Shown here: positions 1-64,000 of the stretch, piece by piece
Layout of the letters: each line of letters opens with the position of its first letter
How positions within the stretch are numbered: position 1 is the stretch's first letter
Assembly (NCBI RefSeq): GCF_000515255.1
Contig: NZ_KI911559.1
Span: 778,149-842,148 of the forward strand
Source of the DNA: Rhodovibrio salinarum DSM 9154
GTDB lineage: Bacteria; Pseudomonadota; Alphaproteobacteria; Kiloniellales; Rhodovibrionaceae
DNA: 64,000 nucleotides
Direction of reading: 5' to 3'
Made by a program: the position numbers and the translations under genes
The notes under the pieces: generated by a model
What the model was told of the DNA's origin: nothing
Seen by the model: the letters and a program-made list of their open reading frames with translations, nothing else
Database searches by the model: none

Positions 1-330
1 TGTAGTCGCCACCGTTTGCCGCGTGTCTGACGCTTGCCTTACACGTATCGGGTGATGCGTGGGTTGGGTTATTCGACGCCGAAGATCGAATTTTTACACC
101 TCAAAATTGCTCCGATGCTCATTCGTTCGCCTCTGACATTTCTCGGGTCTAGGTAGTACAATACGAATATTTTTATTTATTTCGGATTTATAGCCGGTAT
201 TCAGGAATCTGGTTTATTTCAGAGTTGGAGTTGATTAACGCTTCAGAAAGTATCGGGTGGGTATCTACGCAAAGAATATCGGTTTCGATTAAGCAGTGAC
301 GGCCCGAGGGCCTATCTGAAGGGTGAGCAG
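1..330. other. Gene-free region upstream of a chemoreceptor gene
   Basis: No convincing coding frame is seen. The stretch from about 80 to 290 is clearly more AT-rich than the rest of the window, as expected for a promoter region. I could not assign a promoter with confidence. The end of the region carries a GGGTGAG ribosome-binding site just before the chemoreceptor start at 331. Confidence 0.5.
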
Positions 331-2052
331 ATGACCAGCTATGCATTGCGGCAAAGCCGTATCACCGATCTAACGATCTCAAAGAAAATCTTGTTGCTTG
401 TGGTCGTATTGCTGACCGGCACGTTGCTGGCGGGCGGGGCCGGGATCTGGGCGGAGAGCCGTCTATCGACCGCGACACGGCAACTCGACTTGGCCGCGCA
501 GGAGGTCAAGCACGGTGCACGCAGCAACGAGGCGGTGCTGAACTTGCGCCGGATCGAGTACCGCGTTGCCGCGGATCCGGCCTTCGCCGATGAGGCGCGC
601 GAGCGCATGGCTGCCATCGAGGCTGAGCTTGACCGGCGCATGGGCTTGCTTCGGGAGAGCGCGGATGGCCAGCGGGGGCGCACGCTCGACGAACTGCGGG
701 ATCGGATCGATAGCTACATTCAAGCGGTCGGGCAAACGATCGCGGTCGCTGAACGCGCGGTAGGCGTAAACAATTCGCCCGAACGCGAGGCAATCGTCAC
801 GGCGATTCGCGACAATAAGGAGTTGTCCGGCACGCTTGAAACCAAGTTCGATGCCTATGTGAACCAGGCCGAGGACCTTGGGGATCAGGCGGCAGCGAAT
901 GCGGTGCAGACGGGAGCGTTGGCGGAACGGGTGATCCTGCTCGTCGGCGCGGTTGCGGTATTGGGCGGCTTCGCGCTTGGTTGGGCGATCGCGCGGTTTG
1001 GTGTGGTCAAGCCGTTGAACGGGGCGCTGCGGTCGCTGAACAGCCTGGCGCAGGGCAAGCTCGATACCGAGGTGTTCGGTGTCGGCCGGCGAGACGAGAT
1101 CGGCGATATCGCCGGGGCGATGCAGGTGTTCAAGGAGAACATGCACGAGACCGAGCGCCTGCGCGCCAAGCAGGTCGAGGATGAGAAGCGGGCGGCCGAG
1201 GCGCGCCGGCGCGAGCTGGAGACGTTGGCGACCAAGTTCGAGGATCGGGTCGGGCAGATCGTCAAGTCGCTTTCGTCCACCATTACGGAGTTGGACTCGA
1301 CCGCGCAGTCGATGAGTTCGATCGCCGAGGAGACCAGCGCCCAGGCAGGCGTCGTGGCCGCCGCTGCGGAGGAGTCGTCGAGTAACGTCGAAACAGTGGC
1401 GTCGGCGACCGAGGAGCTGACCGCGTCGATCGACGAGATCAACACGCAGGTTACGCAATCGACCAAGATGGCGGCCACGGCGGTGGAGAACGCGGACGGC
1501 GCGGCGCAAAAGGTAAAATCGCTGGCCGAGGCGGCGGACAACATCGGCAATGTCGTCGAATTGATCCAGGACGTCGCCGAGCAGACCAACCTTCTGGCGC
1601 TCAACGCCACCATCGAGGCCGCCCGCGCGGGCGATGCGGGCAAGGGCTTCGCCGTGGTCGCCCAGGAGGTCAAGCAGCTGGCAACCCAGACGGCCAAGGC
1701 GACCGAGGAAATCTCCAGCCGGATCGCCACCGTGCAGAAGGAGACCGGCGTTGCGGTCTCCGCGATCGAGGAGATCGCCGCTCAGATCCGCACGATGAAC
1801 GAGACCGGTGCCGCCATTGCCTCCGCCGTTGAGGAACAGGGGGCGGCGACCCGTGAGATCGCCCGCAACATCCAGGAAGCCAGTCACGGCACTACCGAGA
1901 TGACGAGCAACATCTCCGGCGTTACGCAGGCGTCCCAGGCGACCGGGGCGGCGGCGACGCAGATGACCCAGGCGGTGGGCGAGCTGAACCAGCAGGCCCA
2001 GCGGCTCGACACCTCCGCCACCGAATTCGTGCAGGAGGTCCGCGCGGCCTGA
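331..2052 (+). CDS. Methyl-accepting chemotaxis protein
   Basis: This is a transmembrane chemoreceptor that would signal to CheA/CheW at the inner membrane. Two hydrophobic helices at about residues 20-40 and 201-221 flank a helical periplasmic region of about 160 residues, probably a four-helix bundle; no Cache fold is recognisable. A HAMP linker follows at about 222-275. The cytoplasmic coiled-coil domain has the highly conserved hairpin tip ([18 protein letters not shown]) near residues 417-434. No C-terminal NWETF-type tether for the adaptation enzymes is present; the protein ends EVRAA. The ATG at 331 follows a GGGTGAG ribosome-binding site. The gene stands alone and ends at a strong terminator. 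The ligand cannot be inferred. Confidence 0.95.
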
Positions 2053-2086
2053 TCTGTACCGCTGGACTGCCTTGACGGCAGCTTCC

Positions 2087-2117
2087 AAGGCCCGCCGCGT
2101 AGCCGCGGCGGGCCTTT
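2087..2117 (+). terminator. Intrinsic terminator after the chemoreceptor gene
   Basis: A perfect 11-bp GC-rich stem (2087-2097 with 2102-2112) encloses a TAGC loop and is followed by TTTTT at 2113-2117. It lies 35 bases after the chemoreceptor stop codon. Confidence 0.9.
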
Positions 2118-2202
2118 TTGTTTGGGGGCGTCCCTACCGCCGCATAGCCCCGATGCAGAGGCGGTGCTTGCACATCAGGCTGCTTGGCTCTATCTGGCCG
2201 CC

Positions 2203-3018
2203 ATGGCCTTCGAGAAATTTTCTTCCCATCCGCCGCGCCCACGTCCGATGGGCCGGGTCAACTGGCTCGGTTTGTGGACGCTGTACCGCAAGGAAGTGAT
2301 GCGGTTCATCAACGTCTTCACCCAGACGTTGGCGGCCCCGGTCGTGACCGCGCTATTGTTCTTCGCCATCTTCAACCTGGCGCTCGGCCGTGCGGCGCCG
2401 GCATGGGAGGGCGTCACCTACGAGGAGTTCCTGGCCCCGGGTCTGATCATGATGACCCTGGTGCAGAACGCCTTCGCCAACACCTCCTCGTCGATCCTGA
2501 TCTCGAAGGTGCAGGGCAACATCGTCGACGTTCTGATGCCGCCCCTGGCGCCGTGGGAATTGACCATCGGCTTCGCGATGGGCGGCGTCAGCCGGGGTAT
2601 GCTGGTCGCCTTCGCCGTGTTCCTGGGCCTGCTGCCGTTCGCGCCGATCAGCGTCCACAGCCCGTTGGTCGCCATCTATTTCGCCTTCATGGCGTCGCTG
2701 ATGCTGTCGCTGCTCGGCATGATCGGCGGCATCTGGGCGGAGAAGTTCGACCACATCGCGGCGGTGACGAACTTCGTGATCACCCCGCTGTCGTTCCTCT
2801 CCGGAACTTTCTATTCGCTCGACCGCCTGCCGGAGAACTGGCACATCGCCGCGCACGTGAACCCGTTCTTCTATATGATCGACGGGCTGCGCTATGGCTT
2901 TACCGGCTATGCCGACGGCAACGTGATGGTCGGCGCGCTGCTGGTGCTGCTGGTGAACGTCGCGCTGTTCACCTGGGCGCACCGGATGATGGCCACCGGC
3001 TACAAGCTGAAGGCGTGA
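2203..3018 (+). CDS. ABC-2 type transporter permease (first of a pair)
   Basis: This is a six-helix integral membrane protein of the ABC-2 permease family (YadH/DrrB-like). These proteins form the membrane part of exporters for polysaccharides, lipids or drugs. A cytosolic N-terminal helix (WLGLWTLYRKEVMRF) precedes the first membrane span. The conserved ABC-2 region with FLSGTFYSLDRLP and NPFFYMIDGLRYG lies near the C terminus. I chose ATG 2203 because an upstream in-frame start at 2122 would begin right after the terminator; 2248 is also possible. It is 271 residues, exactly the same length as the next gene, and the two are clearly paralogous. Its stop overlaps the next start. No ATP-binding partner gene is adjacent, so the ATPase must be encoded elsewhere. 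Confidence 0.85.
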   Translation: MAFEKFSSHPPRPRPMGRVNWLGLWTLYRKEVMRFINVFTQTLAAPVVTALLFFAIFNLALGRAAPAWEGVTYEEFLAPGLIMMTLVQNAFANTSSSILISKVQGNIVDVLMPPLAPWELTIGFAMGGVSRGMLVAFAVFLGLLPFAPISVHSPLVAIYFAFMASLMLSLLGMIGGIWAEKFDHIAAVTNFVITPLSFLSGTFYSLDRLPENWHIAAHVNPFFYMIDGLRYGFTGYADGNVMVGALLVLLVNVALFTWAHRMMATGYKLKA

Positions 3019-3830
3019 GCGGTCAGGTGCCCGGCGGCACCGCCCCGCGTGTGCGCCCGATCTCCCGGCCGCACTGGCGCGGCCTGTGGACGGTCTATCG
3101 GCTGGGCGTGATGCGGCTGAGCCGGATCGTGCTGGAAACGATCGTCGGGCCGATCCTCTCCTCGCTGCTGTTCCTGGCAGTGTTCGCGATCGCGCTCTCC
3201 GACACTCAGGACTTCGGGGGTGAGGTCGGTTTCCTGCAGTTCCTGGTCCCCGGGATCGCCGCTTTCGCGATGATTCAGGGGGCCTACCAGATGGCTGCCT
3301 TCCCGGTGGTCTACGACAAGCTGGAAGGCACGCTCGCCGACCAGATCATGAGCCCGCTGATGGAGTGGGAGATCGCGGTCGGCTACGCGCTGGTCGGGGC
3401 GACGGCAGGCTTGTTCGTGGGCGCGGGCGTGCTCGGGATCGCCTCGGCGTTCGTGGCGTTGCCCTTTGCCAACCCGCTGTTGACGGTCGTGGTTGCGGTT
3501 CTGGCCGCGTTCGCTTTCGCGTTTCTCGGCACGGTCACGGGGCTGTGGGCGCAGAAGTGGGACCAGCTCTCGGTCGTCGCCACCTTCCTGATGTTGCCGC
3601 TGGCGTTCCTGTCGGGCGCCTTCTTCGCGCTCGACCGCGTGTCCGGCGTGGCGGGGGTGCTGATCCGCTTGAACCCGGTCGCCTATGCGATCGACGTGCT
3701 GCGCTTCGGCGTTTCCGGTTGGCACGCGACCAACCCGGTGATCGCGGTCGCGGTCGTGGCATGCCTGACGGTTGCGGCCGCCGCCCTGTCCCTGCGGCTG
3801 TTCTCCATCGGGTGGAAGATCAAGGCCTGA
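3015..3830 (+). CDS. ABC-2 type transporter permease (second of a pair)
   Basis: This is a second ABC-2 family permease of 271 residues, paralogous to the preceding gene. It shares the GLWTVYRLGVMRL N-terminal helix, the late FLSGAFFALDRV motif and the NPVAYAIDVLRFG motif. The start is the GTG at 3015, which overlaps the upstream TGA stop (GTGA), so the two are translationally coupled. They probably form a heterodimeric membrane domain. The substrate is unknown. The same frame stays open upstream through the first gene, but that longer reading is a shadow. Confidence 0.85.
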   Translation: MSGQVPGGTAPRVRPISRPHWRGLWTVYRLGVMRLSRIVLETIVGPILSSLLFLAVFAIALSDTQDFGGEVGFLQFLVPGIAAFAMIQGAYQMAAFPVVYDKLEGTLADQIMSPLMEWEIAVGYALVGATAGLFVGAGVLGIASAFVALPFANPLLTVVVAVLAAFAFAFLGTVTGLWAQKWDQLSVVATFLMLPLAFLSGAFFALDRVSGVAGVLIRLNPVAYAIDVLRFGVSGWHATNPVIAVAVVACLTVAAAALSLRLFSIGWKIKA

Positions 3831-4072
3831 GGCGCTCGCCCGTGCCCGCGATGCTGAGGGTCAGCGAGGATGCGGAAAGTTTGCACCCCTGGTATCCGCC
3901 GTCAGTACCCTTGGCGGTCAGGCGCACCTTGACGCCAGCCGGCGTTCCCGCTTAGGTCGCGGTTCCGTTTCCGCGCCCGGACGCCTGCACACGGGGTAGG
4001 CGTGCGGGCGGCGGACGGTTTTCCAAGCGCTTGCAACGACGCGGTCCTGTCCGCACGAGAGGAGGCTCCCTC

Positions 4073-5257
4073 GTGATTGATGCCCTGATGCCCATCTACA
4101 ACCGGGTCGACCTCAGCTTCGAGGCCGGCGAGGGTCCGTATCTGGTCACGGATCAGGGGCAGCGATATCTGGATTTCGCCAGCGGCATCGCCACCACCAA
4201 CCTCGGCCACGCGCATCCGCATCTGGTGAAGACGTTGCAGGAGCAGGCGGCCAAGGTCTGGCACGTCTCCAACCTGTGGCGGATCAAAGACGGCGAGCGC
4301 CTGGCTCAGCGGCTGGTCGAGACGACCTTCGCGGACACGGTGTTCTTCTGCAATTCCGGGGTCGAGGCGTTCGAGGCCGCGATCAAGCTGGTGCGCAAGT
4401 ATCACGACGACAACGGCCAGCCGCAGCGTCACCGCGTGATCACCGTCGAGGGCGCCTTCCACGGCCGGTCGTTGAACGCGATCTCCGCGGCGGGCGGCGA
4501 GAAGTTGGTGAAGGGGTTCGCGCCCCTGGTCGACAGCTTCGACCATGTCGGCTTCAACAACACCAACGAGCTGGTCAACGCGATCACCGACGAAACCGCG
4601 GCGATCCTGGTGGAACCGGTGCAGGGCGACGGCGGCATCCGCCCGGCGGACCTGGAGTACCTGAAGGCGTTGCGCCGGATCTGCGACGAGCACGGCCTGC
4701 TGTTGGTGTTCGACGAGATCCAGTGCGGCATGGGCCGGACCGGCAAGCTGTTCGCTCATGAGTGGGCCGGCATCACTCCGGACGTGATGATGTCCGCCAA
4801 GGGGCTGGGCGGCGGCATGCCGATCGGCGCCTGCCTGGCCACCGAACAGGCCGCCAAGGGCATGACCGCCGGCACCCACGGCAGCACCTTCGGCGGCAAC
4901 CCGCTGGCGACCGCCGTCGGAAACGCCGTGCTGGATGTCGTGCTGGAGCCTGGTTTCCTGGACGGGGTCGACCGCGTGGCGCGCGCGCTGTGGCACCGCC
5001 TGCAGGAGCTGGCGCCCGCGCATCCGTCGGTGATCCAGGAGGTCCGCGGCGCCGGGCTGATGCTGGGCATCCGCTGCCACGACCAGGTGGCCAACACCGA
5101 TCTGGGGGCGGCGCTGCGCCAGCAGGGCCTGCTCACCGTGCCGGCGGGGGACAACATCGTTCGTTTGTTGCCGCCGCTGGTGATCGACGAGACCCACGTG
5201 CGCCAGGCCGTCGAGATGATCGACGCCGGCTGCCGCCAGGTTGCGCCCGCGGCCTGA
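4073..5257 (+). CDS. argD: Acetylornithine aminotransferase
   Basis: ArgD is a PLP-dependent class III aminotransferase that converts N-acetylglutamate semialdehyde to N-acetylornithine in arginine synthesis. It often also serves as succinyldiaminopimelate transaminase. The PLP lysine is in SAKGLGGG at residue 243. GNPLA, the cofactor aspartate in VFDEIQCG, and [10 protein letters not shown] are all present. The start is the GTG at 4073, because a perfect GGAGG lies 7 bases upstream (4061-4065) and the protein then begins [10 protein letters not shown], as is typical of alphaproteobacterial ArgD; the frame extends further upstream without support. It is followed 32 bases later by argF, an arrangement common in alphaproteobacteria (argD-argF-hslO). 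Confidence 0.95.
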
Positions 5258-5289
5258 CGTCGTTCCTTGCCAAGAAAGCGATCCTTGCG

Positions 5290-6225
5290 ATGACCGCTCT
5301 GACACCTGCCGGAACCCCGAAGCATTTCCTGGACCTCGACCGGTTTGACCGGGAGACGCTGCGCGGCATGATCGAATCCGCCAAGGCGATGAAGCGCGGC
5401 GACAGCCCCGGCGGCGATCCCCGCCCGCTTGGCAACAAGACGCTGGCGCTGATCTTCGAGAAGCCATCGACCCGCACCCGCGTCTCCTTCGAGGTCGGCA
5501 TGCGTCAACTCGGCGGCGAGCCGATCGTGCTCGAGCCCTCGGGCATGCAGCTCGGCCGCGGCGAGACGGTGGCGGACACCGCGCGCGTGCTCTCGCAGTA
5601 CGTCGACGCGATCATGTTGCGGACGACCGCCGAGGAGAAGCTGCTGGAACTCGCCGAGCACGCCCGCGTGCCGGTAATCAACGGCCTGACCGACCGTACG
5701 CACCCCTGCCAGTTGATGGCCGACGTCCTGACCTTCGAGGAGCATGTCGGCGCGATCGCCGGTCGGACGGTGGTCTGGGTCGGCGACGGCAACAACATGG
5801 CGACCTCCTGGCTGCACGCCGCCGCGCGGTTCGACTTCGAGCTGAAGCTGGCGACGCCGGACAGCCTGCAGCCGCCGCAGGACGTGGTCGACTGGGCGCG
5901 CGCCGAGGGGGCGGCGATCACCGTCACCGACGACGTCGAGGCGGCCGTCACCGGCGCGGACGCGGTGGTCACCGACACCTGGGTGTCGATGGGTGACAGC
6001 GACGAGACGATCGACCAGCGGCGCAAGGACCTGCGGCCCTACCAGGTTGACGAGCGGGTGATGAGCCTGGCGGCCGACCACGCGATCTTTATGCACTGCC
6101 TGCCCGCCCACCGTGGCGAGGAGGTCACCGACGCGGTGATCGAGGGGCCGCGCTCGGTCGTCTTCGAGGAGGCGGGCAACCGCCTGCACGCGCAGAAGGG
6201 AATCCTGCTCTGGTGCCTGACATGA
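5290..6225 (+). CDS. argF: Ornithine carbamoyltransferase
   Basis: ArgF condenses carbamoyl phosphate with ornithine to give citrulline, a cytosolic step of arginine synthesis. The carbamoyl-phosphate loop STRTR is at residues 60-64. The HPCQ motif follows in [11 protein letters not shown], and the ornithine-loop HCLP is near the C terminus. The length of 311 residues is normal. The ATG at 5290 is followed by [17 protein letters not shown]. The frame is open far upstream, but that part overlaps argD and is not coding. The stop overlaps the hslO start by ATGA, so translation is coupled. Confidence 0.96.
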
Positions 6226-7229
6226 GCGACGGCAACGGCAAACATGGCGGTTATCCGGACCTGGCAGCGGTACGCGGCGACGACGATGTGATCCAGCCGT
6301 TCATGCTGGAGCGCACCGGCGTGCGCGGCCGGCTGGTGCGCGCCGGGCCGATGGTCGACGCGATCCTGACCCGGCACGCCTATCCCGCCCCGGTCGCGCA
6401 GCTTCTGGGCGAGGCGCTGGCGCTCGCCGGGCTGATGTCCGGGATGATGAAGTACGACGGCCTGTTCACCTTGCAGATGGTGGGCGACGGGCCGGTCAAG
6501 ATGCTGGTTGCGGACTTCAGCAGCGATGGCGCGGTGCGCGGCTACGCCGACTTCGACGCCGAGCGGGTGGCGGCCCTGAATCTCGATGACAGCGCCCCGA
6601 ACGCGGAGGTGATCAAGCTGCTGGGCCAGGGCCGGCTCGCCTACACGGTCGATCACCAGGGCGCGAAGGACCGTTATCAGGGGATCGTCGAGCTGAACGG
6701 CGCCACGCTGGCGGAGTGCATGCACCACTACTTCCAGCAGTCGGAGCAGGTGGTCTCCTCGATCCAGCTCACCTGTGGGCGCCTGACCGAGGGCGACGGC
6801 ACGCAGCGCTGGCGCGCCGGCGGGCTGATGCTGCAGCGCCTGCCGGGGGAGGCGGGCGAGCGCACGGTCGAGGACCCGGACGAGGACTGGCGCCGCTCGG
6901 TGATCCTGATGTCCAGTGTCACCCAGACCGAGATGGTCCGCCCCGATCTGACCGCGCACGAGCTGCTGTTCCGGCTGTTCCACGAGGAAGGCGTGCGGGT
7001 CTACGACACCTGGCCGCTCAAGGACCAGTGCCGCTGTTCGCGCGAGCGGGTCGAGACGGTGCTGATGCAGATGGACCGCGACGAGCTCGGCGAGATGAAG
7101 ACCGAAGACGGCGTGGTCGAGGTGACCTGCCAATATTGCTCGACCGTCTACCGCTTCGACGACGCCCAGCTGAATGCGCTGCACGACACCGACGGCGACA
7201 GCGATCATGGACAAAGCGGTACGGCCTGA
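6222..7229 (+). CDS. hslO: Redox-regulated chaperone Hsp33
   Basis: Hsp33 is a cytosolic holdase chaperone activated by oxidative unfolding. The C-terminal zinc switch is visible as CRC (in [10 protein letters not shown]) and CQYC, giving the CxC...CxxC cysteine set near the C terminus. The N-terminal domain has the conserved [15 protein letters not shown]-like segment. I start at the ATG at 6222, which overlaps the argF stop (ATGA); a GTG at 6213 is an alternative. At 335 residues it is slightly longer than the roughly 290-residue E. coli protein, as usual in alphaproteobacteria. It is the last gene of argD-argF-hslO. Confidence 0.93.
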
Positions 7230-7334
7230 CGCGCTGCCGCTTCATCCAGCGGTCACGCGCGCGCTCTTGATCGCCGCGCCGCCGGCTGCGCATGATCCCT
7301 GCTAGGGTTAATGAACCGCTGCCGGGAGGGTTTC

Positions 7335-7925
7335 ATGTCCGCGCTGACCCGCGTCGCCGCGACCATCACGCTTGCGCTGCCGTTACTGGCGGCCTGCACC
7401 ACGCCGCCAGAGGCGCCGCAATTCGCCGACATCACCTTCGAGCATCGTCCCGACATCGAGATGGACGTCGGCGATATCGTGGTGCAGCAGGAATATCAGG
7501 CGCCGATGGAATCGCCGAACGTCGATCATCTCTTCCCGGTTCAGCCGGCGAAGGCGCTGATGTCCTGGGGGCAGGACCGGCTGGTTGCGATGGGCGACGA
7601 CGGGGTCGCGACCTACACCGTGACTGACGCGTCGGCGGTGGTGGAGGACCTCGGCACCGACCAGAGCCTGTCCGACTACTTCACCACCGAGCAGGCCGAA
7701 CGCTACACCCTGAAGATGGCCGTTCGTCTCTCCGTCGATCATCCGGACGGGACCGGCTCGATCCGCGTCACCGGCCAGCGCGCCACCACGGTGCCCGAGG
7801 GTGCCTCGGTGTTCGAGCGCGAGCGCACCTGGTACGAACTGACCGAGAAGCTGATGGCCGATATGGACGAGGAACTCGAGGTCACGCTGCGCGAGGAACT
7901 CGGCAGGTACGTGCTGTCGAAATAA
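7335..7925 (+). CDS. Putative lipoprotein, conserved hypothetical
   Basis: This is a 196-residue predicted lipoprotein. A signal peptide with hydrophobic core VAATITLALPLLAAC ends in a lipobox with the cysteine at residue 21. The mature part is acidic, with a short beta-rich central segment and a C-terminal helix (ERERTWYELTEKLMADMDEELE). The ATG at 7335 is chosen because GGAGGG lies 5 bases upstream; an in-frame ATG at 7311 would give an unlikely extra leader. I do not recognise the family with confidence and propose no function beyond the envelope location. Confidence 0.75.
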   Translation: MSALTRVAATITLALPLLAACTTPPEAPQFADITFEHRPDIEMDVGDIVVQQEYQAPMESPNVDHLFPVQPAKALMSWGQDRLVAMGDDGVATYTVTDASAVVEDLGTDQSLSDYFTTEQAERYTLKMAVRLSVDHPDGTGSIRVTGQRATTVPEGASVFERERTWYELTEKLMADMDEELEVTLREELGRYVLSK

Positions 7926-8016
7926 GTTTCGCGTCAGTGCCGTTGGTGGGGGACGCGGCTGGTAGGTTGCCGCTGTTTTGACGACGCCACCCTCGCGGCC
8001 CTTAACCGGGTTGCGT

Positions 8017-8051
8017 CGGTAGCCCTCTCCTTTGAAGGGAGAGGGCTACCG
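8017..8051. repeat. 14-bp perfect palindromic hairpin in the intergenic region
   Basis: A perfect 14-bp inverted repeat (8017-8030 with 8038-8051) has a 7-base loop. It contains a CCCTCTCC / GGAGAGGG core of the kind seen in dispersed extragenic palindromes of many Proteobacteria. It lies between the lipoprotein gene and dcd. No T-run follows on either strand, so it is not a typical terminator, although it could form a stable RNA hairpin. Confidence 0.65.
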
Positions 8052-8195
8052 AAAAGCGTCCTCATGCGCCCCGACTTATCCCCGTTTTCCACAGCCCCAG
8101 GTGCTGACCGCCGGCGTCTGTGCCGGGGTCTGCGCTTCACGCTGTCGGGCGGGGCTGATAGGATGGCGTGAGCTACATTTAGTGGGCGCAGCGCC

Positions 8196-8765
8196 ATGAA
8201 GCTCTCAGATATAGATATCCGGCGGTACCTGGAGGCAGGCTGGCTCGCCATCGACCCGCTGGTGGAGCGCCACATCGGGCCGATGTCGGTCGATCTGTCG
8301 CTGGCCACCCGCTTCCTGTTCTTCAAGCACTCCCAGCTGGAGCTGATCAACGTGCGCGAAAGCACGCTGAAGGATGAGCTGAAGCAGGCCGACCTGATGG
8401 ACGAGATCGACGTCGGGCACGAGGGTAAGTTCATCCTGCAGCCCGGCCAGTTCGCGCTCGGCTCGACGGTCGAGCGGGTGTCGCTGCCAAACGACCTCGC
8501 CGGCTGGCTGGACGGGCGCAGCAGCCTGGCGCGTGTCGGCTTGATGGTGCACGCCACGGCCCACACGCTGGAGCCCGGCTGGGACGGCGCGATCACCCTG
8601 GAGTTCTTTAACGCCGGTAACGTCGCGCTGGCGCTGCACCCGGGCGTGCGCATCTGCGCGGTCAGCTTCGAGAAGCTGTCGACCCCGGTCGAGCGCGACT
8701 ACGGCGAAAAGGGCGGCCGCTACCAGGGCCAACAGGGCCCGCAGGCGAGCCGCCTGAACGGCTAG
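8196..8765 (+). CDS. dcd: dCTP deaminase
   Basis: Dcd deaminates dCTP to dUTP, feeding dUMP to thymidylate synthase, which is encoded next. The diagnostic block DGRSSLARVGLMVHATAH followed by LEPGWDGAITLEFFN is intact; it contains the catalytic glutamate and substrate-binding residues of the family. QQGPQASR near the C terminus is the usual nucleotide-lid segment. The length of 189 residues is normal. It is followed 58 bases later by thyA, giving a two-gene dTMP supply unit. Confidence 0.96.
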   Translation: MKLSDIDIRRYLEAGWLAIDPLVERHIGPMSVDLSLATRFLFFKHSQLELINVRESTLKDELKQADLMDEIDVGHEGKFILQPGQFALGSTVERVSLPNDLAGWLDGRSSLARVGLMVHATAHTLEPGWDGAITLEFFNAGNVALALHPGVRICAVSFEKLSTPVERDYGEKGGRYQGQQGPQASRLNG

Positions 8766-8823
8766 TGAAGAATCTCGGCGCGCGGGGAACGAACGCGCGC
8801 CTCAGCGGAGGAGACGAACGACG

Positions 8824-9735
8824 ATGGATGCAAGCAGCGCGCAGCGCCTTTGGGGCGAGCACGCCTATCTCGACATGTGCCGGCGGATCCTGGACCAGGG
8901 CGCCTACCGCAAGCCGGACGACGAAGAGGGCCGCTACGAGGCGTTCGCCCAGCCGCTGAAGTTCGACCTGCGGGACAACAAGCTGCCGCTGCTCACCACC
9001 AAGCGGATGCAGTGGAAGTCGCTGGCGGTGGAGATGCTGTGGTTCATCTCCGGCTCCTCCAAGATCGACCTGCTGCACGAGAACAACGTCAAGATCTGGG
9101 ATATCTGGGCCAACGAGGAAAACGACGTCGGCCCGCTCTACGGCTACATGTGGCGCAATTGGTGGGTCGATCCGAACCTGGTCGACGTCAATGGCGGGCG
9201 CACCGAGATCGACCAGCTCGCTCAGGTGATGACCACGCTGAAGGAGCGGCCCGAGGCGCGCAGCCACGTCATCACCGCCTGGCGGCCGGACTGGCTGAAG
9301 GCGATGTCGATCAAGCCCTGCCACGTCTACCTGCAGTTCTACCGGGTGGGTGATGAGGTCTCGCTGCTGCTGACCCAGCGCTCCTGCGACACCTTCCTGG
9401 GCGTGCCGTTCAACATCGCGCAGTATTCCCTGCTGTGCCATCTGGTGGCGCATCAGCTCGGCTGCACGGCGGGCGAGTTCACCTGGATGGGCGGCGACGT
9501 GCACATCTACGAGAACCACGTCGATCAGGTCCGCGAGCAGCTCACCCGCGAGGTCAAGCAGCCGCCGAAGCTGAAGATCCACCGCACGCCGGAGGGGATC
9601 GACGGCTACCGCTTCGACGACTTCGAGATCGAGGGCTACGAGTACGCGCAAGGGCTCAAGGGCGCGATCAGCGCCCAGGGCACGCCCAAGGCCGGCACCG
9701 ATATCGACAAGCTGCGTACCGTGAAGAAGGCGTGA
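8824..9735 (+). CDS. thyA: Thymidylate synthase (ThyA type)
   Basis: ThyA methylates dUMP to dTMP using methylene-tetrahydrofolate. The catalytic cysteine is in KPCHVYLQFY, and the dUMP phosphate-binding segment QRSCDTFLGVPFNIAQYSLL is present. The folate/dUMP region GGDVHIYENHVDQV is also intact. The length of 303 residues includes the small insertion after residue 85 typical of the longer ThyA group. GGAGG lies 9 bases before the ATG. No folA follows; the next gene is a transporter. Confidence 0.97.
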   Translation: MDASSAQRLWGEHAYLDMCRRILDQGAYRKPDDEEGRYEAFAQPLKFDLRDNKLPLLTTKRMQWKSLAVEMLWFISGSSKIDLLHENNVKIWDIWANEENDVGPLYGYMWRNWWVDPNLVDVNGGRTEIDQLAQVMTTLKERPEARSHVITAWRPDWLKAMSIKPCHVYLQFYRVGDEVSLLLTQRSCDTFLGVPFNIAQYSLLCHLVAHQLGCTAGEFTWMGGDVHIYENHVDQVREQLTREVKQPPKLKIHRTPEGIDGYRFDDFEIEGYEYAQGLKGAISAQGTPKAGTDIDKLRTVKKA

Positions 9736-9751
9736 GCGGCGCTTAGGCGAC

Positions 9752-9819
9752 CCGTTTCGTAGGGGCGAGACGCGGCTTTCGTTCAATGAGTTCAGGAGCC
9801 GCGCCTCCCCCTGAAACGG
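9752..9819. repeat. Long imperfect inverted repeat between thyA and the ABC exporter gene
   Basis: Three nested pairings form one 68-base hairpin: 9752-9758 with 9813-9819 (7 bp), 9761-9765 with 9808-9812 (5 bp), and 9771-9777 with 9797-9803 (7 bp). They enclose a 19-base apical loop. No T-run follows, so it is not a canonical intrinsic terminator. It could be a structured thyA 3' end, a processing site or a small RNA. I do not recognise the family. Confidence 0.5.
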
Positions 9820-9964
9820 CGCACAGGGCCGTCTCGACGGGCGTTGACGATTGTTGCGGCGGTGGAAGCGTGCGATTGGCCGCACCGTCGGCCCGTGACT
9901 CGCGCGCCCGGTCGCGCCATGTCCTGGGCGCGAGCTTTGCCGTTCCACCGCCCTAGAGGAGGCC

Positions 9965-11809
9965 ATGCGCCCCACCACCGCCTCCAGCGAGGCCAAGCTG
10001 GAGTTTAAGAAACAGCTCCAGGTGGTCCGCCGTCTGCTGCCTTACCTGTGGCCGCGCAACCGCCGCGATCTGCGCATCCGGGTCGGGATCGCGCTTGTCC
10101 TGATGATCGCGGCGAAGGTCGCGAACGTCTACGTGCCGATCGTGCTGAAGCACGCCACGGACGCGCTGGCCCCGGAGGCGGAGAACCTGCTGGTCGCCGT
10201 TCCGGTCGGCCTGCTGCTGGCCTATGGCGGCGTGCGCCTGGCCAGTCGCGGGTTCGGCGAGCTGCGCGATGCGGTGTTCGCCCGGGTGGCGCAGAACGCG
10301 ATCCGCCGCGTCGGTCTGCAGGTGTTCCGGCATCTGCACCGCCTGAGCCTGCGCTACCATCTGGAGCGGCGGACGGGCGGGCTGTCCCGCGCGGTCGAGC
10401 GCGGCACCAAGGGCGTGGAGTTCCTGCTCTCCTTCGTGCTGTTCAACATTCTGCCGACGCTGATCGAGATCCTGATCGTCTGCGGCATCCTGTGGGCGAT
10501 GTTCGACTGGCGCTTCGCCGCCGTCACTTTCGTCACGATCGCCGCCTACGTCTGGGTCACCTTCAAGATGACGGAGTGGCGGATCCGCTTCCGCCGCGAG
10601 ATGAACGACGCCGACAGCGGCGCCAATACCCGCGCGGTCGACAGCCTGCTCAACTACGAGACGGTCAAGTACTTCAACAACGAGGCGCACGAGGCCGAGC
10701 GTTACGACCGCGGCCTGCGCGTCTACGAGGAGGCCGCCGCCAAGTCCAAGGTCTCGCTGTCCGCGCTCAACAGCGGCCAGGCGGCGGTGATGGCGGCGGG
10801 GATCACCGCGCTGATGACCATGGCGGCGTTCGGCGTGGCCGCCGGACGCATGACGGTGGGCGACTTCGTCATGGTCAACGCCTACCTGATCCAGTTGTCG
10901 ATCCCGCTCAACCTGCTCGGTACCGTCTACCGCGAGATCAAGCAGTCGCTGGTCGACATGGAGACGATGTTCGAGATCCTCGACCAGCCGCCGGAGGTCG
11001 TCGACAAGCCGGGCGCGCCGCCGCTGAACGTGACGCAGGGGCGGATCGACTTCGAGCAGGTCCACTTCGCCTACGACAGCCGGCGGGAGATCCTGCACGA
11101 CGTTTCCTTCGCCGTGCCGTCCGGGGCGCGGGTGGCGATCGTCGGGCCGACGGGGGCTGGCAAGTCGACGATCAGCCGGCTGCTGTTCCGCTTCTACGAT
11201 GTCTCCGCCGGGGCGGTGAAGATCGACGGCCAGGACGTGCGCGAGGTCACCCAGGACAGCGTGCGCCAGGCGATCGGGATCGTTCCCCAGGACACCGTGC
11301 TGTTCAACGACACGGTCTACTACAACATCAACTACGGCCGCCCCTCCGCCAGCGCGGAGGAGGTGTACGAGGCCGCCCGGATGGCGCGTATCCACGACTT
11401 CGTGCAAAGCCTGCCGGACGGCTACAACTCGATCGTGGGCGAGCGCGGCCTGAAGCTCTCCGGCGGCGAGAAGCAGCGCGTCGCGATCGCCCGCGCGATC
11501 CTGAAGCGCCCGGCGATCATGCTGTTCGACGAGGCGACCAGCGCGCTCGACACCAAGACGGAGCAGGAGATTCAGACCGCGCTGGCAGACGTCGCGCAGG
11601 GCCGCACCACGCTGGTGGTCGCCCACCGTCTGTCGACCGTGGTCGACAGCGACGAGATCCTGGTGCTCGATCATGGCCGGATCGTCGAACGCGGCACCCA
11701 CACCCAACTGCTGCACCACGGCGGCGCCTACGCCCAGATGTGGTTCCGCCAACACGCCGACGCCGACGCGCCGCCGGAACCGGTGGCCGCGCAGAACGCG
11801 GGCGAGTAA
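9965..11809 (+). CDS. Atm1/HMT1-type ABC transporter (fused permease-ATPase)
   Basis: This is a half-transporter with an N-terminal six-helix membrane domain (about residues 25-310) and a C-terminal ATPase. The segment SLLNYETVKYFNNEAHEAERYD is the hallmark of the Atm1/HMT1 subfamily, which exports glutathione-linked sulfur compounds or glutathionylated metals and dimerises. The ATPase has Walker A GPTGAGKST, signature LSGGEKQR, Walker B IMLFDEATSALD and the H-loop histidine in VVAHRLST. GAGGAGG lies just before the ATG. A role in metal or redox detoxification is inferred from the subfamily; the actual substrate is unknown. Confidence 0.93.
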   Translation: MRPTTASSEAKLEFKKQLQVVRRLLPYLWPRNRRDLRIRVGIALVLMIAAKVANVYVPIVLKHATDALAPEAENLLVAVPVGLLLAYGGVRLASRGFGELRDAVFARVAQNAIRRVGLQVFRHLHRLSLRYHLERRTGGLSRAVERGTKGVEFLLSFVLFNILPTLIEILIVCGILWAMFDWRFAAVTFVTIAAYVWVTFKMTEWRIRFRREMNDADSGANTRAVDSLLNYETVKYFNNEAHEAERYDRGLRVYEEAAAKSKVSLSALNSGQAAVMAAGITALMTMAAFGVAAGRMTVGDFVMVNAYLIQLSIPLNLLGTVYREIKQSLVDMETMFEILDQPPEVVDKPGAPPLNVTQGRIDFEQVHFAYDSRREILHDVSFAVPSGARVAIVGPTGAGKSTISRLLFRFYDVSAGAVKIDGQDVREVTQDSVRQAIGIVPQDTVLFNDTVYYNINYGRPSASAEEVYEAARMARIHDFVQSLPDGYNSIVGERGLKLSGGEKQRVAIARAILKRPAIMLFDEATSALDTKTEQEIQTALADVAQGRTTLVVAHRLSTVVDSDEILVLDHGRIVERGTHTQLLHHGGAYAQMWFRQHADADAPPEPVAAQNAGE

Positions 11810-11854
11810 CCAAATGACTCGCTGCCCTGGCCACACCAGGCACTGCCGCAAAGC

Positions 11855-11881
11855 TTGACTATACCGTCTGGACGGTATAGT
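11855..11881 (+). promoter_or_regulatory. Operator palindrome overlapping the tetR promoter
   Basis: A perfect palindrome with 11-bp arms (11858-11868 and 11871-11881) and a 2-base spacer sits directly upstream of the tetR-family gene. A TTGACT -35-like element (11855-11860) overlaps its left end and a TATAGT -10-like element (11876-11881) its right end, 15 bases apart. A repressor bound here would block the promoter, so autoregulation is likely. The start codon is only 9 bases downstream, suggesting a nearly leaderless mRNA. Confidence 0.8.
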
Positions 11882-11889
11882 TTGCGGGC

Positions 11890-12432
11890 ATGGCCGAGAG
11901 CAAGACCCGACAGCGTGTGTTGCATGCCGCCGGGCGGGTGGTGCTGCAGCAGGGCGTCAAGGCGCTGACGCTGGAAGCCGTCGCCAAGGAGGCGGGCGTC
12001 AGCAAGGGCGGGTTGCTGTATCACTTCGCCTCCAAGGACGCGCTCCTGACCGGCATGGTGGGCGAATTCGTCGAGCTGATCGACGGGCGGATGCGGGAGG
12101 CGATGCAGGCCGACGACGCGCCGGGCGCCTGGACGCGCGCTTACCTCGACGCCTCGACGGTGGACCGGGCCGGGGACGATCCGATGGATCGGCTGGCGAC
12201 CGCGATGCTGGCCGCCGGGGCCTCCGATACTGCGCTGCTGGCGCCGCTCTATGCCCGACAGAAAAGCTGGCAAGCCGCGCAGCGGGACGACGGCATCGAT
12301 CCCGCGACCGCCGCGCTGGTCCGCCTTGCCGCGGACGGGCTGTGGATGAACGACCTGTTCGGCCTCCAGGTGGTCTCCGACGACGAACGCCAGGCCGTGA
12401 TCGAGCGTTTGCGCGCCCTGACCCGCGGGTAA
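11890..12432 (+). CDS. TetR/AcrR family transcriptional regulator
   Basis: This is a one-domain DNA-binding repressor of 180 residues. The N-terminal helix-turn-helix is evident as LTLEAVAKEAGVSKGGLLYHFASKDALL (about residues 24-51), which matches the family consensus closely. The C-terminal half is a variable ligand-binding helical domain resembling the TetR_C group found next to transporters. It lies behind a palindromic operator and 44 bases before an EamA-type transporter gene, so it probably controls itself and that transporter. The inducer is unknown. Confidence 0.93.
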   Translation: MAESKTRQRVLHAAGRVVLQQGVKALTLEAVAKEAGVSKGGLLYHFASKDALLTGMVGEFVELIDGRMREAMQADDAPGAWTRAYLDASTVDRAGDDPMDRLATAMLAAGASDTALLAPLYARQKSWQAAQRDDGIDPATAALVRLAADGLWMNDLFGLQVVSDDERQAVIERLRALTRG

Positions 12433-12476
12433 GCGCGCCGATCGGTCAGTCCCGCCGCACCACATTGGATGGTTCC

Positions 12477-13367
12477 ATGCATGCGTCCCGGACAACGACG
12501 CTGGCCACGCTGTTCGTCGTCGCGACCGGCAGTCTGTGGGGCTTCTACTGGCTGCCGGTGCGCCGGCTGGCGGAGCTCGGCCTGTCCGGCGCCTGGGGCA
12601 CGCTGGCGATCGTCGCCACGGCGGCGGTCGTGCTGAGCCCCTGCGCGGTACGGGCGCGCCAGCGACTGGTGCACGGCGATCCGGTCGCGCTCGCCGCGAC
12701 CGCGCTGGGTGGGGTGGCGTTCGTGCTGTACTCCACGGGGCTGGTCTATGGCCGGGTGGCGATCGTCATCCTGCTGTTTTTTCTGACGCCGGTGTGGAGC
12801 ACGTTGCTCGCCCGCTACGTCATGGGTTGGACCACGCCCTGGCTGCGCCTGGCGGCGATCGCGGTCGGCGTCGCCGGGCTGGTGTGCGTGTTGAGCGCGG
12901 ACGGCGGCGTGCCGATGCCGCGCGGTCTGGGCGACTGGCTCGGCCTGGCCTCTGGCCTGCTGTGGGCGGTGGCGACCACGGCGATTCGGGCGCGGGGCGA
13001 TACCGGTCCCGGTGAAACGGCGTTCGTGTTCGCGCTCGGCGCCTGCTTGTGCGCGGGCGTGCTGGCGCCGGTGCTGGAGCCACTGCCGAGCGTTGCCGCC
13101 GCTGCGCTCGGGCCTGCGGCCGGCTGGGCGGTGGCTGGGGGCGCGCTCTGGTGGGGGCTGTCGATGGCGGCCCTGATGTGGGCGGCGGCCCGGCTGGAGC
13201 CGGCGCGTGTCGGTATCCTCCTGATGGCCGAGGTGCTGATCGGCACCGCGTCGGCCGCCGTGATCGCGGGGGAGCGGATCGCCCCGCTGGAACTGATCGG
13301 CGGCGCGTTCGTGGTCGCCGCCGGCGTGCTGGAGGTGTGGCCGGTGCGCAGTCGTGCGCGCACCTGA
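12477..13367 (+). CDS. EamA/DMT family transporter
   Basis: This is an integral membrane protein of 296 residues with about ten predicted helices arranged as two five-helix repeats, typical of drug/metabolite transporters. The first helix has the family-like GSLWGFYWLPVR. The second repeat ends with a LLMAEVLIGTASAAVIAGERI segment, matching the EamA pattern. The ATG at 12477 is the first in-frame start beyond the tetR stop; the frame extends upstream inside tetR but is not coding there. Co-transcription with tetR is likely. The substrate is unknown. Confidence 0.88.
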   Translation: MHASRTTTLATLFVVATGSLWGFYWLPVRRLAELGLSGAWGTLAIVATAAVVLSPCAVRARQRLVHGDPVALAATALGGVAFVLYSTGLVYGRVAIVILLFFLTPVWSTLLARYVMGWTTPWLRLAAIAVGVAGLVCVLSADGGVPMPRGLGDWLGLASGLLWAVATTAIRARGDTGPGETAFVFALGACLCAGVLAPVLEPLPSVAAAALGPAAGWAVAGGALWWGLSMAALMWAAARLEPARVGILLMAEVLIGTASAAVIAGERIAPLELIGGAFVVAAGVLEVWPVRSRART

Positions 13368-13402
13368 CGCCAAGCGGTCGATCCCGATGATGCGCGCGCC
13401 GA

Positions 13403-14335
13403 TCAATAGCCTTTCGAGAAATCCACGATCGGGCTGGGCGCCGCGCCGCGTTCCATCTTCCGGATGTTCTCGGCAATCGTGGCGGCGGCGGTTTCGGGCG
13501 GGGTGACCGCCGCCTCGTGCGGGGTGATGGTGATCCGCGGATGATCCCAGAAAGGATGGCTGGCGGGCAGCGGTTCCTCGGCGAAGACGTCGAGCGTGGC
13601 TTCGGCGATCTGGCCGGTGCCGAGCAGTTCCAGCAGGTCCGCTTCGACCAGATGCCCGCCGCGGGCAACGTTGACCAGGCAGGCGCCCTTGGGCAGCGCG
13701 CCCAGGGTATGCCGGTTCAACAGGCCGGTCGTCTGCTCTGTCAGCGGCAGCAGGTTCACCAGGACCTCGGTCCGGGCCAGGAACTTGCCGAGTTCGTCCT
13801 GGCCGGCAAAGCTCTCGATCCCATCGATCTCTTTGCGCCGGTTCGACCAGCCGGCGACCTCGAAGCGCATCGCCGCAAGCGCGCGGGCGGCGTCGGCCCC
13901 CAGTTCGCCCAGTCCCATCACGCCGACCCGCCGGCTCGGACCCAGAGGGACCTCCAAGCGTTCCCAACGGTGTTCGGCCTGCAGTTGGCGGTATTCGCGC
14001 GTGCGCCGATGATGGCCCAGAACGGCCCAGAGGACGTATTCCGTCATCCCCCAGGTCAGCCCGGGATCGATCAGCCGGACGACCGGCACGTCGGTCGGCA
14101 AGTCCGGATCGCTTGCCAGATGGTCGACCCCGGCGCCTAGCGACAGGATCGCCTTCAGGTTGGGATACTGCTTCAGCAGGCCCTTGGGCGGTTTCCAGGC
14201 GACCGCGTAGTCGACCTCGCGCACGTCCGAAACCGAGTCCGCGCCGATCCGCAGGTCGGCTTCGGGGAGGGCGGCGGCGAACGCCTGGCGCCACTTCTCG
14301 GGATCGTCGGCCTTGGACTGGAACAGGATCACCAT
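13403..14335 (-). CDS. D-2-hydroxyacid dehydrogenase, glyoxylate/hydroxypyruvate reductase A-like
   Basis: This 310-residue NAD(P)-dependent reductase reduces 2-keto acids such as glyoxylate or hydroxypyruvate. It has the Rossmann motif GLGELG, the catalytic arginine in NVARGGHL, the glutamate in FAEEPLP and the histidine in ITPHEAA, in the order expected for the GhrA group. I start at the ATG complementary to 14333-14335 (MVILFQSKADDPEKW), the normal family N terminus; the frame stays open upstream but lacks family resemblance. An AAGGAG sits 12 bases upstream. It is convergent with the EamA gene and stands alone. Confidence 0.9.
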   Translation of the reverse strand: MVILFQSKADDPEKWRQAFAAALPEADLRIGADSVSDVREVDYAVAWKPPKGLLKQYPNLKAILSLGAGVDHLASDPDLPTDVPVVRLIDPGLTWGMTEYVLWAVLGHHRRTREYRQLQAEHRWERLEVPLGPSRRVGVMGLGELGADAARALAAMRFEVAGWSNRRKEIDGIESFAGQDELGKFLARTEVLVNLLPLTEQTTGLLNRHTLGALPKGACLVNVARGGHLVEADLLELLGTGQIAEATLDVFAEEPLPASHPFWDHPRITITPHEAAVTPPETAAATIAENIRKMERGAAPSPIVDFSKGY

Positions 14336-14538
14336 GTCTCCGGCGGGCTCCTTCTGGTTGGCGCACGATGGGAAGGGCTTGTCTTGCCGCGCCAGGATTG
14401 AAGGGAAATCGCCGAAGGTCAATTCGGCCTCCCAACGCTTGCGGGTCCGGCGCACCAAAGCGGCGGCGCCCACCGGTGTGGACGCCGCCCATTGTGCCCT
14501 GACTTGGAGGCGTGACTACTGCCCGGTAGGCCGGTGGG

Positions 14539-16263
14539 TCAGGCCGCGCGGACTTCGCCGATGAAGCCGTCCACTTCCGTGCGCAGACGTTCGGCCTGCT
14601 CGGAAACCCCGCTTGCGACCGACAGCACCTGGTTCGAGCCTTCGCCAGCCTGCTGGGCGGCCTCGCGCACGCCGGAGATGTTGCGCGCAACCTCCTGGGT
14701 GCCTTGGCTTGCTTCCTGAACGTTGCGGGCGATCTCCTGGGTCGCCGCGCCCTGCTCTTCGACCGCGGAGGCGACCGATTGCGCGATCTCGTTGATCCGC
14801 TCGACCGTTTCCGAGATGCCCTGGATCGCATCCACGGCCGAGCCGGTTTCGGTCTGAATCTGGGTGACCTGGGTGCGGATCTCTTCGGTCGCCTTGGCGG
14901 TCTGGTTGGCGAGCGATTTCACCTCGTTCGCCACCACGGCGAAACCCTTGCCCGCATCGCCGGCGCGGGCCGCCTCGATCGTCGCGTTGAGCGCCAGCAG
15001 GTTGGTCTGTTCGGCGATGTCGGAGATGATCTGCACCACCTCGCCGATCTTGTCCGCCGCTGCTTTCAGGCCTTCGACCTGCGTGTTGGTGCTTTGCGCC
15101 TGCTGCGCGGCTTCGGCCGAAATGCGTGAGGACTCGCTGACCTGGCGGCTGATCTCCTGGATCGAGCCCGCCAGCTGTTCGGAGGCGCTGGACACCGTCT
15201 GGACGTTTGAGCTTGCCTCCTCGGCGGCGGTGCCGACGGCCTGGGCCTGCTGGACGGTCTGCTCGGAGGTGCTGGACATGCTCTGCGCCGAGCGTTCCAG
15301 TTGGCCGGCAGAGTCGCTGAGCAGCTGCACCACCTGACCGACGGATTCCTCGAACTTGTCGGCGAGGGCACGGGCGGTTTGGCGCTTTTCCTCCTCAGCC
15401 CGCTGCTCGGCTTCGGCCTGTTCGGCTTCCAGCCGCTGCTTGTCGGCCAGACTGGCGCGGAAGGTCTCGAGCGCACGGGCCATGTCGCCGACCTCGTCCT
15501 GGCGCGTCTGGTCGGGCACCTGCGTGCTGGTATCGCTGGTTTCGGCCAGATGCGACATTGTCTGTGTCAGACGCGGGATCGGCCGCAGCATCCGCCGGAA
15601 CAGCCACCAGGTCACCGCGGTCGTGAGCAGCAGCAGCACGGCGGCGACCGTGACGAGATCGAAGGTCAGGCGATCCTTGATCGCGGTCAGGCTCGCCTTC
15701 TCCACACCGGCGTACAGGATGCCGATGATGTCGCCGCCCGGGTCGAAGATCGGCTCATAAATGGTGAAATATTCACGGTCCAGGATCGTCGCTTCACCCA
15801 GGTAGGTCTCCCCAGACATGATCACGGGGTAGACCGCGCCGTTCTTGCCCAGGTTCGTTCCGACCGCCCGGTTGCCGTCCGGCTTCACGATGTTGGTGGT
15901 GCGCCGCCAGAAGTCGCCGTTTCCCGGCTCGTAGGCGAAAACGGTCGCGGTTTCGCCGGTGAGCAGGCCTACGCGGTCGATCATCTTGTGATTGTCGAAC
16001 GTCGGCATCTTCGGCAGGGTCAGGCGTTGCACCCGTTTGTTGGACCCCCAGGTGACCTCCAACTCCGGATAGCGTTCCGCCATCACCGCCGCGGCCGCCC
16101 GCAGGCTGGCGTTCTGGCTCTGGATCGTCTCGCGCTCGATCTCCTGGTTGATCTGGATCAGCGTAACCACGGCCACGCCCAGGATCGACATCGCGATCAA
16201 GGCGATGGTGACAAGCGTTGTGCGCGTGATCAGGCGCAATCGGCCAATAAAGTCCGTCAGCAT
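14539..16263 (-). CDS. Methyl-accepting chemotaxis protein with Cache sensor domain
   Basis: This is a chemoreceptor of 574 residues. A first membrane span lies at about residues 12-37. A periplasmic sensor follows, resembling the Cache_3-Cache_2 fusion ([19 protein letters not shown]..., then [33 protein letters not shown]). A second span lies near 195-215, then HAMP and the signalling coiled coil with tip [18 protein letters not shown]. The start is the ATG at 16263, preceded by GAGGGGG 5 bases upstream; an earlier in-frame ATG at 16317 lacks a site. Cache receptors of this type usually sense small organic acids or amines; the ligand here is unknown. It resembles the receptor at 331-2052 only in the signalling half. 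Confidence 0.95.
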
Positions 16264-16350
16264 TGTGTCCCCCTCTAGCTGGCGGTTGTGTGCAGGCCAG
16301 GTAGCCCCCGAGCGCATACTAAAGGATATCGGGTATTAATCGGGGCTTTA

Positions 16351-16371
16351 CGATTAGAGTTTTTCTAATCG
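16351..16371. other. Short inverted repeat upstream of the Cache chemoreceptor gene
   Basis: An 8-bp perfect inverted repeat (16351-16358 with 16364-16371) with a GTTTT loop lies in an AT-rich patch 88 bases upstream of the chemoreceptor start. It could be an operator or a weak terminator for the ZntB gene upstream. No T-run follows on the minus strand. Confidence 0.35.
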
Positions 16372-16406
16372 CCAATAGCCGACGAGTTGGCTTGGTGAGG
16401 CGTGCC

Positions 16407-17408
16407 TTACAGCCAGCCCAGGCGTCGGAACAGCCAGATCTCGACCGCCGCGACGCCGGCCGAGCCGCCCGCAACGGCGGCGAACGCCCAGGGCGTGTCG
16501 GCCCCCGGCATACCGGCGACGTTGACGCCCAACAGGCCGGTCACGAAGCCGAGCGGCAAAAACACCGCCGCCACCACCGACAGCACGTACATCCGGGTGT
16601 TCAGCCGTTCGGCGACCGCGTTCGCCAACTCGTCCTGAATCACGGCGGCGCGTTCGCGCCCGGTGTCCAGCGCCTCAACGTAACGGGTGACGGCGTCCAG
16701 CGATTCGCGCAGGCGCTGGCGCAGGGTATCGCTCAACCAGTCGGGCGCCAGCTCGATCAGCCGCTGCAGGGCGGCGCGCTGCGGGGAGAGGTAGCGGCGC
16801 AGCGTCAGCGCCTGGTGGCGCAGGCGCAGCAGGCGCGGGCGCACCCGGGCGTTCGATTTGGCGGCGCCTTCGGCCGCGTCGGACATGGCGGCTTCCAGCG
16901 CGTCCAGCTCGTCGTCCAGCGCATCGATCGTGGGTGCCATGCGGGCGGCCAGCCGTTCGGCGAGGGCAACCGCGGCCTCGCCGGCGCTGCTGGGCCCGCA
17001 TCCGGTGTCGAGCGCGTCGACCACGTCCTGCACCGCCATCAGCCGGCGCAGCCGCACGCTGACGATGCCCGGTCCCTTGCCGTCGGGCCCCGTCGGCCCG
17101 ATCCAGACGCGCAAGCTGACCATGTCGTCCGGGTCGGCGCCGGCGTTCAGGTTGACCCCGCGTAGGATCAACAGAAGTCCGCCGTCGATCGCCTCGCAAC
17201 GCGGCCGCGTCTCCGGCGCCAGCAGCCCGTCGACCGCCAGCGGCGGGATGCCGCTGGCGTGCCGCAACCAATAGACGCTGTCGGCCTTGGTCGCATCCAG
17301 ATGCAGCCAGTCCGCCCACGGCGAATCCACCGCCGGCCCCGCGCCGTCGCCGCGCAGGGCCCGCGCGTGCACCACACCTTCCAGCAGCTTCCGGGGACCG
17401 CCTGTCAT
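16407..17408 (-). CDS. zntB: ZntB/CorA-family metal cation transporter
   Basis: A 333-residue protein with a large cytosolic N-terminal domain, a long helix rich in Arg and Leu, and two C-terminal transmembrane helices (VLSVVAAVFLPLGFVTGLLGVNVAGMPG and FAAVAGGSAGVAAVEIWLF). The CorA signature GMN is replaced by GVN followed by VAGMPG, the pattern of the ZntB zinc-transporting branch. It would form a homopentamer in the inner membrane. It is the last host gene before the AT-rich retron island, and the two are divergently transcribed. Confidence 0.9.
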   Translation of the reverse strand: MTGGPRKLLEGVVHARALRGDGAGPAVDSPWADWLHLDATKADSVYWLRHASGIPPLAVDGLLAPETRPRCEAIDGGLLLILRGVNLNAGADPDDMVSLRVWIGPTGPDGKGPGIVSVRLRRLMAVQDVVDALDTGCGPSSAGEAAVALAERLAARMAPTIDALDDELDALEAAMSDAAEGAAKSNARVRPRLLRLRHQALTLRRYLSPQRAALQRLIELAPDWLSDTLRQRLRESLDAVTRYVEALDTGRERAAVIQDELANAVAERLNTRMYVLSVVAAVFLPLGFVTGLLGVNVAGMPGADTPWAFAAVAGGSAGVAAVEIWLFRRLGWL

Positions 17409-17471
17409 GGCTGCTCAATGCGGGCGAAGCGCCGCAGGGTCAAGCGGGATGTGGGGGAAGGTGCGCACAGG

Positions 17472-17526
17472 TTGATAAGACTAGTCTACTGTGGTCTCTA
17501 ACGGGTAGGAAAGCACCCTAAGAAGG
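17472..17526 (+). promoter_or_regulatory. Candidate promoter and ribosome-binding site of the retron operon
   Basis: A TTGATA -35-like hexamer (17472-17477) is followed, 18 bases on, by a CTCTAA -10-like hexamer (17496-17501). A perfect 10-base palindrome AGACTAGTCT (17478-17487) lies between them and could be an operator, for example for the winged-HTH protein. AGAAGG at 17521-17526 lies 8 bases before the first retron gene. The promoter call is by eye and tentative. Confidence 0.4.
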
Positions 17527-17534
17527 CCACAAAC

Positions 17535-18389
17535 ATGCCGTTGACGCCAACTGAAATATCTGCGCTAAACCGCATATTTCAAAATCAAGGTTGGCACGAC
17601 TTAGGCACACAAGACGCTAGTGTTGAAAGATTTGAGATTTTCTGTGAATTTCTCGATAAACTTGATGTTGAAGAACGAAATTTAGCTATTTGCTTGACCG
17701 AAGCGTTCGTTGAGATTGATATCAGTGACTATGTTTTTCATTTACGGGCCGCTTTCGAGAAATTTGACGATACAAATATATGCGAAAAGACCAGGGTGTT
17801 TGTTGTTCCTTTAAGGTCCCCTGAGGATAAGAGAAAAGGTAAGGCAAAAAGTTCAAGCTCTTTGCCATATTTCTTTGTAAGCAATGTTATACCCGTATTA
17901 GGGAAGTTCCAAAAAAATCAAAAAGAGGCCTTGTATTCGGAAGAAGCCCTTAATGATTATTTTGCTGAGAGAGGGCCCTCCTTGATAATAGCTCTCGATG
18001 ATTTCGTTGGATCAGGTGACACATGCCATAAATTTATAGATGAAATGGAGAATAATTACCTAAAAAAAGAAGACAGTCTCGCCATCATTGCGATAAGTGC
18101 GTTAGAGTCTGGCTACAAGTCAATAACCGAACGTGGATATAAAATGTTGTATTCTGTTATGCAGAAAAGAGGCATCACCGACTCAGACATTATTGGCGAC
18201 AAGGAAAAGGCGCTAAGGCTTGTTGATAACATCGAAAAAAGGATAAATGTGAGCTCGGAATACCAAAGAGGATACAAACAATCAGAAGCACTGATTAAAT
18301 TAGCAAGAACACCGAACAATACATTTCCAATGTATTGGACAACTAAAAAGGTTAAAGGCGTGCCATGGCCAGCCCCATTTCCACGGTGA
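17535..18389 (+). CDS. Retron-associated phosphoribosyltransferase-like effector
   Basis: A 284-residue protein at the head of the retron operon. Its clearest motif is LIIALDDFVGSGDT at residues 150-163: a hydrophobic strand, an acidic pair (D155, D156) and a glycine-rich GSGDT loop. This matches the PRPP-binding loop of type I phosphoribosyltransferases (two acidic residues, then TGxT or GSGxT). The C terminus (TFPMYWTTKKVKGVPWPAPFPR region) resembles PRTase-like proteins of retron and phage-defence loci as I recall them. No membrane helix or signal peptide is seen. In the type III retron model it would be the toxic effector released on phage attack; this is inference. The composition is clearly AT-rich compared with both flanks. 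It overlaps the next gene by 25 bases. Confidence 0.8.
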   Translation: MPLTPTEISALNRIFQNQGWHDLGTQDASVERFEIFCEFLDKLDVEERNLAICLTEAFVEIDISDYVFHLRAAFEKFDDTNICEKTRVFVVPLRSPEDKRKGKAKSSSSLPYFFVSNVIPVLGKFQKNQKEALYSEEALNDYFAERGPSLIIALDDFVGSGDTCHKFIDEMENNYLKKEDSLAIIAISALESGYKSITERGYKMLYSVMQKRGITDSDIIGDKEKALRLVDNIEKRINVSSEYQRGYKQSEALIKLARTPNNTFPMYWTTKKVKGVPWPAPFPR

Positions 18390-18721
18390 GCACGGACAAA
18401 AGCGGTGACATAAAGCTGTTTTTGCGTTTAATCTACCATAACGCAAAACTAAACCCGTTGCTGGAACGAGGGTATTCATATTCTCAAGTTGCCAGTTTGC
18501 TTAACCTGGCTGAGAAAGAGGGACTGATAACGATTACCGATGGGCAGATTGCGCTTACGGATCGTGGTTTTAATTCCCTCAACAAGGCGGCTCTTAGTAA
18601 TTTGTATGATAAAGGATGGATTCGCCCATTGGAGGAAGAAAAGGTTGAGCCGCTGGGTGATAACGAACTATACCTTCCACCGAGGTCTACGGTGCGTTCG
18701 TTAAGACGCTTGGGTCACTAG
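18365..18721 (+). CDS. Retron-associated winged helix-turn-helix protein
   Basis: A small 118-residue protein. Helices at about residues 15-30 and 38-52 (YSYSQVASLLNLAEKEGLI) are followed by a beta wing (TITDGQIALTDRG), the pattern of a winged-HTH domain. It starts inside the 3' end of the PRTase-like gene, 25 bases before its stop, so translation is coupled. Winged-HTH proteins accompany PRTase-like effectors in what I recall as type III retrons; they may bind the msDNA or neutralise the effector. The last 31 bases of the gene form the a1 arms of the downstream non-coding RNA, and its stop codon ends at the candidate branching guanosine (18721). AT-rich like the rest of the island. Confidence 0.8.
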   Translation: MASPISTVSTDKSGDIKLFLRLIYHNAKLNPLLERGYSYSQVASLLNLAEKEGLITITDGQIALTDRGFNSLNKAALSNLYDKGWIRPLEEEKVEPLGDNELYLPPRSTVRSLRRLGH

Positions 18722-18929
18722 TCCTATGTGGTTTGACCACACGAGTGGCGAGTCGCCACTCGAGGAAGAACGCTCCTTCGAGCCAGCGAGCGGGCGGGGT
18801 TCCCCAAAAGGATTTGGCGAACCCCGCCCGCTCGTGCGTCGGCAAAGCACGACGCGCGAACGTGTTCGAGGTCTTCACCTCGAACACGTTCGGGATCAGA
18901 CTCCTCGGTAGTGACCATGCGAACGCACC
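18691..18929 (+). repeat. Outer arms of the retron a1/a2 stem
   Basis: A perfect 10-bp inverted repeat (18691-18700 with 18920-18929) lies outside the inner 8-bp a1/a2 pair. The left arm is inside the winged-HTH coding sequence and the right arm inside codons 2-5 of the reverse transcriptase gene. A 12-base left and 3-base right interior loop separate the two parts of the stem. Confidence 0.75.
18713..18916 (+). ncRNA. Retron msr-msd non-coding RNA
   Basis: The terminal arms a1 (18713-18720) and a2 (18909-18916) are a perfect 8-bp inverted repeat; an outer 10-bp pair reinforces them. Immediately after a1 is G18721 in a TAG context, the likely 2'-5' branching guanosine. The msr part has a hairpin with a 6-bp stem and 3-base loop (18727-18741) and one with a 9-bp stem and 3-base loop (18742-18762). 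The msd part has a 16-bp perfect stem (18787-18802 with 18819-18834) continued by a 5-bp stem and AGGA loop, a 6-bp stem (18836-18841 with 18850-18855), and a 16-bp perfect stem with CTTC loop (18857-18872 with 18877-18892). This order, between the accessory genes and the reverse transcriptase gene, is the expected retron layout. The msr/msd junction is not known. Confidence 0.85.
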
Positions 18930-19981
18930 GTGACCTCGCCTCGTCTTGGGCTGCTTACGAAGCCGCTTTCATAATTGAAGCCCGTCGACGGGGGTATTCG
19001 GATGATGACGTTCGAACATGCCTGTCTTACGCGAAAAAACTACATTTAAGTAACCTACCAGTAATCTATGATCAGGCACATTTTTCAGATCGAGTAGGAT
19101 ACGATATTTCGTATATACGACGGGCGTCGAACGATCCCGAACATTTTTACCGGACGTTTAACGTCCCGAAAAAATCTGGTGGGGTGCGTCAAATTAATGA
19201 ACCGCTTCCAAGCCTCAAGGAAATTCAACGTTGGATATTAGATAATATACTTGGCGCGATGTCCGTGAATCCGTGTGCGAAAGCCTTTGTTGTTGGTCGC
19301 GATGTCAGAGATAACGCTCGATTTCACCGCAATCAGAGGATTGTTATAAATGTGGATGTTAAGGACTTTTTTCCGAGCATAACTCATAGACAGATTAGGA
19401 TGATCTTCCTAAAAGCTGGATATAGCCCTGAAGTTGGTGAGCTACTTACGCAACTCTGTTGCCTTGATGGTGTTCTGCCTCAAGGCGCGCCAACTAGCCC
19501 TTATATTTCGAACTTGGTGTGCCGACCTCTCGATGAGAGATTGTTCGGATATGCAAAGAAGAATGGGTTGAGATATACCCGATACTCCGACGACATCTCC
19601 GTTTCCGGAGATATGGAACCGGCCGAAGTTCTTCAGTTCGTCAAGAAAGTATGCCGCGAGCACGGATTCAAAATACATCCGGATAAAATTAGGGTTTTAG
19701 GGCCTGGCAGACAGAAGAGAGTAACTGGGATCGTCGTAAATAAACATCTCCAAGTTCCCCGAAAAAAGAGGCGAGTACTTAGGCAGTCAGTGTATTACAT
19801 TAAAAAATTTGGGTTGGATGAGCATCTCAGCAAAACGAAAAACAATCGGCGAAATTTTCTTGATCATCTGATGGGGCAGGTGAATTATGTCCTTTTCGTG
19901 AATCCGAAAGATCGAGAAGCGCAAGATTGGCTCCGTCAACTTCGTGAAATAAAAAATGGGGCAATCGATTATAGAGACTAA
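18917..19981 (+). CDS. Retron reverse transcriptase
   Basis: A 354-residue reverse transcriptase that would make msDNA from the adjoining RNA. Numbering from the upstream GTG (18911), the motifs are: NARFH at 135-139 (the retron NAxxH), DVKDFF at 149-154 with the first catalytic aspartate, QGAPTSP at 191-197, YSDD at 225-228 with the two other catalytic aspartates, and VTG at 271-273 (the retron region Y motif that recognises the msr). There is no maturase or endonuclease domain. I prefer the ATG at 18917; GTG 18911 is in frame and lies within the a2 arm. No good ribosome-binding site is visible, so initiation may depend on the RNA fold or coupling. The stop codon lies in the loop of a terminator for the opposite strand. 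Confidence 0.93.
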   Translation: MRTHRDLASSWAAYEAAFIIEARRRGYSDDDVRTCLSYAKKLHLSNLPVIYDQAHFSDRVGYDISYIRRASNDPEHFYRTFNVPKKSGGVRQINEPLPSLKEIQRWILDNILGAMSVNPCAKAFVVGRDVRDNARFHRNQRIVINVDVKDFFPSITHRQIRMIFLKAGYSPEVGELLTQLCCLDGVLPQGAPTSPYISNLVCRPLDERLFGYAKKNGLRYTRYSDDISVSGDMEPAEVLQFVKKVCREHGFKIHPDKIRVLGPGRQKRVTGIVVNKHLQVPRKKRRVLRQSVYYIKKFGLDEHLSKTKNNRRNFLDHLMGQVNYVLFVNPKDREAQDWLRQLREIKNGAIDYRD

Positions 19982-19995
19982 AAATCGTTTGCCCC
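19958..19995 (-). terminator. Terminator of the yej operon, overlapping the 3' end of the retron RT gene
   Basis: A 7-bp stem (19958-19964 with 19989-19995) and a 5-bp stem (19966-19970 with 19983-19987), separated by one T-T mismatch, form a hairpin. On the minus strand it is followed by a T-rich run (complement of 19947-19957), as expected for an intrinsic terminator of yejF, whose stop is 4 bases away. The RT stop codon lies in its loop. On the plus strand it lacks a T-run and would be weaker. Confidence 0.75.
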
Positions 19996-19999
19996 ATCT

Positions 20000-21631
20000 C
20001 TACACACTCACAACCCCGCTTTCCGTCGCCTCCAGCTCGAACGCGGCCTTCATCAGCGCCTGAGTATAGGCCGCCTGGGGGCGGTCGAAAATGTCGGCGG
20101 CGGGGCCTTGTTCGACGACTTGGCCGTCCTTCATCACGATCACGTCGTCGGCGAGCGCGCGCACCACGCGCAGGTCGTGGCTGATGAACAGGTAGGCCAG
20201 GTCGTGGCGGCGCTGCAGGTCCCGCAGCAGGTCGACGATCTGTGCCTGCACGCTCATGTCGAGCGCGCTGGTCGGCTCGTCCAGCACGACGAAGCGGGGC
20301 TTGAGCACCATTGCGCGGGCGATCGCGATGCGCTGGCGCTGGCCGCCGGAGAACTCGTGCGGATAGCGGAAGCGGCTGTCGGGGTCGAGGCCGACCTCCT
20401 GCAGCGCCTGCACGATCCGGGCTTCCCGGTCCTTTTCGGACATCCCGGGCTCGTGCACCTTCAGCCCTTCCTCGACGATCTGCCCGACCGACAGGCGCGG
20501 GGAGAGCGAGCCGAAGGGGTCCTGGAACACCACCTGCATCTCGCGGCGCAGCGGGCGCAGCGCCTTGGGGCGCATGTCGGAGATCCGCCGGCCGTCGAAG
20601 CCGATCTCACCCTGGCTCTGGATCAGGCGCAAAAGCGCCATGCCAAGCGTGGTCTTGCCGCTGCCGCTTTCGCCGACGACGCCTACCGTGTGGCCGGCGC
20701 GGATCGTGACGTCGATGCCGTCGACCGCGCGGACGTAGTCGACCGTACGCTTGAGCAGGCCCTGCTTGATCGGGAAGTGCACCTTCACGTGTGATCCCTG
20801 CATCACCACCGGCGCGTCGGCGCGGGGGCCGACCGGCTTGCCGGACGGCTCGGCGGCCAAGAGGCGGCGGGTATAGCTGTGCTGCGGGTCGGCGAACAGG
20901 CGCCGGGCCGGGCCCTGCTCGACCGCATGGCCCTGGGTCATCACCACCACCTCGTCGGCCATCTTGCGGACCACGCCCAGGTCGTGGGTGATCAGCATCA
21001 GCGCCATGTTGAACTCGCCGGCGAGCTGGCGCAGCAATTTGAGGATCTGCGCCTGGATGGTGACGTCGAGCGCGGTGGTCGGCTCGTCGGCGATCAGGAG
21101 GTCCGGCTCGTTCGCCAGCGCCATCGCGATCATCACCCGCTGGCGTTGCCCGCCGGAGAGTTCGTGCGGGTAGGCGGTGAGGCGCTGGCGCGCTTCCGGG
21201 ATGCCGACCATGTCCAGCAGCTCCAGGCAGCGCTTGCGCGCCTGGGTGCGGTCCATGCCCTTGTGCACCAGAAGCGGCTCGGTCACCTGCTTTTCGATGT
21301 GGTGCAGCGGGTTCAGCGAGGTCATCGGCTCCTGGAAGATCATCGCGATCTCGTTGCCGCGGATCTGGCGCATCCGCGCCTCGCTGGCGTTGGCCAGTTC
21401 CTCGCCCTTGAAGCGGATCGAGGAGCCGGGGGTGTGGCGCGCCTGCGGGTAGGGCAGGAGCTGCATCACCGACAGCGCGGTCACCGACTTGCCGGACCCG
21501 CTTTCGCCGACCAGTGACAGCGTCTGGCCCCGGTCCAGGCCGAACGACAGCTCGCGCACGGCCGGGACGGCCGTGGCGCCCTGGCCGAAGGTGACGCCCA
21601 GGTTCTCAACCTCGAGCAGGCGGTCGGTCAT
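20000..21631 (-). CDS. yejF: Peptide ABC transporter, duplicated ATP-binding subunit (YejF-like)
   Basis: A 543-residue protein with two fused ABC ATPase domains that powers the Yej peptide importer. Domain one has Walker [10 protein letters not shown] and signature LSGGQRQR; domain two has GESGSGKTT and FSGGQRQR. Each is followed by an intact Walker B ([24 protein letters not shown]). Both domains carry the oligopeptide/dipeptide ABC C-terminal extension. In E. coli, YejABEF imports peptides including the antibiotic microcin C. It is the last gene of hisN-yejABEF and ends at a hairpin next to the retron. Confidence 0.95.
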
Positions 21632-21704
21632 GGTCGGCGCTCGCGTGGTGTGTCTTGAGGGAGAAGGAGCGGCGGCACGGATCGCGGGTCTGTTCCCTGC
21701 ATCA

Positions 21705-22841
21705 TCACGCCCCGCCGCCCTGGGCGCGGCTGGCGGCGACGGCGCCTTCGGGGCCGACGCCGGGTTCGGCCGGGGTCGGTTCGTTCTGGAACAGCTTGCG
21801 CGGGTCGAAGGCGTCGCGCACCGCCTCGCCGATGAAGAACAGGAGGCTCAGCATGATCGCGAGCACGAAGAAGCCGGTCAGGCCGAGCCAGGGCGCCTGC
21901 AGGTTCGCCTTGCCCTGCGCCAGCACCTCGCCCAGCGAGGCCGACCCGGGCGGCAGGCCGAAGCCGATGAAGTCGAGCGCGGTCAGGGTGGTGATCGAGC
22001 CGGCCAGCGTGAAGGGGAGGAAGGTGAGGGTGGCCACCATCGCGTTGGGCAGGATGTGGCGGAACATCACCATCGTGTCGGAGACGCCGAGCGCCTTCGC
22101 CGCCTTGACGAAGTCGAAGTTGCGCGCGCGCAGGAATTCCGCGCGGACGTAGCCGACCGGCCAGGGCCAGCCGAACAGCACCATCACGCCCAACAGCCAC
22201 CAGAAGTTCGGCTCCACGACCGAGGCCAGGATGATCAGCACCAGCAGCATCGGCAGGGTGCCGAACACCTCCATCACCCGCTGGAAGATCAGGTCGGTCC
22301 AGCCGCCGAAGTAGCCCTGCACCGCGCCCGCCGCGACGCCGATGAGCGTGGTCAGGGCGGTCATCGCCAGGCCGAACAGCACCGAGATGCGGAAGCCGTA
22401 GATCACCCGGGCGACCACGTCGCGCGCCTGGTCGTCGGTGCCCAGCCAGTGCGTGGCCGATGGCGGCGTGGGGGCGGGGTCGGTCAGGTGCCAGTCGACC
22501 GTGCGGTGGTCGTAGGGGATCAGCGCGCGGATCATGAAGCCGTTTTCGGCGATCTGCTGCTCGACGAACGGGTCGGAGTAGTCGGTCTTGGTCGGGAAGA
22601 AGCCGCCGAAGGTGGTCTCGGGATAGTCCTGGAAGATCGGCGTGTAGAGGTTGCCGTCGTACCAGACCGCGATCGGGTCGTCGTTGGCGACCACCTCGGC
22701 GAACAGCGACAGGACGAAGAAGAACAGGAAGATCCACAGCGACCAGAAGCCGCGTGTGTTCGCCCGGAAGTTCGCCAGCCGCCGCGCGGTGATCGGCGAG
22801 ATATCGCGGCCCAGGAAGGTATAGCGCGGGGCGGCGGTCAT
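21705..22841 (-). CDS. yejE: Peptide ABC transporter permease (YejE-like)
   Basis: A 378-residue inner-membrane permease of the oligopeptide family. After an N-terminal cytosolic segment and a first helix (FWSLWIFLFFFVLSLFAEVVANDDPI) comes a long periplasmic loop, then the permease core. The EAA-type motif is visible as EFLRARNFDFVKAAKALGVSDTMVMFRHILPNA. YejE-like features are the loop with FGGFFPTKTDYSDPFV and HWLGTDDQARDV. The C-terminal tail is Ala/Gly/Pro-rich and poorly conserved. It pairs with YejB, 43 bases upstream in the operon. Confidence 0.94.
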   Translation of the reverse strand: MTAAPRYTFLGRDISPITARRLANFRANTRGFWSLWIFLFFFVLSLFAEVVANDDPIAVWYDGNLYTPIFQDYPETTFGGFFPTKTDYSDPFVEQQIAENGFMIRALIPYDHRTVDWHLTDPAPTPPSATHWLGTDDQARDVVARVIYGFRISVLFGLAMTALTTLIGVAAGAVQGYFGGWTDLIFQRVMEVFGTLPMLLVLIILASVVEPNFWWLLGVMVLFGWPWPVGYVRAEFLRARNFDFVKAAKALGVSDTMVMFRHILPNAMVATLTFLPFTLAGSITTLTALDFIGFGLPPGSASLGEVLAQGKANLQAPWLGLTGFFVLAIMLSLLFFIGEAVRDAFDPRKLFQNEPTPAEPGVGPEGAVAASRAQGGGA

Positions 22842-22884
22842 GCGCGCACCTCCGGATGGTCGGGGGTCGGGCAGACGGTCATCC

Positions 22885-24000
22885 TCAGGTCTCCCGCGCC
22901 TCGAAGTCGATCCGGGGATCGATCACGGTGTACATGATGTCGTTCACGAGCTGCAGGATCAGACCCATCAGGGTGAAGATGTAGAGCGTGCCGAACATCA
23001 CCGGATAGTCGCGGTTGACCACCGCCTCGAAGCCGAGCAGGCCGAGGCCGTCGAGCGAGAACAGGATCTCGATCAGCACCGCGCCGGTGAACAGGATGTT
23101 CACGAACGCCACCGGGAAGCCGGCGATCACGATCAGCATGGCGTTGCGGAAGACGTGGCCGTACAGCACCCGGCGTTCCGCCAGCCCCTTGGCGCGGGCG
23201 GTGACGACGTACTGCTGGTTGATCTGATCCAGGAAGGAGTTCTTGGTTAGCATCGTGAGCGCGGCGAACGAACCGATCACCAGCGCGGTGATCGGCAGCG
23301 CCATATGCCAGAAGTAGTCGACGATCTGCATCGGCCAGGTGAGCGTCTCCCAGTCGTCGGAGACCAGGCCACGCAGCGGGAACCAGTCGAGATAGGCGCC
23401 GCCGGCGAACACCACGATCAGCAGCACCGCGAACAGGAAGGCCGGGATCGCGTTGCCGACGATCACCACGACGGACGTCCAGAAGTCGAACGGCGTGCCG
23501 TCGCGCGTTGCCTTCGCCACGCCCAGTGGGATCGAGATCAGGTAGGTCAGGAGCGTCGTCCACAGGCCGAGCGAGATCGACACCGGCAGCTTGTCGACGA
23601 TCAGCTCGGTGACCGAGCGGCTGCGGAAGAAGCTCTCCCCGAAGTCGAAGGTGGCGTAGTCGCCGACCATCATCAGGAAGCGCTCGGCCGGTGGTTTGTC
23701 GAAGCCGAACTGTGCCTCCAGGTCCTCGATGAATTCCGGCGGCAGGCCCTGCGCGCCGCGGTAGTCGCCGCGCGGGCCGGTGCCGCCGCTGGGTTGGCTC
23801 TGGGCGGATCCGCCGGCGCCGCCATCGCCGCCGGCCTGGGTGATCCGCTGGGTCGCGGCGACGCCGGTGCCGGTGACCTGACTGATCACCTGCTGCACCG
23901 GCCCGCCGGGGGCGGCCTGGACGATCAGGAAGTTGATCAGCATCGCGCCCAACAGGGTGGGCACCATGAGCAGGATACGGCGGATGATGTAGCTGGTCAT
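22885..24000 (-). CDS. yejB: Peptide ABC transporter permease (YejB-like)
   Basis: A 371-residue permease closely following the E. coli YejB pattern: first helix [23 protein letters not shown], then a Gly/Ser-rich periplasmic loop of about 60 residues, then the core with [26 protein letters not shown] (EAA loop). The C-terminal block has [40 protein letters not shown]. The Gly-rich loop is longer and more low-complexity than in E. coli. The ATG at 24000 is 7 bases after the yejA stop. Confidence 0.95.
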
Positions 24001-24007
24001 GGCCGCC

Positions 24008-26080
24008 TCACTCCGTGCCCTGCTGGCTGGCCTTGCGGTGGAAACCGCGGCGGAAGAAGAGGAGCGCGAGCCCGGCCAGGACGAGCACGCCGAGCGCGGT
24101 CAGCCAGACGCCGCTCCTGCCGGTATCCTGCGCCGCGTCGCCATTCGCCTCGGCCTGCGCCCGGGCGATCTGCTGTTCCTTCTCTGGCGCGATCCACCAG
24201 GCGTCCAGCAGGTTCAGGGCGTAGGGGGCCGTCGTCTCCGGCCGGCGGAACTTGTCCCAGTAGACCAGCGGCCAGGCGCCCATGTGCCAGTTCGGCACCA
24301 CGTAGTGGTGCCACAGCAGCACGCGGTCGAGTGCCCGGGTCCGGGCAACCAGCTCTTCCCGGCTGGGTGCGGCGATCACCATGTCGATCAGCTTGTCGAT
24401 CACCGGATCCTGGATGCCGGCCCAATTGCGCGTGCCGGGGCGCTCGGCGGCCGCGGAGCCCCAGAAGCTGCGTTGCTCGTTGCCTGGCGACAGGGATTGC
24501 GGCCAGCCCCCGACCGTCATGTCGAAGTCATAGGAATCCAGCCGGTTCTGGTACTGCACGCTGTCCACCAGCGAGACGTCGACCTCAATGCCCAACCGGT
24601 TCAGGTTGGCGACGTAGGGCAGCACGACGCGTTCGAAAGCTTGGCTGTTCAAAAGGATTTCGAACGTCACGGGCCGGCCGGTGCGCGGATCGATGAGCTT
24701 CATGTCGCGCACCTCGAAGCCGGCCTCGCGCAGCAGCCCGAGCGCCTTTTTCAGGTTGTCGCGTGGGTAGCCGTTGCCGTCGGTTTCCGGCGGGTCGTAC
24801 TCCTGGGTGAAGACTTCCGGGGGCACCTGGCCGCGGAACTGCTCCAGGATTTCCTTCTCGCGGCCGGTCGGCAGCCCGTCGGAAGCCAGTTCGGAGTTGG
24901 AGAAGTAGCTTTCGGTGCGGATGTACTGGCCGAAGAAGAGGTTCTTGTTGGTCCAGCCGAAATCGAAGGCGTAGCTCATCGCCTCGCGGACCTTCGGCTG
25001 GTCGAACGGCGCGCGCCGGGTGTTCATGACGAACGCCTGCATGCCGGTCGGTCGGCTGTTTTCCAGCTTGACCTTCTTCAGCCGGCCCTGGCGCACCGCG
25101 GGCACGTCGTAGGCGGTCGCCCAGGCCTTGGCGGTGTTCTCCAGCCGGAAGTCGACATTGCCGGCTTTGATCGCCGAACGGATTACGGTGGGATCACGGA
25201 AGTAGTCGTAGCGGATCTTGTCGTAGTTCCAGCGTCCGCGGTTCACCGCCAGGTCGCGGCCCCAATAGTCCTCGACCCGTTCGAACACGACGTAGCGGCC
25301 GGGCTCGTAGTCAGTGACTTTATAAGGGCCGGAGCCCAGCGGCGGCTCCAGCGTGGACTTTCCGAACGTGCGTCCCTCGGCTGTCCAGTAGTGCTTTGGC
25401 AGGACCGGCAGCTGGCCCAGGATCAGCGGCAGTTCGCGGTTCAGCCCCTCGCTGAACTCGAACCGGACGGTGCGCGGGCCGATCTGCCGGGCGCTTTTGA
25501 CGTTCTTGTAGTAGAAGCGGTATTGGGGATGGCCCTGTTCCTTCAGGGTATTGAAACTCCAGATCACATCTTCGACCGTGATCGGTTCCCCGTCGTGCCA
25601 GCGCGCGTCCTTGCGCAGGGTGTAGGCGACCCAGTCGCGGTCCTCGGGCATGTAGATGTACTTGGCGATCAGGCCGTACTGGCTGAACGCCTCGTCGTCG
25701 CTCGAGGTCATCAGCGTCTCGAACGCCAGCCCCATCGCTTCCGCCGCCTGCCCCTTGAGGATGTAGGGGTTGAAGCTGTCGTAGGTGCCGTCGGCGGCCA
25801 TCTTGAGGGTGCCGCCTTTGGGAGCATCGGGATTGACGTAGTCGAAGTGCTGGAAGTCTGTCTTGTATTTGACCTCGCCGTGCATCGCTACGCCGTGGCG
25901 CGGCGGCACGCCTTCCAGTTCGCGCAGCGTGCTTTGGGGCAGGTCGGGCTCGGGCGCCTGGGCGGTTTGCTGCGACGATGCGGCGGCGATGTCCGTAGTC
26001 TGCGCCAGGGCCGGCAGCGCCGGCAGGTTGACCGCCAGCGCGAGCACGCCGGCCGCAAGAAACGAGGTTATCCCCCTCAC
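24008..26080 (-). CDS. yejA: Peptide-binding protein of the Yej transporter, with C-terminal membrane anchor
   Basis: A 690-residue family 5 extracellular solute-binding protein. The signal peptide ([22 protein letters not shown]) ends about residue 27. The family signature appears as [45 protein letters not shown] and [10 protein letters not shown]. After the binding fold there is an unusual tail: a hydrophobic segment ([18 protein letters not shown]) followed by RRGFHRK, which looks like a C-terminal membrane anchor with a positively charged cytosolic end. E. coli YejA is soluble as I recall. The start is GTG, overlapping the hisN stop by GTGA. Confidence 0.93.
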
Positions 26081-26916
26081 GTCGCCACCTGCTCCAGTGC
26101 CTGGGCGTGTAGGGCAGGGTCGCCGGCCGCGAGCACGCGCCCGTCTGAATCCGGGCCGAGCGGGCGTCCTTGCCAGTCGGTGATGACGCCGCCCGCGCCC
26201 TCGATCACCGGGACCAGCGCGGCGAAATCGTAGTAGCTCATGCCGGCCTCGCAGACGAGGTCGAGGTAGCCGGCGGCGAGCAGGCCATAGTTATGGCAGT
26301 CGCCGCCGTAGAGCGTCAGCTTGGCGTGCTGGCGCAGACGCTCGAACGCGGCGTTCTCTTCGGCCTGGGCGAACATGCCGGGGGAGGTAGCGCACAGCGT
26401 GGCCGCGTCCAGGCTTGGGCAGGCTCGGGTCTGCGCCGGCATCTCGCCGTGGGCGTCGGCGAACAGGGTCGTCCGGCCGGCGGCGCCGACCCAGCGTTCC
26501 TGAATCGCGGGCATGTCGATCACGCCCAGCACCGGACGGTCTCGGTGGACCAGCGCGACTAGGCAGCCGAAGGTCGGCTTGCCGGAAATGAACTGCTTGG
26601 TCCCGTCGATCGGGTCGAGCACCCACACGTTTTCGGCACCGGCACGCACGGTGCCGTGTTCCTCGCCGACGATGCCGTGCTCGGGATGCGTTTCCTCGAT
26701 AATCCGGCGCATCGCCGATTCGGCTTCCCGGTCGGCCACCGTGACCGGGCTGGCGTCCGGCTTGTCGTCGACCGCGACGGGGGTGCGGAAATGGTGCCGG
26801 GCGGTTTGGCGGCCGGCGTCGGCCAGCCGTTCGGCAAGCGCCACGAGCGCGTCGCTCGGCGTGTCGGTGGAGTCTTGGGGCCGCGCGGCGGGCGGGCGGG
26901 CGTTGGCGTCACTCAC
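26077..26916 (-). CDS. hisN: Histidinol-phosphatase of the inositol-monophosphatase family
   Basis: A 279-residue Mg-dependent phosphatase. The metal-binding motifs are EEHGT, DPIDGTKQF and YYDFAALVPVIEGAGG, in the order of the IMPase superfamily. The GGDCHNYGLLAAGYLDLVCEAG block with the ALVPVIEGAGG ending is typical of HisN-type histidinol-phosphate phosphatase in alphaproteobacteria; myo-inositol monophosphatase activity cannot be excluded. The start is the GTG complementary to 26914-26916. It leads the operon and is coupled to yejA by a GTGA overlap. Confidence 0.88.
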   Translation of the reverse strand: MSDANARPPAARPQDSTDTPSDALVALAERLADAGRQTARHHFRTPVAVDDKPDASPVTVADREAESAMRRIIEETHPEHGIVGEEHGTVRAGAENVWVLDPIDGTKQFISGKPTFGCLVALVHRDRPVLGVIDMPAIQERWVGAAGRTTLFADAHGEMPAQTRACPSLDAATLCATSPGMFAQAEENAAFERLRQHAKLTLYGGDCHNYGLLAAGYLDLVCEAGMSYYDFAALVPVIEGAGGVITDWQGRPLGPDSDGRVLAAGDPALHAQALEQVAT

Positions 26917-27272
26917 GTGAGGGGTTCTCGCTTGACCGCAGAACTGGGGCGGACGGCAACCGGAGCGCAGGGAGATAGCTATCCGGAGCCGTTCAAGACG
27001 AACTGGGCCGCCACTGTATCTGTCCCGGCCCGTCGGCGCCTAGGGCTTACTTGGCATGGCGAAGGACGTAGGGAGGGCGGATATGGCGTGTGGTCCGAAT
27101 GCCGATGGCGGCTTCGCTTCGAAGAGGCCGCTTGGTTGACACAGATCGTCGGCGCTCTCGGGCATTGTTCGTGCGACAATCGCACACACATCGCTCAGCG
27201 AAGGCGGCGCGCAAGGGGCGTACGCCCGGCAAGGCATTATAACAAGGCATCATAAGGGGAACAGAACCTGAG
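26917..27272. other. Divergent intergenic region between hisN and exoD
   Basis: No supported gene. Open frames here are short and lack family resemblance. A TTGACA hexamer at 27136-27141 on the plus strand is a possible -35 for exoD, but no good -10 lies at normal spacing. The region must also hold the hisN-yej promoter. A purine-rich AAGGGGA just before 27273 is the exoD ribosome-binding site. Confidence 0.5.
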
Positions 27273-27875
27273 ATGAGCGAACGAACGGCAGACGATGGTC
27301 AGGCCGACAGCATCACCAGCACTCTGCACGCCTTGAAGCGCGCCGCCCGGCAGGACCGTGTCTCGCTCGGCACGTTGATCGACCAGCTGGGCCAGCGCAC
27401 CTACGGCCCGCTCTTTTTCACCATTGGTTTGATCGCGCTATCGCCGATTGGAGCGATTCCGGGAGCCTCTGTCGTCTGTGCGACCTTGATCGTGCTGCTG
27501 GCTGTACAGATGAGCTTTGGGAGTCATACGCCCTGGGTGCCTGGCGCGCTGCGTCGGCTGGAGGTCGACGGCGACCTGGGCCGACGCTCGATCGAACGAG
27601 TGGAGCCATACCTGCGTTGGCTCGACCGGCTCACGCAGGCGCGCTGGTCGGTGCTGTTGTCCCGGCCGGCCCTACATGCGGTCGTGCTTGGGCTGTGCGC
27701 GCTGGCGGTATTGATGTACCCCCTTGCGCTGGTTCCCTGGGGCGTTTTGCCGGTTGCGGCCGCGATCACGGTGATCGGCCTGGGCCTTTTGACCGCAGAC
27801 GGACTGATCACCGCCATTGGGCTGGCAGTCGCCCTGGTTGGCGGCGGTGGCGGCCTGTACATCCTGTCGGGCTGA
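27273..27875 (+). CDS. ExoD-family membrane protein
   Basis: A 200-residue integral membrane protein of the ExoD family. The signature is RVSLGTLIDQLGQRTYGPLFFTIGLIALSPIGAIPG followed by four or five membrane helices. ExoD was named for exopolysaccharide and nodule-invasion phenotypes in Sinorhizobium; its biochemical role is unclear. AAGGGGA lies about 12 bases before the ATG. It stands alone and ends near a bidirectional terminator. Confidence 0.88.
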   Translation: MSERTADDGQADSITSTLHALKRAARQDRVSLGTLIDQLGQRTYGPLFFTIGLIALSPIGAIPGASVVCATLIVLLAVQMSFGSHTPWVPGALRRLEVDGDLGRRSIERVEPYLRWLDRLTQARWSVLLSRPALHAVVLGLCALAVLMYPLALVPWGVLPVAAAITVIGLGLLTADGLITAIGLAVALVGGGGGLYILSG

Positions 27876-27915
27876 GGCCGCGTGCCGGCCGCGCTACCCG
27901 CACCAGTTTGCATGA

Positions 27916-27951
27916 AAACGGCCCGCCGGCATCTGTGTCGGCGGGCCGTTT
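27916..27951. terminator. Bidirectional terminator between exoD and a small lipoprotein gene
   Basis: A perfect 13-bp stem (27916-27928 with 27939-27951) including AAA/TTT ends and a 10-base loop lies between two convergent genes. It can serve both strands. Confidence 0.85.
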
Positions 27952-27964
27952 GCTGGAAGGCGCT

Positions 27965-28159
27965 TTACTCGGTGGCCTCGTCGGCCGCGTCCTCGGCAGC
28001 GTCGCCGGCGTCCTCGACGGCGTCCGAGGCCTGATCGCCGGCCTCTTCGACCGCGTCGCCAGCTTCCTCGGCGGCGGTGTCGTTATCGCTTTCGCCGCAG
28101 GCCGCAACGCTACCCAGCATCAGTAGGGCAAGAGCAGCAGCACTCCAACGCTTCACCAT
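27965..28159 (-). CDS. Small acidic lipoprotein
   Basis: A 64-residue predicted lipoprotein. The signal peptide is followed by a lipobox in LGSVAAC at residues 15-21. The mature part (about 44 residues) is an Ala/Asp/Glu repeat with heptad-like EAGDAVEEAGD units, probably one amphipathic helix. Such proteins resemble entericidin-like or small envelope lipoproteins in size, but the strongly acidic repeat is different. A GGACC ribosome-binding-like element precedes the start. No function is assigned. Confidence 0.75.
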   Translation of the reverse strand: MVKRWSAAALALLMLGSVAACGESDNDTAAEEAGDAVEEAGDQASDAVEDAGDAAEDAADEATE

Positions 28160-28308
28160 GGTCCCGGTCCTTTTCAGTTAGATCTATCGTGCACGTCGTT
28201 TAACGCGTCGGTCTGAAATGGTCCTGACGGCAGGCGTGACACAAGGGAGGTCACGCGCTGGCCACGAAATTGGCGCGCACGATGCGGCGATGGGAGCGGG
28301 GCGAGGGC

Positions 28309-28345
28309 AAAAGAAAAACGCCGGCGGGTGTCGCCACCCGCCGGC
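28309..28345 (-). terminator. Terminator of the dihaem cytochrome gene
   Basis: A perfect 11-bp GC-rich stem (28320-28330 with 28335-28345) with TCGC loop is followed on the minus strand by a T-rich run (complement of 28309-28319). It lies 30 bases after the cytochrome stop. Confidence 0.88.
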
Positions 28346-28375
28346 TCGCATCAGGCTGCAGTGAAGCGTCGGGGC

Positions 28376-29443
28376 TTAGTTGCCGCCGGCGTTCTCCGAC
28401 TGCTGGAGCATGTAGGCGATGATGTTATGGCGCTTCTGCGCGTCCTTCACACCCGGATAGGTCATCCGGTTGCCGGACGCGAACTCGTTCGGGTTTTCGA
28501 GCCACGCATCCATCTTTTCCAGGTTCCACTCGCCTTCCTTGCTCTTGAGCGCGTCGGAGTAGTTGAACCCGTCGTGACTTGCGATCTTGTGGTTCAGAAC
28601 GTTGTAGAGGTTGGGGCCGACCTTGTTCGGACCGCCCTTTTCGAAGGAGTGGCAAGCGCTGCAAACCGCCACGGCGGACTTCCCGGCCGACGGATCGGCG
28701 GAAGCGATCTGCTGCTCCAGCTCGGAACCGCCACCAGAGCCGCCCCCGCTGGCGTCAGCCTTCGCGCTCTGGGTCTCCCCCGCACCGCTGTCACCGGAAC
28801 CACTGTCGCCGGACTGCGTGTCGCCGGAACTGTCCGATGCTTGCTCGCCGTTGGCGCCTTCGTCGCTCCCGCTGGCGTCGGCCGACTGCTGCTCGGGTTC
28901 GGGCAATGGCGGCGGGTTATTCGACTGCTCCCGCAGATACAGGATCACGTCGGCACGCTTCTCCGCATCCTTGATACCAGGGTAGGACATGCTGGTCCCA
29001 GATGCCCAACCGCTCGGGTTTTCCAGCCAGGCGTCCAGCTTCTTGTAGGTCCACTCACCCTCCTTCCCCTTAAGGGCGCTGGAGTAGCCGAACCCGTCGA
29101 CGCTGGCGATCTCGCGCCCGACGACATTGAACAGGTGCGGGCCGACCTTGTTTGCGCCGCCCTCCTCGAAGGAGTGGCAGGCCTGGCAGGCGCGCACGCC
29201 GCTCTCGCCCTCGCTGGCGGAAGCGTTAGCGAGAAGCGTCGCCAGATCCGGCGCCTGCTCCTCGCCGCCGGAACCGCCGGACCCACCGGAACCACCACCG
29301 GAGCCTTCTTTGGTGGCAACCGTATAGACCGGCTCTTCAGGCGCATGGGGGCTGACCAGCAAATCGGCCACGAAGCCAGAGGCCATCGCAACCACGCCGC
29401 CGGTGAGAACAGCCGCCGCGATCTTGTTCAGTTCCAGAGACAT
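28376..29443 (-). CDS. Membrane-anchored tandem dihaem cytochrome c (two CycM/c2-like domains)
   Basis: A 355-residue c-type cytochrome. An uncleaved N-terminal anchor (residues 7-30) is followed by a Gly/Ser linker. Haem domain one has CQACH at 86-90 and distal ligand MSYPG near 152. A 70-residue Ser/Asp/Gly/Glu-rich linker leads to domain two, with CSACH at 261-265 and MTYPG near 327. Each half resembles the single-domain membrane cytochrome c552/CycM that links the bc1 complex to the oxidase. The gene is divergent from pheA, as CycM often is in alphaproteobacteria. The ATG at 29443 follows AAGGAAA; an earlier in-frame ATG at 29485 is less likely. The domains are close duplicates. Confidence 0.9.
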   Translation of the reverse strand: MSLELNKIAAAVLTGGVVAMASGFVADLLVSPHAPEEPVYTVATKEGSGGGSGGSGGSGGEEQAPDLATLLANASASEGESGVRACQACHSFEEGGANKVGPHLFNVVGREIASVDGFGYSSALKGKEGEWTYKKLDAWLENPSGWASGTSMSYPGIKDAEKRADVILYLREQSNNPPPLPEPEQQSADASGSDEGANGEQASDSSGDTQSGDSGSGDSGAGETQSAKADASGGGSGGGSELEQQIASADPSAGKSAVAVCSACHSFEKGGPNKVGPNLYNVLNHKIASHDGFNYSDALKSKEGEWNLEKMDAWLENPNEFASGNRMTYPGVKDAQKRHNIIAYMLQQSENAGGN

Positions 29444-29845
29444 TCGGACTTTCCTTGCAGCCTCGCGTGTGAAGCGGCGCGACAATAGCCGCAGCCTTGC
29501 AGGCGTTCAATAGTTCGGGGTCAGGGGTGGCGGGTGAAATTCCTGCCATGTTTCGCGTGCCAATCTCGCCTTCCCGGTACCGCTGTCCATCGGTGTGCGT
29601 CGCTATGCCGCGCCAAATGTGAAACCGTCGTGAACGGGGAACACCGCGCGCGCCATGTAGGACCCGGGCGCGCGTTGACACCCCCGAAGCGGCTCTCGAT
29701 ACTCCGCCGCGATGCGCGCCGTGAACGCTTCTTCCTGACCGCGCGCGCCGCCGACCTGCCAGGTTGGGGCGTCGACGACCACCGACCCGCCTTGTCGAAC
29801 GTGGCTGGCAAGCTCAACGGCCGAGCCACGCAACCGGGAATGCCG
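29444..29845. other. Divergent intergenic region between the cytochrome c gene and pheA
   Basis: No supported gene. The pheA frame is open upstream to 29534, but this part (MKFLPCFACQ...) has no family resemblance and I do not count it. The region must hold the promoters for both genes; none could be placed with confidence. Confidence 0.5.
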
Positions 29846-30745
29846 ATGTCCGAGACTGACTATACAAGCCCGCGCGTGGCGGGCGTCGAGACCGATCCGG
29901 AACAGACGATCGCTTTTCAGGGCGCCCACGGCGCCTACTCCGACATGGCCTGCCGGGTCGTGTTTCCAGCGTTCACCACCCTGCCGTGCCCGTCGTTCGA
30001 GGATACTTTCGCCGCCGTGCGGGACGGCTTGGCGCGTTACGCCATGATTCCGATCGATAACTCGTCCGCCGGACGGGTCGCGGACATCCACCATCTGCTA
30101 CCAGACAGCGGCCTCCATATCGTGGGCGAGCATTTTCAGCCGGTGAACCACAACCTGCTGGGGGCGCCGGGGGCGACGTTGGAGGGCATCCGGAAGGTGC
30201 ACAGTCACATCCAGGCCCTTAGTCAGTGTCGGCAGTATCTGCGCGACCGTGGCCTGGAGCCTGTGGTGCACGCCGACACCGCCGGTGCGGCTGCCGAGGT
30301 GGCAGAGCGCGGCGACCCGGCGGAGGCGGCGATCGCCTCCCGTCTGGCTGCCGAGACCTACGGTCTGGAGTTCCTGGCAAACGACATCGAGGACCTGGAG
30401 CACAACACCACCCGCTTCCTGATCATGGCGCACGAGCCGATCGATCCGGACCCCGAACAGGGGCGGATCGTCACGTCGCTGGTGTTTCGGGTGCGTTCCG
30501 TCCCCGCGGCGCTGTACAAGGCGCTGGGCGGGTTCGCGACCAACGGCGTCAACATCACCAAGCTGGAGAGCTATATCCTGGACTCCCGCTTCACGGTTGC
30601 GCAGTTCTATGCCGACGTGGAAGGGCATCCCGACAACCGGCTGGTGCGCCTGGCGCTGGAGGAACTCGGATTCTTCTCCCGCGAGGTGAAGATCCTGGGC
30701 GTCTATCCGGCGTCGCCCTTCCGGCAGGATGCGGAAGCCGGCTAG
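29846..30745 (+). CDS. pheA: Prephenate dehydratase with ACT domain
   Basis: A 299-residue cytosolic enzyme that converts prephenate to phenylpyruvate in phenylalanine synthesis. The substrate domain starts with IAFQGAHGAYSDMAC and has the catalytic NTTRF motif. The C-terminal ACT domain (from about residue 210) with GALYKALGGFATNGVNITKLES gives phenylalanine feedback control. I chose ATG 29846, with GGGA 6 bases upstream; ATG 29840 is adjacent and in frame. The usual kdsB neighbour is absent. Confidence 0.94.
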   Translation: MSETDYTSPRVAGVETDPEQTIAFQGAHGAYSDMACRVVFPAFTTLPCPSFEDTFAAVRDGLARYAMIPIDNSSAGRVADIHHLLPDSGLHIVGEHFQPVNHNLLGAPGATLEGIRKVHSHIQALSQCRQYLRDRGLEPVVHADTAGAAAEVAERGDPAEAAIASRLAAETYGLEFLANDIEDLEHNTTRFLIMAHEPIDPDPEQGRIVTSLVFRVRSVPAALYKALGGFATNGVNITKLESYILDSRFTVAQFYADVEGHPDNRLVRLALEELGFFSREVKILGVYPASPFRQDAEAG

Positions 30746-31050
30746 CGCGCCCGCCCGCGTAGTGTGAAGAGTGTGCCTGGGGCGCGTTCATCCGTTGCGG
30801 GGGCTTGTGCCCGGCAGGGGCATCGTCATATGCAAGTTAGATCGCTCGCCTCGGGCGGGAGTCGGGCGACGGTCGGCCATGGCTGGTCCCGGCAGCGCTC
30901 TGTCCTGCCCGATCGACGTCAACCTGGCGCGTATTCTGCGCCCGACAGCTGGCGAGAGACATCAACATGCGGCGCGCGCCGCCCGGCCGGCACCTCCGAA
31001 GGGGGCATGGCTTCGGGGGGGCGCGTCCCAACCATGGGAACGCAGATACG
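30746..31050 (+). other. Intergenic region between pheA and a small unknown gene
   Basis: No supported gene, RNA or repeat. Short frames are present in all phases but none has a plausible start or family match. No strong terminator follows pheA. Confidence 0.5.
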
Positions 31051-31473
31051 ATGCTGACCAAGATCGTCGAGGGGCTCGATAGCGTGTTCCGCGCTTGGCG
31101 CTACCACTTGGCGGTGCCAACGAGCCGGGACGAGCTGCGCAAGCTGATCCGCACGGGGCCGGAACCGGTCAACTCGGATGTCGTCAACTCTGGCAGCAAG
31201 GGGCATAACGGTCCGCCGAAGGGGCTCGACGGTTTCGATCCCTTTACCCTGCTCAGCAGCTATTGGGAGGTTGAGTACGACAAGCAACCGCAAAAGCCGT
31301 ACCACGCCCTCGTCGATCTGCTGGACATTCCGGAGATCGACAAGAAGGCTGCCTGGAGCCTGTACGAGCACGGCATCATCTCGGTCGACGACGTCCGTCG
31401 CGCGGACATGAACGCGCTCGCCAGGCTATCCAACGTCGGCGAGCAGACGGTGGCCTTCCTGAAGACCCTCTAG
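31051..31473 (+). CDS. Conserved hypothetical protein with a helix-hairpin-helix-like end
   Basis: A 140-residue protein I do not recognise. The first half is helical with charged residues (DSVFRAWRYHLAVPTSRDELRKLI). A polar, Gly/Asn-rich stretch follows. The last 50 residues (LLDIPEIDKKAAWSLYEHGIISVDDVRRADMNALARLSNVGEQTVAFLKTL) resemble a double helix-hairpin-helix in which a protein steps along DNA, as in RNA polymerase alpha C-terminal or Rad51 N-terminal domains. No signal peptide or membrane span. The ATG at 31051 has only a weak upstream purine run. The frame is open further upstream without support. Confidence 0.7.
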   Translation: MLTKIVEGLDSVFRAWRYHLAVPTSRDELRKLIRTGPEPVNSDVVNSGSKGHNGPPKGLDGFDPFTLLSSYWEVEYDKQPQKPYHALVDLLDIPEIDKKAAWSLYEHGIISVDDVRRADMNALARLSNVGEQTVAFLKTL

Positions 31474-31574
31474 GGCTTGATTGCCGGAGGTGAGCTTGCC
31501 TCCGGCGTGGATCGGGTTCTTTTGTGCGCGCGTCGTTGCCCGCCAAGACCTCCTGCTGAGAAGTGCCGCGCGTC

Positions 31575-32258
31575 ATGACCGAATTCGCGCTTGCCGGACT
31601 CGTCTTCCTGGCCGCACATAGTCTGCCGTCGATCCCGCCCGCGCGGGCCTGGCTGCGCAACACGCTCGGCCCGCGTGGCTATGCCGTGGCGTTCAGCGTG
31701 TCGTCGCTGGTGCTGCTGGCGTGGTTGCTTTCCGCCGCGATTCGGGCGCCCTATGTTGCGCTGTGGACCCCGCCGGTCTGGGCCTATCACCTGACGCTGC
31801 TGTTGGCGCCGATTGGCACTGTATTGGTGGTCGCCGGTCTCGTCCGGGCGAATCCGCTGTCGATCGGCTTTGTCACCCGCGGCTTCGACCCCGAGCGCCC
31901 AGGTCTGGCCGGGGTCACCCGGCATCCCGTGCTGTGGGGGTTTCTGTTCTGGGCGGCCGGTCATATCCCGGCCAATGGCGATGTCGTCGCCGTCAGCCTG
32001 TTCGGCGCGCTCGGGCTGTTCTCGCTCGCCGGCTTCTGGTTGGTTGATCGGCGGCATCGTCGCCAATTGGGCGCGCGCGGGTGGAACCGTTTAAGCGCGG
32101 CCGCGCCCACGCTGCCGTTCGCGCGCGGCCTGCCGCGGTTCCAGGTGACCGATGGGGTCGCCCTGCTTCTGGGGATTCTGGCCGCCGCTGCATTGCTGGG
32201 CGGTTTGCACGTCTGGCTTTTCGGCGTCGATCCGCTGATCGGGCTAAAGCTCGTCTAG
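31575..32258 (+). CDS. NnrU-family membrane protein
   Basis: A 227-residue integral membrane protein with five or six predicted helices. It has the NnrU features: an N-terminal MTEFALAGLVFLAAHSLPS, then GLAGVTRHPVLWGFLFWAAGHIPANGD, which resembles isoprenylcysteine methyltransferase-like membrane enzymes. NnrU was named for a denitrification locus, but no denitrification genes are nearby. ATG 31575 is preferred over the upstream GTG 31563, since a GAGAAG lies near it and the start matches the family. Confidence 0.85.
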   Translation: MTEFALAGLVFLAAHSLPSIPPARAWLRNTLGPRGYAVAFSVSSLVLLAWLLSAAIRAPYVALWTPPVWAYHLTLLLAPIGTVLVVAGLVRANPLSIGFVTRGFDPERPGLAGVTRHPVLWGFLFWAAGHIPANGDVVAVSLFGALGLFSLAGFWLVDRRHRRQLGARGWNRLSAAAPTLPFARGLPRFQVTDGVALLLGILAAAALLGGLHVWLFGVDPLIGLKLV

Positions 32259-32282
32259 CGCGATCGCGTCCTTCCCATCCGC

Positions 32283-33248
32283 TTACGCTTGGCCGTGCAG
32301 CCAGGCCTCGATCAGCTTGCGCGCGATCGAATCCTTCCGGGGCAGGCTAAGCGTCTCGTCCCCGGGGGCGTTCAGCAGTTCGTCCCGATGGAACCAGCGC
32401 GCGCCCACCAGTTCCGCTTCGTCGACCGTTAGCGGCAGGCATTCGCAGGCGGCGTGGAATCCCAGCATCAGCGAGGCCGGAAACGGCCAGGGTTGTGAAG
32501 CGAAGTAGCGCACCCCCTCAAGCGGCACGGTGATGCCGACCTCTTCCTTGACCTCGCGGACGACGGCTTCCTCAAGGCACTCGCCTGGTTCGACGAAGCC
32601 GGCCAGGGTGGAATGCATGCCCGGCGGGAAACGGGCGTGACGGCCGAGCACGCAATGCTCGCCGCCGTCGTGCACCAGCATGATCACGGCCGGGTCGGTG
32701 CGCGGGAATTGCGTGGTGCCGCACTGACGCCCGCAGCAGATCCGGGCGAAGCCGGCATCCTTGCTCTCGTTCGGCTGGCCGCAGCGCGGGCAGTATTGGT
32801 GGTGGCCATGCCAGTGCACCAGCGCCCGCGCGTAGGCCATCAACGCGCCATCACCTTGGGCCATGTTCGGGCCGACTTCGCGCAGGTCGCGGAAGGTAGC
32901 CCCGTCGCCCACGGCTTGGTGTGCTTCCACCTCCTCCAGCGGCGACAGGTCGATGGCGAAGATCGCGGCGCCATCCTGGAGGCCGAGCAACACCACCTCG
33001 TCTGCGAGTTCGAGCGCGAGCGACGCCTGCTCTCCCATCAGGAAGCAGGGCTGCGGCCGGTCGGGATCGCTGACCAGGTTGCGGTTGTTCCACACCGGCA
33101 CGAAACGCGTTTGCCGGTCGAGCAGGCGCGCGGCGACCCACGCCGGGTCGCTGCGCATCTGCGCGGCGCGGTCGAGCGAGCAGCCGGTGTAGGGGATTGG
33201 CCCAGCGGGCGATGTTGGCACGGATTCCATCATCTGCACCCATCGCAC
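32283..33248 (-). CDS. nudC: NADH pyrophosphatase / NAD-cap decapping hydrolase
   Basis: A 321-residue Nudix hydrolase that cleaves NADH and removes NAD caps from RNA. A central zinc ribbon is visible as CPRCGQPN followed by CCGRQC. The Nudix box GFVEPGECLEEAVVREVKEEVG matches the consensus, with SQPWPFPASLMLGF after it, the NudC-specific SQPWPFPxS motif. The N-terminal region is weakly conserved, as usual. The start is uncertain: ATG 33248, or ATG 33233/33230; none has a clear ribosome-binding site. Confidence 0.93.
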   Translation of the reverse strand: MRWVQMMESVPTSPAGPIPYTGCSLDRAAQMRSDPAWVAARLLDRQTRFVPVWNNRNLVSDPDRPQPCFLMGEQASLALELADEVVLLGLQDGAAIFAIDLSPLEEVEAHQAVGDGATFRDLREVGPNMAQGDGALMAYARALVHWHGHHQYCPRCGQPNESKDAGFARICCGRQCGTTQFPRTDPAVIMLVHDGGEHCVLGRHARFPPGMHSTLAGFVEPGECLEEAVVREVKEEVGITVPLEGVRYFASQPWPFPASLMLGFHAACECLPLTVDEAELVGARWFHRDELLNAPGDETLSLPRKDSIARKLIEAWLHGQA

Positions 33249-33337
33249 AGCTGTTGTGCCGTGGCAACTTGGTGCGAAGCGTTCGTGCGTCCGGGCGATC
33301 CTTGATTCATGTCGCTCCAGGGTCCATAACCTGCACA

Positions 33338-33433
33338 GGGAGACTGGCGGCGGACGGGCCGCCGGGTAACCCGGTCAGGTCCGGAAGGAAGCAGCCGTAA
33401 CCGGTCAGGCCTGGGTCGTCCGTTCAGTCTCCC
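33338..33433 (+). ncRNA. ffs: Signal recognition particle RNA, small (4.5S) type
   Basis: The core 33373-33396 carries the universal SRP tip motif (GGTCAGG, CCGGAAGGAAGCAGCC) that binds Ffh. Ends 33338-33346 and 33425-33433 are a perfect 9-bp inverted repeat closing the long hairpin, giving an RNA of about 96 bases. Position just upstream of dnaX-ybaB-recR is the standard alphaproteobacterial location. Confidence 0.97.
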
Positions 33434-33574
33434 ACCCCTTGCTCGCCGCCGCCGCGCGCGGGCGTCGCGCGCCGCTGGTCTTGGTATAGGCCAACCAGCG
33501 CCTGTTCAGCGACGCGGCGCAGGCGGTGGTGTTTTTTAACGTGTACGCCCCGACAGCGGTTCCCGGCGCTTTCC

Positions 33575-35566
33575 ATGTCCGATTCGCACGACGCCGCACC
33601 GCCCGCCGATCCAGCCGATGGCGGGAGCGGCGCAGCCACGTCTTCCAACGTCGGGGCGCCCGATCCCTACCGCGTGCTCGCCCGGAAATACCGGCCGGAG
33701 ACGTTCGACGATCTGATCGGTCAGGATGCGCTGGTGCGGACCCTGACCAATGCACTGCAGGCCGGGCGGATGCCCCAGGCCTTCGTCCTGACCGGCGTGC
33801 GTGGGGTCGGCAAGACCACGACCGCCCGGATCATCGCCCGGGCGTTGAACTGCATCGGTCCGGATGGGCAGGGCGGACCGACACCGCGGCCCTGCGGGGT
33901 GTGCGAGCACTGCACCGCGATCGCGCAGGACCGGCACGTCGACGTCATCGAGATGGACGCCGCGAGCCGCACCGGCGTTGACGACATCCGCGATCTGATC
34001 GACGGCGTGCGCTATCGCCCGGTGACCGCCCGGCGGAAGGTCTACATCGTGGACGAGGTCCACATGCTCTCCAAGAACGCCTTCAACGCGTTGTTGAAGA
34101 CGCTGGAGGAGCCGCCGGAACACGTCACCTTTGTCTTCGCCACCACTGAAATCCGCAAGGTCCCGGTCACGGTGCTGTCGCGCTGCATGCGCTTTGACCT
34201 GCGCCGGGTCGACCAGGACACGCTGGTCCAGCATTTCCGCAACCTGCTGACCAAGGAAGGCATCGCGGCCGAGGATCAGGCGCTCGCCATGGTCGCGCGG
34301 GCGGCCGATGGCTCGGTGCGCGACGGGCTGTCGCTGCTCGACCAGGCCTCCGCGCTGTCCGGCGGTGAGATCGGCGAGCCGGTCGTGAAGGATATGCTGG
34401 GCCTGGCCGACCGGGGGCGGGTCTACGATCTGTACGATGCTGTCCTGGGCGGACAGGCGAAGCAGGCGCTCGATGTCTTGGCCGATCTGTACGATGCCGG
34501 CGCCGATCCCGCGGTGGTGTTGCAGGACCTGCTGGAGGTCACCCACACCCTGACCCGTTTGCAGGTCGTGGGGGCGGGCGAGGCGCTGGCCGGTCTGCCG
34601 GAGGTCGAACGCACGCGCGGGGCGGAGATGGCCAAGGCGCTCAATCCCGCCCAGTTGGCGCGCAACTGGCAAATGCTGTTGAAGGGCCTGCAGGAAACCC
34701 AGAACGCGCCGCAGCCGCGCCAGGCCGCGGAGATGGTGCTGTTGCGCCTGGTCTACGCCGGCGAGCTGCCGACCCCGGGAGAGTTGGTTAAGCAGCTGAA
34801 GGGGGAGGGCGGCGCCGTTTCCGGCGGGGGGCGCGGTGGATCTGTCGGCGGTGGCGGTGCGTCCGCGGGAAACGCCGGTAGCGCGCAGGCGTCGCGGTCG
34901 TCGGTCGAGGCGTCGGGCGGCGGCGGAACGCAGACCCGGGCGGTTCAGGGAGCCGGTGGCGCGACCGCACAGCGTCAGGCCGCCCCCGCGCCCGAGCAGA
35001 CGCCGGAGCCCGCCGATCAGGCACAGACCGAGGCCACCCCGGAGCTGCCGCAGCCGCAGAGCTTTCAGGACGTGGTCAAGCTGGCCAGCGACAAACGCGA
35101 GCTGAAGCTGGCCGCCGATCTACGCAATGCGGTTCATCTGGTGCGTTTCGAGCCGGGGCATATCGAGGTCCGACCGAACGCCAACGCGCCCAAGGATCTG
35201 GCCGGCAATCTGGGGCGGCTGCTGTCGGACTGGACGGGTCGGCGGTGGGTCGTTTCCCTGTCCCAGGACGCGGGCGATCCGACGCTGTTCGAGCAGGAGC
35301 AGCAACGCAAGGCGGAAGAACGCGCGCGCCTGCTGCAGCACCCCAAGGTGCAGGCCGTGCTCGAAACCTTTCCAGGTGCCAAGCTGATCAACTACACAGG
35401 CGCTGACGGGCCGGGAAGCGCGCCGGCGGTGCCGGATGACGCATCCGATGATGACGGCGAAGCGTCGGCCGAGGCGCCGGGCGACGATGGGCTGGATCAG
35501 ATCGACGATCCGGACCACGACGGCTACGGCGATGAAATCGATCCTAATGACCCGCGCTTTCAGTGA
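33575..35566 (+). CDS. dnaX: DNA polymerase III subunit gamma/tau
   Basis: DnaX is the AAA+ ATPase of the clamp loader. It has RKYRPETFDDLIGQ, Walker A GVRGVGKTTTARI near residue 75, a zinc module (cysteines in LNCIG and CGVCEHC), Walker B region VYIVDEVHMLS, and LLKTLEEPPEHVTFVFATTE with the arginine finger region SRCMRFDL. The central part after residue 400 is a Gly/Ala/Gln-rich linker, followed by a tau-like C-terminal domain and an acidic tail. At 663 residues it is a full tau form. I see no slippery A-run for gamma production. It heads dnaX-ybaB-(small orf)-recR. Confidence 0.96.
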   Translation: MSDSHDAAPPADPADGGSGAATSSNVGAPDPYRVLARKYRPETFDDLIGQDALVRTLTNALQAGRMPQAFVLTGVRGVGKTTTARIIARALNCIGPDGQGGPTPRPCGVCEHCTAIAQDRHVDVIEMDAASRTGVDDIRDLIDGVRYRPVTARRKVYIVDEVHMLSKNAFNALLKTLEEPPEHVTFVFATTEIRKVPVTVLSRCMRFDLRRVDQDTLVQHFRNLLTKEGIAAEDQALAMVARAADGSVRDGLSLLDQASALSGGEIGEPVVKDMLGLADRGRVYDLYDAVLGGQAKQALDVLADLYDAGADPAVVLQDLLEVTHTLTRLQVVGAGEALAGLPEVERTRGAEMAKALNPAQLARNWQMLLKGLQETQNAPQPRQAAEMVLLRLVYAGELPTPGELVKQLKGEGGAVSGGGRGGSVGGGGASAGNAGSAQASRSSVEASGGGGTQTRAVQGAGGATAQRQAAPAPEQTPEPADQAQTEATPELPQPQSFQDVVKLASDKRELKLAADLRNAVHLVRFEPGHIEVRPNANAPKDLAGNLGRLLSDWTGRRWVVSLSQDAGDPTLFEQEQQRKAEERARLLQHPKVQAVLETFPGAKLINYTGADGPGSAPAVPDDASDDDGEASAEAPGDDGLDQIDDPDHDGYGDEIDPNDPRFQ

Positions 35567-35665
35567 CCCCACATGAAGGCTGACGGCGCATGAACTAGGT
35601 GTGGGCGGCAGTCTAGGACACCGCCTGGATACTTCCGAATTCCCCCGCGAGGAGGCGAGGCCGAG

Positions 35666-35992
35666 ATGAAGAACCTGAGCAACATGATGAAGCAGGCGCA
35701 GCAGATGCAGGAAAAAATGCAGGAGATGCAGGAGCGCCTGGCCCAGGAAGAGATCACCGGCACGGCCGGCGGCGGCATGGTGCAGGTCACGATTACCGGC
35801 AAGGGGCAGACCAGCAAGGTGTCGATCGATCCCTCGCTGATCGATCCGAACGAGGGTGGCGTGCTGGAAGATCTGGTCGCCGCGGCCAATAACGATGCAC
35901 GTCAGAAGCTGGACGAGTATACCCAGCAGCAGATGTCCGAACTGACCGGCGGCATGGACCTGCCGGCCGGCTTCAAGCTGCCGGGCATGTAA
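35666..35992 (+). CDS. ybaB: Nucleoid-associated protein YbaB/EbfC
   Basis: A 108-residue DNA-binding dimer. The N-terminal helix MKNLSNMMKQAQQMQEKMQEMQERLAQ and the beta-sheet region with VQVTITGKGQTSKVSIDPSL are family-typical. The conserved DLVAAANNDARQKL helix is present. GAGGAGGCGAGG precedes the start. Its location between dnaX and recR is conserved across bacteria. Confidence 0.96.
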   Translation: MKNLSNMMKQAQQMQEKMQEMQERLAQEEITGTAGGGMVQVTITGKGQTSKVSIDPSLIDPNEGGVLEDLVAAANNDARQKLDEYTQQQMSELTGGMDLPAGFKLPGM

Positions 35993-36055
35993 ATCCGCGC
36001 GCGGCAAGCCCCTGGGCGCCCGCGTTGTCCGTCACACCAACACTGGAGACCACAG

Positions 36056-36244
36056 ATGGCGAACAGTCATACCAAGAGCGTGACCGATATGGAGATCGAG
36101 GAGTACCGCGCCCACAAGCACCGCAAGCGCGAGGACTTCCTCAAGCAGTTTCCGCCCAAGGAGCGCCCGAAGCACCGGGCCCAGGCGCGCGCGATCGTGC
36201 GTCAGGACGACAAGCGGCGGAAGGATATCGGGCTCGAGACCTGA
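36056..36244 (+). CDS. Small highly charged hypothetical protein
   Basis: A 62-residue, very basic and hydrophilic protein (about a third Lys/Arg/His), probably helical: DMEIEEYRAHKHRKREDFLKQF and then a Lys/Arg/Pro-rich region. A GGAGA element lies 8 bases before the ATG. It sits between ybaB and recR, two genes normally adjacent, with 63 bases before and 25 bases after it. I do not recognise a family; the composition suggests nucleic-acid binding, which is inference. Confidence 0.65.
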   Translation: MANSHTKSVTDMEIEEYRAHKHRKREDFLKQFPPKERPKHRAQARAIVRQDDKRRKDIGLET

Positions 36245-36269
36245 TCCAACGCGAGCACGCTGAGCCGTC

Positions 36270-36857
36270 GTGGCCGTCAACGAGATCGACAAGCTGATCC
36301 AGCTGCTGGGCCGTCTGCCTGGGCTTGGGCCGCGCTCGGCCCGGCGGGCGGTGCTGTACCTGATGAAGCGCCGCGACCAGTTGATGGTGCCGCTGGCTCA
36401 GGCGATGCAGGCCGCTGCGGAGAAGATTCGGGCCTGCTCGGAATGCGGCAACCTGGATGCGCAGGACCCTTGTGCCGTCTGCCGCGATCCCGAGCGCGAC
36501 AGCCATGTGATCTGTGTGGTCGAGGACGTGGGCGACCTTTGGGCGCTGGAACGTACCAGTGCGTTCAAGGGGCGCTACCACGTCCTCGGCGGCACGCTGT
36601 CGGCGCTCGATGGTCGCGGGCCGGAACAGCTGAACCTGGACCGGCTGGTCCGGCGGGTGCAGGAGCAGGGCGTGGACGAGGTGATCCTCGCCCTTTCCGC
36701 CACTGTCGATGGCCAGACGACCGCCCACTACATCGCCGAAAAGCTCCGCGCCCACGGCGTGGCAGTCACGCGCCTGGCTCACGGCGTTCCGGTCGGCGGC
36801 GAACTTGACTACCTGGATGACGGCACTTTGACCGCTGCGCTCAACGCACGGAAGTAG
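36270..36857 (+). CDS. recR: Recombination protein RecR
   Basis: RecR is a ring-forming recombination mediator acting with RecF and RecO. The helix-hairpin-helix [12 protein letters not shown] is at about residues 16-27. The zinc finger has cysteine pairs in CSECGN and CAVCRD, and the Toprim domain starts at [14 protein letters not shown]. The C-terminal Walker-B-like region is [25 protein letters not shown]. The start is GTG 36270. The length of 195 residues is normal. Confidence 0.95.
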
Positions 36858-36914
36858 GGCCGCGCAATCGCCATAGTGCCTCAGCACGCTTCATGTGAGG
36901 GATCGAGCAGGAAC

Positions 36915-38321
36915 ATGGATATGACGCGCAGCACCCTGACCGCGCTTGCCACTGTCGCCGCGCTTGTCGCCGGCCCGGCCGCCGCGCAGCAGGATAGCGC
37001 CCCGGATGTGCCGGCCGCAGCAGGCGGCGATCGGCTGGCGATCTACCAGGACGATCTGGCGCTGGTCACGACCGCGCGGTCGGTCACGCTGGAGCCCGGT
37101 ACCGCGCAATTGCAGATCGACCGGATCAGTCCGCGTATCGTCCCCGGCAGCCTGGACGTGGCGGCCCCGGGCCTGCAGGTCACGCAGCAGCGGCTGGCGC
37201 CCTGGCCGCTCGACCGCCGCGCGCTCCTGGCGGCGCACCTGGGCCGCGAGGTAACGCTGGTGCGTCCGGGGGCGAACGGCGGTGACGGCGCGCGGGTGAC
37301 CGCCACGCTGCTGTCGATCGAAAATGGCTTGGTGTTGCGCGTCGACGACCGGATCGAGGTCGATCCCGCCGGACGGATCGTCTTTCCCGACCTGCCCGAC
37401 AGCCTGTCCACCAGTCCGCGCGCGGATATCCGCGTCAATGTCGAAGAGGCCGGCGACCGACGCCTGACCCTGCGCTACCTGACCCAAGGGCTGTCCTGGT
37501 CGACCCAGTACGTCGCGCGCTACGACGCGGAGGCTGGGGTCATGGACCTCTCCGGCATGGCACGGATCGAAAACGACCTGCCGGTTGCCTTCGGTGCCCG
37601 GCAGGTGCGCCTGCTGGCCGGGCAGGTGTCGCAAGTTAACGGCGACGAGGGCGGCGGCCCCGGCCCCCGGAAGATGGCGGCGATGGCCGCCCGGGTGGAG
37701 GATGCGCGCGTGCCCACGCCGCAGACGCAGGCGGACCTGAAGGTCTATCCCCTGCCGGATGCCCTGGACCTGCCCGCCGGTGGCCAGGTGCAGGTGCCGC
37801 TGATGCAGGTGGAAGAGGTGCCCGTCGAGCGGGAGTATCGCCTGACCGGCCTGGCTACGGCCTATCCCTACAACGGCGTGCGCGGGCCGTCGGCCGCCAG
37901 TGTGCGGCTGCGTGTGCCGGACACCTCGGAGGCCGGGTTCGGCCAGCCGCTGCCGGCGGGCACGCTGCGCGTCTATGCTGGCGATCTTTATCGGGGGGCG
38001 CAGCAGATCGACGATATCCCGGTTGGTGGCGAGCTGACGGTCAATCTGGGCCGGGCATTCGACGTCACTGCGACGGCGCGGCAGACCGACTACACCCAGT
38101 TGAGCGAGCGCAGCTACGAGACCGCGCAGGAAATCACGGTGAGCAACGCCAAGGATCAGGCGGTGCAGGTGAAGGTCCGGGGCCACTTCCCAGCGGACTG
38201 GGAGATGCGTCGGGAAAGCCATTCCCACGATTCGGAGGATGCCAGCACGCCCGTCTGGACGCTGGAGGTGCCGGCCGGCGGCGAGACCGTGCTGAGCTAC
38301 CGCGTGCGCGTGCGCAACTAA
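36915..38321 (+). CDS. DUF4139-type exported protein
   Basis: A 468-residue secreted protein. Signal peptide TLTALATVAALVAGPAAAQQ is cleaved near residue 25. The sequence is beta-rich, beginning with LAIYQDDLALVTTARSVTLEPGTAQLQI and containing LTLRYLTQGLSWSTQYVARYD, the hallmark of DUF4139 (mucoidy-inhibitor-like) proteins. The C terminus resembles a beta-sandwich. The function of the family is poorly known. I chose ATG 36915 because it directly precedes the signal peptide; the frame extends upstream to a GTG at 36876. The stop is 2 bases before the GNAT gene. Confidence 0.8.
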   Translation: MDMTRSTLTALATVAALVAGPAAAQQDSAPDVPAAAGGDRLAIYQDDLALVTTARSVTLEPGTAQLQIDRISPRIVPGSLDVAAPGLQVTQQRLAPWPLDRRALLAAHLGREVTLVRPGANGGDGARVTATLLSIENGLVLRVDDRIEVDPAGRIVFPDLPDSLSTSPRADIRVNVEEAGDRRLTLRYLTQGLSWSTQYVARYDAEAGVMDLSGMARIENDLPVAFGARQVRLLAGQVSQVNGDEGGGPGPRKMAAMAARVEDARVPTPQTQADLKVYPLPDALDLPAGGQVQVPLMQVEEVPVEREYRLTGLATAYPYNGVRGPSAASVRLRVPDTSEAGFGQPLPAGTLRVYAGDLYRGAQQIDDIPVGGELTVNLGRAFDVTATARQTDYTQLSERSYETAQEITVSNAKDQAVQVKVRGHFPADWEMRRESHSHDSEDASTPVWTLEVPAGGETVLSYRVRVRN

Positions 38322-38323
38322 CC

Positions 38324-38878
38324 GTGGTCTTACCCGGCGAGCACGCCGCCGCCCATCCCCTCGACATCGGCGAGATCGCGGCGGGACAGCTGAGGCTGCT
38401 GCCGCTCGGCGTCGATGACGTCGAGGAACTTCGCGCGGTCACCAGCGACCCCGCCGTCACTTCGGTCATTCCTTTTCTGCCGGAGCCGTTCGGTCTGCAG
38501 CAGGCCGAGGCGCTGCTCGCCCGGACGGCGCAGGGACGCGACCTCTACCTCGGTATCCGCGCTGGTCGCGACGGTGTGGTGCCGGAGGTGCCCGCGGGCA
38601 CGCTCCTGGGGGTGTTGGGCGTCCACCTGCGCGGGGCGGAGGAGATCGAAATCGGCTATTGGCTACCCGGCCGCTATCACGGCCACGGCATCGCTGGCAC
38701 CGTCGCGCCTGCTGCGGCTGCCGTCTACGCGCGTGCGTTTCCTGACCGTCGCCTGATTGCCGAGTGCCATCCGGACAATACCGCCAGTCAGCGGGTGCTC
38801 GCCCGTGCCGGGTTCCGACCGCTGGGTGATCCGGGTCAGCGGCCGAGCCGGGAACTGTACCTCTACGATCCGGGGTGA
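38324..38878 (+). CDS. GNAT-family acetyltransferase
   Basis: A 184-residue RimJ/RimL-like N-acetyltransferase. The acetyl-CoA segment is VHLRGAEEIEIGYWLPGRYHGHGIAGTVAPAA, and the late conserved block is LIAECHPDNTASQRVLARAGFRP, both typical of the GNAT superfamily. The start is GTG 38324, 2 bases after the upstream stop. The substrate (ribosomal protein, amino acid or small molecule) is unknown. Confidence 0.88.
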   Translation: MVLPGEHAAAHPLDIGEIAAGQLRLLPLGVDDVEELRAVTSDPAVTSVIPFLPEPFGLQQAEALLARTAQGRDLYLGIRAGRDGVVPEVPAGTLLGVLGVHLRGAEEIEIGYWLPGRYHGHGIAGTVAPAAAAVYARAFPDRRLIAECHPDNTASQRVLARAGFRPLGDPGQRPSRELYLYDPG

Positions 38879-38926
38879 GCCTTGGCGCTCTGGACAGCCG
38901 GGCGCGTGCAGCCTACCCCTCGATCC

Positions 38927-39967
38927 ATGACCGATTCGCCTCAGACCGATTTCTGGCCCGACAGCGGCTACGACCTGCTGCAGGTGCGCGACGACGGCCG
39001 GCTCGCCGTCACCGACGCCTATCTCCGTCGTTTCCTGCAACGCCCCGAACTCGCGCCGGTGGCCGAGTCCAACGCGGCCGAGCGCCAGCTGCATGCCGAG
39101 CTGCTGGACAGACCCCGCATGGCGGTGCCCGACAGCCGGCTGGATGCGCTGGGCGATCCGGATGCGGTGGAGAACTATCAGGTCGCGCTCGCCTTCCGCG
39201 ACCGGCTGGTGCAGTCGGGAACGCTGGAAGCGGCCTATCTGGGCCTGTTCCTGAACCCGGGCGCGCACGGCGGTGTGCCGGTGCCGCCCCTGTTCGTCGA
39301 TCTGCTGGCTCAGGCGATCGTCCGGCACCTGATCGCGGGCACGCAGGACGCGTTGAGGGCGCGTGCGGCCGAGTTGTTGTTCCGCGAGCAGGCGGTGACG
39401 ATCAACGAGGGCTTCATCATGACCGCCGACCACGCGGTGGTGGAGAGGCATGCCGAGGGCGGCGGCTTCGGCGATCTCGGCCGGCTGGTCCAGCAGGCGC
39501 AAACGCCGCTGCGCACCGTCGATCTGGACGTGCTGGACAGCGAGACCGCGCACACCTACTGGGCGCGCGCGCACAAGCACGACACGGTGCTGAACCTGAA
39601 CTTCGCGGGCGACGGGTTGGACGCCTTCTGCCGGGTGCTGGAGGCGTGGGTGGCCCACATGCTAGGCGTCCGCGTGGCGATCCAGCCGGTGCAGCAGATC
39701 ACCGACGCCCGCTGGGTCTGGCACGTCGGCCTGGACAAGGAGGCGAGCCGGCTGCTCGACGACCTGTGGCACGGCGCGGAGGTGGGGGACGCGCGGTTGG
39801 CGCGTCTGCTCTCGCTGTTCCGCCTGGAGTTCCAGGACCCCAGCGTGATGATCGCCGACATCCAGGGGAGGCCGGTCTATCTCGCGCTGATGATGACCGA
39901 GGACAAACGCCTCAAGCTCAAGCCGCAGAACCTGCTGCTCAACTTGCCGCTCGCCGAGCGGGCTTGA
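38927..39967 (+). CDS. Conserved hypothetical protein (DUF6352-like)
   Basis: A 346-residue soluble protein without signal peptide. It begins DFWPDSGYDLLQVRDDGRLAVTDAYLRRFLQRPEL and has a conserved-looking centre INEGFIMTADHAVVERHAEGGGFGDLG, then DLDVLDSETAHTYWARAHKHDTVLNL. This matches what I recall as DUF6352, found mainly in Rhodospirillales and relatives. No catalytic motif is clear; the domain name is from memory. The ATG at 38927 is chosen; the frame extends upstream. Confidence 0.7.
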   Translation: MTDSPQTDFWPDSGYDLLQVRDDGRLAVTDAYLRRFLQRPELAPVAESNAAERQLHAELLDRPRMAVPDSRLDALGDPDAVENYQVALAFRDRLVQSGTLEAAYLGLFLNPGAHGGVPVPPLFVDLLAQAIVRHLIAGTQDALRARAAELLFREQAVTINEGFIMTADHAVVERHAEGGGFGDLGRLVQQAQTPLRTVDLDVLDSETAHTYWARAHKHDTVLNLNFAGDGLDAFCRVLEAWVAHMLGVRVAIQPVQQITDARWVWHVGLDKEASRLLDDLWHGAEVGDARLARLLSLFRLEFQDPSVMIADIQGRPVYLALMMTEDKRLKLKPQNLLLNLPLAERA

Positions 39968-39976
39968 GGCCGTCGG

Positions 39977-40162
39977 TTAGTCCGTGCGCAGATCGCTCGT
40001 GAACGAGAGGGCGGTTTCGACCCACACCGCGACCAGATCGTTGCTGACCGCGCGTGCGTCCTGCGCCAGCGCCGGCGAGGCCATCATCGCCCCGCCCACG
40101 GCGACTCCAAGGGTGATCAGGATCGCGCAAGAGATCGCGACCGCCTTCAGCCAAGCTTTCAT
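39977..40162 (-). CDS. Small secreted hypothetical protein
   Basis: A 61-residue predicted exported peptide: a signal peptide (ISCAILITLGVAVGGAMMASPALAQ) ending near residue 34, then about 27 acidic to neutral residues. It is convergent with the DUF6352-like gene. AAAGG lies upstream of the ATG. Without cleavage it would be a single-span membrane peptide. No family recognised. Confidence 0.55.
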   Translation of the reverse strand: MKAWLKAVAISCAILITLGVAVGGAMMASPALAQDARAVSNDLVAVWVETALSFTSDLRTD

Positions 40163-40432
40163 CGCGGGCGCCTTTCGTTAACGTTCGGTAATACTTTAGC
40201 GCGGGCTTGCGCCGCCGGCCAACCCTGGCACGGCGAGGTCACGGGCGGGGGCCAGGCGATAAGATCCGTGAGGCCCCTGCAACTCTCCGATCTTCGGTCG
40301 GCGGCTTCAGCACGCGTGTTTTGGGGTAAGTGGGGCCCAGTGGTGGTGAGCGCGTGCCTTGTCGTGGCGGCAACGCTACGCTACGGCTGATCTCACCCGA
40401 TCCCCTCACCCACGAAAGCCGGATACTTCCCC

Positions 40433-41431
40433 ATGCGCGATATCGACCAGCCTTCCCAGGTCGGCTGCTCCATCGACCTGTCGGCCAATGGCAAGCAGCA
40501 CGGCCACATGATGGTGCCGCATTCCCGCAACGAGAGCGCGTGGGGCACGCTGATGGTGCCGATCGCCAGCGTGAAGAACGGCGATGGGCCGGTCATGCTG
40601 GTCACGGCCGGCAACCACGGCGACGAGTACGAGGGCCAGCTGGCGGTGCTCAAGCTGTTGAACCGGCTCAGTGCCGACGGCTTCAAGGGACAGCTGATCG
40701 CGATCCCGGCGCTCAACCTGCTGGCTCAGCGCGCCGACACCCGGGTCAGCCCGCAGGACAACGGCAACATGAACCGGGCCTTCCCCGGCCATCCGCGCGG
40801 TACCGTCACCCAGCGGGTGGCGCACTTCGTCTGGCAACAATTGATGCCGCGCGCGGATATCGTGGTCGACCTGCACTCCGGCGGACATTCGCTCAACTTC
40901 GTGCCGTCGGCGGTGATGCACGAGCTGCCCGACAAGGAGCTGCAGGCGAAGACGGAGGCCGCGCTGAAGGCGTTCGGTGCGCCGGTGGCCCTGCAGCTCG
41001 TCGAGCTCGACGCGGTTGGCATGCTCGATACGGCGGCGGAGGAGATGGGCAAGCTGTTCATCTCCACCGAGCTCGGCGGCGCGGCGATGGTGACGCCGGA
41101 GACGGTGGGCGTCGCCGATCGCGGGCTCGACAACCTGCTCAAGCACTTCGGCATGATCGAGGGGGCGCCGAGCGGCCACCAAAGCCGGATGATGACCACC
41201 CCGGACGGTGCCTACACGATGTCCCATCACGCCGGCCTGTACGAGCCGCTGGTCGAGTTGGGGGAGGAGGTCAAGGCCGGGCAGGAGATCGCCCGCGTGC
41301 ACTTCCTGGAGGACGGCGGGCATGCACCGGTCGCCTACACCGCCCCGATCTCCGGCCTGCTCTACTGCCGCCGCGTCCAGGGCTGGTGCGGCCGCGGCGA
41401 CACCTTGGCCCTGGTCGCGCAAGACCTGTAG
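40433..41431 (+). CDS. doeB: N2-acetyl-diaminobutanoate deacetylase-like (DoeB), M14/AstE family
   Basis: A 332-residue zinc-dependent carboxypeptidase-like deacylase. The metal ligands are in GNHGDEYEGQ (H62, E65), and the later DLHSGG supplies the next histidine. The N-terminal pattern GKQHGHMMVPHSRNESAWGTLMVPI is as I recall for DoeB, which removes the acetyl group of N-acetyl-diaminobutyrate in ectoine degradation. No doeA, doeC or doeD gene is nearby, so the role is tentative; aspartoacylase-like activity is possible. It is convergent with prfB across an inverted repeat. Confidence 0.8.
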   Translation: MRDIDQPSQVGCSIDLSANGKQHGHMMVPHSRNESAWGTLMVPIASVKNGDGPVMLVTAGNHGDEYEGQLAVLKLLNRLSADGFKGQLIAIPALNLLAQRADTRVSPQDNGNMNRAFPGHPRGTVTQRVAHFVWQQLMPRADIVVDLHSGGHSLNFVPSAVMHELPDKELQAKTEAALKAFGAPVALQLVELDAVGMLDTAAEEMGKLFISTELGGAAMVTPETVGVADRGLDNLLKHFGMIEGAPSGHQSRMMTTPDGAYTMSHHAGLYEPLVELGEEVKAGQEIARVHFLEDGGHAPVAYTAPISGLLYCRRVQGWCGRGDTLALVAQDL

Positions 41432-41437
41432 GGCGGT

Positions 41438-41611
41438 TCACCACCAAGGCACGAAGGCACCAAGAGGCCGTGAAGCCCGCGATCTAGAAGAAGGAGCTCG
41501 TTCGGTAGTCGGCCTCCAGTTGGTAAAAGCGCCCGCGATTTGATCCGAGGCGAGACTCCCCTTTGGGCCGTGTTCGCACGGCCTCTTGGTGCCTTCGTGC
41601 CTTGGTGGTGA
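41438..41611. repeat. 35-bp perfect inverted repeat element between doeB and prfB
   Basis: Arms 41438-41472 and 41577-41611 are exact reverse complements over 35 bases and enclose 104 bases of other sequence. The arm motif (ACCAAGGCACGAAGGCACCAAG-like) belongs to a type of short repeat I recall from many bacterial genomes. No transposase or obvious target-site duplication is present. It sits between two convergent genes and could form a long RNA or cruciform hairpin. Confidence 0.85.
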
Positions 41612-41620
41612 GCTTCTCCT

Positions 41621-42755
41621 TTAGGCGCGGGCGTCCTCGTCCTCCGCGTCCTGGTCCGGCGCGACCTTCTGGGCGAGGGCGGCTTCCAGGAAGTCGGTGA
41701 TGTCGCCGTCCAGCACCTTCTTGCTGTCGGTGCGTTCGACGCCGGTGCGCACGTCCTTGACCATCTGGTAGGGCTGCAGAACGTAGGAGCGGAGCTGGTT
41801 GCCCCAGCCGATGTCCGACTTCTGGTCGGCGGTTGCCTGAGCCGCTTCCTCGCGGCGCTTGAGTTCGCGCTCGTACAGGCGCGCGCGCAGCATGTCCCAA
41901 GCTTGTGCCCGGTTCTGGTGCTGCGAGCGGCCGGACTGGCAGCCGACCACGATGCCGGTGGGGATGTGGGTCAGGCGCACGGCCGAATCGGTCGTGTTGA
42001 CGTGCTGTCCGCCCGCGCCGGAGGAGCGGAAGGTGTCAACGCGCACATCCTTGTCCAGGATCTCGACCTCGATCCGGTCGTCGATCACCGGGTAGACCCA
42101 GACGCTGGCGAACGAGGTGTGTCGGCGTGCCTGGCTGTCGAACGGCGAAATCCGTACCAGCCGGTGCACGCCGCTCTCGCTCTTCAGCCAGCCGAAGGCG
42201 TTGTGGCCGGAGATGCGCAGCGTCGCCGACTTGATGCCGGCTTCCTCGCCGGGCGTCTCGGCGATCTGCTCGACCTTGTAGCCTTGGCTCTCGGCCCAGC
42301 GGACGTACATGCGCCGGAGCATGTGCGCCCAGTCCTGCGCCTCCGTGCCGCCGGCGCCGGCGTTGACTTCGAGGTAGGTATCGTTGGCGTCCGCCTCGCC
42401 GGAGAGGAGGGACTCGATCTCCATCTTCTGGACACGACCCTGCAGGTCGCGCAGGGCTTCCTGCGCTTCCTGGACGGTATCCTCGTCCTCTTCCGAATCT
42501 CCGAGGGATTCCAGTTCGATCGCGTCTTCCAGTTCCTGATCGAACTGCTGGACGGTCTTGATCCGGGTCTCCAGATGCTGACGCTCCTTCATCAGCTCCT
42601 GGGCCCGGTCCGGATCGTTCCAGATGTTCGGGTCTTCGGCGTAGGCGTTCAGTTCGTCGAGGCGGCGCCGGGCGTTATCCCAGTCAAAGATGCCTCCTCA
42701 GCAGGGCCAGCGATTCGCGAATCGCGCTGGCCAAGCTTTCGGTTTCCGCGCGCAT
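41621..42755 (-). CDS. prfB: Peptide chain release factor 2, with programmed +1 frameshift
   Basis: RF2 reads UGA and UAA stop codons and triggers peptide release. The long frame has the SPF anticodon-like motif ([10 protein letters not shown]), GAGGQHVN (the GGQ catalytic loop) and all RF2 domains. It has no start of its own at the right place; the true ATG is at 42755, and the first 23 codons end CTT TGA C, the classic RF2 frameshift site. Shifting +1 joins L23 to D24 and gives 377 residues, the normal length. An AGGAGG lies just before the site to promote the shift. Synthesis is thereby autoregulated by RF2 level. It is preceded by mrcA on the same strand. Confidence 0.95.
42683..42698 (-). 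promoter_or_regulatory. prfB programmed frameshift site
   Basis: On the minus strand, AGGAGG (42698-42693) is followed by CAT and then CTTTGAC (42689-42683). The internal Shine-Dalgarno, the CUU slippery codon and the UGA-C stop match the E. coli prfB site. Confidence 0.95.
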
Positions 42756-42865
42756 GTCGCAGCGCTCCTTCAAGCTGGTCTGTGATTGGTGGACGGTTCT
42801 GGGTATAGGAAGCCAGCCCGCACCGGCGCAAGGGCCGTGCCGGGAGGTACGGGCTCACGATGCCG

Positions 42866-45391
<2,526 letters not shown>

Positions 45392-45695
45392 CTTCTTAAG
45401 ATAGTCGGCTGGCCGGCGCGCGACCAGCGTTCAGCGTGGGCGCTGTGTTTTCGGACTGTGTCCCCTGCGTGCCCCTTAGCGCTAGTGCCGTGCCAATCTG
45501 GCGGACCAGTGTGGCGAAGGTACGGCAGCGGCGCTTACGTTGACCGGGGGCGTCCTGGTCAGCTTCCGGTGCACTGTTGGTGATCGGGCCGTCGGCAGCA
45601 CGGGCATTGCGACCCTCTGCATAGGGCTGTTCGATACCGTGTGTGCGCCGCAAATTTGATTGGCCCTGAGCTTCAGAGGGCGCCAGCCCGCTTGA
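45392..45695 (-). other. Intergenic region between amiC and mrcA
   Basis: No supported gene. The region holds the 5' side of mrcA. A 7-bp inverted repeat (45685-45691 with 45708-45714) overlaps the end of amiC, but lacks a T-run. No promoter could be placed. Confidence 0.45.
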
Positions 45696-46919
45696 CTACC
45701 GCAATCGGCGGGCTTCCTGCCATTCGAAAAAGCTGTCGACCGCGTCCAGGATTTCCTGATTGACCTTCCGACGATGGCTGGCGGTCAGGAGTTGCTGTTC
45801 CTCCTGGCGGTTGGTCATGTAGCCGATCTCGACCAGCACGCTGGGGATGTTCGGCGACTTCAGCACGGCGAAGCCGGCGTAGCGGTGCGTGTTGCCCAGA
45901 AGTTTCACCGACTGTCCAAGCTCGTCCACCAGAACGTTGGCGAAGTGCTTGGACTCGTTCATCGTCTCCCGCTGGGCGAGGTCGATCAGGATCTGGCTGA
46001 CCACCTTGGTCTGACCGCCCAGATTGACGCCGGCGATGATGTCGGACTTGTTCTCTTTCGCCGCCAGTTGCGCGGCTTCCTTGTCGGAGGCGTTTTCCGA
46101 CAGGGTGTAGACGCTCGCGCCCCGGATCTTGCCGGAGTTGTGCGTGTTGGCGTGCAGCGAGATGAACAGGTCGCCCTCGGCCTCCTGCGCCAGCTTGATA
46201 CGCTCGCGCAGGCGCAGGAAGATATCCCGCTGGCGGGTCAGGACGACGCGGTAGCGACCGGTGCTTTCCAACAACTCGCGCAGATGCTTGGCGTAGTCGA
46301 GGACAATGTCCTTTTCGTGCGTTCCGGACACGCCGATCGCCCCGGGGTCAACGCCGCCGTGGCCGGCGTCGAGCACGATCGTCGGGCGCTTGTCGCCGCG
46401 ATCCGGTTCGGGCGCGCGCTGCTGCGGGTCGGGTTTCGGCAGCGGCTCCTCGGACGTGATCCGCCGGTCGCTCAGGCTCGCGAACCTGGTCTGGCTGACC
46501 CGCTTCATGTCGACCACAAGGCGGTACGGATAGCCCTCCCGGGGGCTCAAGCGGAACACCTTATCGATCGCCACCGGCGTTTTGGCATCCAGTACGACGC
46601 GGCTCGTGGTCGGCGAGAACAAGCCGAAACGCAGCGCCCGGACAAGTCCGACGTCGGCTTCGCCCATCTTGTTTTCCGGGATCTGCCAGTCGACTTGCGG
46701 CAGGTCGATCACCACCCGGTACGGGTTGGACAGGGTGAACACCTCGTACGGGGCGGCCGTGGATAACTCCATGACGAAGCGGGTTTTATCCGGGTGCTGC
46801 CCCAGCCGTACGGCGGACACAGTCGGGTCGTCCGCCTGCGCCGATTGCGGCGCGGCGAGCCCCGCCAGCACCAGCAGGACGAGCAGTCCCGCCAGTCGAT
46901 GTCCGAGCCGCTTGGCCAT
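45696..46919 (-). CDS. amiC: N-acetylmuramoyl-L-alanine amidase with AMIN domain
   Basis: A 407-residue exported cell-wall hydrolase. The signal peptide ends near residue 30 (AAPQSAQA). An AMIN domain follows (FVMELSTAAPYEVFTLSNPYRVVIDLP). The C-terminal Amidase_3 catalytic domain has the zinc-binding VLDAGHGGVDPG, SLHAN and the late glutamate in LVEIGYMTN. It would act in daughter-cell separation. The ATG at 46919 follows a GGTGAG element; an in-frame ATG lies 15 bases upstream. Its neighbours mrcA and rne are conserved partners in alphaproteobacteria. Confidence 0.94.
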   Translation of the reverse strand: MAKRLGHRLAGLLVLLVLAGLAAPQSAQADDPTVSAVRLGQHPDKTRFVMELSTAAPYEVFTLSNPYRVVIDLPQVDWQIPENKMGEADVGLVRALRFGLFSPTTSRVVLDAKTPVAIDKVFRLSPREGYPYRLVVDMKRVSQTRFASLSDRRITSEEPLPKPDPQQRAPEPDRGDKRPTIVLDAGHGGVDPGAIGVSGTHEKDIVLDYAKHLRELLESTGRYRVVLTRQRDIFLRLRERIKLAQEAEGDLFISLHANTHNSGKIRGASVYTLSENASDKEAAQLAAKENKSDIIAGVNLGGQTKVVSQILIDLAQRETMNESKHFANVLVDELGQSVKLLGNTHRYAGFAVLKSPNIPSVLVEIGYMTNRQEEQQLLTASHRRKVNQEILDAVDSFFEWQEARRLR

Positions 46920-47163
46920 TATCCGCTCACCCATACCTCCAGGACCGGTCGTCCAGAATAGACGTCGACCCGCGTGAGGATGTTCCGACGATATACCGAA
47001 TCGAACGTTAACAGTGAATGATAAACCCGCTTTCTAGCATCAAAAACCCGCTTCCGGTCTGGGCGGTGGCGTGTGTCCGGCTCAGGATGGGGGATGACAG
47101 GGGCCGGAGCGGGGCGCCCACCTGCATGGGGCGTCCATGCCCGTTCGATTGGCCGATTAACCA

Positions 47164-47193
47164 TTGTGGACTTCGCCCGATAAGTCCTATGTT
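47164..47193 (+). promoter_or_regulatory. Candidate rne promoter
   Basis: TTGTGG (47164-47169) and TATGTT (47188-47193) are spaced by 18 bases. A start near 47200 would give a leader of about 700 bases. By-eye call. Confidence 0.35.
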
Positions 47194-47262
47194 AGACGGT
47201 GATACGCGGTCCTGGAGGGCCGCGCCGGCGTCGCGCAGGCGACGGACCGCCGCACACTGTTG

Positions 47263-47283
47263 CGGTGGTTCGGACGACCGCCG
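47263..47283 (+). repeat. Leader hairpin 1 (repeated motif)
   Basis: A 7-bp stem with one G-T pair (47263-47269 with 47277-47283) and a 7-base loop. The 19-base core (47264-47282) is nearly identical to the hairpin at 47376-47394, with 17 of 19 bases matching. Confidence 0.6.
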
Positions 47284-47375
47284 TCGCGGGTGCAGCCGTC
47301 CGTTACCGCGCGGGACACGTCCGCCCCGAAGAGTGCCGTCGTTTCCCACCGGAGCCCGTCATGCAACCGCGCTTC

Positions 47376-47394
47376 GGTGGTTGGGTCGACCGCC
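47376..47394 (+). repeat. Leader hairpin 2 (repeated motif)
   Basis: A 6-bp stem (47376-47381 with 47389-47394) and a 7-base loop. It is the second copy of the motif at 47264-47282, 112 bases downstream. Confidence 0.6.
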
Positions 47395-47507
47395 ATAGCA
47401 AGGGGCGAGGAACGCCCGCGCCGGGCGCGTCTGGGGCCTCTGCCCGCGTGTCGCGATGCCAAGGTTCGCGCAGTTTATCGGGAGAATCCCATGATCGTGC
47501 GCGGCCA

Positions 47508-47535
47508 CCGGCCGTTTGGATCGCCGAACGGCCGG
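47508..47535 (+). other. Leader hairpin 3
   Basis: A 12-bp stem (47508-47519 with 47524-47535, one G-T pair) and an ATCG loop, in the rne leader. It is stable and without a T-run. Confidence 0.6.
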
Positions 47536-47898
47536 ACCCATGAACGACCGGGCCACCTGCCGAAGAGGCCGTCTTGAAGCCAATCCGCTCCGCCATCCGC
47601 ACGACCCTCCGCGCTCCGCGCTCCAGCGCCGGCGCGGGGATGTTTGTGACGGTGCCGGAGGGGGTACGGCCGACGGCTTCGGCTGAACTGTTGCTGCCAC
47701 GGCCCCGGATGATGCCGGCAGACCGACGCCGGTCCCCCATGCGCCGGCCCGATCGTGGCCCGATCGGCGCCCCCGCACATACCACACGTCGCGCCCGCCC
47801 TGGCCAACGCCGAGGGTGCGGCTCCGCAATCACCACGTTCGCGCCGCTGACCGCTGTTGAGGCGGTCCCAGCAGGACGCGGATCGAGGATGCAGATTC

Positions 47899-50800
47899 AT
47901 GACCCGACGCATGCTCCTGGACGCCAGCCACCCGGAAGAAGCCCGGGTGGTCGTCATGTCCGGCAATCGACTGGATGAATTCGACTACGAGACAAAAGAC
48001 AAGAAGCAGCTCAAGGGCAATATCTACCTGGCGAAAGTGACCCGGGTAGAGCCTTCGCTTCAGGCCGCCTTCGTTGACTACGGCGGCAACCGGCATGGCT
48101 TTCTGCCGTTTTCAGAAATTCATCCCGACTACTACCGTCTCCCGGTTGCCGATCGCGAAGCGCTGATCGCCGAGGAAGAGGAGGCGCAGAAGCATCAGTC
48201 CGAGGACGAGAACGCCGGGCCGGAAGACGACGACGAGGATTCGGACAGCCCCGATGCGGCTTCCGAGGCAGCGGCCGACGCCACCCGTCGCCGGCGCCGG
48301 TCGCGGAAGGGCGGCGATGAAGGGGAAACGGTCGGCGCTGGGGAAAGCGAGGAAACGACCGATCCCGAGGTCGAGCAGGTCGAGACCGCTCAGTCGGTCG
48401 AGACGCTGGCCGGCGACGACATCGAGGATGCCGCCCGCCGCCGCGCGGCCAGCCTGGGCCGTTACAAGATCCAGGAGGTGATCAAGCGCCGGCAGGTCAT
48501 GCTGGTGCAGGTCGTCAAGGAAGAGCGCGGCAATAAGGGCGCGGCGCTCACCACCTACCTCTCCTTGGCCGGACGTTACTGCGTCCTGATGCCAAACACC
48601 GCCAAGGGCGGCGGTATCTCCCGCAAAATTGCCAGCGTTGCCGACCGCAAACGCCTGAAGGGGGTGCTGTCCGAACTGCACATCCCCGGCGGCATGGCGG
48701 TGATCGTGCGCACGGCGGGGTCCAACCGCTCCAAGCTGGAGATCAAGCGGGACTACGAATACCTGCTCAGGCTGTGGGATCAGATTCGCTCGACCACGCT
48801 GGAGTCCACCGCGCCTTCGCTGATCTACGAGGAAGCCGATCTGATCAAGCGGGCGATCCGGGATCTCTATACCCGCGAGATGGACGAAATCCTGGTCGAG
48901 GGCGAGGAAGGCTACAAGGCGGCGAAGACGTTCATGCGCTCGCTGATGCCTTCGCACGCCAAGAAAGTGAAGAAGTACGAAGATCCGAAGGTCCCGATCT
49001 TGCACCGTTTCCAGGTCGAGGGGCAGCTGGACGACATTCACAACCCGATCGTCCAGTTGAAGTCGGGTGGCTACATCGTCCTGAACCAGACCGAGGCGCT
49101 GGTTGCGATCGACGTCAATAGCGGCAAGGCGACCAAGGAGCGCCACATCGAGGAGACGGCGTTCAAGACCAACCTCGAGGCCGCCGACGAGATCGCCCGA
49201 CAGCTCAAGCTCCGCGACCTGGCCGGGCTGATCGTGATCGACTTCATCGACATGGACGCGGCCAAGAACAACCGCGAGGTCGAGCAGCGCCTGAAGGAGG
49301 CGATGCGCCAGGACCGCGCGCGCATCCAGCTTGGCCGGATCTCGCCGTTCGGCCTCCTGGAGCTGTCGCGTCAGCGTTTGCGGCCCAGCCTGCACGAGAT
49401 GTCGACCGAGGTCTGCAAGACCTGTGGGGGCAGCGGCTTCGTCCGGTCGCCGGATTCGACGGCTCTGCACGTGCTGCGTGCGCTCGAGGAAGAGGGCATT
49501 AAGCGTGGCGGCGGCGAGGTGCAGCTGACCGTGCCGACGCAGGTCGCCCTCTACGTGCTGAACGACAAGCGCGACCGGTTGATGGACGTCGAGCAGCGCT
49601 ACGGCTTCCGGGTGCGCATCGAGACCGACGATCGACTCGTGTCGCCGGCCCACCGGCTCGACCGCCTGTCGTCGACCCCCACAGAGGATCGCCAGCCCGG
49701 CGTGACCGCCGAAGCGATCGACGTGCCGGCGGACGCGGAGTTGATGGAGGACGCCAGTGCCGACGCTGGGGCTGAGTCCAGCCCGGACGAAAAGTCCGAC
49801 GGCAATGGGCGCAGCGCCAAGCGCAGCCGGCGCGGTGGACGCAAGCGCGCGAATGGCGACAGGCGCGGCGATGACGGCGAGGAGGTGCGCGAGGCCGCGC
49901 AGCAGGCGGTTGACGCCGCCGACGACTCGCAGGCCGAAGGGAGCGAGCGCCAGCCAGCCGAAGAACAGGCCGGCGAGGGCAGTGCGGAAGACCAGGCCGC
50001 CAAGCGTCGGCGTCGCCGGGGCAAGCGTGGCGGCCGCCGCCGCTCGCGCCGCCGCGAGGACGAGCAGGGCGCCGAACAGCAGAACGTGCAGGACGGCACG
50101 TCCTCTGACGAGCAACCGGCTGAGATCGACCATCGCGCTGAGTCATCCGAGGCGGTCGACATGCTGCCGGCGCCGCAGTCGGGCGACGAGGTCGAGACCC
50201 CGCACGCGGCGGCAGATGAGGCTGAGACCGACAACGGCCAGGCCGCCCAAGACCCGGCCAGCCCCGTTGCGGCCGCGGAGACTGCGGACGCCGATCAGGC
50301 GCGCGCTGTTGCCACGGATGAGACCGTATCAAGCGACACGGCCGAGGCGGCGGAGACGCCGGCCCAGTCCAGCAGCAAGACCAAGCGTTCCAGCCGGTCG
50401 CGGCGGTCGCGTAAGAAGACCGAGGCGCCCGCCCAGGCTGAAGCCGGTGCCGACCCGGCTGAAGGCGAAGCGGCCCCGGCCGACGCGCAAGCCTCCGACA
50501 ATGGCGCGGCTGAGACGCCCACGGGCAAGAGCAGCAAGCGCAAGTCGGGCGGCGGTCGTAAGGCCGCCAAATCGAAGGCCAAGCCAAGCGCGGAGGAGGC
50601 GCCGGTCGCCGAGACACCGGCCGATCGCAAGCCCGCCAGTACGGCCCCGGCGGAGACGGACGGGACACCGGCCGAAGCTCAGGCGTCCGAGGGTCAAGGC
50701 GCGGACCGTGCGGCCGCCGAGCAATCGGGTGGTGCTCCCACCGAGGCACCGGTCGAATCGGCGCCCTCTGCCCCGACGGACGCGCCGGAGACGTCGGCGC

Positions 50801-50994
50801 ATGTGCCCGCCTCGACGACGCGCGATGAAGCCCCAGACCAGGAGGCGCCAGACCAGGGCGCGACCGGCAACGAGGCGGAGCAGCCTGCCGAGAGCGCCTT
50901 CGGCGAAGCGGCCCAGCCCAATGGCGTCGACGAGATCGGCGATCAGCCCCGTACGCCCAAGCGGCGCGGCTGGTGGCAGAAACTGGTCAACTGA
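47899..50994 (+). CDS. rne: Ribonuclease E
   Basis: A 1031-residue endoribonuclease and degradosome scaffold. The start (TRRMLLDASHPEEARVVV) and S1 fold are alphaproteobacterial. The S1 domain is interrupted after about residue 95 by an acidic, then Arg-rich insertion of about 90 residues before YKIQEVIKRRQVMLVQVVKEERGNKG. The DNase I-like core has AIDVNSGKAT and IDFIDMD, with the metal-ligand aspartates. The zinc-link CKTCGGSGF follows. The last 400 residues are disordered Ala/Glu/Lys-rich, and the tail ends RRGWWQKLVN, the GWW motif that binds PNPase in Caulobacter. ATG 47899 follows a GAGGA element. It ends at a strong terminator. Confidence 0.96.
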   Translation: MTRRMLLDASHPEEARVVVMSGNRLDEFDYETKDKKQLKGNIYLAKVTRVEPSLQAAFVDYGGNRHGFLPFSEIHPDYYRLPVADREALIAEEEEAQKHQSEDENAGPEDDDEDSDSPDAASEAAADATRRRRRSRKGGDEGETVGAGESEETTDPEVEQVETAQSVETLAGDDIEDAARRRAASLGRYKIQEVIKRRQVMLVQVVKEERGNKGAALTTYLSLAGRYCVLMPNTAKGGGISRKIASVADRKRLKGVLSELHIPGGMAVIVRTAGSNRSKLEIKRDYEYLLRLWDQIRSTTLESTAPSLIYEEADLIKRAIRDLYTREMDEILVEGEEGYKAAKTFMRSLMPSHAKKVKKYEDPKVPILHRFQVEGQLDDIHNPIVQLKSGGYIVLNQTEALVAIDVNSGKATKERHIEETAFKTNLEAADEIARQLKLRDLAGLIVIDFIDMDAAKNNREVEQRLKEAMRQDRARIQLGRISPFGLLELSRQRLRPSLHEMSTEVCKTCGGSGFVRSPDSTALHVLRALEEEGIKRGGGEVQLTVPTQVALYVLNDKRDRLMDVEQRYGFRVRIETDDRLVSPAHRLDRLSSTPTEDRQPGVTAEAIDVPADAELMEDASADAGAESSPDEKSDGNGRSAKRSRRGGRKRANGDRRGDDGEEVREAAQQAVDAADDSQAEGSERQPAEEQAGEGSAEDQAAKRRRRRGKRGGRRRSRRREDEQGAEQQNVQDGTSSDEQPAEIDHRAESSEAVDMLPAPQSGDEVETPHAAADEAETDNGQAAQDPASPVAAAETADADQARAVATDETVSSDTAEAAETPAQSSSKTKRSSRSRRSRKKTEAPAQAEAGADPAEGEAAPADAQASDNGAAETPTGKSSKRKSGGGRKAAKSKAKPSAEEAPVAETPADRKPASTAPAETDGTPAEAQASEGQGADRAAAEQSGGAPTEAPVESAPSAPTDAPETSAHVPASTTRDEAPDQEAPDQGATGNEAEQPAESAFGEAAQPNGVDEIGDQPRTPKRRGWWQKLVN

Positions 50995-51014
50995 GCTGAC
51001 GCCCGAACGGGAAG

Positions 51015-51046
51015 GGCCCACCGTCCAACGTGGCGGTGGGCCTTTT
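51015..51046 (+). terminator. Terminator of rne
   Basis: A perfect 9-bp stem (51015-51023 with 51034-51042), a 10-base loop, then TTTT at 51043-51046, 20 bases after the rne stop. Confidence 0.85.
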
Positions 51047-51107
51047 CGTGTCGCCTATCCAAATCCCGTTGTGCCGGTGCGTGAACGGGCCTTGGCCGCC
51101 GTCTTTG

Positions 51108-52115
51108 CTACCCTTTCGCGCGGGGATGCGTCTGGTCGTAAACGCGGCTCAGGCCTGCGGCGTCGACGGCGGTGTAGCGTTGGGTGGTCGACAGGCTGGC
51201 GTGGCCCAGCAGTTCCTGGATCGCCCGCAGGTCGCCGCCGGCGGACAGCAGCTGGGTGGCGAAGGTGTGGCGCAGGGCGTGCGGCGTGGTCGATTCCGAC
51301 AGCCCGACCAGCCGACGGATCTGCTGCAGCCGTTCTTGCAGTCGGCGGGCGGAGAGGGCGCCGCCGCGCACGCCCAGGAACAGCGGGTCATCGGGCCGGA
51401 GGGGATGCGGGCAGGCGGCGAGGTAGGCCTGCACCGCTTGGCCCACGATCGGCAGCAGCGGCACGCGGCGTTGCTTGTTGCCCTTACCCGTCACCAGCAA
51501 CACTTCATCCTGCTCGCTTGGGGCTTCCTTCACGGTGAGCGCGAGCGCTTCCCCGATGCGCAGGCCGCAGCCGTAGAGCAGCAGCATCACCGCCACGTCG
51601 CGTTTGGCCACCCACGGTTCGGGCGCCAGTTCGCGCACACTGCGCAGCACCTCCTCCATGTCTTCGGAGTTGAGCGCCTTGGGCACCTGTCGGGGCAGGC
51701 GCGGCGCCCGCACGGCGCGCACGGCGGCGTTTTGCGCAAGCTCGTTGCGCGCGGCCCAGGCGAAGAAATTGCGCACCGTGGAGAGCGCCCGGGCGGTCGA
51801 GGTGCGTTGCAGACCGCGTTCGTGCCGCTGGGCGAGCCAGGCGCGGAAGTCGGCGACCGTCAGGGAATCCAGTTCGCTGAGGCCGGGGCGGTCGCCCAGG
51901 TGGCCGGCGATGAAGGTCAGAAAAGCTTGCAGGTCGCGGGCATAGGCATCGCGGGTATGCGGGCTCGCCTGCTTCTCGTCGGCGAGCCAGGCTTGCCAGC
52001 GTTGGATCGCGCGGACGAGATCGTCGGCCGCGACCGTGGCTGGGTCGGGCAAGCTGCTGCCCGTTGACGCCTGCCGCTTAGAGGGATCGGCGTTTACGCC
52101 GGCAGTTCCAGCCAT
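51108..52115 (-). CDS. xerC: Site-specific tyrosine recombinase XerC
   Basis: A 335-residue recombinase that resolves chromosome dimers at dif with XerD. The N-terminal core-binding (SAM-like) domain is at about residues 35-130. The catalytic set is R in YGCGLRIGEAL, K in TGKGNKQR, HALRHTFAT (H and R), H in LGHASLSTTQRYT and its tyrosine. ATG 52115 overlaps the end of the DUF484 gene by 22 bases, so they are coupled. The open frame extends far upstream but that part is a shadow. DUF484-xerC is a conserved pair. Confidence 0.94.
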   Translation of the reverse strand: MAGTAGVNADPSKRQASTGSSLPDPATVAADDLVRAIQRWQAWLADEKQASPHTRDAYARDLQAFLTFIAGHLGDRPGLSELDSLTVADFRAWLAQRHERGLQRTSTARALSTVRNFFAWAARNELAQNAAVRAVRAPRLPRQVPKALNSEDMEEVLRSVRELAPEPWVAKRDVAVMLLLYGCGLRIGEALALTVKEAPSEQDEVLLVTGKGNKQRRVPLLPIVGQAVQAYLAACPHPLRPDDPLFLGVRGGALSARRLQERLQQIRRLVGLSESTTPHALRHTFATQLLSAGGDLRAIQELLGHASLSTTQRYTAVDAAGLSRVYDQTHPRAKG

Positions 52116-52834
52116 TGGCGGATCGTGGCCTCCAGCGACTGGGCGAGGAACTGCAGCAACTCGCTGCCCTGGCCGGGATCGAAATGGTCGGGCTGGCGCG
52201 AGCCGAGTGCCAGCAGCGCTGGCGGCGTGGCGCTCGAGATCGACATGCGCAGGAAGCCGGCCGAGCGGACCAGTCCGGCGGCGGAGCCGAACAGCTCCGG
52301 CTCGCCCTCGATATCCGAAAGGAAGGCGTGGGTCCGTTTCGGGCCGAGCAGCGCTGCGACCGTGCCGGGCTCCAGCTGGTGGACGCCGCGGATTCGGGTC
52401 GGGGCAGGGCCGTCCTGAGCCTGTTCGACACACAAGGTGACCGCGTCGAGGTCCAGGATGACGCTGATATCGGTCACCACCGTATCGATTAGGTGCTCGA
52501 ACGAGCGCGCCTCCAGGATCGCCAGCACCGCCTGATGGATGCGTCCTGTGGAGGCCATGTTGGCGCGGCCCGTGTAGAGCAGCTCGTCGCGCGATTCCTT
52601 CAGCTGCGCGACTTCCCGACGCAGGCGGTCGAGCATGAACTGCTGCAGGTCGACGATGTCTTCCCCGTCGACCCGGCGCGGGGGCTCGAGCACGTCCAGC
52701 AGTTGGCTATGCCGTTTCAGGAAGTCCGGATTGCGGCGCAGGTAGTCGGCGACCGCCGCGTCGCTAAGGCGAACGCCACCGCCGTCCTCGCCCTCCGGTT
52801 CGCCGGAGGCGGCATCGGTGCCTTTCTGCGTCAT
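52094..52834 (-). CDS. DUF484 family protein
   Basis: A 246-residue cytosolic protein of the DUF484 family, a GAF-like fold. It has the family start [25 protein letters not shown], then a helical linker, then a GAF-like core. It lies immediately after tal and overlaps xerC, an order conserved in alpha- and gammaproteobacteria, though its function is unknown. Confidence 0.9.
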
Positions 52835-52835
52835 G

Positions 52836-53510
52836 CTACTCCGCAGCCTTGGCTTTCAGGATCGACTGGCCGGTCTTGGCCCAGTCGTTGAGGAAGGCAT
52901 CCAGCCCCTTATCGGTCAGGGGATGCTGGAACATCTGCCGCAGCACCTTGGGTGGTACGGTGGCGACTTCCGCGCCCATCTTGGCCGAATCGGTGACATG
53001 GATCGGATGACGGATCGAGGCGACCAACACTTCCGTGGTGATCTCCGGCTGCGCCTGGAAAATCTCGCAGATCTCGCCGATCAGGCCCATACCGTCCTGG
53101 CCGATATCGTCCAGCCGTCCGACGAACGGCGACACGAAGGTGGCGCCGGCCTTGGCCGCCAGGAGCGCCTGCGGCGCCGAGAAGCAAAGCGTCACGTTGA
53201 CCTGGGTGCCCTCGTCGGCGAGCGTCTTGCACGCCTTCAGGCCGTCCGGGGTCAGCGGGACCTTGACCGCGATGTTATCCGCGACCTTGGCGAGCGCACG
53301 GCCCTCCGCCAGCATGGTCTCGGTGTCGGTCGCCGCGACCTCCGCGCTCACAGGGCCAGGCACGATGGAGCAGATGTCGGACAGTACCTCAAAGAAGTCG
53401 CGACCGGTCTTGGCCACCAGCGAAGGGTTGGTGGTCACGCCGTCCACCAGTCCGGTGGCAGCCAGATCGCGAATCTCGTCGATGTCGGCGGTATCGATGA
53501 AGAATTTCAT
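52836..53510 (-). CDS. tal: Transaldolase-like (fructose-6-phosphate aldolase family)
   Basis: A 224-residue small-type transaldolase, acting in the pentose phosphate pathway. It starts [31 protein letters not shown]. The Schiff-base lysine is in NIAVKVPLT, and [31 protein letters not shown] is highly typical. The family includes both fructose-6-phosphate aldolases and transaldolases; alphaproteobacterial members are generally annotated as transaldolase. The stop is one base from the DUF484 start. Confidence 0.93.
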
Positions 53511-53594
53511 GGCGGGTCGCCGGGTCCTTTCTTGGCAGCGGATGCGGAACGAGGTCGCCGGGGCATCGCGGCCGCTTGGCGCAAAGTGTATCCG

Positions 53595-55874
53595 ATGGCC
53601 ATAGAGCGCGCCAACCCTGCCCGCGGCGATGCGGCTGCTGATGGGACGGCGCCGGCCGTCAGTTTATTCGACGACGCGCCGGTGCGGCGGGTTCGCGTGC
53701 TGCTGCCCCGGCCGCTTGATGGTGCCTACGATTACCTCCTGCCCCCGGACATGGCGCTGGAGCCGGGCGCGCTGGTCGAGGTGCCGCTCGGCCGGCAGCG
53801 GTTGCCGGGCGCGGCTTGGACCGTCGAGCCGGGCGACAGCGATGTCCCGGAAGGCAAGCTGCGGCCGGTGCAGCGCCGCTTCGATACGCCGCCGTTGCCC
53901 GAACCGCTGCGGCGGTTCGTTGACTGGGTCGCCGCGTATTACCTCGCAGCGCCGGGCGCGGTTTTGAAGATGTGCCTGTCGGTGCCTGCCGCCCTCGACC
54001 CGCCGGCCCCGCGGATCGGCTACCTGCGCGCGCACACCGATGCCGATGCGCTGGGTCTGAAGCTGACGCGGGCACGCCGGCGGGTGCTGGAGGTGTTGGC
54101 GGACGGGCCCGCGCGCACGCTCTCGGAACTGACGAGGGAGGCGGGCGTTTCCGATGGCGTGGTGCGGGGGCTGGCCGACGCCGGCCTGCTCGACCGGGTG
54201 GAAATGGGCTTTGGCCGACGGTTCGAGGCGCCCGACCCCGAGACCCCCGGGCCCACACTGTCGGAGGCGCAGCGGATGGCGGCCGATCAACTCTGTGCCA
54301 AGGTCGACGGCGATGCCTTCTCGGTCACGCTGATTGACGGCGTCACCGGCTCTGGCAAGACGGAGGTCTACTTCGAGGCGGTGATCCGCGCGCTCGCGGC
54401 GGGGCGGCAGGTGTTGGTGCTGCTGCCGGAGATCGCGTTGTCGGCGCAGTGGCTTGACCGCTTCGCGCGCCGCTTCGGCGTGGAGCCGGCGGTCTGGCAT
54501 TCCGAGCTCAGCCAAGGCGAGCGCCGGCGCACCTGGCGCGCGATTGCCGAGGGCGAAGCGCGGGTGGTGGTCGGTGCGCGGTCGGCCCTGTTCCTGCCCT
54601 ATCCGGAGCTTGGCCTGATCGTGGTCGACGAGGAGCACGAGCAGGCGTTCAAGCAGGAGGAGGGCGTCCCCTATCACGCCCGCGACATGGCGGTCGTGCG
54701 CGCCCGGTTGGGTGGGATGCCGGCGATCCTGGTCTCCGCGACGCCGTCTTTGGAGACGATGGAGAACGTCCGCGCCGGGCGCTACGACCGGGTGCAGCTA
54801 CCCGAACGCCACGCCGGGGCGCTGTTGCCCGAAATCCTGCCGATCGATCTGCGCCACGACCGGCCGAAACCGATCCCCGGCCACGGCACTTCCTACCTCG
54901 CGCCTAGCCTGCGCGCGGCATTGCAGGAGACGCTGGACCGCGGCGAGCAGGCGTTGTTGTTCCTGAACCGGCGGGGCTACGCACCGCTGACGCTCTGCCG
55001 GACCTGTGGCTTCCGTTTGCAGTGCCCACACTGCACCGCCTGGCTGGTCGAGCATCGGCTGCTCCACCAGCTGCAGTGCCACCATTGCGGCTTTGCCCAG
55101 CGTCCGCCGACCAAGTGCCCGGACTGCGGCGATGCGGACTCCTTCGCGGCCTGCGGTCCCGGCGTCGAGCGGCTTGGGGAGGAGGTCGCCACCCTGTTCC
55201 CGGACGCGCGCGTGGCGCTCATGGCCTCTGACACGGTGAGCGGGCCGGAGAGCGCGCAGCGTTTCGTGGAATCGGTGCAGAACCACGAGGTCGACCTCCT
55301 GATCGGCACGCAGATCGTGGCCAAGGGTAACCACTTTCCGGCCCTGACGCTGGTCGGTGTGGTCGATGCGGATCTGGGCCTGTCGGGGGGTGATCTGCGC
55401 GCGGGCGAGCGCACTTACCAGATGCTGCACCAGGTGGCCGGCCGCGCGGGCCGGGCGGAGCGGCCGGGCCGGGTGCTGCTGCAGACGTACGAGCCGAATC
55501 ACGAGGTGCTGCGGGCGTTGGTCGATGGAGATCGCGACCGTTTCCTGGAGGTCGAGGCGGAGGGCCGCAAGTCAGCCGGCATGCCGCCGTTCACCCGCTT
55601 GGCCGCGTTGGTGCTGTCGTCGGAGGATGAAGCCGCGGTCGACCAGACCGCCCGCGCGCTCGCACTCGCCGCACCCGACCGGGAAGGGGTGGAGGTGCTG
55701 GGGCCCGCGCCGGCGCCGCTGGCGGTGCTGCGCGGGCGCCATCGCCGGCGCCTCTTGTTCAAGACCCGTCGCGACCTGGCCCCGCAGCCGATCCTGCGTG
55801 CCTGGCTGTCCCAGGTGCAGGTGCCGAGCAAGGTGCGCCTGACGGTCGATGTCGATCCCTACACCTTCCTGTAG
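53595..55874 (+). CDS. priA: Primosomal protein N', replication restart helicase
   Basis: A 759-residue superfamily 2 helicase that reloads the replisome at stalled forks. The N-terminal DNA 3'-end-binding domain has [18 protein letters not shown]. The helicase has Walker [16 protein letters not shown] and DEEH in [15 protein letters not shown]. The zinc module has CRTCGF, CPHC, CHHCGF and CPDCGD. Motif VI is [19 protein letters not shown]. The start is ATG 53595; the frame is open far upstream over the antisense tal/DUF484 genes and is not coding there. priA before the atp operon is typical of alphaproteobacteria. Confidence 0.96.
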
Positions 55875-56123
55875 CGGGTTATAGCCGGCTGACCACGGTC
55901 TGAGGGTTTGCGGGGCGCATGAGCTTGCTTCACGGCCCTGCGAAAGGCAGGGTCCACACGGACAGCCACCGCCTTGCAACCCCGTTGGGGCTATGATACC
56001 AAACGCGCGCTTTCGGGCCGGGAGGGCCCGGAAGCGCCGTTCGCCTTGCACGCAGATCGCCATAGCGGTGGGTATCACCTCGCCGTTGCGACCTTCTTTA
56101 TCTTCCTAAGGGGGCCTTCCGCC

Positions 56124-56684
56124 TTGCCAGCTGAAAGCAAGCCTGTCGGAGGTCTGGCTGCGCGCTACGCGCACGCGCTCCTGGATCTGGCCGAGCAGCA
56201 GAAGAAGCTCGACCAGGTAGCCGAGGACCTGCGCGGCCTGCGCGCGCTGATCGACGGGAGCGCGGAGTTCCGCCGCCTGCTGCGGAACCCGCTGTTCGAC
56301 CGGGACAAGCAGGACGCCGCGATGAAGGCGGTGTTGGACAAGGCCGGGGTCGACCCGGTGACCAAGAATTTCTGCTTGGTGGTGTCCAAGAACCGCCGGC
56401 TGTTCGCGCTGCCGGAGATGATCGACGGCTATCTCCAGGAGCTAGCGCGCAAGCGCGGCGAGGTCACCGCGAAGGTGACGGTCGCCCGCGAGCTCAACAA
56501 GGATCAGGAATCCGCGCTGACGGATGCGCTCAAGCGCAGCGTTGGTGGCAAAGTGAATATCGAGACCCGCGTCGACCCCGAGCTGATCGGCGGCATGGTG
56601 GTGCACGTGGGTAGCCGTATGATCGACAATTCCCTGCGCAGTAAGCTCAATAGACTGCAGCAGCAGATGAAAGGGGCTGGCTGA
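56124..56684 (+). CDS. atpH: ATP synthase delta subunit
   Basis: A 186-residue peripheral stalk subunit linking F1 to Fo. The family helices are [25 protein letters not shown] and [23 protein letters not shown]; the late motif is [27 protein letters not shown]. The start is TTG 56124, as AAGGGGG lies 9 bases upstream and no ATG fits; the length from there is normal. The stop overlaps the atpA start by TGATG, giving coupling. Confidence 0.95.
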
Positions 56685-58213
56685 TGGACATCGGCGCTTC
56701 GGAAATCTCCGCGATCCTCAAGGAGCAGATCGAGAACTTCGGTGCCGAGGCGGATGTCGCCGAGGTCGGCCAGGTGCTCTCGGTGGGTGACGGCGTCGCC
56801 CGCGTGTACGGGCTCGACAATGTCCAGGCCGGCGAGCTGGTCGAGTTCCCGGGCGGCATCACCGGCATGGCGCTGAACCTGGAGCACGACAACGTCGGCG
56901 TCGTGCTGTTCGGCTCCGACCGGGGCATTCGCGAGGGCGACACGGTCAAGCGTACCGGCCAGATCGTCTCCGTCGGCGTCGGCAAGGAGATGCTCGGCCG
57001 CGTCGTCGACGCGCTGGGCAATCCGATCGACGGCAAGGGCCCGATCAAGACCGCGGAGACCCGTCAGGTCGACGTCAAGGCGCCGGGGATCATCCCGCGC
57101 CAGTCGGTCAGCGAGCCGATGCAGACCGGCCTGAAGGCGATCGACGCGCTGATCCCGATCGGCCGCGGTCAGCGCGAGCTGATCATTGGCGACCGTCAGA
57201 CCGGTAAGTCGGCGATTGCGCTGGACACGATCCTGAATCAGAAGTCGGTCAACCAGACGTCCGACGAGAGCAAGAAGCTCTACTGCATCTACATCGCGGT
57301 CGGCCAGAAGCGCTCCACCGTGGCGCAGCTGGTGAAGACGCTGGAAGACCAGGGCGCGATGGAGTACTCCATCGTCGTCGCCGCCACGGCCTCCGAGCCG
57401 GCGCCGCTGCAGTTCCTGGCGCCGTATGCGGGCTGCGCGATGGGCGAGTACTTCCGCGACAATGGCATGCACGCGCTCACGGTTTACGACGATCTGTCCA
57501 AGCAGGCCGTCGCCTACCGTCAGATGTCGCTGCTGCTGCGCCGCCCCCCGGGCCGCGAGGCTTATCCGGGCGACGTCTTCTACCTGCACAGCCGCTTGCT
57601 GGAGCGTGCGGCGAAGATGTCCGACGAGCGCGGCGGCGGCTCGCTCACGGCACTGCCGATCGTCGAGACGCAGGCCGGCGACGTCGCTGCGTATATCCCG
57701 ACCAACGTCATTTCGATTACCGATGGCCAGATCTTCCTGGAGACCGACCTGTTCAACAAGGGCATTCGCCCGGCCGTGAACGTCGGTATCTCGGTGTCCC
57801 GCGTCGGCTCCAGCGCGCAGATCAAGGCGATGAAGCAGGTCGCCGGTCCGATTAAGCTGGAACTTGCGCAGTACCGTGAGATGGAGGCTTTCGCTCAGTT
57901 CGCCTCCGACCTCGACGCCTCGACCCAGCGTCTGTTGCGCCGCGGCGCGCGTCTGGTCGAGACGCTGAAGCAGGACCAGTACTCGCCACTGACCGTGGAA
58001 GAGCAGGTCCTGGTGATCTTCGCCGGTACGCGCGGCTATCTCGACAACCTGGAGACCGACGACGTTCGCCGGTTCGAGCTGCAGATGCTCGACGAGGCGC
58101 GCGACAAGGGCCAGGAAATCCTGAAGGCGATCCGCGACAAGCAGAAGCTGGACGACGATCTCGAAAAGCGGATTTCCAAGTTCCTCGACGACTTCTCCAA
58201 GAAGTTCGCGTGA
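56684..58213 (+). CDS. atpA: ATP synthase alpha subunit
   Basis: A 509-residue F1 subunit with non-catalytic nucleotide site. P-loop [11 protein letters not shown] and the signature [17 protein letters not shown] are intact, with the conserved Arg. Begins with [20 protein letters not shown], typical for alphaproteobacteria. Confidence 0.98.
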
Positions 58214-58273
58214 GCCGGGACGGATCCGTCCATCGTCTAACGGGATCGCGTCGAACGGGAGCGGCACAGCACC

Positions 58274-60722
<2,449 letters not shown>

Positions 60723-60825
60723 CCACCGCGCACGACCGGCAGATCCGGATCGGGCACGCCCCACGACGGCGCGCCCGGTCCGGCGCTAGCCGGCCGACGC
60801 GGTTCAACCGGGAGCGTTTTCGCCG

Positions 60826-61248
60826 ATGGCGGAACAGGAACAGATCGCCTTCGAGCTGGTTTCGCCGGAGCAGCTACTGCTGTCCGAGGGGGCCGACATG
60901 GTCGTCATCCCCGGGGCCGACGGCGACATCGGTGCGATGTACCGGCACGCGCCGCTGATCACCTCGCTGAAGCCGGGTGTGGTCGGGCTGTACGACGGCC
61001 GAACGGTACGTGACCGCTATTTCGTGGCGGGCGGTTTCGCCGAGATCACGAACGAACGCTGCACGGTCCTTGCCGAGCATCCGACCAAGGTTTCTGAGCT
61101 CACGCGCGCTGATGCGGAGCAGGAGCTCAAGAATGCCCGCGAGGACGTGCAGGACGCCAAGAGCGACGACGAGCGGGCCGATGCCGAGCGGCGGGTCGAA
61201 ATCGCGGACGCCAAGCTGCGTGCCGTGCAGGCAGCGGAGCAAGGCTGA
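60826..61248 (+). CDS. atpC: ATP synthase epsilon subunit
   Basis: A 140-residue inhibitory central-stalk subunit. The N-terminal beta-sandwich starts IAFELVSPEQLLLSEGADMVVIPGADGDIGAMYRHAPLIT, and the C-terminal half is an acidic helical hairpin. It ends the atp operon at a terminator. Confidence 0.96.
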   Translation: MAEQEQIAFELVSPEQLLLSEGADMVVIPGADGDIGAMYRHAPLITSLKPGVVGLYDGRTVRDRYFVAGGFAEITNERCTVLAEHPTKVSELTRADAEQELKNAREDVQDAKSDDERADAERRVEIADAKLRAVQAAEQG

Positions 61249-61278
61249 GGTCGAGCGTTCGGCCATAGAGAACAATGT

Positions 61279-61315
61279 ACGGGGCCCGTGGTGACGCGGG
61301 TCCCGTTTTATTTTG
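61279..61315 (+). terminator. Terminator of the atp operon
   Basis: A 10-bp stem with one G-T pair (61279-61288 with 61297-61306), an 8-base loop and a T-rich tail from 61306, 31 bases after the atpC stop. Confidence 0.85.
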
Positions 61316-61503
61316 CCCGTCCCAAAGGAAACCCGCCCAGCCAAGGTGCGTTCATGGGCATGGTAAAGCAAACCGAGACGAGTGTGGCGCAGGACTTGAA
61401 TCCCGCGACGCCAATAGCTTTATAGGCTCTAGGACTTCTTTAACCACGTGGTCTGTCGAACCGACGGGCGCGTTTCAAAGACCAAGACGAGGCGTGCAGA
61501 CCG

Positions 61504-62418
61504 ATGGCCGAAACACAGACAACGATGGCACACGCCGCCACCGAAACCCAGGCGCCGAAGTCGGCTGCCCAGAAGACCAAGACGCCTGTGGGGGCGCACC
61601 GTCACTGGGATATGAACGTCGACATCCCATGGGATGAATTCGACCCGTCGAAGGTGGACCCGGAGCTGCTGAAGATCGTCAAGGCGGCTTCGATGGTCGA
61701 GTTCAATGCCTGGGACTATGCGACCTACCTGAACAATGTCTTCGCCGACGACGAAGAGGCGGTGGAGGAGTTCAACCACTGGGCCTATGAGGAGGTCCAG
61801 CATGGTCAGTCGCTTGGCAAGTGGGCCGAGTACGCGGACCCGAACTGGAGCCACAAGGAGCACTTCGACCGCTTCGTTGCCGGCTTCCGGCCGGACATTG
61901 ACGCCACGCAGTCGATTCGCGGCAGCCGCGCCGGCGAAATGGTGGCGCGCTGCATGGTCGAGATCGGGACCTCGTCCTATTACGGCTCGATCGGCCAGCA
62001 CACGGAAGAGCCGGTGCTGCGCGAGATCTGCAAGCGGATCGCCGCCGACGAGCTGCGTCACTACAAAATGTTCTACAAGAACATGAAACGCTACCTGGAG
62101 AGCGAGAACCCGACCCGGATTCAGCGCCTGCGGGTGGCGCTCGGCCGCGTGCTGGAGACGGAGGACGACGAGCTGTCCTACGCCTACTATGCGGCGAACT
62201 GCGATCCGAGCACGGCTTACGACCGCGAGACTTATAACAAGGCCTACATGCGCCGGGCGTTCGAATTCTACCACCCCAAGCAGATCGAGCGCGCGGTTTC
62301 CATGACCCTGAAGGCATCCGGGTTCAACCCGCAGAGCTGGTACGCCCAGATGGCCGCCCGGGGCGCTTGGTGGTTCGTGCGCTACCGTGCTTCCCGCCTC
62401 GCCGCCGCGAACGCGTAG
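61504..62418 (+). CDS. Ferritin-like diiron protein (acyl-ACP desaturase-like)
   Basis: A 304-residue soluble helical protein. It contains the full carboxylate diiron set: E66 (MVEFNAW), E97/H100 (EEVQH), E153 (MVEIGTSSYY) and E183/H186 (DELRH). This E, ExxH, E, ExxH order is that of the ferritin-like superfamily that includes acyl-ACP desaturases and related oxygenases. An N-terminal low-complexity segment of about 30 residues (Ala/Thr/Lys-rich) precedes. It stands alone after the atp operon and has its own terminator. The exact reaction is unknown; a desaturase or hydroxylase is plausible. Confidence 0.8.
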   Translation: MAETQTTMAHAATETQAPKSAAQKTKTPVGAHRHWDMNVDIPWDEFDPSKVDPELLKIVKAASMVEFNAWDYATYLNNVFADDEEAVEEFNHWAYEEVQHGQSLGKWAEYADPNWSHKEHFDRFVAGFRPDIDATQSIRGSRAGEMVARCMVEIGTSSYYGSIGQHTEEPVLREICKRIAADELRHYKMFYKNMKRYLESENPTRIQRLRVALGRVLETEDDELSYAYYAANCDPSTAYDRETYNKAYMRRAFEFYHPKQIERAVSMTLKASGFNPQSWYAQMAARGAWWFVRYRASRLAAANA

Positions 62419-62450
62419 GCGGGCTCGGCGAAAACGCCAGCACCGTTGTG

Positions 62451-62486
62451 AAAGCCGCCGGGGGGCCAGCCACCGGCGGCTTTTTT
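62451..62486 (+). terminator. Terminator of the diiron protein gene
   Basis: An 11-bp stem including AAA/TTT ends (62451-62461 with 62473-62483) and a T-run at 62481-62486. Confidence 0.88.
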
Positions 62487-62576
62487 AATATTCGGCTTGT
62501 GGGAATCGTGGCTGGATCGTCCAACAGGCCGGGATGACAGCAGGGCGCACGCGGAAAAGGACCGATAGGGCGCGGG

Positions 62577-63104
62577 TTAGTCCCCGCCCCCCTGACGCAA
62601 GCGGTCGACGAGCGTGCGGAACTCGTCGATCACCTGGTCGTAGACGTCGCGCTTGAAGGGCACGATCATCGACGGCAGCTTGTCCACGTCGGCCCAGCAC
62701 CAGGCCTGGAACTCCTGCTCGTGAGCTTCCAGGTCGATCTCCGCGTCGCAGCCGGTGAACCGCAGGGCGAACCACTTTTGGCTTTGGCCACGGTATTTCC
62801 CGCCCCAGACCTTGGGGATCAGGTGTGCCGGCAGGTCGTAGCGGTGCCAGTGTTCGCTTTCGCCCACAATCTCGGCGTTGTCGGTGCCGATCTCTTCCTT
62901 CAGCTCGCGCATCGCCGCCTCGCGCGGGCTCTCGCCTTCGTCGATGCCGCCCTGGGGCATCTGCCAGGCGGCCCCGCGTACGTCGACGCGCTGGGCGACG
63001 AACACCTGTCCCCGGGAGTTCAGCAGCATGAGTCCGACGCACGGCCGGTAGGGCAAACGTTCGATCTGCTCCGGCGTGGGACGGGATGTGTGCTGCGCGG
63101 CCAT
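62577..63104 (-). CDS. rppH: RNA pyrophosphohydrolase
   Basis: A 175-residue Nudix enzyme that removes pyrophosphate from 5' mRNA ends and starts RNase E-dependent decay. The Nudix box GGIDEGESPREAAMRELKEEIG is intact. LPYRPCVGLMLLNSRGQVFVAQR before it and WHRYDLPAHLIPKVWGGKYRGQSQKWFALRF after it are typical. It follows the polysaccharide deacetylase-like gene in the same operon, 51 bases downstream. Confidence 0.94.
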   Translation of the reverse strand: MAAQHTSRPTPEQIERLPYRPCVGLMLLNSRGQVFVAQRVDVRGAAWQMPQGGIDEGESPREAAMRELKEEIGTDNAEIVGESEHWHRYDLPAHLIPKVWGGKYRGQSQKWFALRFTGCDAEIDLEAHEQEFQAWCWADVDKLPSMIVPFKRDVYDQVIDEFRTLVDRLRQGGGD

Positions 63105-63155
63105 GGCGGGCTTGGTCGCTTTCTCTCGTTCTGTTGTTGCCGACGCAGCCGGCGG

Positions 63156-64000
63156 TTAGCGCAGCTGTGCAGCGCTCTGGCCGGCGCGTTCGATCGCCGC
63201 GTAGGTTGCCGGGACCAACACGAAGCCACGCGCCTCGAGCTCGTCGGTCCAGCTCACCAGCAGTTCCAGGCTCACAGGGTAGGGGTGTGCGATCACCACC
63301 GCCAACCCCTGTTCGCGGGCTATCCGTTCGGCTTCGACCAGTCGGGCCTCGATGGCGCGCCGACTGACCTGGCCACCATCCAGGGTGCGATCGTTCACCG
63401 CGTAGGGCAAGCCCAGACGCTGCGCGACCTGGCGCGCCGCGCTGTCAGCGACGACGCCATTGTCGACGAACATCAACCCGCGATCCTTCAGGTCGCGTAG
63501 TATGGGCTCCACGACCTGTGGACGGGACAGCACGGCTGCGCCCATCTGCGCCACTGCGCCGACCTCCTGGTCCACCTGGGCAAGCAGCCAGTCCAGACGT
63601 TGTAGGTTCTGCTGTGCGCTGAGCCCGGTCATGACCGCCTGCGGGCCAGGATCGGTTGCCGGATAGTTGGCCGGTTGCATGGGCAGGTCGACCAGAACCT
63701 CGTGCCCGTTGCGCCGCGCCTCCGCTGCCCAGGCCTTGGCGCGGTCCCGGGCGTAGGGCGTGAACGCGAGCGAGACGTTGGCCGGCAGCTGATTCGTAGC
63801 CGTCTGCGCGGCCGCGCTGGATAGGCCCAGCCCGCGTACGATGATGGCGATCTTCGGCATGCCCTGCGGCGGCGTCATCCGCTGAGCATAGCGTTTCCAG
63901 GCCGGGGCGTTGGGGTCGCTGACCGGCAGCTGGGGCCGCGCGGTGTCCTGCGCGGGCGTGGCAGGTTGTGCGCTTTCTGTGCGGCCGGTCTGGGTAGCGG
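63156..64000 (-). CDS. Divergent polysaccharide deacetylase family protein, partial (5' end outside the window)
   Basis: The frame is open from 63156 to the window edge, so the start lies beyond it. The visible part has a Pro/Ala/Gln-rich region, then PNAPAWKRYAQRMTPPQGMPKIAIIVRGLGLSSAAAQ and a NodB-like fold with VLVDLPMQPANYP, GLMFVDNGVV and VVIAHPYPVSLELL. This is the YibQ/DUF610 family, exported proteins related to the peptidoglycan-hydrolase and division machinery. The usual IDDLG aspartates are replaced by VRGLG, so metal binding may be lost. It is co-directional with rppH. Confidence 0.85.
   Translation of the reverse strand, partial: ATQTGRTESAQPATPAQDTARPQLPVSDPNAPAWKRYAQRMTPPQGMPKIAIIVRGLGLSSAAAQTATNQLPANVSLAFTPYARDRAKAWAAEARRNGHEVLVDLPMQPANYPATDPGPQAVMTGLSAQQNLQRLDWLLAQVDQEVGAVAQMGAAVLSRPQVVEPILRDLKDRGLMFVDNGVVADSAARQVAQRLGLPYAVNDRTLDGGQVSRRAIEARLVEAERIAREQGLAVVIAHPYPVSLELLVSWTDELEARGFVLVPATYAAIERAGQSAAQLR

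Follow-up and report, generated by a model that had tools for sequence, protein, structure and literature searches.

A 174-bp gene-less palindromic unit of Rhodovibrio salinarum as a putative member of a mobile-element family associated with GxxExxY genes

The gene-less palindromic unit that separates two convergent genes in Rhodovibrio salinarum DSM 9154 probably belongs to a family of small mobile elements as a non-autonomous, MITE- or REPIN-like form, with the GxxExxY protein as the candidate driver; we have no data from a search for HUH transposases. Related inverted pairs are dispersed in the genome and one of them encloses a GxxExxY gene, matched arms are found at most GxxExxY genes, repeats and gene are associated at the level of whole genomes, and orthologous sites occur in full, empty and decayed form.

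The window (the whole 64-kb stretch of DNA that was analysed) belongs to a 4.18-Mb genome in one contig, C1. The unit consists of two 35-nt arms, 100% complementary to each other and separated by 104 nt (Table 1), so that the perfect inverted repeat described in the initial annotation is exact in both its coordinates and its complementarity. GTAG and its complement are both absent from the arm. The unit fills the gap between a DoeB-like deacylase gene and prfB, starting 6 bp past the stop of the former and ending 9 bp from that of the latter. The deacylase scored 377.3 bits against TIGR02994, just below the NCBIfam equivalog cut-off of 402.7. The predicted RNA fold of positions 41432-41620 has an energy of -116.5 kcal/mol (z -9.8, equalled by 0 of 200 shuffles). 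Within the window the arm core CCAAGGCACGAAGGCACCAAG, allowing up to three mismatches, occurs at two places only, which are the two arms, and it was matched in 0 of 100 dinucleotide shuffles of the window. A remnant of a GxxExxY gene was looked for in the spacer, and none was detectable.

Table 1. Features of the 174-bp unit and its surroundings (window positions) and inverted pairs of the R. salinarum genome (C1 positions)
Feature	Position	Strand	Remarks
DoeB-like deacylase gene	40433-41431	+	TIGR02994; flanking gene, outside the element
Whole gene-less palindromic unit	41438-41611		174 bp
Left arm	41438-41472	+	CACCAAG / GCACGAAG / GCACCAAG units, then AGGCCGTG
Spacer	41473-41576		104 nt, partly self-complementary in the predicted fold
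Right arm	41577-41611	-	exact reverse complement of the left arm
prfB (release factor 2)	41621-42592	-	TIGR00020 above cut-off; flanking gene, outside the element
Inverted pair	near C1:256647-256846		pattern matches
Inverted pair	near C1:555814-555904		pattern matches
Inverted pair	near C1:565158-565363		pattern matches
Inverted pair, the window unit	near C1:819590-819755		pattern matches
Inverted pair	near C1:3293961-3294061		pattern matches
Inverted pair enclosing the GxxExxY gene	C1:3805264-3805785		about 520 bp; pattern matches near C1:3805273-3805780

Across the whole genome the arm core was found at 12 places with up to three mismatches, compared with 3 for a reversed control pattern, and some of the three-mismatch places may therefore be due to chance. 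Together with two further pattern searches this gave at least six inverted pairs (Table 1), as well as single arm copies at C1 positions 1642588 and 1667659. Five of the pairs span 97-215 bp, and only the sixth and longest could hold a gene. It encloses a 128-aa open reading frame that is the sole GxxExxY match of the genome, with 142.7 bits against TIGR04256 (cut-off 35) and 136.6 bits against PF13366 (PDDEXK_3), and its neighbours are presumably mutL and a 3-hydroxyisobutyrate-dehydrogenase-like gene. The upstream arm of this element matches the right arm of the window unit at 97% over 36 nt and the left arm at 97% over 34 nt, and the match runs past the repeat motif into AGAGGCCGTG. Nothing in the window itself could have revealed this full-length form with its GxxExxY gene. 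The initial annotation had suggested that the arms might be two opposite copies of one dispersed repeat, or a MITE-like unit, and that arms found nowhere else and conserved only as a terminator would refute this; given that related arms are present at other places of the genome and that the pair is gene-less and looks MITE-like, both suggestions are borne out and the refuting outcome did not arise.

Similar units were seen elsewhere. Among 32 loci fetched from four further genomes (G183, G128, G223 and G264) and picked for motif matches or GxxExxY, 26 had copies in both orientations, four in one orientation and two had none, and at 23 of the 26 the order was the same as in the window unit. One unit of G183 had six more matching places at 82-95% identity, several of them at contig ends. 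All 16 units that were folded gave z values between -6.3 and -11.9 relative to mononucleotide shuffles, with the proviso that they had been chosen as inverted pairs.

We collected GxxExxY loci from the class search, from Sphingomonadaceae and phylum searches, from species genomes (84,980 searched, with 43 loci) and from plasmids (8 records, 4 of them read). Removal of 21 of the 129 loci, for a partial match, a short flank or the absence of a gene by tblastn, left 108. An inverted repeat with a score of at least 13, and more than 1 above the best of 20 shuffles, surrounds the gene at 86 of these, the arms being built of roughly 8-nt units, while among controls that kept this geometry but were displaced by 800 bp, 3 of 203 had a score of 13 or more; at 22 loci no inverted repeat was detectable. 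The 108 loci are not independent, since 30 are Sphingomonad loci at one fabD|fabG site and several of L232-L258 lie at another common site; the repeat was present at 29 of 30 in the former subset, at 24 of 27 in L232-L258 and at 33 of the remaining 51. Judged by record titles, hosts with the repeat include Planctomycetaceae, Dehalococcoidia, Bacteroidetes, Akkermansia, Nitrospirae, Elusimicrobia, Cloacimonadota and Dadabacteria. Full-length elements are mostly of about 430-590 bp, with a GxxExxY protein of about 130 aa and terminal inverted repeats that comprise two to four units, each about 8 nt long. Phage records contained no GxxExxY match at E 1e-5.

Two side observations concern the shape and the letters of these repeats. 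The GxxExxY gene at L060 / L145 (G128 C110) is not enclosed by arms but has a palindromic unit upstream of it. Other loci (L078 (G097), L113, L237 and L257) have arms of other unit types, namely CACGGATTT, CACAGAT and CGCAGAT, which suggests that the family of repeats extends beyond CACNAAG.

The letters of the arms vary widely between elements (CACGAAG, CACCAAG, CACAGAG, CGCGGAG, CGCAGAT and others), and the two arms of one element nevertheless match: over the 108 loci the mean arm-match score was 18.2 for the two arms of one element and 8.5 for arms of different elements, a result equalled in none of 10,000 permutations, and the 30 Sphingomonad loci taken alone gave 22.8 for own pairs versus 13.2 for cross pairs, again equalled in none of 10,000. 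In only 46 of 108 cases (13 of 30 in Sphingomonads) did no other arm match better than the element's own downstream arm, because related elements have similar arms. Arm similarity also tracks protein similarity, with a Mantel r of 0.55 (n=75) that remained at 0.51 (n=31) after L202-L258 were excluded.

Repeat number and gene presence were compared in two sets of genomes. In the class set (241 genomes), five genomes had at least two matches of pattern CACSAAGRCACSAAG, and four of them carried GxxExxY, versus 12 of the other 236 (p 6e-5); the repeat-rich G223 had no GxxExxY match. For the phylum set (397 genomes, GxxExxY presence at E <=0.001), at least eight matches of pattern CACVRAGRCACVRAG went with the gene in 16 of 22 genomes versus 28 of 375 (p 1.5e-12), and at least four in 18 of 31 versus 26 of 366 (p 1.4e-11); these cut-offs were picked after the counts were known. 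One family, f183, of which 39 genomes were sampled, contributes 16 of the 22 repeat-rich genomes, and within it no significant association was found (11/16 vs 11/23, p 0.33). Outside f183 the gene was present in 5 of 6 repeat-rich genomes versus 17 of 352 others (p 3e-6), so that the association is strong across families and has not been shown inside f183. Six of the 22 repeat-rich genomes (G768, G800, G815, G827, G830 and G838) had no GxxExxY match, for which another driver, gene loss or an incomplete assembly are candidate reasons; G830 had 173 repeat matches, but also 39 control matches. Conversely, GxxExxY-bearing genomes fell below the repeat cut-off in 28 of 44 cases in the phylum set (<8) and in 12 of 16 in the class set (<2), the search patterns taking in only some arm types.

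Orthologous sites were observed both with and without the element. For the site between fabD and fabG, 397 Sphingomonadaceae genomes were searched and 37 gave a match at E <=1e-240; in 35 of these, from 19 genera, the alignment spans the element. The 29 of these 35 loci that were read all have the GxxExxY gene and a flanking inverted repeat above shuffles; the remaining 360 genomes were not read at this site. It is also filled, again with an inverted repeat above shuffles, in Sphingomonas parapaucimobilis (NZ_CP155749.1, L190:2005-4169). The site is empty in G067, with 11 nt from the fabD stop to the fabG start, in a genus with five filled members, and Sphingomonas paeninsulae likewise lacks the element there. 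The fabD|fabG element (L190, L202-L231) is either ancient, with losses, or the result of repeated insertion at one site. The radA|FAD site is filled in Bacteroides finegoldii and empty, at 13 bp, in Parabacteroides distasonis.

Decayed sites were seen at ribF|ileS in one genus (g394), in which matches were obtained for 20 of 23 genomes and the gap was readable in 14. The full GxxExxY gene was present in two gaps, and four, short at 116-203 bp, had no trace of it. Fragments of the gene remained in six (L265, 195 bp; L266, 189; L268, 198; L269, 49; L277, 51; L264, 38), and a gene fragment was absent from L274, which has a short inverted-repeat unit, and from L271, with a 499-bp gap. In L264 a short inverted-repeat unit encloses 38 bp of the GxxExxY gene at 82%, which fits an origin of gene-less units by internal deletion; given that its arm type differs from that of the full copies, the g394 site may have served repeatedly. 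The fragments of L264, L269 and L277 comprise the same 38-51 bp, around the ELK catalytic motif, and are probably one inherited remnant, with a retained signal as a possibility.

For the window site itself the comparison of the locus in relatives, which had been proposed as a check, could only be made in part, because no relative shares both flanks. The deacylase is matched best (74%) in G001, where the deacylase and prfB genes are on separate contigs, and in G006, a single contig, they are about 0.4 Mb apart. The CAC-type motif, with at most one substitution, was found in 0 of the 29 prfB loci fetched, out of 57 relatives with a match.

What kind of enzyme GxxExxY might be was approached through conservation and a predicted structure. 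Residues G29, D72, E82, K84, G109 and N113 are kept in 61 aligned sequences, chosen to be without internal stops, and the structure was predicted with a pLDDT of 97.2. Its best structural neighbour was 4ic1_G (Z 9.4, rmsd 4.3, 100 aligned), which is SSO0001, a Cas4. The neighbours were mostly PD-(D/E)XK nucleases, among them BamHI (Z 7.8), Hjc (6.9) and LHK exonuclease (6.6), and also included an fdxN-element excision factor (5.6); no neighbour other than 4ic1 reaches 8, and such values may reflect nothing more than a common arrangement. Foldseek gave no match at E <=0.001 and listed lambda exonuclease at E 0.02, while a sequence search of the PDB with the single protein found no match and a profile search one weak match, 2f8l, at E 0.22. 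On the aligned residues, of which the catalytic D72, E82 and K84 are invariant, the model with its best neighbour and the PF13366 match, GxxExxY fits the description of a PD-(D/E)XK enzyme in both catalytic residues and fold; nuclease activity is inferred from this and has not been shown, and a common fold by itself is no proof of function. The literature that we searched gives the family no mobile-element role, nor any other role, and PMC8934634, as far as its text was available, names GxxExxY only beside a reverse transcriptase.

Catalysis by GxxExxY, the recognition of hairpins, the copy mechanism and the movement of the window unit into its site are all inferences. We propose that the putative nuclease would recognise the arms of its own element, probably as a hairpin or cruciform of the palindrome, a substrate suggested by the conserved palindromes together with the matched arms. 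It would then cut at the arms or at the target, and repair after cutting would place a copy of the element in a gap between genes; derivatives without the gene but with both arms might travel with it, as REPINs do with RAYTs. Target-site duplications, which the initial annotation had suggested as a further check, were not detected: in 81 related elements, with ends known only to a few bases, there was no excess of direct repeats (best z 0.9), so that there is no insertion scar to point to.

An origin of the window unit as a conventional MITE of a DDE-transposase insertion sequence would account for a short, palindromic, gene-less unit with terminal inverted repeats, but the lack of detectable target-site duplications in those 81 elements speaks against ordinary DDE transposition, and in this genome such arms enclose a gene of a PD-(D/E)XK nuclease family (no systematic DDE search was made); we give this origin hardly any credence. 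It is very improbable, too, that the arms are merely binding or regulatory sites of GxxExxY for defence or DNA repair, spread by recombination and not by the enzyme. The conserved catalytic core and a fold resembling repair, restriction and Cas4-type nucleases would be in keeping with such a role, but turnover of elements is what the full, empty and decayed sites in one genus and the scattered gene-less copies suggest. A bidirectional terminator or mRNA-end hairpin, selected between convergent genes and not mobile, would suit a very stable fold placed 6 bp and 9 bp from the gene stops, and several other units of the genome likewise abut gene ends. On the other hand, a simple scan shows no intrinsic-terminator pattern, Rfam gave no family at E <=1, related arms are found at unrelated places of the genome and on either side of a nuclease-family gene, and none of the relatives' prfB loci that were fetched has the motif, which leaves this account improbable. 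As the whole explanation, termination is ruled out by the dispersed copies; a terminator side effect is still possible.

It is somewhat less easy to set aside the proposal that the repeat pairs are of REP/REPIN or TIRtron type and are moved by an HUH tyrosine transposase, with GxxExxY a passenger or secondary user of the ends, although we consider it unlikely. REPIN architecture, in the portion of PMC3116915 available to us, is closely similar, RAYT-like genes with inverted repeats unrelated to REPs (TIRYTs) are described in the accessible part of PMC3733652, and the repeat-rich genomes without a GxxExxY match and the non-significant result in f183 point the same way. A passenger, however, poorly explains matched arms at GxxExxY loci in many phyla, or the co-variation of arms and protein. 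Some TIRYT repeats, in that same portion of PMC3733652, have GGGGWSAS, unlike the arms described here, and a common type of terminal repeat is not excluded.

Mobility with GxxExxY as driver, our preferred reading, places these elements beside several known systems. REPINs are hairpin-forming doublets (PMC3116915, in part), and a RAYT gene stands between two REPs in inverted orientation, with which it co-varies, while the presence of RAYTs goes with REP number (PMC2817692, from the portion available). The likeness extends to inverted hairpin doublets between genes, an enzyme gene inside inverted copies, co-variation of enzyme and repeat, and repeat number in relation to enzyme presence, the last holding for GxxExxY across families only. 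The differences are that GxxExxY belongs to a PD-(D/E)XK nuclease family whereas RAYT is an HUH tyrosine transposase, and that the arms here are runs of CACNNAG-like units of about 8 nt without a GTAG tag; by analogy, the GxxExxY system would work like REPIN-RAYT without being a member of it, lacking both the GTAG tag and an HUH enzyme. TIRtrons and TIRYTs resemble it in that terminal inverted repeats enclose a small gene and in some cases also form repeat families, and differ in their HUH-motif tyrosine transposase and in the GGGGWSAS common to several of the repeats (PMC3733652, seen in part). MITEs such as RUP, NEMIS and Nezha are, in the same partial source, gene-less units of 70-300 bp with terminal inverted repeats of 15-30 bp that lie beside genes. 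The window unit shares these features and has a same-ended full-length partner in the genome, the GxxExxY element, a member of TIGR04256 / PDDEXK_3 PF13366; it differs from MITEs in that the partner does not encode an insertion-sequence transposase, and no target-site duplication was detected at element ends known only to a few bases.

Whether a class of mobile DNA found across bacteria owes its movement to GxxExxY proteins, which would spread their own gene together with gene-less hairpins, we hold to be evenly balanced. Were it so, one small PD-(D/E)XK enzyme would recognise palindromic arms of roughly 8-nt repeats, which would explain why the motif family CACNAAG / CACAGAG / CGCGGAG / CGCAGAT and others stands beside GxxExxY in many phyla and would give a common type of dispersed repeat its cause. 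It would be a second, independent case of the REPIN-RAYT lifestyle, with one small nuclease and many gene-less palindromes, and for a family that occurs in many phyla what is now a blank in annotation would turn into a mobile-DNA system that can be tested and that uses an enzyme of a new kind. No prior description of a GxxExxY element was found in the literature searched, which covered few subscription papers, and a search by motif letters returned no related paper among the matches listed. A last observation concerns G264, where units stand in tandem, with a period of 333 bp in three copies at L155:335-1282 and of about 190 bp at L156:513-1053, an arrangement like that of REP clusters.
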